DNA of 39,796 nt, from NCBI GenBank assembly GCA_013812235.1, contig JACCTU010000216.1:1-39796 (forward strand), written 5' to 3'. The position numbers were made by a program, and so were the translations under genes. This document shows, piece after piece, positions 1 to 39,796 of the stretch (its first letter is position 1; each line of letters starts with the position of its first letter). The notes under the pieces are model-generated. The model worked only from the letters and a program-made list of their open reading frames with translations, made no database searches and was not told where the DNA came from. This stretch comes from Actinomycetota bacterium (GTDB lineage Bacteria > Actinomycetota > Thermoleophilia > Gaiellales > Gaiellaceae).

Positions 1-2
1 TC

Positions 3-686
3 GCCGTCGCGCTCCTCGCAAGCTGCGGGGGCGAGGAGCGCGGGACGGCGACCCTGTGGGTGACGCGCGACCGCGGTGCGCAGGTGCTCGTGACGGCGGA
101 GGTCGCCGCCGGGCAGAGTGCGATGCAGGCGCTCGACCGCGAGGCCGACCTCGACACGCGTTACGGCGGCCGCTACGTGCAAGTGGTGGAGGGGCTCGAG
201 GGGTCGCTGTCCAAACGGCGCGACTGGTTCTGGTTCGTGAACGGATACGAGGCGGACCGCTCGGCTGCGGAGTACCGGCTGCGGGCGGGCGACGTCGTTT
301 GGTTCGACTACCGCGACTGGGACAAGCGGAGGTCGCAACCCGTCGTCGTCGGCGCGTTTCCCGAGCCGTTCCTCCACGGCGTCGGCAAGCGCCGACCCGC
401 CGTGGTTGTCTACGGCGCCGGGCTTCGGGCAGAGGCCGTGCGTTTTGCGGAGCTGCTTCGAGGCAGGGCCGTCGCCTGCTGCTCGACCGTCCCGCCGGCC
501 GACGCGAACGTCCTGGCGCTCACGAGCGCGCCCAGACCCGGGGTTCAACTCTTCGTGGGCGAGTACCGCGGCAAGGCAGGCCCCGGAGAGGCGGTCCGCT
601 TCGAGCTCACCGCCGCACCCGATGAGCTGCAACAGGTCGTCGAGCACGCGCGGCGCCGTTACGAATGGAGGCGGCCGCAGTCGTGA
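3..686 (+). CDS. DUF4430 (transcobalamin C-terminal-like) lipoprotein, 5' end missing
   Basis: The frame is already open at the window edge. The first residues read AVALLASCGGEE, the end of a signal peptide with a lipobox (LASC), so the true start lies upstream and the mature protein is probably a lipid-anchored extracytoplasmic protein. Next comes a domain of about 75 residues with the DUF4430 pattern: an aromatic strand WFWFVNGYEAD, then AGDVVWFDYRDW. This family (InterPro 'Transcobalamin-like, C-terminal') is the small beta domain that caps vitamin B12 in animal transcobalamin and intrinsic factor. The last 100 residues are a less recognisable alpha/beta segment. The gene runs directly into ecfT with a GTGA overlap and heads an ECF transporter operon, so the inferred role is substrate capture for that importer. 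The domain call is firm; binding of cobalamin is inferred from family and context. Confidence 0.8.
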   Translation, partial: AVALLASCGGEERGTATLWVTRDRGAQVLVTAEVAAGQSAMQALDREADLDTRYGGRYVQVVEGLEGSLSKRRDWFWFVNGYEADRSAAEYRLRAGDVVWFDYRDWDKRRSQPVVVGAFPEPFLHGVGKRRPAVVVYGAGLRAEAVRFAELLRGRAVACCSTVPPADANVLALTSAPRPGVQLFVGEYRGKAGPGEAVRFELTAAPDELQQVVEHARRRYEWRRPQS

Positions 687-1381
687 CCGCGAGCGCGGGA
701 GCGGTACTTCTCGCCGGCCTCGCGGCCACGGCGCTGCTTGCCGAACGCGTCGCCTCGGTCGCGGTGCTCGCCGCGCTCCTGCTCCTCGTGTGCCTGCGTG
801 CGCACTCACCGCTCCGCCGCGTGTACCTGGCGGGGGCGATCCTGCCCGGTCTCGCGCTCTTCTTCCTCTGGCCCGTGCTCGGAACCGAGGGCTATCACGT
901 GCTCTGGAGCGGGCCGCAGGTGCCGGTCCTCGGCACGCTGGACGTCACGGTCGAAGAGCTCGGCGGCGCAGCCCTGAACGCGCTGCGGCTGATCGCGGTC
1001 GGGCTCGCGTTCACGGCGTACGCGCTGCTGCTCGACCACGACCGACTGCTCGCGTCGGCATCGTTCGCCCGTCGCTCCGCGCTCGCGGTGGCCCTTGCCA
1101 CGCGCCTCGTGCCCACCCTTCAGCGCGACGCCAACGGCCTCGTTGAAGCGCTGCGCGGGCGCGGTCTCGCGGTCGAAGGGCTCGCGGGCCACGCCCGCCT
1201 GCTCTCGCCTCTCGTTGCGGGCTCGCTCGAGCGGGCCGTCAACCTCGCGGAGGCGATGGAGGCGCGTGGCTTCGGTCGCGCCACGGTCACGCGCGCGCCT
1301 CGTCCACCGTGGCGCGCACACGACAGGCTCGGCGTCGCCGTGGCGGCCGTGCTCGTCCTGGCGGGACTTCTGTGGCTGTAG
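683..1381 (+). CDS. ecfT: ECF transporter transmembrane scaffold EcfT
   Basis: This is the energy-coupling membrane subunit that links the S component to the ATPases. The 232-residue protein has four to five hydrophobic segments. Near its cytoplasmic coupling region it has the two Ala/Arg-Gly motifs of EcfT (ALRGRG and MEARGFG) that bind the ATPases. I prefer GTG at 683, which overlaps the preceding stop as GTGA and has GGAGG at 668-672. An in-frame ATG at 665 is the alternative and would add six residues. It is followed by the ATPase gene with a 10-nt overlap, so the cluster is translationally coupled. The family assignment rests on the motifs, the topology and the neighbours on both sides. 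Confidence 0.85.
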   Translation: MTASAGAVLLAGLAATALLAERVASVAVLAALLLLVCLRAHSPLRRVYLAGAILPGLALFFLWPVLGTEGYHVLWSGPQVPVLGTLDVTVEELGGAALNALRLIAVGLAFTAYALLLDHDRLLASASFARRSALAVALATRLVPTLQRDANGLVEALRGRGLAVEGLAGHARLLSPLVAGSLERAVNLAEAMEARGFGRATVTRAPRPPWRAHDRLGVAVAAVLVLAGLLWL

Positions 1382-2721
1382 CGACGCTCGACCGCGTCAC
1401 GTTCACGTACGCGGAGGGGGCGGCGCCTGCGCTGGTCGACGCAACGCTGACGCTCGAGCCGGGCGAGCTCGTCGCAGTCCTCGGCCCATCAGGTTCGGGC
1501 AAGTCGACGCTGCTCCGATCGCTTGCGGGGCTCGTGCCGCACTTCCACGGCGGGCGATTCTCGGGACGGGCGACCGTCGTGGGACGCGACACACGCGCGG
1601 TCCGGCCGGCGGAGCTCGCCGGCGACGTGGCGACGGTCTTTCAGGATCCGGAAGACCAGGTCGTCATGACGATCGTTCGCAACGAGGTCGCGTTCGGGCT
1701 GGAGAACGTCGCCACGGCGCCGGACGAGATCTGGGGGAGAGCGGAGGAGGCGCTGAAGGCCGTCGATGCGGGCCACCTCGCCGCGCGGCGCACGACCGAG
1801 CTCTCCGGCGGCGAGCTCCAGCGCGTCTGCCTTGCCGCGGCCCTCGCGCTCCGGCCGCGGCTGTTGCTGCTCGACGAGCCGACCTCCCAGCTCGACCCCG
1901 ATGGAGCGGAGGTGTTCCTTCGGTCCGCGTCGTCGCTCGGGTCCGCGGTCGTGCTGTCGGAGCAACGCGTGGTACGGGCGCTCGACTTCGCGCACCGGGT
2001 TCTGTACCTCGAGCAGGGGCGGATCGTGCTCGACGCGCCGAACGCGGCAGCTCGCGAGTGGCTGCTCGAGCATCGACCCGCGTACGCCGGGGCCATGTGC
2101 GTTGCCAACAAGGGCAACGATCTGTCCGATGCCGTGGTCCAGATCGAGAACGCATGGTTTTCCTACGGCGACGTCTCGGTGCTCGAGGGTGCCTCGCTCG
2201 CGGTCCGCCGCGGCGAGATCGTGACCCTCGAAGGACCCAACGGGTCCGGAAAATCGACGCTGGCCAAGCTCGCTGCCGGGCTGCTCGAGCCGCAGCAAGG
2301 GCTCGTGCGCCGGGCCGGTCGCGCCGGGTACCTCTCCCAAGACCCCGGCCGATACCTCGCCTGCGAGCGGGTGGACGACGAAGTCGCGCTCGGCGTCGGC
2401 GGCGACAGGGACCGCGCGTACGCGGCACTCGACCAGTTCGGCCTCGCCTGGGCAGCCGAGCGCCATCCCCGCGACCTCTCGAGCGGCGAGCGCGAGCGGC
2501 TGGGGGTTGCGGCCGTCGTGGCCGGGGAGCCCGACCTGCTCGTCCTCGACGAGCCGACGCGGGGGGTCGACCCGGAGCGAAAGGCCGAGCTCGCGGCGTG
2601 GATCGTCCGCTACGCCGCCGCCGGTCATGGCGTGCTGATCGCTACCCACGACCCGACATTCCCGGCACACCGGCGTATCTCCCTCGGCGGCCGCGTGACG
2701 GAGGAACGTGTCGCCGCGTAG
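1372..2721 (+). CDS. Fused ECF transporter ATPase EcfA1-EcfA2
   Basis: One 449-residue polypeptide carries two complete ABC ATPase domains, replacing the usual separate EcfA and EcfA'. Domain 1 has Walker A GPSGSGKST (residues 38-46), Q-loop FQDPEDQVV, signature LSGGELQR and Walker B LLLLDEPTSQLDP. Domain 2 has Walker A GPNGSGKST, Q-loop LSQDPGRY, signature LSSGERERLG and Walker B LLVLDEPTRGVDP. Domain 2 ends with a normal switch histidine (IATHD). In domain 1 the matching place reads VVLSEQRVV, so the histidine is absent. The start is the GTG at 1372, giving VAVATLDRVTFTY, the usual first strand; in-frame codons further upstream lie inside ecfT. The S component gene starts 14 nt before this stop. 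It powers uptake together with EcfT and the S component. Confidence 0.88.
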   Translation: MAVATLDRVTFTYAEGAAPALVDATLTLEPGELVAVLGPSGSGKSTLLRSLAGLVPHFHGGRFSGRATVVGRDTRAVRPAELAGDVATVFQDPEDQVVMTIVRNEVAFGLENVATAPDEIWGRAEEALKAVDAGHLAARRTTELSGGELQRVCLAAALALRPRLLLLDEPTSQLDPDGAEVFLRSASSLGSAVVLSEQRVVRALDFAHRVLYLEQGRIVLDAPNAAAREWLLEHRPAYAGAMCVANKGNDLSDAVVQIENAWFSYGDVSVLEGASLAVRRGEIVTLEGPNGSGKSTLAKLAAGLLEPQQGLVRRAGRAGYLSQDPGRYLACERVDDEVALGVGGDRDRAYAALDQFGLAWAAERHPRDLSSGERERLGVAAVVAGEPDLLVLDEPTRGVDPERKAELAAWIVRYAAAGHGVLIATHDPTFPAHRRISLGGRVTEERVAA

Positions 2722-3382
2722 CGTCGCGACGCTCGCCGCACTCGGCGCGCTTGCGGCGGCAGCATGGGCGGGTCTCGACCCGCACCGCGGCCCGCTCGCG
2801 TTCCTGCTCGTCGCTGCGGCGATCGTGGTCGCCGGCTTCGCGTGGTTCGAAGGGGGTGCCGAGGCTGCCAAGGACGTCACGCTCGTCGCGACGCTCGGCG
2901 GGATCGCCGCCGCCGGGCGAGTGTTGTTCGTCGCCGTCCCGAATGTCCAGCCGGTGACCGTGATCGCGGCCGCGTCCGGCGCCGCGCTCGGCCCGCGCCG
3001 GGGGTTCGCGGTCGGCGCGCTCGCTGCGCTTGCGTCGAACGTCTTCCTGGGGCAGGGCCCGCACACGCCGTGGCAGATGCTCGGGTGGGGCCTCTGCGGG
3101 GTCCTCGGCGGTCTCGCGCGCCCGCTCGTGCGGCGGCGGCTCGTCTTCGCGATCTTCTGCTTCGCACTCGGGTTCGTGTACGGGATGCCGCTCGACCTGT
3201 ACACGTGGCTCTACCTACCCCACAACGAGGCCTCCCTCGTCGCCGTGCTTGCGCGCGGGTTTCCGTTCAACCTGGCGCACGCGCTCGGGAACCTCGCGCT
3301 CGCGCTCGTAGCCGGTCCCGAGCTGCGGCGTGTGCTCGAACGCTACGAACGGCAAACGCGAACCGAGGTCGTGTACGCATGA
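2708..3382 (+). CDS. ECF transporter S component (cobalamin/corrinoid candidate)
   Basis: This is the substrate-specific membrane subunit, 224 residues with about six hydrophobic segments. The segment GRVLFVAVPNVQPVT is the pattern I associate with S components predicted to be B12-related (CblT/CbrT-like). That substrate assignment comes from memory of the family and from the flanking transcobalamin-like genes. The start is GTG at 2708, with GGAGGA just upstream (about 2704) inside the end of the ATPase gene. It overlaps the ATPase stop by 14 nt and the next gene by ATGA, which ties all five genes into one translational unit. The substrate could instead be a B12 precursor such as dimethylbenzimidazole. 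Confidence 0.8.
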   Translation: MSPRSVATLAALGALAAAAWAGLDPHRGPLAFLLVAAAIVVAGFAWFEGGAEAAKDVTLVATLGGIAAAGRVLFVAVPNVQPVTVIAAASGAALGPRRGFAVGALAALASNVFLGQGPHTPWQMLGWGLCGVLGGLARPLVRRRLVFAIFCFALGFVYGMPLDLYTWLYLPHNEASLVAVLARGFPFNLAHALGNLALALVAGPELRRVLERYERQTRTEVVYA

Positions 3383-4212
3383 TGCGTCTGCTCGCCCTGC
3401 TCGTCGCCGTCGCCGTCGCGTTCGCTCCAGGTGCAGGGGCGGCGGACGATGTCTCCGTGCGCTATCTCCTCTCACGCGAGCGACCTGGGGGAGGGTTTGC
3501 CGAGGCCACCGGGACGCCGGGGGTCTCGCTGACGGCGTGGGCGGTGCTCGGCCTCCGTGCGCGCGGCGCATCGCCCTCGCCCGAGACGCGCGAGTATCTC
3601 CTCCGCACCGAGGCCCGCGACGTCCCGGAGCTCGAGCTCGCACTGATGGCCCGTGCCGTCTCGGGCGCGGAGACCTCGACGCAGGTTGCCCGCCTTCGCG
3701 CCGCGATTCGGCCGAGCGGGCTGATCGGATCGTCGCTCAACTCGACGATCTGGGGCGTCCTCGCGCTTCGCCAGGTCCGTGAGCCGGTGCCGGCCGCATC
3801 GAAGCGGCTACTGCTCGCGCGGCAGTCGAGTTCAGGCGGCTGGGGGTGGGGCGCAGGGGTTCCTCCGGACTCGAACGACACCGCCGCAGCAGTCCAGGCG
3901 CTTCGCGCGCTCGGCGTGCGTGGGAAGCCGATCTCGCGCGCGCTCGACTTCCTCCGCAAGCATCGGAATCCCGACGGCGGTTTCGAGCTCTCGAGAGGCC
4001 GAGGCTCCGACACGCAGTCGACCGCGTGGGCGGTGCAGGCGTTTGTCGCCGCCGGCGTGCGGCTCCCGAAAGGCGCGCTCGGCTATCTGGCGCGGATGCG
4101 CCGCGCGGACGGCAGCTACCGCTACTCCGCGCGCTATCCGGCAGCTACGCCGGTCTGGGTGACCTCGCAAGTGCTGCCCGCTGTGGCGCGCGAGCCCTTT
4201 CCGCTGCGCTAA
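3379..4212 (+). CDS. Secreted alpha/alpha-toroid (prenyltransferase/squalene-oxidase repeat, intrinsic-factor-like) protein
   Basis: The protein has 277 residues. A signal peptide (MMRLLALLVAVAVAFAPGAGA) has no lipobox cysteine, so the product is probably exported in soluble form. The rest consists of repeated helical hairpins with the glycine-aromatic turns of the alpha/alpha toroid fold: PGGGFAEA, SGGWGWGAG, DGGFELSRG and ADGSYRYSA. Terpene cyclases, prenyltransferase beta subunits and the N-terminal domain of transcobalamin/intrinsic factor share this fold. No DxDD or zinc-site motif of a cyclase or prenyltransferase is visible, which argues for a binding role. The start ATG overlaps the S-component stop (ATGA), so it is co-translated with the transporter. 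With the DUF4430 lipoprotein it could form a two-part cobalamin binder; this is inferred. Confidence 0.75.
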   Translation: MMRLLALLVAVAVAFAPGAGAADDVSVRYLLSRERPGGGFAEATGTPGVSLTAWAVLGLRARGASPSPETREYLLRTEARDVPELELALMARAVSGAETSTQVARLRAAIRPSGLIGSSLNSTIWGVLALRQVREPVPAASKRLLLARQSSSGGWGWGAGVPPDSNDTAAAVQALRALGVRGKPISRALDFLRKHRNPDGGFELSRGRGSDTQSTAWAVQAFVAAGVRLPKGALGYLARMRRADGSYRYSARYPAATPVWVTSQVLPAVAREPFPLR

Positions 4213-5449
4213 GAGGGGCTTACGCCCTGGTCGTCGACCCACGAGCTGACGAGCCCGCGATAGTGCTCGACGAAGTACTCCTGCTCCTGGACCGGGAACG
4301 TCGCCTTGATGGTCTGCACGAGCAGCTCGTCGAACGACGGGCCCTCGAAGTACTCGACCGTCAGGTCGTCGAGGCGCGCGAGCGACTCGGAGACGAACTC
4401 CTCGTAGCGTTCGGTCTCGAAGTACTCGTCGGCGAGCCGCCGGTACTCGCGCAGCTTCTCGTCGTAGGAGAGATCCTCGCGGTCGCCGACTGCGAAGTAT
4501 TCACGCGTGTCGACGTCGACGCGCATCGGCCGGCCGGTCACGACGCAGAAGGCGGACCAGCGCAGCAACGCGCGCATCGCCCACGGGAAGTAGTAGTGAA
4601 GCGACGTGATCGCGACGTCCGGCGAGGCGTTCGCGTAATCGATCGGCGAGGCCTCGCCGTCCTTGACGATCGTCTCGCACGAGTTGAACTCCCACCGGAA
4701 GAACGCGTTCACGAGTCGCGACACGGTCACGACCTCCCAGCCGAGCTCCGGCGAGAGGAACGCGTGCTCGACTTGGTACCGGTCGAACATCGGGCGGTCG
4801 GGCTCGAAGCGCATCACCATCGTCTCTCAGCCCCGATCGAGAGCGAGCGCGCGAAGACGTCGAAGTCCTCGAGCGCGCCCTGCACGTGCATCATCCGCTC
4901 GCCGGACTCGTCGTAGTGTCGACGAAGCTCCTCCGGGGTCGTGACCCGCGACACGCCGATCCATTGCCCGCCGTCGAACGGCTTCATGAAGAGCGGGTAG
5001 CCGACCTGCGCGCCGATCTTGGCCAACTCGAAGGGCGAGTTGTAGCGCTCGGCGGTCTCGACGAAGCGCGGGTTGCTCGGCGGGACCTTGTGGGGAATCA
5101 GCCACGTCTCCGGAACCTTCAGCCCCAGCCGCATCATCGCGCAGTAGGCGGAGTGCTTCTCCATCGACTGGAACGTGAACGGGTTGTTCAACAGGTAGAC
5201 GTCGTCCATCAGCGCGACCTTCTTCAGCCACGCGCGCGGGAGGTCGTACCACCACGCGAGCCGGTCGATCACGAGCGAGTAGCGCGGCCGTGACCGGAGG
5301 TCGAACGGCTCGTTGACGATCCGCTCGGTCGTGAGCTCGTGCTTCTCGCTGCCCCAGCGAATCGGTCCCAGCTTCGTGACGAGGGACTCGAAGGCGGAGG
5401 GCCAGTCGTCCTCGGTCCCGAGCAGCAGCCCGATCAGGTGCGACGGCAT
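4209..5449 (-). pseudogene. ATP-grasp domain protein split by a 2-nt frameshift
   Basis: Two abutting reading frames together encode one ATP-grasp ligase-like protein. The upstream part (5449 to 4814, 211 residues, beginning MPSHLIGLLLGTEDDW) contains the nucleotide-binding strand PLFMKPFDGGQWIG and ends abnormally as SLSIGAERRW. The downstream part (4820 to 4209, beginning MVMRFEPDRPMFDRYQ) has FRWEFNSCE and IDYANASPDVAITS, which suit the metal-binding C-terminal half. Removing one TC unit from the TCTCTC run at 4823-4828 restores a continuous 412-residue protein (SIGAETMVMRFEP). The start ATG shares one base with the preceding esterase stop. Family members ligate a carboxylate to an amine or thiol using ATP; the substrate here is unknown. 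Translation as two coupled polypeptides is possible, since the two frames overlap by 7 nt. Confidence 0.75.
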
Positions 5450-5700
5450 CAGACGAACCTCGGCAGGTGGTGCGCGAGCTGCTCGCGCCACGACGACCAG
5501 CCGCGCGGTGGGTACTCGTTCCCCCAGCCGGCGACCTCGCAGCGAATGCCCTGCTCGCCGAGCAGCGCGCCAAATCGCCTCGTGCTCTCGAGCGCGCCGG
5601 TCGTGTCCTCCCACTGGCCGCTCCCGCAGACGAGGACGAGCGACACATGCTCGCGCAGCCAGTCCAGGTGGTCGCCGCTCAGATGGCTCGATCGGATCGA
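5449..5700 (-). pseudogene. C-terminal remnant of an alpha/beta-hydrolase esterase
   Basis: The frame reads SSHLSGDHLDWLREHV, then LVLVCGSGQWEDTTG and finally GWSSWREQLAHHLPRFV. This is the last quarter of an esterase of the COG4947 kind, where a VCGxGxWE strand precedes the catalytic-histidine end. The nucleophile elbow and the whole core are missing, and the usual catalytic His context is not convincing (AGWGNEYPPRGW). The stop shares a base with the ATP-grasp start (TGATG), so an operon once existed. Its upstream end is a deletion joint with the fragment at 5679-6040, marked by a 9-bp direct repeat GGCTCGATC at 5685-5693 and 5704-5712. Confidence 0.65.
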
Positions 5701-6040
5701 GAGGGCTCGATCATCCCGGCGGGGGCCTGGTCGTCGTCGATCCAGACGGGCCGCTCGTAGCCGTCGAGCTCCAGCACGGAGCGCTCGCCGAACGGCGCGC
5801 TCGCGCGCAGCGGGTTCTCGGGATCGACGAGGGTCTCTGTCGTGCCGTCCGCGCGCTCGACCTCGAGCGCGTACTCGAGCCGGGCGAGCCCGTCCGGCCG
5901 CGGCGCGCGGAGCCCCCAGTCCGCGTCCGGCCGCGTCTCCGGAACTCGAGCAGTGCCTGGCGCTTGAAGGCGTCGGTCCGCAGGCGTACCGCCTTTACGT
6001 CAACCGACGGTACGCGGAACGAGAGCACGACCTCGCTCAC
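5679..6040 (-). pseudogene. N-terminal (E-set) remnant of an enterochelin-esterase-like hydrolase, frameshifted
   Basis: It starts with GTG at 6040, overlapping the GNAT stop as GTGA. The first 34 residues (SEVVLSFRVPSVDVKAVRL onward) run in one frame. From about 5945 the homology moves to another frame: DADWGLRAPRPDGLARLEY, ERADGTTETLVDPENPLR, then FGERSVLELDGYERPVW. This is the immunoglobulin-like N-terminal domain of esterases related to enterochelin esterase. The catalytic alpha/beta-hydrolase domain that should follow is gone; the frame stops at 5679 just after the joint with the second esterase remnant. So there is one frameshift plus one deletion of probably more than 1 kb. The fold call is moderately secure, the original substrate unknown. 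Confidence 0.6.
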
Positions 6041-6942
6041 GCGCGCCGCTTCACCCACTCGGTCATCACGGCGTACGGCTTGAAGCCGAGCTCGTCGTTG
6101 ATCGCGAGCATCCCGGCGTTCTCTGAGTCGTTCTCGGTCATGAGGCGGGAGATGCCCGCCTCTGCGCAGCCGCGAACGACCGCGAGCTTCGCGAGGCGTG
6201 CAAGGCTGCGCCGCCGGTACGCCCGCGCGGTGCCCGTGAGGTCGTGATCGGCGAGTCCGCGCGAGCGGTCGACGTGGACCCAGGAGAGCGCCGCGGGCAC
6301 GTCGTCGACGAGCACGACGACGCTGAGCTCGCGGTCGAGATCCGGGTTCCCGATCGTCTCGTCCAGCCACTCGTCGAGTGGAACGTTCGTCTCCGGGTTG
6401 TCCGCCGGCATGTCGGCCGCCGCTTCGGCGTAGAGCGCGTGCACGTCCGGGAGCCGATCGAGAAGCTCGGCGACTGGGGTGACCCGCACGCCATCCGGAC
6501 GCTCATCGAGGCGCGACGTGTCGACGACGGACGGGTCGAGAGAGGACAGGCGCTCGACGCGACCCGGAACGAACCCGCGCTGCTCGAGAAACGACGCACT
6601 CTCCGAGTCCGCCCAGCTGCGCAGCTCACGTGCACCGTGCGACGCGAGGTGCTGCAACCCTTCCTCGAAGAGCGCCGAGCCGACGCCGCGCCGCCGGTGG
6701 TCGGGATGCACGATCACCCAGACACCGCCAGCGTCGTCGACCTCCGTCGCCCAGTCGAACTCGGCCTCGCCCCACCCGACGATCCGGCCGGCCTCTTCGG
6801 CGACCCAGAGCTTGCGGTGCGCACGCGGCGGGACGGAAGAGAGGCGATGCCGTGTGCCGGCCGCAGTCGAAAACCACGGGCTGTGCTCGGCGATCAGCGC
6901 CGAGCCGTCCTCGGCGTCGGAGTCCTCGTACTCCCGGATCAC
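6037..6942 (-). CDS. Tandem GNAT-family N-acetyltransferase
   Basis: The 301-residue protein has two GNAT domains in series, an arrangement shared with mycothiol synthase and related actinobacterial enzymes. Domain 1 shows the acetyl-CoA motif VHPDHRRRGVGSALF. Domain 2 has a diverged version around TGTARAYRRRSLARLAK and ends with the typical INDELGFKPYAVMTEW. The start is GTG at 6942, four bases after the cupin stop, with no evident Shine-Dalgarno sequence, so it is probably translated with the cupin. It precedes the broken esterase gene with a GTGA overlap. The acyl acceptor cannot be told from sequence. Confidence 0.85.
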   Translation of the reverse strand: MIREYEDSDAEDGSALIAEHSPWFSTAAGTRHRLSSVPPRAHRKLWVAEEAGRIVGWGEAEFDWATEVDDAGGVWVIVHPDHRRRGVGSALFEEGLQHLASHGARELRSWADSESASFLEQRGFVPGRVERLSSLDPSVVDTSRLDERPDGVRVTPVAELLDRLPDVHALYAEAAADMPADNPETNVPLDEWLDETIGNPDLDRELSVVVLVDDVPAALSWVHVDRSRGLADHDLTGTARAYRRRSLARLAKLAVVRGCAEAGISRLMTENDSENAGMLAINDELGFKPYAVMTEWVKRRA

Positions 6943-6946
6943 GCGG

Positions 6947-7354
6947 TTAGGTCGAGTTGCTGAACTCGCCGCGGCCCATCGCCTGGCGCTTTTCCAGGTC
7001 GGCGGGGTCGACGAGCTGCCCGTCGCGGCCCACGTAGCCGCCCTTCCCTCCGACGATCAGCAGCACGAGGTCGTCCTCGCCGCCGTTCGAGACCAGCCGC
7101 GGCGTGGCTGCTTCGACGTGCGCCAGACCGCCGGGCCCGAGCTCGCGCACGTCGCCGTCGACGTCGAAGCGGGCGGTCCCGCTGTGCACGAAGTAGAGCT
7201 CGTCCTGCTCGTCGTGGTAGTGGAGGATCCCCTCCGCGCCCGGCGGGTAGACGATTGCGTTGACGCCGAACGCGGTCACGCCGAGACCCTGCCGGATCTT
7301 CCGGAAGCCGTAGTTGTCGCCGAGCTCGTCGAGCGTCCCAAAGCTGTGCGCCAT
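6947..7354 (-). CDS. Cupin-domain protein
   Basis: This is a small single-domain beta-barrel protein of 135 residues. The cupin metal motif is visible as GILHYHDEQDELYFVHSG, with two His and a Glu spaced as in motif 1, followed by GPGGLAHVEAATPRLVSN for motif 2. AAGGAGGG lies just upstream (7361-7368), so ATG 7354 is a strong start. It is the first gene of the leftward operon that runs through GNAT, the esterase remnants and the ATP-grasp protein, and it is divergent from uvrD. The role is probably metabolite binding or a simple dioxygenase/isomerase reaction; no substrate is suggested by the sequence. Confidence 0.85.
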   Translation of the reverse strand: MAHSFGTLDELGDNYGFRKIRQGLGVTAFGVNAIVYPPGAEGILHYHDEQDELYFVHSGTARFDVDGDVRELGPGGLAHVEAATPRLVSNGGEDDLVLLIVGGKGGYVGRDGQLVDPADLEKRQAMGRGEFSNST

Positions 7355-7377
7355 CAATGACCCTCCTTGCTCATCGC

Positions 7378-7383
7378 TAGCAT
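7378..7383 (+). promoter_or_regulatory. Leaderless -10 box of uvrD/pcrA
   Basis: TAGCAT lies exactly 7 nt before GTG 7391. The same TANNNT-N7-start layout occurs before thrS, pheS and the E1 alpha gene in this window. No Shine-Dalgarno sequence precedes the start, consistent with a leaderless mRNA. Confidence 0.5.
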
Positions 7384-7390
7384 CGCCGGA

Positions 7391-9541
7391 GTGCCGGTCG
7401 TCTCGCCCGAAACCTACCTCGCTGGGCTGAACGAAGCCCAGCGCGACGCCGTGCTCCACACGGAGGGGCCTGTCCTCGTGGTCGCCGGCGCGGGCTCGGG
7501 GAAGACGCGCGTGCTCACGCACCGCGTCGCGCACCTGATCGGCGCAATCGGTGCGAAGGCGAACGAGATCCTCGCGATCACCTTCACGAACCGCGCGGCC
7601 GATGAGATGCGCACGCGCCAATGGGATCTCCTCGGCGAGGACGCTCGCGGCACGTGGATCCTCACGTTCCACGCCGCCTGCGGGCGCATCCTGCGCCGGG
7701 AGGCACAGCACCTCGGCTACAAGACGAACTTCACGATCTACGACCAGGCCGATCAGGTCCGTCTGGTCAAGATCGTGCTCGAGGAGCTCGAGCGCGACAC
7801 GAAGCGCTTCGTTCCGCGCGGGATCCACGCGCAGATCTCGAACGCGAAGAACCAGCTGATCACGCCCGACGACTACCGTGAGCGCGTCGCGTCGTTCTAC
7901 GACCAGACGGTGGCCGACGTCTACGACCTCTACCAGCGACGGCTGCACGCGTCGAACGCGGTCGACTTCGACGACATGCTGATGCTGACCGTCCAGGTGC
8001 TCGAGCGCTTCCCCGAGGCGCGCGAGAAGTGGCAGAAGACCTTTCGTTACGTCCTCGTCGACGAGTACCAGGACACGAACCACGCGCAGTACCGGCTTCT
8101 GCAGCTGCTCGCCCAGAAGCACCTGAACGTCTTTGCGGTCGGCGATCCCGACCAGTCGATCTACGCGTTCCGCGGTGCGGACATCCGCAACATCCTCGAG
8201 TTCGAGCGCGACTTTCCGGGCACGAAAACGATTGCGCTCGAACAGAACTACCGCTCGACGAACGCGATCCTCGGGGGCGCGAACGCCGTCATCTCGAACA
8301 ACCGCGAGCGGAAGCCGAAGAACCTCTGGTCCGAGCTCGGGACCGGCGACCCGGTTCGGGTCGTCGAGCTCGAGGACGAGCACGCCGAGGCGCGCTTCGT
8401 CGCGGTGGAGATCGCGAGGCTCGTCGAGGAGGGCTTCAACGGCGACGAGATCGCGGTCTTCTACCGGACGAACGCGCAGTCGCGTGTGCTCGAGGACGTG
8501 CTCGTGCGCCAGGGGATCGCGTACCAGGTGATCGGCGGGCCGCGCTTCTATGAGCGGGCTGAGGTGAAAGACCTCATCTCGTACCTCCAGGTACTCGACA
8601 ACCCCTTCGACACGGTGAGCCTGTTGCGGATCGCGAACAAGCCGCGACGCGGGATCGGCGAGTCCTCGGTCGCGCGGCTCCAGAACTACGCGAGCGGCCG
8701 TGGGATCTCGTTCTGGGAGGCGATGGAGTTCCCAGCGGAGGCCGGGCTCGCGACGAAGTCGGTGAAGGCGGTGGCGAGCTTCCGCACGATGATCCAGTCA
8801 CTGATGTCCGAGCTCGACCGCCCGGTCGCGGACATCGTCCAAGACGTGCTCGGGCGCTCCGGCTACATCGACTCGCTGGAGGCAGAACGCACCGTGGAAG
8901 CACAGGGCCGGCTCGAGAACCTGCAGGAGCTCGTCGGCGTCGCGCAGGAGTACCAGCAGCAGGCCGAGGAGCCATCGCTCTCGTCGTTCCTGCAGGAGAT
9001 CTCGCTCTACTCCGACCAGGATGCGATTCGCGGCGAAGCCTCACTCGTGACGCTGATGACGCTCCACAACGCGAAGGGCCTCGAGTTTCGCGCCGTGTTC
9101 ATGATCGGGATGGAGGAGGGGATCTTCCCGCACGCGCGCTCGATCGAGGAAAACTCGCTCGAGGAAGAGCGCCGCTTGGCCTACGTCGGGTTGACGCGCG
9201 CGCGCGAGCGACTGACGCTGCTGCACTCCGCGTCGCGGGCGCTGTACGGCGGGCGGAACTACAACCTGCCCTCGCGCTTCCTCGACGAGCTTCCCACCGA
9301 GCACGTCGAGCGCGAGCGGCTCGCGCCTGCGACCTGGACGGCGCGCTCCCCCGCGCCCGAGATTGCTCCGCGCACGAACGTCCCGACCCTCATGACGGGC
9401 GACTCCGTGCGCCACGGCACGCTCGGCGAGGGCGTGGTCACGCGGATCGAGGCCGGCGGGGTCGTCACGGTGCGCTTCGCGGGGGACGGCATCGAGCGAC
9501 GCCTCGTGCTCGACTACGCGCCGCTTGAGAAGATCGTGTAG
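7391..9541 (+). CDS. pcrA: ATP-dependent DNA helicase PcrA/UvrD
   Basis: This is an SF1A 3'-5' DNA helicase of 716 residues, close to the family norm. The motifs occur in order: Q motif LNEAQRDAV, Walker A GAGSGKTRVLTHR, motif II VDEYQDTNHAQYR, motif III GDPDQSIYAFRGA, motif IV QNYRST, motif V TLHNAKGLEFRAVF and motif VI RRLAYVGLTRARERL. The C-terminus carries the small PcrA-type RNA-polymerase/DNA interaction domain (HGTLGEGVVTRIEAGG). It acts in nucleotide excision repair and in clearing stalled transcription or replication complexes. I chose GTG 7391 because a -10 box sits 7 nt upstream; TTG 7367 would add eight residues. It is intact over 2.1 kb and followed by an acetyltransferase gene with one-base overlap. 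Confidence 0.95.
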   Translation: MPVVSPETYLAGLNEAQRDAVLHTEGPVLVVAGAGSGKTRVLTHRVAHLIGAIGAKANEILAITFTNRAADEMRTRQWDLLGEDARGTWILTFHAACGRILRREAQHLGYKTNFTIYDQADQVRLVKIVLEELERDTKRFVPRGIHAQISNAKNQLITPDDYRERVASFYDQTVADVYDLYQRRLHASNAVDFDDMLMLTVQVLERFPEAREKWQKTFRYVLVDEYQDTNHAQYRLLQLLAQKHLNVFAVGDPDQSIYAFRGADIRNILEFERDFPGTKTIALEQNYRSTNAILGGANAVISNNRERKPKNLWSELGTGDPVRVVELEDEHAEARFVAVEIARLVEEGFNGDEIAVFYRTNAQSRVLEDVLVRQGIAYQVIGGPRFYERAEVKDLISYLQVLDNPFDTVSLLRIANKPRRGIGESSVARLQNYASGRGISFWEAMEFPAEAGLATKSVKAVASFRTMIQSLMSELDRPVADIVQDVLGRSGYIDSLEAERTVEAQGRLENLQELVGVAQEYQQQAEEPSLSSFLQEISLYSDQDAIRGEASLVTLMTLHNAKGLEFRAVFMIGMEEGIFPHARSIEENSLEEERRLAYVGLTRARERLTLLHSASRALYGGRNYNLPSRFLDELPTEHVERERLAPATWTARSPAPEIAPRTNVPTLMTGDSVRHGTLGEGVVTRIEAGGVVTVRFAGDGIERRLVLDYAPLEKIV

Positions 9542-10749
9542 TGCCGATCGAGATCCGTCAACCCGCGGAGGAGGAGCTCCGGGACGCGATGCACGCCGCC
9601 GAGCAGGGGTTCGGCGCGGGGATCACGGATGAGGACTGGGAGCGCGAGCGGATCACGCTGCCCGCCCAGCGTGCGGTGGCGGCCTTCGACGATGGTCGCG
9701 CGGTCGCGCTCGCGGGCGCGTACGAGTTCGAGCTCACCATTCCCGGCGGACAGGTGCCCTGCGCGGGCGTGACGTGGGTCGGCGTCCTGCCGACGCACCG
9801 CCGGCAGGGGATCCTGCGGCGGCTGATGGCGAAGCAACTCGTGGACGTGCGCGAGTGGGGCGAGCCGATCGCCGCGCTCTGGGCGTCCGAGGCGGCGATC
9901 TACGGGCGCTTCGGCTACGGGCTTGCGGTGCCGAGCGCGACGCTGAAGGCCGATAGCGGCCGGTACGAGCTGCGCGACGATCCCGGCAGACAGGGCACCT
10001 GGCGGCTCGTCGACGCTGCAACCGCATTCGACCTCGTTCGACCGGTGCACGACCACGTGCGGCGTGCGCGGCCGGGCATGCCGACGCGCACCGAGCACTG
10101 GTGGCGGAACCATCGCCTCGCCGACTCCGAGAACTGGCGTCGCGGTGCGAGCGAGAAGTTCTACGCGGTGCTCGAGCTCGACGGAGCGGTCGCCGGCTAT
10201 GCGATCTATCGCGTGAAGAGCGAGTGGGAGGGAGGCTTTGCGAAGGGCGTGGTGCGCGTGCTGGAAGCGGTCGGGACTTCGCCGGCCGCGGAACGAGAGG
10301 TGTGGCGGTACCTGTTCGGGATCGACCTGACGACGACGGTCGACGTCTATCCGTTCGATCCCGCCTCGCCGCTCTTCCTGACGGTGCGAGATCCGCGCGC
10401 GCTCCACATGGGCCTGCACGACGGGCTCTGGCTGCGGCTCGTGGACGTCGACGCGGCGCTTCGCGCGCGGTCGTACCGGAGCGGCCAGCCGGTCGTTGTC
10501 GGCGTTCGCGACGAGTTTTGCCCGTGGAACGAGGGCGCGTACCGCCTCGGCGCCGAGCCCGGGCGGACGGACGCGGCGCCCGAGCTCGAACTGGACGTCG
10601 CCGACCTCGCCGCCGTGTACCTCGGCGCGTTCGACTTCGCGCACCTCGCGCGCGCCGACCGCGTGCGGGAGCTCACGCCCGGCGCTCTCGAGCGCGCGTC
10701 CGACCTCGTCCACACACCGCTCCCGCCGTTCTGCCCGGAGGTCTTCTGA
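9541..10749 (+). CDS. Eis-like GNAT acetyltransferase, copy 1
   Basis: The 402-residue protein has the Eis architecture: an N-terminal GNAT domain (VGVLPTHRRQGILRRLM), a second degenerate GNAT domain and a sterol-carrier-like C-terminal domain. The conserved IYGRFGYG segment contains the tyrosine used as general acid in Mycobacterium Eis. The chain ends in CPEVF, with the C-terminal phenylalanine carboxylate that acts as base in that enzyme. Family members acetylate several amines of aminoglycosides or protein lysines. The GTG start shares one base with the uvrD stop, and its stop shares one base with the start of the second copy. The physiological substrate is unknown. Confidence 0.85.
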   Translation: MPIEIRQPAEEELRDAMHAAEQGFGAGITDEDWERERITLPAQRAVAAFDDGRAVALAGAYEFELTIPGGQVPCAGVTWVGVLPTHRRQGILRRLMAKQLVDVREWGEPIAALWASEAAIYGRFGYGLAVPSATLKADSGRYELRDDPGRQGTWRLVDAATAFDLVRPVHDHVRRARPGMPTRTEHWWRNHRLADSENWRRGASEKFYAVLELDGAVAGYAIYRVKSEWEGGFAKGVVRVLEAVGTSPAAEREVWRYLFGIDLTTTVDVYPFDPASPLFLTVRDPRALHMGLHDGLWLRLVDVDAALRARSYRSGQPVVVGVRDEFCPWNEGAYRLGAEPGRTDAAPELELDVADLAAVYLGAFDFAHLARADRVRELTPGALERASDLVHTPLPPFCPEVF

Positions 10750-11963
10750 TGTTCGACGTCCGCTCGACCGAGAATCTGGAGGACTTCCAGCGCGCGTTTC
10801 TGGCGATCGGCCAGTACTTCGGCGCGGAGCCAACATCGGAGCGGTTGGAGAAGTTCAGTCAGAGCTTGCCGTTCGAGCGGATGCACGCAGCGCGGGAAAA
10901 CGGCGCGATCGTCGGCGGCGCGGGTGTCTTCCCGTTCGAGCTCTCGATCCCCGGCGCGGTCGTGCGCTGCGCGGGCGTCACGGTCGTAGGCGTGTACCCG
11001 ACGCACCGTCGCCGGGGCGTCCTCCGCGCGATGATGCGCGCGCAACTCGACGACATCCATGCGCGCGGCGAGTCGATCGCGGCGCTCTGGGCCTCCGAGG
11101 AGACGATCTACGGACGCTTCGGCTACGGGATGGCGTCGTACGCCGGCGAGATCTCGCTCGCGCGAGAGCACTCCGAGTTCGCGCGCCCGCTCGAGCCGCG
11201 CGGCCGCTTGCGCATGCTCGAGCCGAGCGAGGCCCTCGAGTTGCTTCCGCCGCTCTGGGAGCGTGCTTTTCCGCAGACGCCCGGGATGTTCAGACGCGAG
11301 CGCCCCTGGTGGGAGAACCGGGTGGTCCACGACCCGCCCGAGCGTCGCGACGGCGGCGGACCGAAGCGCTTCGCTCTGCTCGAGCTCGACGGCGAGCCGC
11401 AGGCCTACGCGATCTACCGGCACAACCCGAAGTGGGACGAGGGCTCGTCGGCGGCGCAGCTCGGGGTGATCGAGACGATCGGCGCGACGCCGCGCGGGAC
11501 CGCCGAGATCTGGCGCTTCCTGCTCGACATCGACTGGCAGGCGACGATCAGCGCGGAGCTGCTGCCGATCGACCACCCGCTCTTCTTCCTGCTCGCGAAG
11601 CCCCGACGGATGAAGTACCGGATGAGCGACGGGATCTGGGTGCGCCTCGTCGACGTGGGCGCTGCGCTCTCTGCTCGCTCATACGCGCACGACAGCGAGG
11701 TCGTGTTCGAGGTCGCCGACACGTTCGCGCCCTGGAACGAGGGCCGCTGGAAGCTCGCGGGCGGCTCGTGTGAGCGAACGGAAGACGAAGCCGACCTTCG
11801 CTGCGACGTGACCGCGCTCGGCTCCGTCTACCTCGGCGGCTTCACGTTCGCCGAGCTGCAGCGAGGCCTGCGCGTGGAGGAGCTTCGCGAGGGCGCAATC
11901 GACCGCGCAGACTCGATCTTCCGCCGCACCGGCGTCGCACCCTGGTGCCCCGAGATTTTCTGA
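10749..11963 (+). CDS. Eis-like GNAT acetyltransferase, copy 2
   Basis: This 404-residue protein is a paralogue of the gene just upstream and is obviously related along its length: VGVYPTHRRRGVLRAMM, IYGRFGYGMASY, WVRLVDVGAALSARSY and the C-terminal CPEIF. The catalytic tyrosine and the terminal Phe carboxylate are kept, so both copies should be active. Divergence is spread evenly, which suggests an old tandem duplication with separate specificities rather than a recent copy. The ATG start overlaps the preceding stop (TGATG). The location directly after uvrD does not itself suggest a pathway. Confidence 0.85.
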   Translation: MFDVRSTENLEDFQRAFLAIGQYFGAEPTSERLEKFSQSLPFERMHAARENGAIVGGAGVFPFELSIPGAVVRCAGVTVVGVYPTHRRRGVLRAMMRAQLDDIHARGESIAALWASEETIYGRFGYGMASYAGEISLAREHSEFARPLEPRGRLRMLEPSEALELLPPLWERAFPQTPGMFRRERPWWENRVVHDPPERRDGGGPKRFALLELDGEPQAYAIYRHNPKWDEGSSAAQLGVIETIGATPRGTAEIWRFLLDIDWQATISAELLPIDHPLFFLLAKPRRMKYRMSDGIWVRLVDVGAALSARSYAHDSEVVFEVADTFAPWNEGRWKLAGGSCERTEDEADLRCDVTALGSVYLGGFTFAELQRGLRVEELREGAIDRADSIFRRTGVAPWCPEIF

Positions 11964-11981
11964 GCTACCCTCCCCAGCTTC

Positions 11982-12452
11982 GTGAGGGCGTTGGTCGTCG
12001 TCTTGGGGTCGCTTGCGCTGGTCCCGTCCGCCTACGGGTGGACCGACAGCGGGCGTCAGCTTGAGCTCGACTGGCCTGCTGACGGCCGGTTGAACTCGCC
12101 GTTCGGCTGGGACGGCGGTAGGCCACACGCCGGTCTCGACATCGGCGTGCTCCGCTCGCTCGACGTCCACGCTGCAGAGGACGGCGTGGTCACGCGGGTC
12201 GGCTGGATCGCCGGCTACGACGGCTACGGAATGATCGTCGAGATCCAGCTGAACGAGCGCTACTCGAATCTCTACGCGCATCTCTCGAAGGCGACGGTGC
12301 GCGTCGGCCAGAACGTGCGCGCGGGCGATCGCCTCGGCCTCGCCGGCTGCACGGGCCGGTGCACCGGCACGCATCTGCACTTCGAGCTCCGCGACCGCGA
12401 AGTCCCCATCGATCCGATGCCGCTGATCACTGGGTACAATCTGGCCTCCTAG
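11982..12452 (+). CDS. Secreted M23 (LytM-like) metallopeptidase
   Basis: A short peptidoglycan hydrolase-type protein of 156 residues. The N-terminal 19 residues (MRALVVVLGSLALVPSAYG) form a signal peptide. The M23 zinc ligands are present: HAGLD (His and Asp) and HLHFEL (HxH). The fold is complete but there is no binding domain or coiled coil. The start is GTG 11982, without a Shine-Dalgarno sequence; TACCCT at 11966-11971 may be the -10 box, 10 nt upstream. The last base of its TAG stop is the first base of the tRNA-Val. It probably cuts cell-wall cross-bridges, or acts as a regulator if inactive. Confidence 0.87.
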   Translation: MRALVVVLGSLALVPSAYGWTDSGRQLELDWPADGRLNSPFGWDGGRPHAGLDIGVLRSLDVHAAEDGVVTRVGWIAGYDGYGMIVEIQLNERYSNLYAHLSKATVRVGQNVRAGDRLGLAGCTGRCTGTHLHFELRDREVPIDPMPLITGYNLAS

Positions 12453-12524
12453 GGCGGTTAGCTCAGTTGGGAGAGCACCAGCTCGACAAGCTGGGGGTCA
12501 CTGGTTCGAGCCCAGTACCGCCCA
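12452..12524 (+). tRNA. tRNA-Val (GAC)
   Basis: A full 73-nt cloverleaf: acceptor GGGCGGT pairs with ACCGCCC, D-stem GCTC/GAGC, anticodon stem CCAGC/GCTGG, T-stem ACTGG/CCAGT with loop TTCGAGC, discriminator A. CCA is not encoded. The anticodon loop is TCGACAA, giving anticodon GAC (valine). Position 33, almost always U, is C here. The first base overlaps the stop codon of the M23 peptidase gene. An intrinsic terminator follows at once. A 43-nt near-copy of its 3' part lies at 13901-13943. Confidence 0.9.
12481..12523 (+). repeat. tRNA 3' segment, upstream copy of a 43-nt direct repeat
   Basis: This part of the tRNA (anticodon-stem end to acceptor end) recurs at 13901-13943 with 41 of 43 identical bases. 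It is the arrangement expected of attL at a tRNA integration site, although no integrase is visible. Confidence 0.6.
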
Positions 12525-12529
12525 TCGGA

Positions 12530-12554
12530 AAGGCGCTGGAGACAGCGCCTTTTT
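12530..12554 (+). terminator. Intrinsic terminator after tRNA-Val
   Basis: Stem AGGCGCT (12531-12537) pairs perfectly with AGCGCCT (12544-12550) around a 6-nt loop and is followed by TTTT. This is the clearest Rho-independent terminator in the window. Confidence 0.85.
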
Positions 12555-12712
12555 CGTTGCCGCAGTTCGCGCGCGACAGTCATGAAACGCGCCGCCTGCA
12601 AAGCGTTTGCAAAGCACGGCCCGAGGTCCGACACGCCCGGCAAGCTGACGCCGTGGCAGTCCGCAATCCGAATGGCCATGCCGAGTCTCGTGCCGCTAAT
12701 GCCAGGCGAGGG
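12555..12712. other. Gene-poor stretch after the tRNA terminator
   Basis: I see no convincing gene. An ATG-initiated frame at 12582 (MKRAACKAFAKHGPRSDTP onward) stays open for 57 codons but resembles nothing I know and has no ribosome binding site. Base composition is slightly less GC-rich than in the flanking genes. Confidence 0.3.
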
Positions 12713-12865
12713 GTGGTCGGCCGCGTCTACTTCGAGCGCGGCCGCCCCGTCACGGTTCTGATCCGCTGGGGAACGGGCGGCGGACCGCGCAACGTCCTGA
12801 TTCGCCGCGAACGATGCCAAGCTTGTGACTCGCTCCATTTCCGCGGACTGCGCCGCGCTGCCTGA
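12713..12865 (+). pseudogene. Remnant of a small actinobacterial hypothetical protein
   Basis: From GTG 12713 the frame gives VGRVYFERGRPVTVLIRWG, then GGGPRNVLIRRE, and after a run of unrelated residues ends FRGLRRAA. I recognise the pattern GRPVTVLxRWG...GPRNVLV...RPFRGLRR from short (60-70 residue) actinobacterial proteins of unknown function. Here the middle is out of frame: the next frame reads DAKLVTRS, which would join RRE to FRGLRRAA if about one base near 12811 and two bases near 12836 were removed. So two compensating indels are likely and the gene is probably dead. The recognition is from memory of the family, so confidence is modest. Confidence 0.4.
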
Positions 12866-12888
12866 CTCGCCGAACAGGCCGAGCGTTC

Positions 12889-13590
12889 CTACGCCGACGG
12901 GCGGGCCGCCTCGGTGACGCGAGCCATCCATTGACGAGTAGCACGCGGTGAACGCAGGCGTGCCACCGCGAGATGCTGGTTCGTCGGCTGGGCGAACATG
13001 CGCGGGTATTCCCGGCGCTGTCCCCGATGTGATCTGAGCGCCGTGAGCACCCCTCTCGCGGCTGCGAGCATCTGCTTGGGCAGTCCGGTCCTTCGACCCG
13101 TCTGAGCGGCCTGCGCGCTGAGCGCCGCGGTGCGGGTGCGCGCGCGTCTTGCGAGCCGCCACAAGCTCACATACACGGGATAGTCGAGCCAGATGATTGT
13201 GTCCGCCCGAGGCCAGACCAAGTCGCGCACGGTGCGCTTGTTGCCGTCCGTGACCCAACGATCCCCTGCGATTGCCGCGCTCGTTCTCTCGCGCAGCAAG
13301 GACAGGGGCGCTCTACTGAAGTCCGGGCCGAAGTACAGCGAGTCCAGCTCGACATGGGGCACGCCGAGAGCAGCCGCAAGCTCTCGTGCGATGGTGGTCT
13401 TGCCGGACCCGGTTCGCCCAAGTATCAGAATCCGCTCGCATCCTGTCAGGGTGTTCAGGGGATCGCGCTGCTGCTGTTGGTTCGTTGCGGAATGGTTCGC
13501 AGACGCGCGCGCCGCGACCGGCGGCTCGCCTCGACGAGCATGTAGCTCAGCGCCTGTTTGCGTCTGATCTGCTTCTCGTTCGTCTGTCAT
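12889..13590 (-). CDS. P-loop adenylate-kinase-like (AAA/FlaR-type) protein
   Basis: The 233-residue protein contains Walker A GRTGSGKTT (about residue 58), followed by VPHVELDSLYFGPDF and WVTDGNKRTVRDL, then a Walker-B-like strand ADTIIWLDYP and an Arg-rich lid (RLARRARTRT). This is the layout of small adenylate-kinase/topology-modulation-like ATPases. The C-terminus YPRMFAQPTNQHLAVARLRSP fits the actinobacterial subfamily. The first 50 residues are polar, glutamine-rich and unlike the family, so translation may start later, but no good internal initiator is visible. It is the only intact gene between the tRNA and its partial copy, hence the cargo if the segment is mobile. The substrate is unknown. 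Confidence 0.7.
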   Translation of the reverse strand: MTDEREADQTQTGAELHARRGEPPVAARASANHSATNQQQQRDPLNTLTGCERILILGRTGSGKTTIARELAAALGVPHVELDSLYFGPDFSRAPLSLLRERTSAAIAGDRWVTDGNKRTVRDLVWPRADTIIWLDYPVYVSLWRLARRARTRTAALSAQAAQTGRRTGLPKQMLAAARGVLTALRSHRGQRREYPRMFAQPTNQHLAVARLRSPRATRQWMARVTEAARPSA

Positions 13591-13888
13591 TGTCCTCTAA
13601 TTCTTCGCGGGCCAACGGGGCAAGCGAGCGGACTTGGGAGGCCCTCTCAGGCTACCGGTGGAGGGTTCAGCAGCCGGAGAACGCCGGCGCTTGCAAGTGC
13701 CATGGCCTAGCTTTTGCTTGGCGCGCGGGGGCTAACGGCAGCGGCCTGCGGCGCCGAAGTACGCGAGGAAGGCGTACCAACTCGTAAAGTCGAACGCGAG
13801 GAGCATCCCGGCGAGCCTACGGGCATGCTCGCGGAGGCGGCGAAAACCCGCGCCGCTGCGCGGTTTCGCGAGCGGCGGCGGGTGGCAA
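13591..13888. other. Gene-poor stretch with a possible minus-strand gene remnant
   Basis: No intact gene is visible. On the minus strand around 13870-13730 a short frame reads FRRLREHARRLAGMLLAFDF and continues TSWYAFLAYFGAAGRCR to a stop. It looks like the end of a membrane protein, but I cannot assign it and it has no start or ribosome binding site. Confidence 0.25.
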
Positions 13889-13943
13889 GCGGCTAGGCTC
13901 GCTCGACAAGCTGGAGGTCACGGGTTCGAGCCCAGTACCGCCC
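13889..13943 (+). pseudogene. tRNA-Val remnant / second copy of the tRNA 3' repeat
   Basis: Positions 13901-13943 repeat the tRNA from its anticodon stem to the acceptor end with two changes (A for G in the variable region, G for T in the T-stem, which breaks pairing). Immediately upstream, GCGGCTAGGCTC (13889-13900) resembles the tRNA 5' part GCGGTTAGCTC. So the copy may be a whole tRNA that lost about 16 nt of the D-arm, instead of a simple attachment site. CCGCGGG followed by TTTTT comes next (13943-13953). It is not a functional tRNA. Confidence 0.6.
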
Positions 13944-13982
13944 CGCGGGTTTTTGCGACTACGCTGCCGGCGTGGCTTCCGC

Positions 13983-14358
13983 GTGATTCGTCCCGACGAG
14001 CTCGAGTGGACGACGCGCGACCACGCCCAACGAGGCGCCGCGCCACGTCGCCGAGCTGAGCGAGCTCGCCGGCTTCGCACACACCCGCGCGAACGTCTGG
14101 CGCTACGACCCCGGGGCCAAGGGGCGCCGGCACACGCACACGGTCCAGGAGGAGACGTTCGTCGTCCTCGCGGGAACGCTTTCGATGTACCTCGGCGACC
14201 ACCCGGAGCGTCAGGATGTGCCTACCGGCGGACTCGTCCACGTCGAGCCGGGCACACCGCTACAGACGGCGAACCACGGCGACGAGGATCTCGTCCCCTA
14301 CATCTACGGCACTCCGCCAGAGCGCGAGCAAGCCGAGATCCTCGACTCCGCGCTGTAG
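13983..14358 (+). pseudogene. Cupin-domain protein with a +1 frameshift
   Basis: From GTG 13983 the frame reads VIRPDELEWTTRDHAQ. From 14032 the homology continues one base later: EAPRHVAELSELAGFAHTR, then GRRHTHTVQEETFVVLAGT, VPTGGLVHVEPGTPLQT and the end AEILDSAL. HTH...E...G is cupin motif 1, and the two parts together make a normal cupin of about 125 residues. Deleting the C at 14031 rejoins them. It starts 40 nt after the tRNA remnant; TACGCT at 13960-13965 could be its -10 box. A programmed shift is unlikely because no slippery sequence is present. Confidence 0.65.
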
Positions 14359-14394
14359 CCGCGGCGCTCCCCGGCGGGCGTTCGTAAACCCCAC

Positions 14395-14431
14395 AACGAG
14401 AAAGCCCCGCTGGCGGCGGGGCTCTCTCGTT
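14395..14431. terminator. Long hairpin, probable bidirectional terminator
   Basis: Two 16-nt arms (14395-14410 and 14416-14431) pair with one mismatch around a 5-nt loop; the core is AGCCCCGC/GCGGGGCT. It stands between the cupin on the plus strand and gene debris on the minus strand. The minus-strand copy is followed by TTTCTCGTT. Confidence 0.6.
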
Positions 14432-14489
14432 CGCCACGTCTGAGCTCTTCCCTGTGTCCCTGGCTCTCGAACGAGCTGCGGCTCGGGCG

Positions 14490-14828
14490 GCCGTGATCCA
14501 ACCGCCGTCCTTGCACTCTTCCTTGCTTTCCGCGACGTCGTACGGCTCGAAGTCGTACACCGTGCCGTGCATTGATCAGCTGCTCGCCCGCCTGTTTCGT
14601 GTGGGCGTCGTGCGTAATCTCCCAGCGACGGCCGTTTGCGTCCTTAAAGCGCGCCCAGACGACGAACGCGTCGCTGACTGCGCTCTCGTGGACGCCACGG
14701 CACATCTCCGGCGGGACCTCGGCGTCCACGACTCGCCAGACGTCGAGCGGCTGGATGTCGCTCTTCTGCAGAACGTGGCGAGACTCACCCCCTAGCAATC
14801 GAGGCGGACCAATGCGGAACAGACTCAC
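14490..14828 (-). pseudogene. Degenerate minus-strand gene(s), unknown family
   Basis: From GTG 14828 one frame reads MSLFRIGPPRLLGGE, then PLDVWRVVDAEVPPEMCRG and VVWARFKDANGRRWEITHDA. This has the texture of a real protein but is of no family I can name. Near 14572 sense-like sequence moves to another frame: MHGTVYDFEPYDVAESKEEC followed by KDGGW. SKxxCKxGGW is a motif seen near the end of secreted proteins of soil actinobacteria. Neither frame ends properly before the hairpin at 14431. I read this as one or two decayed genes; overlap of its start with the plus-strand gene at 14812 adds doubt. Confidence 0.3.
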
Positions 14829-15076
14829 TTTTGCTGTTGGCGGTTGCGATTCTCGGAGTTGGGTTTGCGGTTCCGACGGCGTCAGCAGACGTGTATCGCG
14901 TGGCGCAGGACGATACGACTGCGGCGAGCGAGGACGACGACGGGACCGACTACGGCTGGATCGGGCTTCTCGGTCTTGCTGGACTTGCTGGTCTGGCAGG
15001 TCCGAAGCGGCGCGACGATGACACTGTCCGCCGTGAGCCTGCGGTTGGTCGGACGGACGTCACGCGCGATCGCTAG
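14812..15076 (+). pseudogene. Short secreted WGxxGxxG-type membrane-anchored protein, frameshifted in the signal peptide
   Basis: ATG 14812 has a GAGG ribosome binding site just upstream and begins MRNRLTF. One base later the frame continues LLLAVAILGVGFAVPTASA, a clear signal-peptide core. Removing one T from the TTTT run at 14829-14832 joins them perfectly. The mature part is acidic (QDDTTAASEDDDGTDYG) and ends with the glycine-rich hydrophobic tail WIGLLGLAGLAGLAGPKRRDD, the WGxxGxxG-type anchor common in these bacteria. Without the repair, translation from TTG 14831 is possible but lacks a ribosome binding site. Confidence 0.65.
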
Positions 15077-15091
15077 GCACTAGCGGCCATA

Positions 15092-15117
15092 GGGGAGGCC
15101 CACGCGTTGGCCTCCCC
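15092..15117. terminator. Hairpin between the WGxxGxxG gene and the collagen-like gene
   Basis: GGGGAGGCC (15092-15100) and GGCCTCCCC (15109-15117) pair perfectly around 8 nt. No T-run follows, as is common for actinobacterial terminators. Confidence 0.5.
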
Positions 15118-15192
15118 ATAGCTCTTCCTCCACGGGGAGGTCCGCTCGGCTACGCCGTTAGGGTTCACGGCCTACTCGGAGAGGGGGAAGTC

Positions 15193-15708
15193 ATGAAGAA
15201 CCGTTGGCCGGTGGTGCTTTCAGTTACTGCGCTCGTCGTCGCCGTGCTCGGCGCGACACCCGTCGGGGAGGCGGCGTTGAACGCCTTGCCGCGCAACTCC
15301 GTTGGACCGCTGCAACTGAAGACCAACGCCGTGACGAGCGTGAAGGTGAAGAACGGCTCGCTTCTCCGGGCCGACTTTCGCGCCGGTCAGATCCCGGCCG
15401 GGGCGGCCGGGCCGGCGGGGCCCGCGGGGGCGCAGGGCGCTCCTGGCACGAGCGGCCTCCAGACCGTGTTCACGACGAGCCCCATCAACTCGTCGACGAC
15501 GCGCACCCTGACCGCGACCTGTCCGAGCGGCAAGGTGGCGCTCGGGGGCGGGGTGGCGGTAACTCCGACGACCGCGACCGAGGTGGCCATCACCGCGAGC
15601 TACCTCGCAAACTCGACGACGTGGACCGCGTCGGCGCAGGAGGTCAACACTCAGGCGGTGAGCTGGGGCCTGAACGTCGTCGTCATCTGCGCGCTCGTGG
15701 CGCCGTAG
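15193..15708 (+). CDS. Secreted protein with short collagen-like GPxGPxG segment
   Basis: The 171-residue protein has a signal peptide (MKNRWPVVLSVTALVVAVLG), then the segment NSVGPLQLKTNAVTSVKVK and NGSLLRADF, a pattern that recurs in secreted Thermoleophilia proteins. Next come a short collagen-like linker AGPAGPAGAQGAPG and a C-terminal domain of about 85 residues with two cysteines (ATCPSG, VVICAL) that could pair. AGAGGGGG lies just upstream of ATG 15193. It probably acts at the cell surface; function unknown. The gene stands alone between hairpins and a minus-strand gene. Confidence 0.75.
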   Translation: MKNRWPVVLSVTALVVAVLGATPVGEAALNALPRNSVGPLQLKTNAVTSVKVKNGSLLRADFRAGQIPAGAAGPAGPAGAQGAPGTSGLQTVFTTSPINSSTTRTLTATCPSGKVALGGGVAVTPTTATEVAITASYLANSTTWTASAQEVNTQAVSWGLNVVVICALVAP

Positions 15709-15715
15709 CTGGGCC

Positions 15716-15916
15716 CTAACCGATCTCGTCCTCGTCCCACGCCGGGCGCTCCTCGGTGCGGCGGCGCGCGAGCTCGCGCGTTTGCTCGACGAAGCACTTC
15801 GTGTCAGCCTCGTGAGCCTTCTCCATGAACTGGCCGGGCGGCTTTTCGGGGCCCTCGTCGCGGTCGTCTCCCTCCACGTCACAGAGGACCCCGACGCACG
15901 CTCGGTCTTGCAGCAT
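15716..15916 (-). CDS. Small charged hypothetical protein
   Basis: This 66-residue frame begins MLQDRACVGVLCDVEGDD and ends ERPAWDEDEIG. It has a central amphipathic segment FMEKAHEADTKCFVEQTREL and is rich in Glu, Asp and Arg. I do not recognise the family. The composition looks like a genuine soluble protein and the frame fills the gap between two genes. Its ATG lies only 9 nt from the divergent start at 15926, leaving no room for a ribosome binding site, so a shorter form starting at the internal Met (about 15826) is possible. Confidence 0.45.
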   Translation of the reverse strand: MLQDRACVGVLCDVEGDDRDEGPEKPPGQFMEKAHEADTKCFVEQTRELARRRTEERPAWDEDEIG

Positions 15917-15925
15917 GCTCCGTGA

Positions 15926-16816
15926 GTGGATCCGGTCGACCCCGAAGAGGCAACCGCGAGGGCCGAGCCGATCGTCGCGGCGATTCCCGCCGACACCAGG
16001 CTCGGCGCGGTTCACCTCACCGTTGCCGACCTCGACCGCTCGGTCGGTTACTACGAACGCGAGATCGGGCTCGTAGTGCGCGAGCGCGAGGTTGGCCGCG
16101 CGGCGCTCGGCGCGGGCGGGGAGGATCTCCTCGTGCTCGTCGAGGAGCCGGGGGCCAAGCCCGCCGACGGCTTCTCCGGGCTTTACCACTTCGCGCTGCT
16201 CGTGCCCCATCGCGCCGATCTCGCCCGCTGGCTCGCGCACGCAGCGCGTGAGCAGGTGCGGCTCGTCGGGGTGTCCGACCACTTCGTGAGCGAGGCGCTC
16301 TACCTCCGCGACCCCGACCACCACGGGATCGAGATCTACGCCGACCGGCCGCGCGAGCTCTGGGAGGGGCAGGTGTCGCAGCGCATGACGTCGCTGCCGC
16401 TCGACACGGAAGACCTCGTCTCAATCCTGGACGACTCGACGAGCGCGTCGTTCGACGGGCTGCCGCAGGACACCGTCATGGGCCACGTGCACCTGCGGGT
16501 CTCGGAGATCGCGGCGACCGTTGCGTTCTACGGCGACGCCCTGGGCTTCGGGTTGATGGCGCAGCTCGGCGCCCAGGCGGCGTTCCTCAGTGCGGGCGGC
16601 TATCACCACCATCTCGGCGCGAACGCCTGGGAGAGCGCCGGGGCAGGGCAGGCGCCGGCCGGTTACGCGTCGCTCCGCCACGCGACGGTCGTTCTCCCGA
16701 GCGTGGACACCCGCGACGCGCTCGTCGAGCGGGCGGGCGGTGCGGCGGACAAGGTCGACGGTGCTCCTGTGATCCGTGACCCGAGCGGCAACCGGCTCGC
16801 CCTCGCAACCGCCTGA
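15926..16816 (+). CDS. Two-domain VOC (glyoxalase/extradiol dioxygenase-like) protein
   Basis: The 296-residue protein has two VOC modules in tandem, as in CatE-type ring-cleavage dioxygenases. Module 1: AVHLTVADLDRSVGYYERE, FSGLYHFALLVPHR and HHGIEIYADRP, supplying His, His and Glu as metal ligands. Module 2: GHVHLRVSEIAATVAFYGDA and HHHLGANAW, with a shorter end (DPSGNRLAL). The start GTG 15926 is preceded by CATGCT, 6 nt upstream, which may be a leaderless -10 box. Likely substrates are catechol-like or other aromatic compounds, or a methylglyoxal-type adduct; the sequence does not decide. It is not in an operon. Confidence 0.85.
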   Translation: MDPVDPEEATARAEPIVAAIPADTRLGAVHLTVADLDRSVGYYEREIGLVVREREVGRAALGAGGEDLLVLVEEPGAKPADGFSGLYHFALLVPHRADLARWLAHAAREQVRLVGVSDHFVSEALYLRDPDHHGIEIYADRPRELWEGQVSQRMTSLPLDTEDLVSILDDSTSASFDGLPQDTVMGHVHLRVSEIAATVAFYGDALGFGLMAQLGAQAAFLSAGGYHHHLGANAWESAGAGQAPAGYASLRHATVVLPSVDTRDALVERAGGAADKVDGAPVIRDPSGNRLALATA

Positions 16817-16837
16817 CCCTCAGGCGGGGGGCCGCCC

Positions 16838-17174
16838 CTCTACCGTAAGGCTTCCGCGTTCGTTGCCGGCTCGCTCGTCATCGGCGCCGCGCTCGGCGCC
16901 GCGTTCGGCGCGGTTCCGTTGACCTCGCTCGGCCTGGCCGATCCCCTCCTATCTCGGGTCGCAACGCTCGTTCGGGTACCGCCTCCAGGCGCGGTCGGTG
17001 CTCTGCCAGCTGCAATCGGAGCGGAACACCGCGATCCTCGCCGGGGCCGTCTCGGCCCGCGCATCGGCACCGGCTCCCCGTCGAGCGCAGCCTGTTCCGC
17101 AGGCAACGTCAGCTCAGCGGGCGACCACCGAAGCGCAGCCCGTCGCCCCGGACGCTCGGCCTCCCGTACCGTAA
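16838..17174 (+). pseudogene. Remnant of a small secreted/membrane protein, frameshifted and lacking a start codon
   Basis: One frame reads RKASAFVAGSLVIGAALGAA and then FGAVPLTSLGLADP, which looks like a signal anchor. From about 16945 a second frame reads SYLGSQRSFGYRLQARSVLC, then QLQSERNTAILAGAVSARA and a Pro/Ala-rich tail to a TAA at 17172-17174. Joined, they would give a protein of about 110 residues. No ATG, GTG or TTG precedes the signal segment in frame, because a TGA lies a few codons upstream. The family is unknown. The stretch 17175-17221 holds nothing visible. Confidence 0.35.
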
Positions 17175-17221
17175 CTCCGCTGCCGCCTCCGGTCTCGAAG
17201 TCGCACGTCGCCTAGCGGCGA

Positions 17222-17587
17222 CTACTTCGTGACTGTCAGCGTCGCGCGCATCCCGCGTGCGCGATGGTCTGCGATCGTGCACCAGAGCTCGTAGCGGCCG
17301 GGGTAGAGCCGGAACGAGATGGTGCGATCATCGCCGGGCGAGACCTCCGGCGTCAGATACGTTCGCGCCCCCCTCGTGGTTCGACGCAGCGCCAGGTCGT
17401 GAGGGTCTTCGCCGAGGTTGACCAGCTGCACGATCAGGCGTGTCTGACGGAGCTTCACCCGCGACAGCACGAAGTCGAACTCGCTCGCGGTGACCTGCAT
17501 GCGTGAGGGAGGCCGGCTCGTCGCCGCGTACGCCGCGGACGCGACCAGCGCCGCTGCGAGCACGAGTGCAAGTGCGAACAACCTCAT
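17222..17587 (-). CDS. Exported single-domain cupredoxin
   Basis: The 121-residue protein has a signal peptide (MRLFALALVLAAALVASAAY) followed by a plastocyanin-like beta sandwich. The type 1 copper ligands are in place: His in EDPHDLALR, then Cys, His and Met in ELWCTIADHRARGM. It should therefore bind copper and carry electrons outside the membrane. The ATG overlaps the stop of the DUF1501 gene (ATGA), so it was the third gene of a DUF1800-DUF1501-cupredoxin operon. The two upstream genes are damaged, so it may now be poorly expressed unless another promoter exists. Confidence 0.85.
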   Translation of the reverse strand: MRLFALALVLAAALVASAAYAATSRPPSRMQVTASEFDFVLSRVKLRQTRLIVQLVNLGEDPHDLALRRTTRGARTYLTPEVSPGDDRTISFRLYPGRYELWCTIADHRARGMRATLTVTK

Positions 17588-18536
17588 CTCAAGAGCGCTG
17601 GGCGTGCGAACGACGCAGCGCCTGGGATGATCGCTGCGGCATCGGTGTCGAACCACTGCTCGAGGATTGCGCTGTAGAAACCGCGGAAGTCCGCCGTCGC
17701 GCGCAGGTTGCCCTGCTCGTCTAGACCGCTTCCGAGGCCGGGGAACTCGCCGATCATCCGCCCGTGCACGCGGGAGCCGATGAGAAGCCCGAGCCCGCCG
17801 GCGCCGTGGTCGGTTCCGTCGGAGCCATTCTCGCGCGCGCGGCGGCCGAACTCCGACCAGACGTGAACGAGCACACGGTCGGCGAGGCCGCGCGCCTCGA
17901 GGTCGCGCTGGAACGCCACGAGCGAGTCGGCGGTCAGCTTGAGCGCCGTGTTCAGCTCGTCTGCCTGGTCGGCGTGGGTGTCGTACATCCCCGGAGCCTT
18001 CAACGCGGCGCAGCGAATCGGCAGCCCCGCCGACAGCATCGCCGCCAGGCCCGCGAGGCGGCGCGGGAACTCGTCCGTCGACTGCGGGTACAAGGGCGGG
18101 ACCTGACCGACCCCCGCGCCGAGCCCTTGCAGCTCCCGCCTGAGCCGATGCGATTGCGCTGCGGCGGAGGCGACATCGCGGATCGCCCGGTCACGACTCG
18201 CCGCGTGGGCCAACCCGAGCTCTCCGACTGCGTCGAGAATCCGGATCTCGAGCTCACTCTCGGCGCGACGTGCGGCGAACGTGTAGCGGTCGGGCCCGTC
18301 GATCGACGCCACCGGAACCTTTCCGGTCGCGAGCGCGGGCTGGAGGCGGTTGTCGAGCGAGAGGCCCTGGAGCGGGTTGTCGGCTGAGCCGACCCGGTCG
18401 AGGTAGCGTCCGAGCCAACCGGTCGCGAGCCCTGCGTCTGTCGCGCCGACCTCCCAAGCTCGATCGCCGGCAGACCGTTTCCGGCGACGGCGTGCGCGCG
18501 GCCGAAGTCGTCGCAGGCACAGGCCCGACGCGTCAC
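17584..18536 (-). pseudogene. DUF1501 protein, large N-terminal deletion and frameshift
   Basis: It begins at GTG 18536, overlapping the DUF1800 stop (GTGA), with TRRACACDDFGRAHAVAGNG and LPAIELG, the normal N-terminus. At about 18455 the sequence jumps to EVGATDAGLATGWLGRYLDR in a different frame, which in intact members lies some 100 or more residues further on. From there the frame is intact to RPALLR, including the DUF1501/sulfatase-like end (HVWSEFGRRARENGSDGTDH with GAGG). The missing part would hold the Tat signal (typically RRSFL) and the first metal-binding region. DUF1501 proteins are exported alkaline-phosphatase-superfamily proteins usually paired with DUF1800. The deletion plus frameshift makes it non-functional unless translated from an internal start. 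Confidence 0.75.
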
Positions 18537-19402
18537 GAGGTCTGCACCTCGGGCGAGAGCGCGAGCAGTTGGCGGAGCGCCTGCTCCGCAACCTGCGGCG
18601 GGCGGGACATCAACGTGTCCTGTGCCAGGCGCGTCGCGACCGCGCGCGTCGGCTTCGTCAGCGCGCGGATCCCGAGGTCGAGGGCCGCTCGGTCGACGAG
18701 TGCGGTCGCGCTGCGAGGAGCCGCCGGCGAGGCGGACGCAGCGAGTGCCGTGCCTGCGACGAACCAGCGGCCCCCGTAGCTGAAGTCATACGTCCCATCT
18801 GCGGGCCGGCGGATGCCGCGCCACCCGGTGAGCGCACGGGCCTGCTCGCGGATGTCCTGCTCCGTGTAGCCGCGGTTCGCGCCCAGGGTGAAGAGCTACA
18901 TCAGCTCACGGGCGTAGTTCTCGTTCGGTGAACGCACCGTGTTCTTGTCGCCGTTGAGCCACCGGAGCATCGCCGGATCCTTCGTCACGTCCTTGAGGAG
19001 CTGGGCGAAGGAGCCGAGCGCGTGGCGCCGGAAGAGCTCGTTCTGATCAAGCATTCCCTTCTGCGGGATTCCGCCGACACGCTGCGTCGCGAACCAGTCG
19101 TGCCACACCAGCGCCAGTCGCTCGACGAGCGGACGAGAGGTGCGAACCATGCGATCCAGCCACCACATGTGGTCATGTCCAGCCGCGTCGAAGGGTGCGA
19201 TCGGGCGGCCCTGTGCATCGCGCGGCTCGGGTCCGACGAGTCGCTCGGAGCCGGGACGGGTCAGCGAGCGAACTGCTCCGGGAAGGCCCTTCTTGGCGAG
19301 TCGCCCGACTTCGCCCGCGCGCGGCCCGAAGCCGGCTCGCCACAGCAGCCGCTCGGCCTGGGGGGCGCCGAAGGAACCGCGATAGATGGGTATCGACGCC
19401 AC
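18533..19402 (-). pseudogene. DUF1800 protein with in-frame amber codon and internal deletion
   Basis: It begins at GTG 19402 with VASIPIYRGSFGAPQAERLL and reads normally through WHDWFATQRVGGIPQKGMLD and NGDKNTVRSPNENYARELM. There a TAG (18896-18898) replaces the Glu codon expected in RELMELFTLG. The frame then continues LFTLGANRGYTEQDIREQAR with ALTGWRG, jumps to FSYGGRWFVAGTAL and ends PEVQTS. Intact relatives have about 150 more residues between the GWR and GRWF motifs, so an internal deletion is likely. TACAAA (19410-19415) sits 7 nt before the start and may be a leaderless -10 box. The function of DUF1800 is unknown; the partner DUF1501 gene is decayed too. Confidence 0.75.
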
Positions 19403-19458
19403 GATCCGCTTTGTAGCGCGGCTACGGGGGTCTGGGGTCAACGATTCGTAAGGATCAT

Positions 19459-19492
19459 GTGGCCGGGCCCCCCGCGAGGGGAGCCCGGCCCA
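19459..19492. terminator. Strong GC hairpin after the histone H1-like gene
   Basis: GTGGCCGGGC (19459-19468) pairs with GCCCGGCCCAC (19482-19492, one bulged C), extended inside by CCCC/GGGG. It lies just 3' of the minus-strand gene at 19515 and before the DUF1800 start; no T-run. Confidence 0.6.
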
Positions 19493-19514
19493 CAGTCGAT
19501 GGGGTTCGGCGGAG

Positions 19515-20015
19515 CTACGACTTCTTGCGGCGAGTCGCGGTCTTGCGCTTCCGCGTGCCCGTGGTCTTGCGGCGTGTCGCGGTGGAGCGCTTGCGCGTGC
19601 CCGTGGTTTTACGGCGCGTCGCGGTCTTGCGCTTCCGCGTGCCCGTGGTCTTGCGCTTGCGAGCGGTCGTGCTCTTCTTGCGCGTGCCTGTTGCCTTGCG
19701 CTTCCGGGCGCCCGTGGTCTTGCGCTTGCGAGCGGCCGTCGTCTTCTTGCGCGTGCCTGTCGTCTTGCGCTTCCGGGCGCCCGTGGTCTTGCGCTTGCGC
19801 GTGGCGGCCGCCTTCCGTCCGGCGGTCTTGCGTACGGCGGTCTTGCGCTTGCGCGTGGCGGCCGCCTTCCGTGCGGCGGTCTTGCGCTTGCGGGCGGTTC
19901 CGGCCTTCTTGCGTGTTCCGCTCGCCTTACGGCGGGTGGAGCTCGCCTTCTTTCTTGTTGCGCGACTTCTGGTGCCGATCTCTTCTTCTTCGACACTCAT
20001 CTCTTCTTCGAACAT
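19515..20015 (-). CDS. Histone H1-like Lys/Arg-rich repeat protein
   Basis: The 166-residue protein has a short acidic head (MFEEEMSVEEEEIG) followed by about 150 residues made almost only of Lys, Arg, Thr, Ala and Gly. Internal repeats are plain: a 14-residue unit TTGTRKRKTATRRK near the C-terminus in three copies, and a 23-residue unit with TTGARKRK and TGTRKK earlier. Such tails resemble eukaryotic histone H1 and bacterial Hc1/HupS-like C-terminal domains, and should bind DNA non-specifically. No globular HU fold is present. The start ATG 20015 has AGGAGGAG seven nt upstream. The repeats make the DNA itself prone to length change. A role in nucleoid compaction is inferred. Confidence 0.75.
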   Translation of the reverse strand: MFEEEMSVEEEEIGTRSRATRKKASSTRRKASGTRKKAGTARKRKTAARKAAATRKRKTAVRKTAGRKAAATRKRKTTGARKRKTTGTRKKTTAARKRKTTGARKRKATGTRKKSTTARKRKTTGTRKRKTATRRKTTGTRKRSTATRRKTTGTRKRKTATRRKKS

Positions 20016-20026
20016 TCAATCTCCTC

Positions 20027-20440
20027 CTAATCGGATATCCGTTCGACCAACTGGCCTGTCTTCGAATCTTCGCCCTCGCGGGCAACATCGGCCTGCGCCA
20101 AGATTCCGACCAGACGGCCGTCTTCCTCCACGACGGGAAGCCTCCTCACCTGATGCTGTGCCATCAGCCTGAGCGCTTTGTCGAGGTCCTGCTGCGGATC
20201 GACGGTCACGAGATCCTTCGAAGCGATCTCTCCGACCGTCGCCGTCTGGGCGTCTTTCCCTTCTGCGACGACACGGGTGACGATGTCACGATCCGTCACG
20301 ATGCCGACGAGGCGATCACCATCGGTCACGGGCAGCGAGCCGACGTCTTCGGTTGCCATCAGCTTCGCGGCCTCGGCGACGGGCGTCGTCATGTCGACCT
20401 TTCGCGGATTATCGGTCATTGCGTCACGGACTTTCCCCAT
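20027..20440 (-). CDS. Two-CBS-domain protein
   Basis: The 137-residue protein consists of a CBS pair: MGKVRDAMTDNPRKVDMTT with EDVGSLPVTDGDRLVGIVTD, then SKDLVTVDPQQDL with HQVRRLPVVEEDGRLVGIL. CBS pairs bind adenosine nucleotides and usually sense energy state; free-standing ones in actinobacteria are often stress or hypoxia-linked. GAGGTGAG precedes ATG 20440. It is followed closely by the histone H1-like gene (11 nt), so the two are probably co-transcribed. Upstream lies a palindrome-rich region shared with the divergent MFS gene. Confidence 0.85.
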   Translation of the reverse strand: MGKVRDAMTDNPRKVDMTTPVAEAAKLMATEDVGSLPVTDGDRLVGIVTDRDIVTRVVAEGKDAQTATVGEIASKDLVTVDPQQDLDKALRLMAQHQVRRLPVVEEDGRLVGILAQADVAREGEDSKTGQLVERISD

Positions 20441-20537
20441 CGTTATCTCACCTCGCTCGTTGGTTGTCGCAACGTGCGTTTTCCCGCGTCCGTATCGTCG
20501 CAAACAGTGACAATGACAGACGGTTCGGACAGACAAT

Positions 20538-20603
20538 GCACGAATGTGCGCGTCCGTGCACGGACGCGCACTCGTTCGGGGTAACACGACCGTGCAAACG
20601 CAC
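20538..20603. promoter_or_regulatory. Operator-like palindrome cluster
   Basis: A perfect 26-bp palindrome occupies 20546-20571, centred on GTGCAC with outer halves GTGCGCGTCC/GGACGCGCAC. On either side are smaller inverted repeats with the same GCAC/GTGC elements: GCAC-N4-GTGC at 20538-20549 and GTGC-N4-GCAC at 20592-20603. The cluster lies between the CBS gene (minus) and the MFS gene (plus). It could bind a dimeric regulator or, as a cruciform, terminate or insulate. No nearby regulator gene is evident. Confidence 0.55.
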
Positions 20604-20634
20604 ACGTATTCATGCGCATCGACGTGAGGTTCAA

Positions 20635-21777
20635 TTGACGCGCGCACTGCACGGACTTCGCGCTCCCGTCATCGCGTTGCTCGCGATCGAGTTGCTCGAC
20701 GAGCTCGTCTTCGGCGCACGCGAGGCAGCGTGGCCGGCACTTCGCGCGGAGCTCGATCTGAGCTACGCGCAGATCGGGCTGCTGTTGAGCGCGCCGACGT
20801 ACTCGTCCGCAGTGCTCGAACCTGTGTTCGGTGTGCTCGGCGACAGCCGCTGGCGGCGAACAGTCGTGGTCTGCGGCGGGATCGGCACGGCGGCGGCGCT
20901 CGTGCTCGTCGCGGCCGCTCCGGGTTTCGTCGTCCTGCTCGTGGCGTTCGCGCTGCTGTTCCCGTCGACCGGCGCGTTCGTCTCGCTCTCGCAGGCAACG
21001 CTGATGGATCTCGAGCCCGAGCGCCGCGAGCTGAACATGACGCGCTGGAGCATCGCGGGCGGCATCGGCGCCTTCGCCGGTCCGGTGCTCCTCGTCCTCT
21101 TCACCGCGGTCGGCAGTGGCTGGCGCGGACTGTTCGCGACGTTCGCCGTGCTCGCGCTGGCACTCACGGTCCTGGCCGCCGCCACGCACTCACGTGTGCG
21201 GGCGCACGCGGGACGACCGTCACTCCGAGCGGCGCTCGAGGCGCTTCGCCGGCCACTCGTCGCGCGCTGGCTGGTGCTGCTCGAGTTCGCCGACCTGCTC
21301 CTCGACGTGCTGCTCGGCTACGTGGCCCTCTACCTCGTCGACGAGGCGGGAGCGTCGGCGCAGGTGGGAGGTCTCGGCGTCGCGGTGTGGACGGGCGCCG
21401 GGCTCGTCGGCGGGCTCGGCGTGATCGTGCTGCTCCGACGCGTCGACGGCCTCCGGTATCTCCGTGCGAGCGCGCTCGCGGCGCTGATCCTCTTCCCGGC
21501 GTTTCTGCTCGTCCCCGGGGTGCCGGCGAAGCTCGTGCTGCTCGCCGCGGTCGGCCTCGCGACGGCGGGGTGGTACTCGATCCCGAAGGCGCGCCTCTAC
21601 GACTCGCTCAGCGGACAGAGCGGCGCGGCGCTCACGCTCGGAAGCATCGCCGGCCTCATCGCAGGGACATTCCCGCTGGCGATCGGTCTCGTCGCGCAGC
21701 GGTACGGCATCGACGTCGCCCTGTGGGTGCTCGTGGCAGGACCGGTCGTGCTTCTGCTCGGCGTGCCTCGGCGCTAG
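20635..21777 (+). CDS. Major facilitator superfamily transporter
   Basis: The 380-residue protein has 12 predicted membrane helices in two halves. The motif-A-like loop after helix 2 reads FGVLGDSRWRRTVV, and a shorter equivalent follows helix 8. The N-terminus LTRALHGLRAPVIALLAIEL and helix LSYAQIGLLLSAPTYS look like drug/sugar exporters of the MFS. The start is TTG 20635 with GTGAGG 5 nt upstream; no ATG or GTG gives a sensible N-terminus. The substrate cannot be told. The gene is divergent from the CBS/H1-like pair and controlled from the palindromic region. Confidence 0.8.
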   Translation: MTRALHGLRAPVIALLAIELLDELVFGAREAAWPALRAELDLSYAQIGLLLSAPTYSSAVLEPVFGVLGDSRWRRTVVVCGGIGTAAALVLVAAAPGFVVLLVAFALLFPSTGAFVSLSQATLMDLEPERRELNMTRWSIAGGIGAFAGPVLLVLFTAVGSGWRGLFATFAVLALALTVLAAATHSRVRAHAGRPSLRAALEALRRPLVARWLVLLEFADLLLDVLLGYVALYLVDEAGASAQVGGLGVAVWTGAGLVGGLGVIVLLRRVDGLRYLRASALAALILFPAFLLVPGVPAKLVLLAAVGLATAGWYSIPKARLYDSLSGQSGAALTLGSIAGLIAGTFPLAIGLVAQRYGIDVALWVLVAGPVVLLLGVPRR

Positions 21778-21899
21778 TCGGCGCCGGGGTCGTCCTGAGC
21801 GTCGGTGTCGCCGCTCGTCGGATCGGGCGCCGGCGAGTCGTCGAGCTCCTCGTTCCGGTCATCTTCGCGGGGCGTCTGCTGCGGTACGTTCTCTGTCAT
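21774..21899 (-). CDS. Very small acidic protein divergent from thrS
   Basis: This 41-residue frame starts MTENVPQQTPREDDRNEELD and ends DPGAD; it is almost entirely polar and probably disordered. Its ATG overlaps the thrS ATG on the other strand (CATG), and TAGAAC lies 7 nt upstream, the same spacing as other leaderless starts here. Its stop overlaps the MFS stop by 4 nt. I do not know the family, and random occurrence in GC-rich DNA is possible. Confidence 0.35.
   Translation of the reverse strand: MTENVPQQTPREDDRNEELDDSPAPDPTSGDTDAQDDPGAD
21885..21890 (+). promoter_or_regulatory. Leaderless -10 box of thrS
   Basis: TACGTT lies exactly 7 nt before ATG 21898, and no Shine-Dalgarno sequence is present. 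This leaves no room for a T-box or other leader regulator of thrS. Confidence 0.5.
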
Positions 21900-23790
21900 G
21901 AAGGTCGTTCTACCCGACGCAACCGAACTCGAACTACCCGATGGTGCGACGGGGCTCGACGCTGCGCGCGCGATCGGGCCGAAGCTCGCCGAGCAGGCGG
22001 TACTCCTTCGTTCCAACGGAAGCGTTCAGGACCTGCGCGACCCGCTCGAAGGCGGGCAGCAGATCCAGATCATCACGACGCGCGACACGGACGACCCCGA
22101 CGCGCTCTACGTCCTTCGCCACTCGGCCGCACATCTGCTCGCCGAAGCGGTTCGGCGTCTCTACCCGGGCGTGAAGATCGCGATCGGTCCGCCGATCGAG
22201 AACGGCTTCTACTACGACTTCGAGTTCCCGGAGCCGATCCGCGAGGAGGAGCTCGAGAAGGTCGAGGCCGAGATCGCGCGCGAGCTGAAGGAGGGACGCG
22301 AATGGTCGCGCGAGGAGGTCGACGCCGAGCAGGCGAAGCGGATCTTCTCGGAGCAGGGGGAGAACTACAAGGTGGAGCTCGTCGACACGGCCGACGGTCC
22401 GATCACCCTCTACACGCAGGGTGACTTCACCGACCTCTGCCGGGGTCCGCATCTCCAGAACTCGAAGCCGATCAAGGCGCTGAAGCTCACCAGCCTGGCC
22501 GGTGCGTACTGGCGCGGGGACGAGCACAACAAGCAGCTGACCCGGATCTACGGCACCGCCTTCTACTCGCAGGAAGACCTCGACCGTCACCTCGAACGGC
22601 TCGAGGAGGCGCGCAAGCGCGACCACCGACGGCTCGGGCGCGACCTCGACCTGTTCCACCTTTCCGAGCACGCGCCGGGGTCGCCGTTCTGGCACCCCAA
22701 AGGAATGGTGATCTGGAACGCGCTCGAGGACCTGCGGAGGCAGGAGAACCTGAAGCGCGGCTACGACGAGGTCAAGACCCCGCTCCTCTACGACATCGAG
22801 ACGTACATCACCTCGGGGCACTACGACAACTACAAGGAGAACATGTTCTTCGTCGACACGGGCGGCGAGGAGCGGATGGCGCTGAAGCCGATGAACTGCC
22901 CGGGGCACATGCTCCTCTTCGGCTCCGAGCTCCGCTCGTACCGCGACCTGCCGATCCGTTACGCGGAGTCCTCGACGCTGCACCGAAACGAGCCGGGCGG
23001 GACGCTGCATGGGCTGTTTCGCGTCAGGCACATCACCCAGGACGACGCGCACGTCTTCGTGACCGAGGACCAGATCCAGGACGAGATCGACGGGATGATC
23101 GACTTCGTCACCTTTCTCTACAACCAGTTCGGAGTGGTCGCGCGAGCCGAGCTCTCGACGCGCCCGGAGAACAGGCTCGGAACGGACGAGCAGTGGGACC
23201 GGGCGGAGGCGGCGCTCGAGGCGGCGCTCGAGCGCCACGGGATGGACTACGTGATCAGCCCGGGGGAGGGGACGTTCTACGGTCCGAAAATCGACCTGCA
23301 CATGACGGACGTGCTCGGCCGCTCGTGGCAGATGGGGACGATCCAGCTCGACTACCAGATGCCGATGCAGTTCGGCCTGACCTACATGGGCGCCGACAAC
23401 CGGGAGCACCACCCCGTCGTGATCCACCGCGCGCTGCTCGGGTCGCTCGAGCGCTTCATCGGCGTGCTGATCGAGCACTACGGCGGTGCGTTTCCTTTCT
23501 GGCTGGCGCCGGTGCAGGTCCGGATCATCCCGGTCGGCGAGACTCACCGCGCCGCCGCTGCCGAGATCGCCCGCGGCCTGCGGGAGGCCGGCTTCCGCGT
23601 CGACGTCGACGAGCGCGACGAGACCGTCGGCAAGCGGATCCGTGAGGGCGAGCTCGAGAAGATCCCCAAGGTGATCGTCTACGGCGACCGCGAGTCGGCC
23701 GAGTCCCTCTCGGTCCGGGACCGGGGCGGAGAGCAGTACCAGACGGGCTTGGTCGACCTCGTCCGTGAGCTTGCTACTCTGAGGCCCTGA
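21898..23790 (+). CDS. thrS: Threonyl-tRNA synthetase
   Basis: This is a class II synthetase of 630 residues, the usual length. Order: N-terminal TGS domain (MKVVLPDATELELPDG), editing domain with HSAAH (zinc-type HxxxH) and the later YTQGDFTDLCRGPH, then the catalytic core with ALKPMNCPGHMLLF (zinc Cys), RNEPGGTLHGLFRVRHITQD (motif 2) and NREHHPVVIHRALLGSLERF (motif 3), and a C-terminal anticodon-binding domain (APVQVRIIPVGETH). It charges tRNA-Thr. The start ATG 21898 follows a -10 box directly. It heads the conserved thrS-infC-rpmI-rplT block and shows no damage. Confidence 0.97.
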   Translation: MKVVLPDATELELPDGATGLDAARAIGPKLAEQAVLLRSNGSVQDLRDPLEGGQQIQIITTRDTDDPDALYVLRHSAAHLLAEAVRRLYPGVKIAIGPPIENGFYYDFEFPEPIREEELEKVEAEIARELKEGREWSREEVDAEQAKRIFSEQGENYKVELVDTADGPITLYTQGDFTDLCRGPHLQNSKPIKALKLTSLAGAYWRGDEHNKQLTRIYGTAFYSQEDLDRHLERLEEARKRDHRRLGRDLDLFHLSEHAPGSPFWHPKGMVIWNALEDLRRQENLKRGYDEVKTPLLYDIETYITSGHYDNYKENMFFVDTGGEERMALKPMNCPGHMLLFGSELRSYRDLPIRYAESSTLHRNEPGGTLHGLFRVRHITQDDAHVFVTEDQIQDEIDGMIDFVTFLYNQFGVVARAELSTRPENRLGTDEQWDRAEAALEAALERHGMDYVISPGEGTFYGPKIDLHMTDVLGRSWQMGTIQLDYQMPMQFGLTYMGADNREHHPVVIHRALLGSLERFIGVLIEHYGGAFPFWLAPVQVRIIPVGETHRAAAAEIARGLREAGFRVDVDERDETVGKRIREGELEKIPKVIVYGDRESAESLSVRDRGGEQYQTGLVDLVRELATLRP

Positions 23791-23874
23791 CCAAAGCAGG
23801 AGCGGACCCGTTCCTCACCCGGCGAGCCACGAGCTCCGCACGGGTTCAACCGAGACGACTTTCGGGAGAAACGG

Positions 23875-23896
23875 GCCGCTGCGTGCAGCGGCTTTT
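23875..23896 (+). terminator. Hairpin with T-run in the thrS-infC gap (terminator/attenuator)
   Basis: GCCGCTGC (23875-23882) and GCAGCGGC (23885-23892) are perfect complements and TTTT follows, 43 nt before the infC start. It may end thrS transcripts or act as an attenuator for infC-rpmI-rplT, a class of operon often controlled by its leader. I saw no obvious alternative antiterminator pairing. Confidence 0.65.
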
Positions 23897-23924
23897 GCCA
23901 TTTGAGAAGGAGGACCTGAAGAGC

Positions 23925-23942
23925 TTGGTGAACAGTCTGTGA
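23925..23942 (+). other. Possible mini-ORF coupled to infC
   Basis: A strong AAGGAGGA (23907-23914) lies 25 nt before the infC GTG, too far to serve it. It is well placed for TTG 23925 or GTG 23928, which open a 4-5 codon frame (MVNSL) whose TGA overlaps the infC start as GTGA. This may be a leader peptide coupling ribosomes into infC. Confidence 0.4.
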
Positions 23943-24625
23943 GGCCCCGCCGCAGGTTCGCGCCGGAGCCGCCGAGGCCGGCGAGGAACGAGCTCGTCAA
24001 CGAGAACATCCGGTCGGCGCAAGTTCGGCTGATCGACGAGGACGGAGCACAGCTCGGGATTCAGCCCACGAAGGACGCGCTGGAGATCGCGTGGGCCAAG
24101 AACCTCGACCTCGTAGTGGTCGCCGCTCAGGCAGATCCGCCGGTCGCGCGGGTGATGGACCACAGCAAGTACAAGTACGAGCAGGAGCAAAAGGCCAAGC
24201 TCGCGCGCAAGCACCAGCTCCAAGTCAACATCAAGGAGATCAAGTTCAGGCCGAAGATCGGGATTCACGACTACGAGACGAAAAAGGGCCACGTCGTCCG
24301 CTTCCTTAACCAGCGGGCCAAGGTCAAGGTCACGATCATGTTCCGGGGGCGCGAGCAGCAGCACCCGGAGCGTGGGCGAGACCTGCTGATGCGCCTCGCG
24401 GAGGACATCAAGGACGTCGGAGTGATCGAGTCCGCTCCGCTGCTCGAGGGACGCAACATGACGATGCTGATGGCCCCCACGAAGACCGCAGGAGAAAAGC
24501 CCAATGCCAAAACAGAAGACACACAGCAGCGCGAAGAAGCGCTTCAAGATCACGGGGACGGGCAAGCTGCTCCGCCGCAAGGCGATGCAGAGCCACAATC
24601 TCGAGAAGAAGTCCGCCAAGCGTAA
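23939..24625 (+). CDS. infC: Translation initiation factor IF-3
   Basis: IF-3 binds the 30S subunit, blocks early 50S joining and checks the start codon. The N-domain begins NELVNENIRSAQVRLIDEDG, the linker is Lys-rich (HSKYKYEQEQKAKLARK) and the C-domain has IKEIKFRPKIGIHDYETKKG and MFRGREQQHPERGRDLL. The protein has 228 residues. The core ends about [16 protein letters not shown]; the last 40 residues are translated from the first 122 nt of rpmI in another frame and look like filler (Gln/Glu/Pro-rich). So the original stop near the rpmI start seems lost. The start used is GTG 23939, which lacks its own ribosome binding site. Confidence 0.92.
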   Translation: MRPRRRFAPEPPRPARNELVNENIRSAQVRLIDEDGAQLGIQPTKDALEIAWAKNLDLVVVAAQADPPVARVMDHSKYKYEQEQKAKLARKHQLQVNIKEIKFRPKIGIHDYETKKGHVVRFLNQRAKVKVTIMFRGREQQHPERGRDLLMRLAEDIKDVGVIESAPLLEGRNMTMLMAPTKTAGEKPNAKTEDTQQREEALQDHGDGQAAPPQGDAEPQSREEVRQA

Positions 24626-24707
24626 GCGCGCGTTCCGGCGCGACCAGCCGGTCGCTCCCGCCGATCTCCGCGAGCTGAAGCGCCTCTTCCCCGGAAAGGT
24701 GAAGTAG
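24504..24707 (+). CDS. rpmI: 50S ribosomal protein L35
   Basis: The 67-residue basic protein has the typical sequence [20 protein letters not shown] and ends [18 protein letters not shown] at 24490-24495 is a good ribosome binding site for ATG 24504. It begins inside the infC frame (122-nt overlap) and its stop shares one base with the rplT start (TAGTG). It is part of the large ribosomal subunit. Confidence 0.97.
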
Positions 24708-25066
24708 TGCCGCGCGTCAAGCGATCGGTCCACGCGCGCAAGAAGCGCCGCAAGGTGCTCGACCAGGCGAGCGGCTACTGGGGCCTCAAGCACTCGAGCT
24801 ACAAGCGCGCGAAGGAGCAGGTCGAGAAGTCGCTCACCTACGCCTACCGCGACCGCAAGACGAAGAAGCGGATGCTGCGGCGGCTCTGGATCGTGCGGAT
24901 CAACGCGGCCGCGCGGCAGCACGACCTTTCCTACAACCAGTTCATCTCGGGCCTGAAGAAGGCGGAGATCGAGCTCGACCGCAAGATCCTCGCCGACCTC
25001 GCGGTCTCGGATCCCGCCGCCTTCGGCCGGATCGCCGAGCAGGCGAAGGCGGCATTGCAGAACTGA
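24707..25066 (+). CDS. rplT: 50S ribosomal protein L20
   Basis: The 119-residue protein begins [20 protein letters not shown] and includes [39 protein letters not shown] and a normal C-terminus. It binds 23S rRNA early in 50S assembly and in many bacteria represses its own operon. The start is GTG 24707, overlapping the rpmI stop by one base. Its stop overlaps the next gene as CTGA. Confidence 0.97.
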
Positions 25067-25743
25067 TCACCTCGGCCGCGAACCCGCGGCTGAGGCTCGT
25101 GCGGCGCCTTGCCTCGCGCTCGCAGCGCGAGCGCGAGGGGCTTTTCGTCGCCGAGGGCGAGGATCTCGTCGAGGCGGCACAGGCGGCGGGGATCGAGCCG
25201 GTCGACCTCTTCGTCGCCGGCGAGACGGTGACGCCCGAGGTGCTTGCCGTTGTCTCGACGATGCCGCACCCCGCCCGCGCGATCGGCGTGTACCGCCGCG
25301 ACGACCTCCCGCGCGGCGTCCGGCCTCTCTGCCTCGCGCTCTGGCACGTGCACGATCCCGGGAACGTCGGCACGCTGCTGCGGACCGCCGACGCGTTCGG
25401 CGCGTCAGTCGCGCTCTCGCCGGGCTGCGGCGACCCGACGGGCCCGAAGGGCCTGCGCGCGTCGATGGGCGCCGTCTTCCGTGTGCCGACCGTGCCCTTC
25501 GAGGACTCGGGCCAGCCGCGTGTGGCGCTCGTCTCGCACGGCGGCACGCCGTTGCCGGAGCTGGAGCTCGGGGACGCGGTGACCTTCGTGCTCGGCGCTG
25601 AGCGTGAGGGTCTGCCCGACGAGGTGCTGCGCGGCTGCGACGGGGTCGCGACGATCCCGCAGGCCGGGCACGCAGACTCGTTGAACGTCGCAGCGGCCGG
25701 AGCGATCGCGCTCTACGAATCCGCGCGCCGCGCGTCCCCGTAG
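25063..25743 (+). CDS. TrmH/SpoU-family rRNA 2'-O-methyltransferase
   Basis: A SPOUT methyltransferase that uses SAM to methylate ribose in RNA, here probably 23S rRNA. The N-terminal substrate-binding part is [20 protein letters not shown] with [14 protein letters not shown]. The three SPOUT motifs follow: [30 protein letters not shown] and [20 protein letters not shown]. Family proteins begin with ITSxxNPxL, which here requires initiation at CTG 25063, overlapping the rplT stop as CTGA. The first conventional start is GTG 25099 and would remove 12 conserved residues. Its place after rplT and before pheS is the usual one, although a minus-strand block now separates it from pheS. Confidence 0.92.
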
Positions 25744-25786
25744 CACTTTCGGCGGCGAAGGGGAGGCGGCGAGAGCGCGACCGGGC

Positions 25787-27637
25787 TTACCAGGCCCCCC
25801 CGCCGCCCCCTCCGCCGCCGCCGCCACCGCCGCCGGAGAATCCGCCGCCGAAGCCGCCGCCGCCCGAGTTCGGGGGGGCGAGCGCCGAGCCGAAGCCGGA
25901 ACTGAGGTCGGAGATGCCGAGCGCCGTCGGCCCGCTGCCGAGGTCGCCGTTCGGGCTGATCCAGAAGATCGAGCTCTGATCGTGCAGCTCCTGCGGCATG
26001 TGCAGGTGCGCGCCCTGGAGGACACGCTCGGCGATCCCGAACGCGATCCCGTAGACGAGGTAGCGCTCCCAGAGCTCGAGCGAGACCGGCGGCGCCTCGG
26101 CGAGGCGTGGGAAGTCGGTGAGGTAGCGGCGAAACGCGTCCCAGCGCTCAGCCTCGACCTGTGCGTCGGGCCGCCGTCGGCGCCACAGCCGGATCGAGAA
26201 CGCCGAAGCGCCGGAGACGCCCGCGTTGACGAAGGAGCAGACGCCGAGCGAGAGGAGCAGGACCGAGTCCCAGGTCGGCGCGACGCTCGACCAGCGGCTC
26301 TGGCCCATCCCCCAGAGCACCCAGCCGAGCACGCCGAAGACCAGGACCGCGCCGAGCAGCGGGATCAGCCCCGCGTTCGTGAACCAGTTGCGGTTGCCGA
26401 CCTCTTTTCCGACCGCCTCCTTGAAGTCCTTGAACCGCTGCGCGTTCGAGGTGCGGTCGCCCTCGATCCGGTCGCGGAAGCGCGAGAGCCGCTCGGGACC
26501 GCCGGACAGGACGTCGTCGACGACGTTCGCGACCTCGGCCTCGTACGGCGTCAAGTCGAGCTGCTTGCCCCGCGAGAGCTCGAGGTCGGCGATGTCCTCG
26601 CGGCGCAGCCCGCCCCAGACGCTGCGCTCGGTCGTCACGCCCTCCGCCTTGTAGCGCCCGCGCCGAATCAGGTCGAAGAGCGTCGCGGTGAACTCGTTGG
26701 AGCCCACCCGCGTCCGCTGCGCGACGAGCGAGGGCACGAGCGCGGGCTCGAGCTCGGTGGGCGGCTCCTGCTCGTACTCGCGGTCGTACCCGACGTCGAG
26801 CTCGCGGCCGTAGCGCCGGTACACGAAGTAGACGAACGCGAGCGCCGGAATCAGCCCCAGCAGGCCGAGCAGGAGCAGCGTCCGGGGAAGCTGGTCGACG
26901 GCCCTGTCGATCCGCTCCCGGTCGCGCTCGTACTCATCGGCAGCGCCGACCTCCTCGGCAACGATCCGGTCGAGCGCGTTCCCCTGCCGGACGATTGCAT
27001 CGGTCGGGTTGGGCAGATACGCGCGCGGAAACAGCACGCGTGCCTCGACGAACGTGCCGGGCGGGACGTCGAGCGCGCGGACAAGCACGCGTTCGCCGTC
27101 GATCGTGACGTCGCCGGGCACCGACACGGGGTGGCCCCACGCGCGGGCGACGGGACCCTGCGCCGTGACCGTCGCGGTCAGCTTGCCGAGGCGCTGGTCC
27201 CACTCGTCGCCCCAGAGCTTGACGTTGACGTCGACCACGTCGCCGTAGGCGACCGTGATCCCCTTGATCCGGTAGAAGATCTCGAACGTCCGCTGTTCGT
27301 TCGCCGCCGAGTAGTGCCAGACGACCCGAACTCCGTCGCCCGTATTCGTGACGCCGAAGGTTCCCGGCGGCGACGAGCACCCGAGCTCGGTGCAGCCGCC
27401 CGGCGTGAACACGCGGCGGTCCTCGAGCACCTGCACGTCGCTGATCGACTCCCCCTCGCGGAGCGTGATGTCGCGGTACGCGCCGGTGAAGCTACCGTCG
27501 TAGGCGAACGTGATGCGCTCTCCGACCTCGAGCGCCCCCGTGCTCTCGACGAGGACAATCACTTCCGCTTCTGGGAGCTCGAACGACTTCGCCTGCGCGG
27601 GTGCCGCGACCGCAAGGGCCGCGAGCGCGGCGATCAG
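25787..27637 (-). CDS. DUF2207 membrane protein
   Basis: About 616 residues: signal peptide ([14 protein letters not shown]), the DUF2207 extracytoplasmic region ([56 protein letters not shown]), a membrane helix near residue 255 ([20 protein letters not shown]), a cytoplasmic region with two further helices, and a C-terminus of nearly pure glycine ([11 protein letters not shown] onward) ending AW. Such proteins accompany LemA and may act in envelope remodelling. No ATG, GTG or TTG precedes the signal peptide closely in frame; CTG 27637 overlaps the LemA stop (CTGA) and is my preferred start. An upstream start inside lemA is the alternative. Confidence 0.85.
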
Positions 27638-28185
27638 AACTGCACGCGTGGCGCCTCCCGCACGGGTTCCTCGATCTCGAAGAACGGCTTCTCTTCGAAC
27701 GAGAACATGGAAGCGACGAGGTTCGTCGGTACCGTCTCGCGTGCGTTCTCGTAGGTGAGCACGGTGTCGTTGTAGACCTGTCGGGCGACGCGGATCTTGT
27801 CTTCGGTGTCGCCGAGCTGCGTCTGGAGCTGCTGGAAGTTCTCGCTCGCGCGCAGCTCGGGGTACGCCTCCGCGACGGCGAACAGCCGCCCGATCGCCGC
27901 GGTGAGCACGTTCTCGGCCTGCGCCTGCTCCTGGACGCTCCCCGCCTGCTGGGCGCGTGTCCGTGCGTTCGTGACCTCCTCGAAGGTTGCGCGCTCGTGC
28001 GACGCGTAGCCTTTGACGGTCTCTACGAGGTTCGGGATCAGGTCGTAGCGACGCCGCAGTTGGACGTCGACCTGCGCCCAGGCGTTGTCGACACGGTTTC
28101 GCAGCCGGACGAGGCGGTTGTAGAGGGTTACGAGCGCCAGCCCGAGCAGGACGGCGATCGCGATCGCGACGATGATCCAGGTCAT
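27634..28185 (-). CDS. LemA family protein
   Basis: The 183-residue protein has one N-terminal membrane helix ([20 protein letters not shown]) and a long helical cytoplasmic or periplasmic part with the LemA signature [35 protein letters not shown] and [15 protein letters not shown]. Function is poorly known; LemA is regularly encoded beside DUF2207 (TPM/YgcG-like) proteins. The start ATG 28185 is preceded by TAGAGT (28192-28197), 6 nt upstream, which also contains the stop codon of the methyltransferase gene; this fits a leaderless mRNA. Confidence 0.92.
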
Positions 28186-28194
28186 CAGGCGACT

Positions 28195-28899
28195 CTAACC
28201 CGCCGGCCGCTCCGCTATCCAGATCGAGTCTTCGCCGCCGCGGTAGGGCCGCCGGTCGAACCAGCCGTAATGCCCGACCACCTCGAAGCCTGACTGCTCG
28301 ATCAGCCCGCGCCACTCCTCCGGCGAGAGCCACGCGAGCTCCATCGTCGTGGCGTCGTCGGAGCCTCGCACCGACAGTGTTAGGCGGCGGCGCTCGGTGT
28401 CCCACTCGGCGCGCTCGAAGATGCCCGGCTCGCGCTCGAGCCAACGGCCGTGGGTGTCGGCCACGTCGTCGGCTCCCGGGGCGAAGACATCGAAGGCGAG
28501 CCTGCCGCCCGGCACGAGCACGCGGCGTGCTGCTGCGAGCGCGCCCAGGCGCTCCTCGTCGGTGTGCAGGTGCAGGTACGCGCGGAAGGGGCACGTGACG
28601 AGCGGCACGCGCTCGGGAACCGGGGGATCGGCGAGGTCGCCGAGGCGCAGATCGACGAGCTTCGCGACGCCGGCCGCCGCAACCGCCTCCGCGCACACCT
28701 CGAGCATCCCGCGCGAGGAGTCGACCCCGATCACCGGCACGCCCGAGCCAGCGGTCGGCACTGCGATGCGTCCGGTACCGACGCCGAGCTCGACGACCGT
28801 GCCGGCCTCCTTCGCGAGGTCGACGTAGAACCCGACGTCCTCGGTCACGCTCACCGACCACGGGTCGTAGAGCCGGGCGATCTCGTCGTACGCACTCAC
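28195..28899 (-). CDS. Class I SAM-dependent methyltransferase, copy A
   Basis: The 234-residue Rossmann-fold protein starts SAYDEIARLYDPWSVSVTED. Motif I is VVELGVGTGRIAVPTAGSG, motif II VIGVDSSRGMLEVC, then LVDLRLGDLADPPV, a post-I region typical of small-molecule methyltransferases. The GTG start overlaps the stop of its paralogue (GTGA). The glycines of the SAM loop are intact, so it should be active. The substrate is unknown. Confidence 0.87.
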   Translation of the reverse strand: MSAYDEIARLYDPWSVSVTEDVGFYVDLAKEAGTVVELGVGTGRIAVPTAGSGVPVIGVDSSRGMLEVCAEAVAAAGVAKLVDLRLGDLADPPVPERVPLVTCPFRAYLHLHTDEERLGALAAARRVLVPGGRLAFDVFAPGADDVADTHGRWLEREPGIFERAEWDTERRRLTLSVRGSDDATTMELAWLSPEEWRGLIEQSGFEVVGHYGWFDRRPYRGGEDSIWIAERPAG

Positions 28900-29576
28900 C
28901 GCTGAGGCTTGCGGGCGACGAAGACGTACTCGCGGCTCTCGTCGCCGAACAGCTCGCCCTCGAAGCCGCCGTACAGCGTCTCGAGCTCGAGCCCCGCGAC
29001 GTCGAGCAGGCCGAGCCACTCGTTCTTCGTGGCCCACCAGAGCGAGATCGTCCCACCGGTCTCGAGCGTGATGTCGATCCGGTTGTCCCCGACGGCGTAC
29101 GCGAGCGTGTGCGGGACCGGCGTCTCCTGGCGGTTACCGTCGAGCATCATCGCGATCTTGTGGTCGAAGGCGAACGCGTTCCACGCGAAGCGACCGCCCG
29201 GCTTGAGCGACGCGGCCACGCGCTCGAAGGTCCGGCGCCGGTCGGCCCACGTCGGCAGGTGCAGCAGCGAGCGGAAGGGGCAGTAGATGAGCGCCGCGGG
29301 CTCGTCGAGCGCGAGCTCGCTCATGTCGCCCAGCCGCAGGTCGAGGTCCGCGCCCGTCTCGCGCGCCTGGTCAAGCATCTTCGGGGACGCGTCGATCCCG
29401 ATCACGCGCCTGCCCGTCTCGCGCGCCACGGCTGCGGCGACTCGGCCCGTACCCACTGCGAGCTCGACGATCGGGCCGTCCGCGTCCTTCGCCAGCCCGA
29501 TGTAGAACGGCACGTCCTGGGTCATGTCGTTCGCCCAGCGGTCGTAGATCGCGGCGAAGGGCTCGTAGGCGCTCAC
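28896..29576 (-). CDS. Class I SAM-dependent methyltransferase, copy B
   Basis: The 226-residue paralogue of the next gene: VSAYEPFAAIYDRWANDMTQ, motif I IVELAVGTGRVAAAVARETG, RVIGIDASPKMLDQARE, LDLRLGDMSELAL and ending VFVARKPQR. Both genes begin with SAYxxxAxxYD, and both keep CPFRxxLHL after motif II, so they come from a tandem duplication. GTG 29576 is the start; GAGAAT 7 nt upstream may be the -10 box, lying only a few bases from the divergent pheS promoter. The substrate is unknown. Confidence 0.87.
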   Translation of the reverse strand: MSAYEPFAAIYDRWANDMTQDVPFYIGLAKDADGPIVELAVGTGRVAAAVARETGRRVIGIDASPKMLDQARETGADLDLRLGDMSELALDEPAALIYCPFRSLLHLPTWADRRRTFERVAASLKPGGRFAWNAFAFDHKIAMMLDGNRQETPVPHTLAYAVGDNRIDITLETGGTISLWWATKNEWLGLLDVAGLELETLYGGFEGELFGDESREYVFVARKPQR

Positions 29577-29591
29577 GGCCGCATTCTCGTC

Positions 29592-29597
29592 TACAGT
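29592..29597 (+). promoter_or_regulatory. Leaderless -10 box of pheS
   Basis: TACAGT lies exactly 7 nt before GTG 29605. No ribosome binding site is present, and there is no room for a T-box leader. Confidence 0.5.
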
Positions 29598-29604
29598 CGC
29601 CGCC

Positions 29605-30585
29605 GTGGACGTCGAGGCGCTCGAACGCGAAGCGCTCGCCGCGATCGCCGAGGCGCGCTCCGCGGACGAGCTCGAGGAGGTCCGCGTCCGGACGCTCGGG
29701 CGCAAGAGCCCCCTGAAGCTTGCGCTGCGCGAGGTGCGCGACCGGAAGAGCGGGATGGCGCTGAACGCGATCCGGGAGCGGGTCGAGCAGGGCCTGGCCG
29801 CGCGGCAGGCGGAGCTGGCGCAGCCGACCGAGGACCCGACCTTCGACCCGACGCTCCCCGGCGACGAGATCCCGCGCGGCTCGTACCATCTGATCACGCG
29901 ACAGCGTCGGCGGATCGAGGACGTCTTCGTCGGCATGGGCTACGAGATCTTCGACGGGCGTGAAGTGGACACCGTCGAGAACAACTTCGACGCGCTGAAC
30001 ACGGCCGAGGAGCACCCGTCGCGGGACCCGCGCGACACCTTCTACCTCGACGACAACACCGTGCTCCGCACGCACACGTCGCCGTCGCAGATCCGGGCGA
30101 TGCGCGCGATGGAACCGCCCGTCTACGTCGCCTCGCTCGGGCGCGTCTACCGCCGCGACACGCTCGACGCGACGCACACGCCGATCTTCCACCAGGTGGA
30201 GGCGCTCGCCGTCGACCGCCACGTGACGCTCGCCGACCTGCGCGGGACGATGCGGGCGTTCGCCGAGGCGATCTTCGGCGGCACGCGCGAGATCCGCATG
30301 CGCACGAGCTTCTTCCCGTTCACCGAGCCGTCGGTCGAGTTCGACATGACGTGCTTCCTCTGCGACGGCGCCGGCTGCGCGGTCTGCAAGCACTCGGGGT
30401 GGATCGAGATGGGCGGCGCGGGCGAGGTCGACCCGAACGTGCTCGCGGGCGTCGGCTACGACCCGGACGAGTGGCAGGGCTTCGCGTGGGGTCTCGGCAT
30501 CGATCGGATCGCGTTCGCCCGGCACGGCCTGCCGGACCTGCGCCTGTTCTGGGAAAACGACATCCGGTTTCTCTCTCAGTTTTGA
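29605..30585 (+). CDS. pheS: Phenylalanyl-tRNA synthetase alpha subunit
   Basis: The 326-residue catalytic subunit has an N-terminal coiled-coil arm (VEALEREALAAIAEARSADE, TLGRKSPLK) and class II motifs: motif 1 around YHLITRQRRRIEDVFVGMGY, motif 2 FHQVEALAVDR and motif 3 WGLGIDRIAFARHGLPDLR. It includes TFYLDDNTVLRTHTSPSQIR. A Cys cluster CFLCDGAGCAVCKHSG, found in many bacterial PheS, could bind zinc. With PheT it charges tRNA-Phe. The stop overlaps the pheT start as TTGA. Confidence 0.97.
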   Translation: MDVEALEREALAAIAEARSADELEEVRVRTLGRKSPLKLALREVRDRKSGMALNAIRERVEQGLAARQAELAQPTEDPTFDPTLPGDEIPRGSYHLITRQRRRIEDVFVGMGYEIFDGREVDTVENNFDALNTAEEHPSRDPRDTFYLDDNTVLRTHTSPSQIRAMRAMEPPVYVASLGRVYRRDTLDATHTPIFHQVEALAVDRHVTLADLRGTMRAFAEAIFGGTREIRMRTSFFPFTEPSVEFDMTCFLCDGAGCAVCKHSGWIEMGGAGEVDPNVLAGVGYDPDEWQGFAWGLGIDRIAFARHGLPDLRLFWENDIRFLSQF

Positions 30586-32807
30586 AGGTTCCCGCTTCCT
30601 GGCTCTGCGAGTACGTCGACTTCGGGCTCCCGCTCGTGGACCTGGCGCGCAAGCTCGTCTTCACGAGCTGCGAGGTAGACCGGATCGTGCCGCGGGGCGT
30701 CCCGGACATCGATGGCAACCTCGGCAAGTTCGTCGTCGGGAAGGTGCTGCAGGCCGGCAAGCACCCGAACGCCGACCGGCTGCAGCTCTGTCTGGTCGAC
30801 GTGGGGGAGGGCGAGCCGAGGCAGATCGTGTGCGGCGCGTGGAACTTCAGTGCTGGGGCGACCGTCGCCGTCGCGCTGCCGGGCGCGCTCCTGCCCGGTG
30901 CCGAGCAGCCGCTCGGCGAGGCGAAGCTCCGCGGCGAGCTTTCGCGCGGGATGATCCTCTCCGAGCGCGAGGTCGACCTCGGCGCCGACCACAGCGGGAT
31001 CATGGTCCTGTCGGACGGGCTCGAGCCGGGAACGCTGCTCGCCGACGTTCTCCCGCTGACGGACGACGTGCTCGACATCGAGACCGGCTTCAACCGCCCC
31101 GACCTCGCGTCGGTCTACGGCATCGCGCGGGAGGTCGCCGCCGTCACCGGCGGTCAGCTCGCGCCGCCGCCGGGGCGCGACCCGGAGGGGGGCACAGAGG
31201 AACAGGTCGACGTCCGCGTCGAGGACTTCGACGGTTGCCCTCGCTACGTCGGGCGGCTGTTCCGCGGCGCGACCGTGGGTGAGTCTCCGCTCTGGCTCAA
31301 GGCGAGGCTGCTCGCGGCGGGGATGCGCCCGATCTCCAACGTCGTCGACGTGACGAACTACGTCATGCTCGCGCTCGGCTCGCCGCTGCACGCGTTCGAC
31401 GTCGCGCGCTTGGGCGGAGGGCGGATCGTCGTCCGCCGCGCGACGAACGGGGAGAAGATGCGGACCCTCGACGGACACGAGCGCGAGCTCATGCGCACGG
31501 ATCTCGTGATCGCCGACGCGACGCACCCCGTCGCGATCGCCGGGATCATGGGCGGCGAGGAGAGCGAGGTCCGCCCGGAGACGACTGACCTGCTCCTCGA
31601 GGCGGCGAACTTCGACCCGCTCGCCGTCCTGCGCACGTCGCGCCGGTTTCGGCTGCGCACGGAGTCGTCGACTCGCTGGGAAAAGGCCGTCGACCCGGAC
31701 GCGGCGGAGCAGGCAGCGGTCTATGCGACGCAGCTCTTCGTCGAGCTCGCCGGTGCCCGCTGGACCGGCCATGTCGACGTGCACGTCGGGCTGCCCGAGC
31801 GGCCGCGCGTCACGCTCCGGCCCGAGCTCGCCGACCGGCTGAGCGGCCTGCACATCCCGGTGGAGGAGCAGACCGAGCGCCTGCGAGCGATCGGGTTCGA
31901 GGTCGGCGACGATCTCGAGGTGACGGTTCCCACCTGGCGCGCGCGTGACGTGACCCGCTCGGTCGACCTCGTCGAGGAGGTCGTGCGCTTCCGGATCGAG
32001 GACGTCCCGGCGACGCTGCCCTCGCGGCCCGCGAAGCCCGCGCAGCTGACGCGTGACCAGCGGCTCCGGCGGCAGGTGGAGGACGTCCTCGTCGGCGCCG
32101 GCTTCTACGAGGCATACACGTGGACGCTTGTGCCGCCCGGCGAAGGGCGAATCCAGCTGCAGGAGCCCTTCACCGCCGAGCTCGCGACGCTCCGCGACAG
32201 CCTCGACTACTGGCTGGTCGAGTCGGCGCGCCGGAACCGCAACGCCGGAGTCGAGCGGGTCGCGCTCTTCGAGCTGGCGCGGGTCTTCCTTCCCGGCGAC
32301 GGGGAGCTGCCCGAGGAGCGCTGGCACGTGGCGGGGATCACGGACGGCGGTTATTTTCAGGCCAAGGGGGCCGTGGAGACGCTTCATCGGGCGCTCCACG
32401 TCGAGTCCGACTTCTCGGAGATCGACGTGCGGGGCCTCGACGAAGGCTGGGGCTACTTCGAGGTCGACCTGGACTCTCTCTTCGAGCGCGTGCCGGACGT
32501 CGTCCTCTACGAGGACGTGATCACGTACCCCGACGTCAAGCAGGACCTCGCCTTCGTCGTGGACGAGGGGGTGAGCGCCGGCGACCTGATCGCCGAAGCC
32601 AGACGGGCCGCGGGGCCGGAGCTTCGCGAGTTCAAGCCCTTCGACGTCTACCGGGGCGAGCAGGTCGGTCCAGGGAAGAAGTCGATCGCCTTCTCGGCGA
32701 GCTTCCGGTCGCCGGAGCGAACGCTCACGGACGACGACGCCGCCGGGCTCCGCGGGCGCATCACGGAGGCCTTGGCCGAGCGCTTCGGCGCCCAGCTCCG
32801 GGCGTAG
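30582..32807 (+). CDS. pheT: Phenylalanyl-tRNA synthetase beta subunit
   Basis: The 741-residue protein has N-terminal KVPASWLCEYVDFGLPLVDL, a tRNA-binding domain (GKVLQAGKHPNADRLQLC, VCGAWNF), the B3/B4 editing region (SPLWLKARLLAAGMRPISNV, NYVMLALGSPLHAFD, AIAGIMGGEESEV), a B5 domain, a catalytic-like core and the C-terminal FDX-ACB domain (VITYPDVKQDLAFVVDEG, KKSIAFSASFRSPERTLTDD). The start is TTG 30582, overlapping the pheS stop; no other initiator is possible without loss of the conserved first strand. Intact throughout. Confidence 0.96.
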   Translation: MKVPASWLCEYVDFGLPLVDLARKLVFTSCEVDRIVPRGVPDIDGNLGKFVVGKVLQAGKHPNADRLQLCLVDVGEGEPRQIVCGAWNFSAGATVAVALPGALLPGAEQPLGEAKLRGELSRGMILSEREVDLGADHSGIMVLSDGLEPGTLLADVLPLTDDVLDIETGFNRPDLASVYGIAREVAAVTGGQLAPPPGRDPEGGTEEQVDVRVEDFDGCPRYVGRLFRGATVGESPLWLKARLLAAGMRPISNVVDVTNYVMLALGSPLHAFDVARLGGGRIVVRRATNGEKMRTLDGHERELMRTDLVIADATHPVAIAGIMGGEESEVRPETTDLLLEAANFDPLAVLRTSRRFRLRTESSTRWEKAVDPDAAEQAAVYATQLFVELAGARWTGHVDVHVGLPERPRVTLRPELADRLSGLHIPVEEQTERLRAIGFEVGDDLEVTVPTWRARDVTRSVDLVEEVVRFRIEDVPATLPSRPAKPAQLTRDQRLRRQVEDVLVGAGFYEAYTWTLVPPGEGRIQLQEPFTAELATLRDSLDYWLVESARRNRNAGVERVALFELARVFLPGDGELPEERWHVAGITDGGYFQAKGAVETLHRALHVESDFSEIDVRGLDEGWGYFEVDLDSLFERVPDVVLYEDVITYPDVKQDLAFVVDEGVSAGDLIAEARRAAGPELREFKPFDVYRGEQVGPGKKSIAFSASFRSPERTLTDDDAAGLRGRITEALAERFGAQLRA

Positions 32808-33365
32808 CCCCGTATCCAAAGATCGCTCACGTTCGGCCTGGTCGCTCGGACGGGGTCGGCGCTGGCGGCGCCCCCGAGCACGCCTCCCGGCCAGGAGAAG
32901 AAGGCCGAGAACGCGGACGCCCAGAGCTCCAGCGGGATCAACCAGACGAGCTCGGGCGTCAAGCCGAGCAGCGACACGGACAAGGAGACCTGGTGCGAGA
33001 CCGGCGGGTCGGGCTCGTCGACGACCTGCACGAGGACCCCGTTTGGGACGAACCCGCCTGACTCGTCCAAGCGATACGACAACGGCCAGACGGCCGCGCA
33101 GATCGCGACGAGCCGCGGCGCTCCGGCCGGCACGGACATCTACGGCCCCGGCAACAGCCAGCCGCACAAGGTCTGTGGCAAGAACGGGCATTACGTCGAC
33201 GAGCGCGGCTTCGACCACCTCGCAGACCGGGTCCACGTCGCAGTTTAGTTCGACCTCCGGGCACCGCCAGAGGCGGGGTTGCCGGGACAGGCGCCGCGGG
33301 TGGCGTCGCCGGCGGTGGTCGAGTCCGGCTCGCCGCAGTCCGGCTCGAACGGCGCGGTCGTCTAG
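32808..33365 (+). pseudogene. Secreted Cys-containing hypothetical protein lacking a start codon, with an in-frame stop
   Basis: The pheT frame stays open after its TAG and reads RIQRSLTFGLVARTGSALAA, a signal-peptide-like stretch, then PPSTPPGQEKKAENADAQSS and KETWCETGGSGSSTTCTRTP. It continues ATSRGAPAGTDIYGPGNSQP with HKVCGKNGHYVDERGFDHL, a pattern I know from secreted Thermoleophilia proteins (GxGNSQPHKVC). A TAG occurs at 33246-33248, after which the same frame continues PPEAGLPGQAPRVASPAVVE to a second TAG (33363-33365). No ATG, GTG or TTG precedes the signal sequence. It is either a gene whose 5' end was lost against pheT and which then gained a stop, or one started by a rare codon. 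The function is unknown. Confidence 0.5.
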
Positions 33366-33380
33366 CCCAACGCGTATCGA

Positions 33381-33412
33381 GAGCCCCGGAGCGCAATCCG
33401 CTCTGGGGCCTC
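33381..33412 (+). terminator. Hairpin before the cupredoxin gene
   Basis: CCCCGGAGCG and CGCTCTGGGG pair (one G-T) around CAATC, with GAG/CTC extensions. It is placed between the decayed secreted gene and the next start; no T-run. Confidence 0.5.
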
Positions 33413-33427
33413 GCACGTACAGGGGGC

Positions 33428-34069
33428 ATGCGCCACCGCCTGCTCACCGCCGCCGTGTGCGTGTTCGCGTCGCTCGCCTCGCCCGCCGCAGCACAGGCCG
33501 AGGACCTGTTCGCCACCGTGGGGCCCGGCTTCACGATCAGCCTGCGAAACGCCCAGGGCCAGACCGTCACGCAGCTCGATCCGGGCCCGTATCGGATCGT
33601 CGTCCGGGATCTGTCGGACTTCCACAACTTCCACCTGAGCGGTCCGGGTGTCGATCTGGCGACGGACGTCGGGACGGTCGAGACGGTGACGTGGGAGGTC
33701 ACGTTCGTCGAGGGGCGCTACACGTTCTTGTGCGACCCGCATGCAACACAGATGCGAGGCGCCTTCACGGTCGGCAATCCGCCGTCGCTCCCCGTGCGAT
33801 TGGTCGCGACGGTCGGCCCGCGCAACACGATCACGCTCACACGGAACGGCGCGCGGGTCCGGACGCTGGGGGCAGGGGCCTACGTGATCGTCGTGCGCGA
33901 CCGTTCCAGGCGCCACAACTTCCACCTGACGGGACCGGGCGTGAACCGCAGGACCGCCGTCGGCCGCACTGACACCGTCGCCTGGAACGTGACGCTCGGC
34001 GCCGGGACGTTCCGCTACGTCTCGGACCCGCAGGCGAAACGCGTGCGGGGCAGCTTCGTCGTGCGCTAG
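33428..34069 (+). CDS. Exported protein with two cupredoxin domains, the second without copper ligands
   Basis: The 213-residue protein has a signal peptide (MRHRLLTAAVCVFASLASPA) and two plastocyanin-like repeats of about 90 residues. Domain 1 has DFHNFHLSGPGVDL (His) and YTFLCDPHATQMRGAF (Cys, His, Met), a full type 1 copper site. Domain 2 repeats the frame (RRHNFHLTGPGVNR) but the loop reads FRYVSDPQAKRVRGSF, so Cys, His and Met are replaced by Ser, Gln and Val. It therefore probably binds one copper, the second domain being structural. AGGGGG lies just before ATG 33428. It stands alone. Confidence 0.85.
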   Translation: MRHRLLTAAVCVFASLASPAAAQAEDLFATVGPGFTISLRNAQGQTVTQLDPGPYRIVVRDLSDFHNFHLSGPGVDLATDVGTVETVTWEVTFVEGRYTFLCDPHATQMRGAFTVGNPPSLPVRLVATVGPRNTITLTRNGARVRTLGAGAYVIVVRDRSRRHNFHLTGPGVNRRTAVGRTDTVAWNVTLGAGTFRYVSDPQAKRVRGSFVVR

Positions 34070-34126
34070 CGGTCGGCGGTGATCGCCCGGTCACCGAGCC
34101 GCTGGCCCCTCTGAGATGATCCGCGG

Positions 34127-34478
34127 ATGGCAAAGCTCCTGATCAACCTCACCCACGGGCCCGAGCATCCGACCCGCGCTGCGCTCGGGTTCCTCGTCGG
34201 AAGAGCCGCGATCGAGGGCGGGCACGACGTCTCGCTCTTCCTCGCCGGCGACGCGGTGCAGCTCCTGCGCGAGCCTGTGCTCGACCAGCTGGTCGAGCTC
34301 GGGACGGGCAGCATGCGCGAGTCGTTTCGATGCACTACGCGCGGGCGGCGCGCGCTTCTACGTGTCGAAGATGTCGAGCCAGGCACGCGGCTTCGAGCCG
34401 AACGGGATCGCCGAGCCCGCACCGCCCGGCAAGCGCGTCGAGCTCGCACTCGAGGCCGACCGAGTTCTGACCTACTGA
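34127..34478 (+). pseudogene. DsrE-family protein with a +1 frameshift
   Basis: The frame begins MAKLLINLTHGPEHPTRAAL, continues GHDVSLFLAGDAVQLL and LVELGTGSMRESF, a DsrE/peroxiredoxin-like fold. At TTT 34325-34327 the homology moves one base: DALRAGGARFYVSKMSSQAR with GFEPNG, ending LALEADRVLTY at a TGA. Deleting one T gives SF-DALRAGG in frame and a protein of about 117 residues. Unrepaired, the first frame runs on to 34513 as an Arg-rich tail. GATGAT at 34115-34120, 6 nt before ATG, may be the -10 box. The family handles sulfur relay or is of unknown role. Confidence 0.7.
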
Positions 34479-34515
34479 CGGAGGAGGCAATCGACGTCGC
34501 CGAGGCTGCGTAACG

Positions 34516-35466
34516 CTAGCGGTTCCGGCGCGCGTACTCGATCAGGCCCGCGCGCGGGCCGCCCGACGCGTGGATGTCGGCCTGACGGTCGAGCTCGGCG
34601 TTCAGCTCTGCACCGAAGAGCAGCGCCATCGCCGAGTAGTTCAACCAGAGCAGTAGGATGATCCCGCCCGCGAGCGAGCCGTAGGTTTTGTCGTAGGAGG
34701 ACGAGAAGCTCGTGTAGAGCGAGAAGAGACCCGACAGGACGAGCCACAGGATCGCCCCCACGAGCGAGCCCGCCGTGACCCACTTCCAGCTGCGCTGGTC
34801 GACGTTCGGCGCGAGGTAGTAGACGAGCGCGAAGAAGAGCAGGACGCCGCAGAACGCGAGCGGCCAGCGCACGATGTTCCAGACCCAGTCCCAGGCGCCG
34901 CCGAGGTGCGCTCGGCTCGCGATCGCCTCCCCGAGCGGGCCGCCGAAGACGATCAGGACGAACAGGCCGGCGAGCGTCAGGCCGGTCGCGAACACGAGCA
35001 CGACCGCGTACACCCGCACCTTCCAGAAGGGGCGCGTCTCGATGCGGTCGTACGCGACGTTCACGGCCTTGATCACGGCGGTCATCGCGCCGCTCGCGGC
35101 CCAGACCGCCGCAAAGAGCCCGATCACGACGGCGACGGTCGAGGCGGCCTTGTTCCCGGCTGCCGTTTCCTGCGCCAGATCGATCGCGTCGATCACCGCA
35201 CCGGGCGCAACCGTGCCGAGGAAGGTCTTCAGGTCCTCGTAGGCCCCGATCAGCCCGAGCAGCCCGACGAGGAGGATCACGCTCGGAAAGAAGGCGAGCA
35301 GCGAGCCGAACGCGACCTGCTGGGAGAGTCCCATGCAGTCGTCGGTGAGGAACTGCTTCGCGGTCCGCTTGAAAGCCGCGAGCCACTCGCGGGCGCTCAG
35401 ACGGTGCGGGCCGGACGGGACGTGTCCGACCTCGGCGCTGTTCGCGTGGTCAGCCGCGGTCGACAA
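34516..35466 (-). CDS. YihY/BrkB (UPF0761) family inner membrane protein
   Basis: 316 residues with six membrane helices. Family landmarks: DDCMGLSQQVAFGSLLAFFP, ILLVGLLGLIGAYEDLKTFL, AAVWAASGAMTAVIKAVNVA and the C-terminal GGIILLLWLNYSAMALLFGA followed by ELNAELDRQ. Function is debated; it was formerly annotated ribonuclease BN. The start is uncertain: no ATG or GTG lies close to the conserved part, so I used TTG 35466, which overlaps the DUF3618 stop by 17 nt. It is the last gene of a five-gene envelope operon. Confidence 0.88.
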   Translation of the reverse strand: MSTAADHANSAEVGHVPSGPHRLSAREWLAAFKRTAKQFLTDDCMGLSQQVAFGSLLAFFPSVILLVGLLGLIGAYEDLKTFLGTVAPGAVIDAIDLAQETAAGNKAASTVAVVIGLFAAVWAASGAMTAVIKAVNVAYDRIETRPFWKVRVYAVVLVFATGLTLAGLFVLIVFGGPLGEAIASRAHLGGAWDWVWNIVRWPLAFCGVLLFFALVYYLAPNVDQRSWKWVTAGSLVGAILWLVLSGLFSLYTSFSSSYDKTYGSLAGGIILLLWLNYSAMALLFGAELNAELDRQADIHASGGPRAGLIEYARRNR

Positions 35467-35713
35467 GCCGGAAGCGACCTGCCTGCGCCTTCGTCTCCCC
35501 CTCGCGCCCACGGCGGGCGAGGAGGCGCATCGCCGCGCCGAGCCCGCCTGCGAGCACGAACCCCGTCGCCGCCCCACCGGCGGCGAGAGCCGGGAGCTTC
35601 GTCCGGAGCTTCGAGGTCACGTCGGCGGCCTCGCGGAGTTCGTCGACCGCGGACGCGAGCTGCTCGCGCTCCCGCTCGATCTCGCGGCGGACATCGTCGG
35701 TGGTTCGTGGCAT
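35450..35713 (-). CDS. DUF3618 family protein
   Basis: The 87-residue protein starts PRTTDDVRREIEREREQLAS, the DUF3618 signature, a helical segment related to coiled-coil anchors, followed by AALAAGGAATGFVLAGGLGA as a membrane helix and a basic tail. Such proteins accompany holin-like and YihY genes in actinobacteria. The ATG shares a base with the upstream stop (TGATG). Confidence 0.85.
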   Translation of the reverse strand: MPRTTDDVRREIEREREQLASAVDELREAADVTSKLRTKLPALAAGGAATGFVLAGGLGAAMRLLARRGREGETKAQAGRFRLVDRG

Positions 35714-36111
35714 CACTCGCTCCTGATCGCGGTCGTGGTCAGCTTTGCCTCGCGGATCGCCTGCTGCGGAACCGGCGGCGTGCCCTTCTTGATCGACCGC
35801 ATGCCGAGCAGCCCGAGCACGGCGACGACCACGAAGAGGAAGAGGGTGACGATGAGCAGCGCGAGCCACGTCGCGAGGAAGGTCGCGAGCCCGGCGGCGA
35901 TCGTCGCGAAGAGGAACCCGAAGGCGAAGACGGCGAAGACGGCCGCACCGGCCGCGAGACCGATCCCGACGCCGATCGCGGAGAGCTTCTGCTTGAGCTC
36001 AAGGGCCGCGAGTTCGAGCTCGAGGCGGACGAGCGCGCTCGCGCGCTCGGCGACGGCCTTGACCGCGGCGGCGAGCCCGCGGTGCCCGTTGTCAGTCGCG
36101 CGGGTGTGCAT
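35713..36111 (-). CDS. Phage-holin-like (Actinobacterial Holin-X/DUF1469) membrane protein
   Basis: The 132-residue protein has an N-terminal amphipathic helix (ALVRLELELAALELKQKLSA) and two long membrane helices (GLAAGAAVFAVFAFGFLFAT and LIVTLFLFVVVAVLGLLG), the layout of PF07332-type proteins. Despite the name it is a chromosomal envelope protein here. The start ATG 36111 lies 20 nt inside the preceding gene. Part of the envelope operon. Confidence 0.85.
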   Translation of the reverse strand: MHTRATDNGHRGLAAAVKAVAERASALVRLELELAALELKQKLSAIGVGIGLAAGAAVFAVFAFGFLFATIAAGLATFLATWLALLIVTLFLFVVVAVLGLLGMRSIKKGTPPVPQQAIREAKLTTTAIRSE

Positions 36112-36448
36112 GGCCCCGCCAGTCGACGACCTTCGCAAGGAAGTAGCCGCCGACGATCGCCCCACCGAGCACGGCCCAGGGGCTTGGCCCCTTGCGCTTC
36201 GGCTTCGGCCGCCCGAGCTGCGGGCCCGCCGGCGCGCGCCGTGGCTCGCCGGGCTTCTCGTTCGTCGGCCCCTCGCCTTTCGCGCGCTTCACCATCAGAC
36301 TGGGTTTGAGTTTTCGCAGGAAAGCCGCATCGTCGGCGAGCTCGTCCGAGAGCTTCGCCTTGACGCCGCCCTCGGCGGCGGTGCGCTCGGCGAGCTCCTC
36401 GAGCTTGTCGGCGCCCCGATCGACGACCTGGTCGGCCCTCGTCGTCAT
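36092..36448 (-). CDS. Hypothetical membrane-tethered protein of the envelope operon
   Basis: 118 residues: a helical, charged N-terminus (MTTRADQVVDRGADKLEELA, KLSDELADDAAFLRKLKPSL), a Pro/Lys/Arg-rich middle (PQLGRPKPKRKGPSP) and one membrane helix (WAVLGGAIVGGYFLAKVVDW). I know no family name. The ATG overlaps the upstream stop (ATGA) and its end overlaps the next gene by 20 nt, so all are co-translated. Probably a tether for the other envelope proteins. Confidence 0.75.
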   Translation of the reverse strand: MTTRADQVVDRGADKLEELAERTAAEGGVKAKLSDELADDAAFLRKLKPSLMVKRAKGEGPTNEKPGEPRRAPAGPQLGRPKPKRKGPSPWAVLGGAIVGGYFLAKVVDWRGHAHPRD

Positions 36449-36573
36449 TTCTTCGCCGGAGGAGCTTCGCCGGTGGCGATCCGCCAGATCCGCGAGGCGG
36501 CGCGGCGCGACGCCATCGTCGCGGCGGCCCCGAGCGCGGCGTAGAGGCCGGTCCAGAGGAATTTGCGCAGCAT
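36445..36573 (-). CDS. 42-residue DUF4235-like membrane protein
   Basis: The sequence MLRKFLWTGLYAALGAAATM and SRRAASRIWRIATGEAPP resembles the DUF4235 family, which is usually about twice as long. One short membrane helix is followed by a basic tail. GAGG lies 7-10 nt before ATG 36573. It is the first gene of the operon leading to the YihY gene. Small size makes it easy to miss; the ATGA overlap with the next gene supports it. Confidence 0.7.
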   Translation of the reverse strand: MLRKFLWTGLYAALGAAATMASRRAASRIWRIATGEAPPAKK

Positions 36574-36613
36574 GCCTGACCTCTTTCCGCCCCCCGAACG
36601 GGGCAAACGTCGG

Positions 36614-36916
36614 CTACTCGGTGGGCGCTTCGGGGGCGCGGATCGGGCCGAACGTCGACTCGTAGCCGGACATGTTCGTGTTCAGCGCCTTCAGCACCTC
36701 GAAGAGCAGCGTGACGGGGATGCGGACACGGGACACCACCCGAACCGGGACTTGCAGCGCCGCGTCCGGGTCCTCCGGCTCGCCGACCTGCTGCATCACC
36801 CCGAAGTCGAGCGTGAACTCGTAGGCGGTGTGCCAGACGTTCAGCACGTTCGCGTAGGTCCCGCCCTCCAGCTCCGGCGGGACGTCGATCTTCAACTCGA
36901 CCGGCCGATCGGGCAT
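36614..36916 (-). CDS. DUF3467 family protein
   Basis: The 100-residue protein has the family core DVPPELEGGTYANVLNVWHT with AYEFTLDFG and continues through VPVRVVSRVRIPVTLLFEVL. The function is unknown; members are small soluble proteins. TAGGAT (36923-36928) is 6 nt before ATG 36916, a leaderless arrangement. Divergent from argR, with only 33 nt between the starts. A short CCCC-GAAC-GGGG hairpin (36591-36602) lies downstream. Confidence 0.85.
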   Translation of the reverse strand: MPDRPVELKIDVPPELEGGTYANVLNVWHTAYEFTLDFGVMQQVGEPEDPDAALQVPVRVVSRVRIPVTLLFEVLKALNTNMSGYESTFGPIRAPEAPTE

Positions 36917-36940
36917 CCCGTGATCCTAGAGCGATAACAA

Positions 36941-36954
36941 TGCATCCGTATGCA
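36941..36954 (+). promoter_or_regulatory. ARG-box-like inverted repeat over the argR start
   Basis: TGCAT-CCGT-ATGCA is a perfect inverted repeat with a 4-nt spacer; it covers the argR ATG (36950). ArgR operators are AT-rich near-palindromes with TGCAT/ATGCA-like halves. The preceding TAACAAT (36935-36941) may be the -10 element. Autorepression is inferred. Confidence 0.5.
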
Positions 36955-37420
36955 GAGCGAGAGCGTCCTGGGGAAGTCGGAGCGCCAACGGCTGATCGCG
37001 AGCGTCGTCACCAGGAAGCGGATCGGGACCCAGTTCGAGCTGCTCGCTGCGCTCGCGGACGCCGGCTGCCGCGTCACGCAGGCGACGGTCTCGCGCGACC
37101 TCCGCGAGCTCGGGCTCGAGAAGGCCCACGACCCGCTCGGCCGGCCGCGCTACGTGCTCCCGGAGACCAGGCGCACGGATCCGCGAGACGCGCTCCGCCG
37201 CGTGCTCGGCGAGTTCGGCCGCGCGGTCACGCCGGCGCAGAACATCGTGGTCGTCCATTCGGAGTTCGGCTCGGCGCCGGCGATCGGGCGGGCGTTCGAC
37301 CGTCTCGAGCATGCGTTGATCGTCGGGACGCTCGCGGGAGACGACACGTGCCTCGTGATCGCTCGCGACGCGGGCGACGCGTCGATCCTCACGCGCGAGC
37401 TCGAGACGCTTCTCGGCTAG
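36950..37420 (+). CDS. argR: Arginine repressor ArgR
   Basis: The 156-residue protein has an N-terminal winged helix (QFELLAALADAGCRVTQATV followed by SRDLRELGLEK) and a C-terminal oligomerisation domain with the arginine-binding signature VGTLAGDDTCLVIARD. It should bind ARG boxes as a hexamer with L-arginine and repress arginine synthesis. It is not next to arg genes here. The start ATG 36950 is inside an ARG-box-like repeat. Confidence 0.95.
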   Translation: MQSESVLGKSERQRLIASVVTRKRIGTQFELLAALADAGCRVTQATVSRDLRELGLEKAHDPLGRPRYVLPETRRTDPRDALRRVLGEFGRAVTPAQNIVVVHSEFGSAPAIGRAFDRLEHALIVGTLAGDDTCLVIARDAGDASILTRELETLLG

Positions 37421-37487
37421 AGGGCCTGATGTGAATTACTGCGACAGCGGGCGTTAAGCGGCCGCCTTTAGGGGTCTACGCGCGCAG

Positions 37488-37757
37488 CTAGTCGGGGACG
37501 TTCGGCTCATACTCGTCGAGCGCGTCGAACTCGGCTTGCGTCAGCTCGAGCGCCACGCGGCCTTCGACGATCTCGCCGACGCGTTCCGAGGGCACGTACC
37601 TCGCCTTCTTGAGCAGCCCTGGAGCGACCGCGAGCCCGTCGAAGATATCGGCGTTCGGGTCGCCGAGCATCTCGTCCACGGTTCCGACCTTTTCACCGTC
37701 GCTCGACACGACCTCCCAACCAGGCTCGACGACGATCCACGCGACGGGGTCGGCCAT
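37488..37757 (-). CDS. PRC-barrel-like (DUF2171-type) protein
   Basis: The 89-residue protein reads VEPGWEVVSSDGEKVGTVDE with MLGDPNADIFDGLAVA and YVPSERVGEIVEGRVALEL. This is the small beta-barrel pattern of PRC-barrel/DUF2171 proteins. Probably a cytoplasmic stress or maturation factor; no partner is known. The ATG overlaps the preceding stop (TGATG), so it is translated with the upstream gene. The short stretch 37421-37487 contains only a weak GC hairpin. Confidence 0.75.
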   Translation of the reverse strand: MADPVAWIVVEPGWEVVSSDGEKVGTVDEMLGDPNADIFDGLAVAPGLLKKARYVPSERVGEIVEGRVALELTQAEFDALDEYEPNVPD

Positions 37758-38395
37758 CAGACGGGCCGGCCGTCCACGTACCAGACCGGTCCCTGCGTCG
37801 CCCACGGCTTCGTGTCGGAAAGCGCGCGCAGGATGTGCACCTCGCCGCGGATGTCTGCGCCGTCGAGGCGCTCGAGGCACCGCCGCACCATGCCGGGCGC
37901 TGCGCCGTAGCCGAACTTCCGCGCGCAGCGGAAGCGGAACGCGGGCCGCTCGTCGACGCGCGCAGGATTGATCGGCGCTGCGAGCAGCGCGCCCTGCTCG
38001 AGGTTGTCGGTGGAGCGCAGCTCCAGCTCGGCATAGACGTCGCTCCAGTCCGGAGGCAGCGCCGCGACCTCGACGTCCCAAGCCTCGGCGAGGCTCGTGC
38101 GCGGCGTTTCGGTCGCGGGCGCCGACAGCGTGCTCGAGACGAGCGCCAATTCGCCGCCGAGCCGGGCCGCGTCGACGCGGCGCAGGCCGCGGAGCGCGAG
38201 GTCCGGGAACGGGGTCGCTCGGCGCGAGACGACGAAGCGAACGACTCCGTCATACTGGCCCGGGTTGAGGGAAAGAAGCAGTGCGGCGGCTCGGCGCGCT
38301 TGTTCTTCGTCAGTGAATCGGACGAGGATGCTGGCCTCCTCCCACCCCTTCGGCAAGTCTTCCAGGAGCGCGCGGAAATCGTCTGCGAGAGCCAC
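37757..38395 (-). CDS. Conserved-looking hypothetical protein
   Basis: The 212-residue soluble protein starts VALADDFRALLEDLPKGWEE with ASILVRFTDEEQARRAAALL. It also contains WDVEVAALPPDWSDVYAELE and a C-terminus with RCARKFGYGAAPGMVRRCLE, and ends VWYVDGRPV. I do not recognise the family; there is no signal peptide or membrane helix. GTG 38395 is preceded at 7 nt by TACGCT on the minus strand (38403-38408), overlapping the E1 alpha promoter. Co-translated with the PRC-barrel gene. Confidence 0.75.
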   Translation of the reverse strand: MALADDFRALLEDLPKGWEEASILVRFTDEEQARRAAALLLSLNPGQYDGVVRFVVSRRATPFPDLALRGLRRVDAARLGGELALVSSTLSAPATETPRTSLAEAWDVEVAALPPDWSDVYAELELRSTDNLEQGALLAAPINPARVDERPAFRFRCARKFGYGAAPGMVRRCLERLDGADIRGEVHILRALSDTKPWATQGPVWYVDGRPV

Positions 38396-38402
38396 GGGCA
38401 GG

Positions 38403-38412
38403 AGCGTACACT
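38403..38412. promoter_or_regulatory. Overlapping divergent leaderless promoters
   Basis: AGCGTACACT holds two -10 boxes: TACACT (38407-38412) on the plus strand, 7 nt before GTG 38420, and TACGCT (38403-38408) on the minus strand, 7 nt before GTG 38395. The boxes share two base pairs, so both genes cannot be transcribed by polymerases bound at once. Confidence 0.55.
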
Positions 38413-38419
38413 GGCGCCC

Positions 38420-39394
38420 GTGGCGAAAGTCGAGGCGAAGAAGAAGGGGTTGAGCGACGAGCGGCTGCGTGACTTCCTGCGCGAGATGCTGCTCATCCGC
38501 CGCTTCGAAGAGAAGGTCGAGGAGCGGTTCCGCGCCGGCGAGCTGCCGGGGTTCCTGCACGTCGCGATCGGCCAGGAGGCCGTCGCCGTGGGCGTCTGCG
38601 CCGCGCTCGAGGAGGACGATGTGATCGCGTCGACCCACCGCGCGCACGGACACACGCTCGCCCGTGGCACGTCGCCGAACGCGCTCATGGCCGAGCTGTA
38701 TGGGAAGCTCGAGGGCTGCTCGCACGGCTACGGCGGGTCGATGCACCTCTACGACATCGAGCGCGGGAACCTCGGCGCGAACGCCGTCGTCGGCGGCGGG
38801 TTGCCCGCGATCACCGGCGCCGCTCTCGCCTTCAAGTTCCGGAAAGAGCCGCGCGTCGCGCTCGCCTTCTTCGGCGACGGCGCGACGAACATCGGGACGT
38901 TCCACGAGTCGCTCAACCTGGCGCAGCTCTGGAACGTGCCGGCGGTGTTCTGCCTCGAGAACAACTGGTGGGCGGAATCGACGCCGAACTCGCAGCACTC
39001 GCCGATCACGGACTTCACGCAGCGCGCGGTCGCGTACGGCATGCACTCGATCAAGGTCGGCGGCCAGGAGATCGAGCCGGTCTACGACGCCGCCTCGGAG
39101 GCGATCGACCACGCGCGTCGCGGCGACGGGCCGGTGCTGCTGGTCGTCGACACGTACCGCCTCGTCGGCCACTACGTCGGCGACCCGCAGGTCTACCGTC
39201 CGAAGGGCGAGCTCGACGAGCTCCGCGAGACGCAGGACCCAATCACCAAGCTCCGTGAGCGGCTCGGGGTCTCCGACGAGGAGTGGGAGCAGCTCGACGC
39301 CGAGGTGACCCGCGAGGTCGAGGAGTCGGTCGAGTTCGCGAAGAACGGCACCGATCCGCAGCCGGAAGACGCGCTCAAGAACGTCTATGCCTGA
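38420..39394 (+). CDS. 2-oxoacid dehydrogenase E1 alpha subunit (pyruvate/acetoin type)
   Basis: The 324-residue TPP-dependent subunit contains [48 protein letters not shown], the segment [14 protein letters not shown] and the TPP motif [19 protein letters not shown] ending in ENNWW. It decarboxylates pyruvate or a related 2-oxoacid together with E1 beta. Sequence style is closer to pyruvate/acetoin dehydrogenase than to the branched-chain type; the substrate is not proven. GTG 38420 follows TACACT by 7 nt. Confidence 0.92.
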
Positions 39395-39396
39395 TT

Positions 39397-39427
39397 ACCG
39401 CAGCACATGCTGCGCATGTTCTGCGGT
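39397..39427 (+). promoter_or_regulatory. Hairpin between E1 alpha and E1 beta
   Basis: Arms 39397-39410 and 39414-39427 (14 nt each, one mismatch; ends ACCGCAG/CTGCGGT) flank TGC. No T-run. It could stabilise or partly terminate the message between the two subunits. Confidence 0.5.
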
Positions 39428-39444
39428 GTGCGCACCGCGATCCG

Positions 39445-39796
39445 ATGCCTGAGCTCACCTACAGAGAAGCTGTTCGCGACACGCTCGCAACCGCGATGCG
39501 CCAGGACTCCGACGTCTTCCTGATGGGGGAGGACATCGCGGAGATGGGCGGCTCGATGGGCGTGACGCACGGGCTCGTCGACGAGTTCGGCCCGGAGCGC
39601 GTGCGCAACACGCCGATCTCGGAGATGGCGATCGTCGGCGCCGGGATCGGCGCCGCGATGCAGGGGATGCGCCCCGTCGTCGAGATCATGTACCAGGACT
39701 TCACCACGCTCGCGATGGAGCAGCTCGTCCTCCAGGCGGCGAAGCACCGCTACATGTCGGGTGGCCAGGTCAAGGTGCCGCTGACCGTGCGGACGC
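39445..39796 (+). CDS. 2-oxoacid dehydrogenase E1 beta subunit, 3' end missing
   Basis: From ATG 39445: [78 protein letters not shown], running off the window at residue 117. This is the transketolase-like pyrimidine-binding domain of E1 beta. It forms the alpha2beta2 E1 enzyme with the upstream gene. An earlier GTG at 39426 (another frame) is not a candidate. E2 and E3 genes probably follow outside. Confidence 0.93.

Follow-up and report, generated by a model that had tools for sequence, protein, structure and literature searches.

How did the 3' half of a tRNA-Val gene come to stand a second time, 1.4 kb behind the intact gene, in a bacterium of the Gaiellaceae? The window analyzed here, a stretch of 39,796 nt, corresponds to C82, one of the 239 contigs of a metagenome-assembled genome of 1.74 Mb (79% complete). 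We propose, with a probability of roughly 0.88, that positions 12481 to 13900 are a scar, now lacking an integrase, of an element that targeted tRNA-Val(GAC) and was probably derived from a phage. The features of the locus are the following.

11982 to 12452, + strand: M23 peptidase gene, the conserved host neighbor upstream of the tRNA (Pfam PF01551, E = 4e-26)
12452 to 12524, + strand: intact tRNA-Val(GAC), the one such gene, on which ARAGORN and Rfam (64.9 bits) agree
12481 to 13900, no strand: proposed scar unit of 1420 bp, from one core copy to the corresponding point of the other (direct repeat), absent from the congener G051
12529 to 12554, + strand: hairpin and T run directly after the tRNA, read from the sequence; relatives have different hairpins at the same place
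12597 to 12615, no strand: tandem repeat TGCAAAGC of period 11, candidate arm-type integrase sites; relatives have period-11 repeats at similar offsets
12713 to 12865, + strand: ORF of 50 aa; 13 IMG/VR contigs encode relatives (53-68% identity)
12888 to 13676, - strand: block with 90% DNA identity to G003:C16, from another genus (blastn)
12889 to 13590, - strand: P-loop kinase-like gene (PRK08118-like), 233 aa, putative cargo
13901 to 13943, + strand: putative displaced 3' half of tRNA-Val (attR)
15193 to 15708, + strand: conserved downstream gene, the first flank shared with G051 (68% protein identity)

The earlier note on this DNA had reported that the 3' 43 nt of the tRNA recur with two differences, and this is exactly what a search of the whole own genome returned: nt 30-72 are repeated at 13901-13943 with 41/43 identities (E = 1.2e-13), the sole further strong match to tRNA-Val in that genome. 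The substitutions are a G to A change at nt 44 in the variable loop and a T to G change at nt 51, which disrupts a T-stem pair; the base after the copy (equivalent to nt 73) is C, against A in tRNA-Val. Because the 5' half is missing and the T-stem pair is broken, the copy could not work as a tRNA. The intact gene is presumably element-derived from about nt 31 on (position 12482), which would make this part attL. Its anticodon loop reads TCGACAA and thus has C at position 33, a position that is nearly universally U in tRNAs; 45 other genomes of the family have this tRNA sequence without any change.

That the copy results from integration is suggested first by its recurrence. We searched tRNA-Val against 103 Gaiellaceae genomes and found the full gene at 100% identity in the 45 others just mentioned, and 3'-only copies in about 20 others. 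Most of the aligned copies (20 of 27) start at nt 29-33 and nearly all extend to nt 71-73. Where tRNA and copy lie on the same contig, the distance between them is about 0.2 kb (G060, G041), 2-5 kb (G083, G055, G019, G015) or 7.8 kb (G006), and one further genome, G010, has two 3' copies in tandem. A breakpoint in the anticodon arm corresponds to the 'A' subsite of tRNA islands (PMC4383910). In G041, a different partial tRNA-like sequence (L095, about 4238-4320) directly precedes the tRNA-Val 3' copy, 0.2 kb past the full tRNA.

A second reading in the earlier note took the copy for a whole tRNA that had lost part of its D-arm. In this scenario, a full tRNA-Val arising by tandem duplication would later have been stripped of its 5' half, and the kinase-like gene would have been there before or been inserted independently. 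We consider this very unlikely. The sequence ahead of the copy, GCGGCTAGGCTC, is slightly similar to the 5' end of the tRNA (Smith-Waterman p = 0.026 in 20 nt), but the likeness is not significant in 60 nt (p = 0.13) and does not appear convincing as a 5' remnant. Two full tRNA-Val genes in tandem, the case in which the note would have seen simple tRNA decay, do not occur among the matches listed for the 103 genomes. In addition, the copies of about 20 other genomes share their breakpoint nucleotides with that of the window, and integrases adjoin tRNA-Val. One observation counts against a scar, namely that both substitutions of the window's copy (nt 44 A and nt 51 G) are found, along with others, in an unrelated 3' copy (G098:C237, L133, 1424-1465) whose flanks have no homology to the window past the core; simple drift does not predict this.

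The integrases are found in at least eight relatives, as intact or broken tyrosine-integrase genes just downstream of tRNA-Val or between the tRNA and its copy. PF00589 matches with long open frames are present in G098 (421 aa), G066, G092, and G046, while those of G071, G030, G006, and G019 are truncated or broken; all eight are oriented towards the tRNA. A weak PF00589 fragment lies at the locus of G083. Furthermore, two viral contigs of IMG/VR carry the tRNA 3' core with one difference each: in L232 the core comprises nt 30-73, with a phrog_1 integrase at a distance of about 55 nt, and in L231 it is close to the contig end. Both contigs are candidate phages of these hosts, and the core sequence might more generally link phages to them; given the conservation of the tRNA, the host could also be another actinobacterium.

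Integrases of the lambda type use arm-type sites beside the att core. We found direct repeats in the window, TGCAAAGCGTTTGCAAAGC when written out (12597-12615), which are candidates for such sites. Within 250 nt after the tRNA, 12 of 35 loci have direct repeats with a period of 11 and a length of 7 nt or more, compared with 1.1 in shuffles and 1.06 in 2139 control windows. Counts for periods 8-10 and 12-14 are near their own expectations. The test was not blind, as the pattern had been spotted beforehand in these same sequences, and the roughly tenfold excess is confined to one period. Several relatives also have repeats of period 10 or 11 at -114 to -139 upstream of their 3' copies, where GTGCTACCAC-type units are common to G006 and three copies of G015. 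The resemblance to a lambda-type att site is that short direct repeats, spaced by roughly one turn of DNA, stand beside the core on the side of the element and, in several relatives, do so at both ends. The window differs by having the left pair only, with no repeat upstream of its 3' copy; these are candidate sites known from sequence, and by analogy an integrase would bind them.

The order of host genes gives the frame in which the unit lies. In several genera it runs M23 peptidase, tRNA-Val, a variable stretch, and thrS-infC-rplT, and the peptidase gene stands immediately upstream of tRNA-Val in more than 10 relatives. The earlier note had predicted that a relative lacking the segment would have one tRNA and continue directly behind the copy. 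This holds at the level of gene order: G051, the sole congener, has a single tRNA-Val without a copy, and its orthologue of the gene at 15193-15708 follows about 0.65 kb past the tRNA. At base level, the G051 flank is not alignable, and the flank right of the window's copy aligns to no relative's empty site. From about 19.8 kb onward the window is colinear with G051:C56. Right behind the displaced tRNA half lies a cupin gene (13985-14357). Its DNA is about 86% identical to that of genes at other places in G056 and G050, but a 2-nt difference shifts its reading frame in the window.

Inside the unit, little is left of a phage. No integrase was found in 12525-13900, as the earlier note had already remarked, and no phage structural, lysis, or replication genes were found in the segment. 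The sole phage-like item is the 50-aa ORF, whose relatives are mainly in viral contigs, some of which encode RusA, DnaB, and primase close by, and in just 2 of the 102 other family genomes. It has no match in INPHARED or PHROGs. We regard this ORF as the remnant of a small phage-associated gene. The hairpin behind the tRNA is probably a terminator supplied by the element; a consensus terminator scan did not list it, though hairpin and T run are visible. A blastp comparison of the segment's frames with ORFs at the tRNA-Val loci of relatives gave no match, and tblastx matches of the segment to relatives were discarded as noise typical of high G+C DNA.

The P-loop kinase-like gene that the earlier note had placed in the segment is real. 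Its protein matches the PRK08118 'DNA topology modulation' model weakly (E = 2e-17, far below the model cut-off) and is 87% identical to a protein of G003:C16, with the next best homologues at 42%. The 90% identical DNA block takes in the gene plus about 90 nt upstream. Because the DNA is this similar, whereas the next best proteins reach 42% and the thrS genes of the two genomes are 71% identical, these comparisons indicate that the gene was recently transferred. It may have arrived with the element rather than later. We also considered the block as an integron gene cassette, but attC-like core motifs were not seen by eye at its ends.

Our preferred reading, integration followed by decay, is thus supported because 3'-only copies recur, integrases adjoin tRNA-Val, viral contigs carry the core, and arm-type repeats as well as a near-empty site in the congener are present. 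The viral relatives of the 50-aa ORF and the foreign kinase gene likewise count for it, and the missing integrase, right arm, and structural phage genes count against it, as does the failure of the copy's right flank to align. In this history, a tyrosine integrase would have exchanged strands in the anticodon loop of tRNA-Val. The element, which we infer to have been a phage, would have carried its own tRNA 3' half (and probably the terminator), so that the tRNA at 12452-12524 remained complete while the 3' half originally belonging to the host was pushed out to 13901-13943. Nearly all phage genes would later have been lost by deletion, along with the integrase and the arm sites on the right, so that what survives is the repeats of the left arm, a remnant of one phage gene, and the kinase-like cargo gene.

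The unit works or worked like the tRNA-targeted genomic islands of the Islander collection (PMC4383910), with which it shares a restored tRNA at one end and, at the other, a displaced fragment that points the same way. As in islands using the anticodon-loop subsite, the window's copy begins at nt 30, and relatives have integrases beside the same tRNA. Unlike these islands, the unit spans 1.4 kb only and has no integrase; because the integrase by which tRNA islands are judged is missing, we classify it as a relic and not as an active island. Compared with prophage remnants at tRNA genes, it has in common the small ORF and the existence of viral contigs with the same core, but it retains no gene for structure, lysis, or replication. 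Across the Gaiellaceae, a soil lineage with hardly any cultured members, tRNA-Val(GAC) is a recurrent integration hot spot for such elements, with the M23 peptidase gene on one side and the thrS operon on the other. A tRNA-borne element scar is an ordinary, known kind of finding, and a literature search (Gaiellales, integrase, tRNA) returned no earlier description of integration at this tRNA-Val site. Such a hot spot suggests a reason why many Gaiellaceae assemblies break at tRNA-Val. In G080:C39, tRNA-Val is followed after 46 nt by a heliorhodopsin gene (L080, 4922-6103, - strand).

The unit could instead still be mobile, as a mini-element that has no integrase of its own, depends on those of related elements acting in trans, and carries the kinase-like gene as cargo. 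The anticodon-loop region is identical in both cores, the left pair of arm repeats is intact, and units of similarly small size exist in G060 and G041, all of which would suit such mobility. We nevertheless give it little credence: the right arm repeats are absent, a second copy of the unit is not known, and the kinase locus of G003 has neither a tRNA nor a tRNA-Val copy. The own genome contains no other tRNA-Val copy and, in answer to the earlier suggestion of an integrase acting on this tRNA from elsewhere, no integrase near one. A wider version, in which integrase-less mini-elements of 0.2-2 kb persist family-wide at the tRNA-Val(GAC) 3' end, long-lived and still movable in trans, and single cargo genes such as the kinase travel as tiny att-bounded units, strikes us as equally improbable. 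An assembly artefact joined at the repeat is least likely of all, although the metagenome assembly is fragmented and incomplete and contigs of many relatives stop at or near tRNA-Val, since the longest exact run shared by tRNA and copy (21 nt) is too short for usual k-mer joins and the outer flanks on both sides match the family gene order.

As a possible helper for the unit, we considered and rejected an intact integrase on another contig of the own genome (C146, 386 aa), near which a tRNA-Val copy is absent. In that contig (L135), the integrase gene at 479-1639 is followed at about 1700-2050 by frames resembling translated partial tRNA 3' halves; ARAGORN called no tRNA in this stretch, which is possibly another tRNA att site of the same genome.
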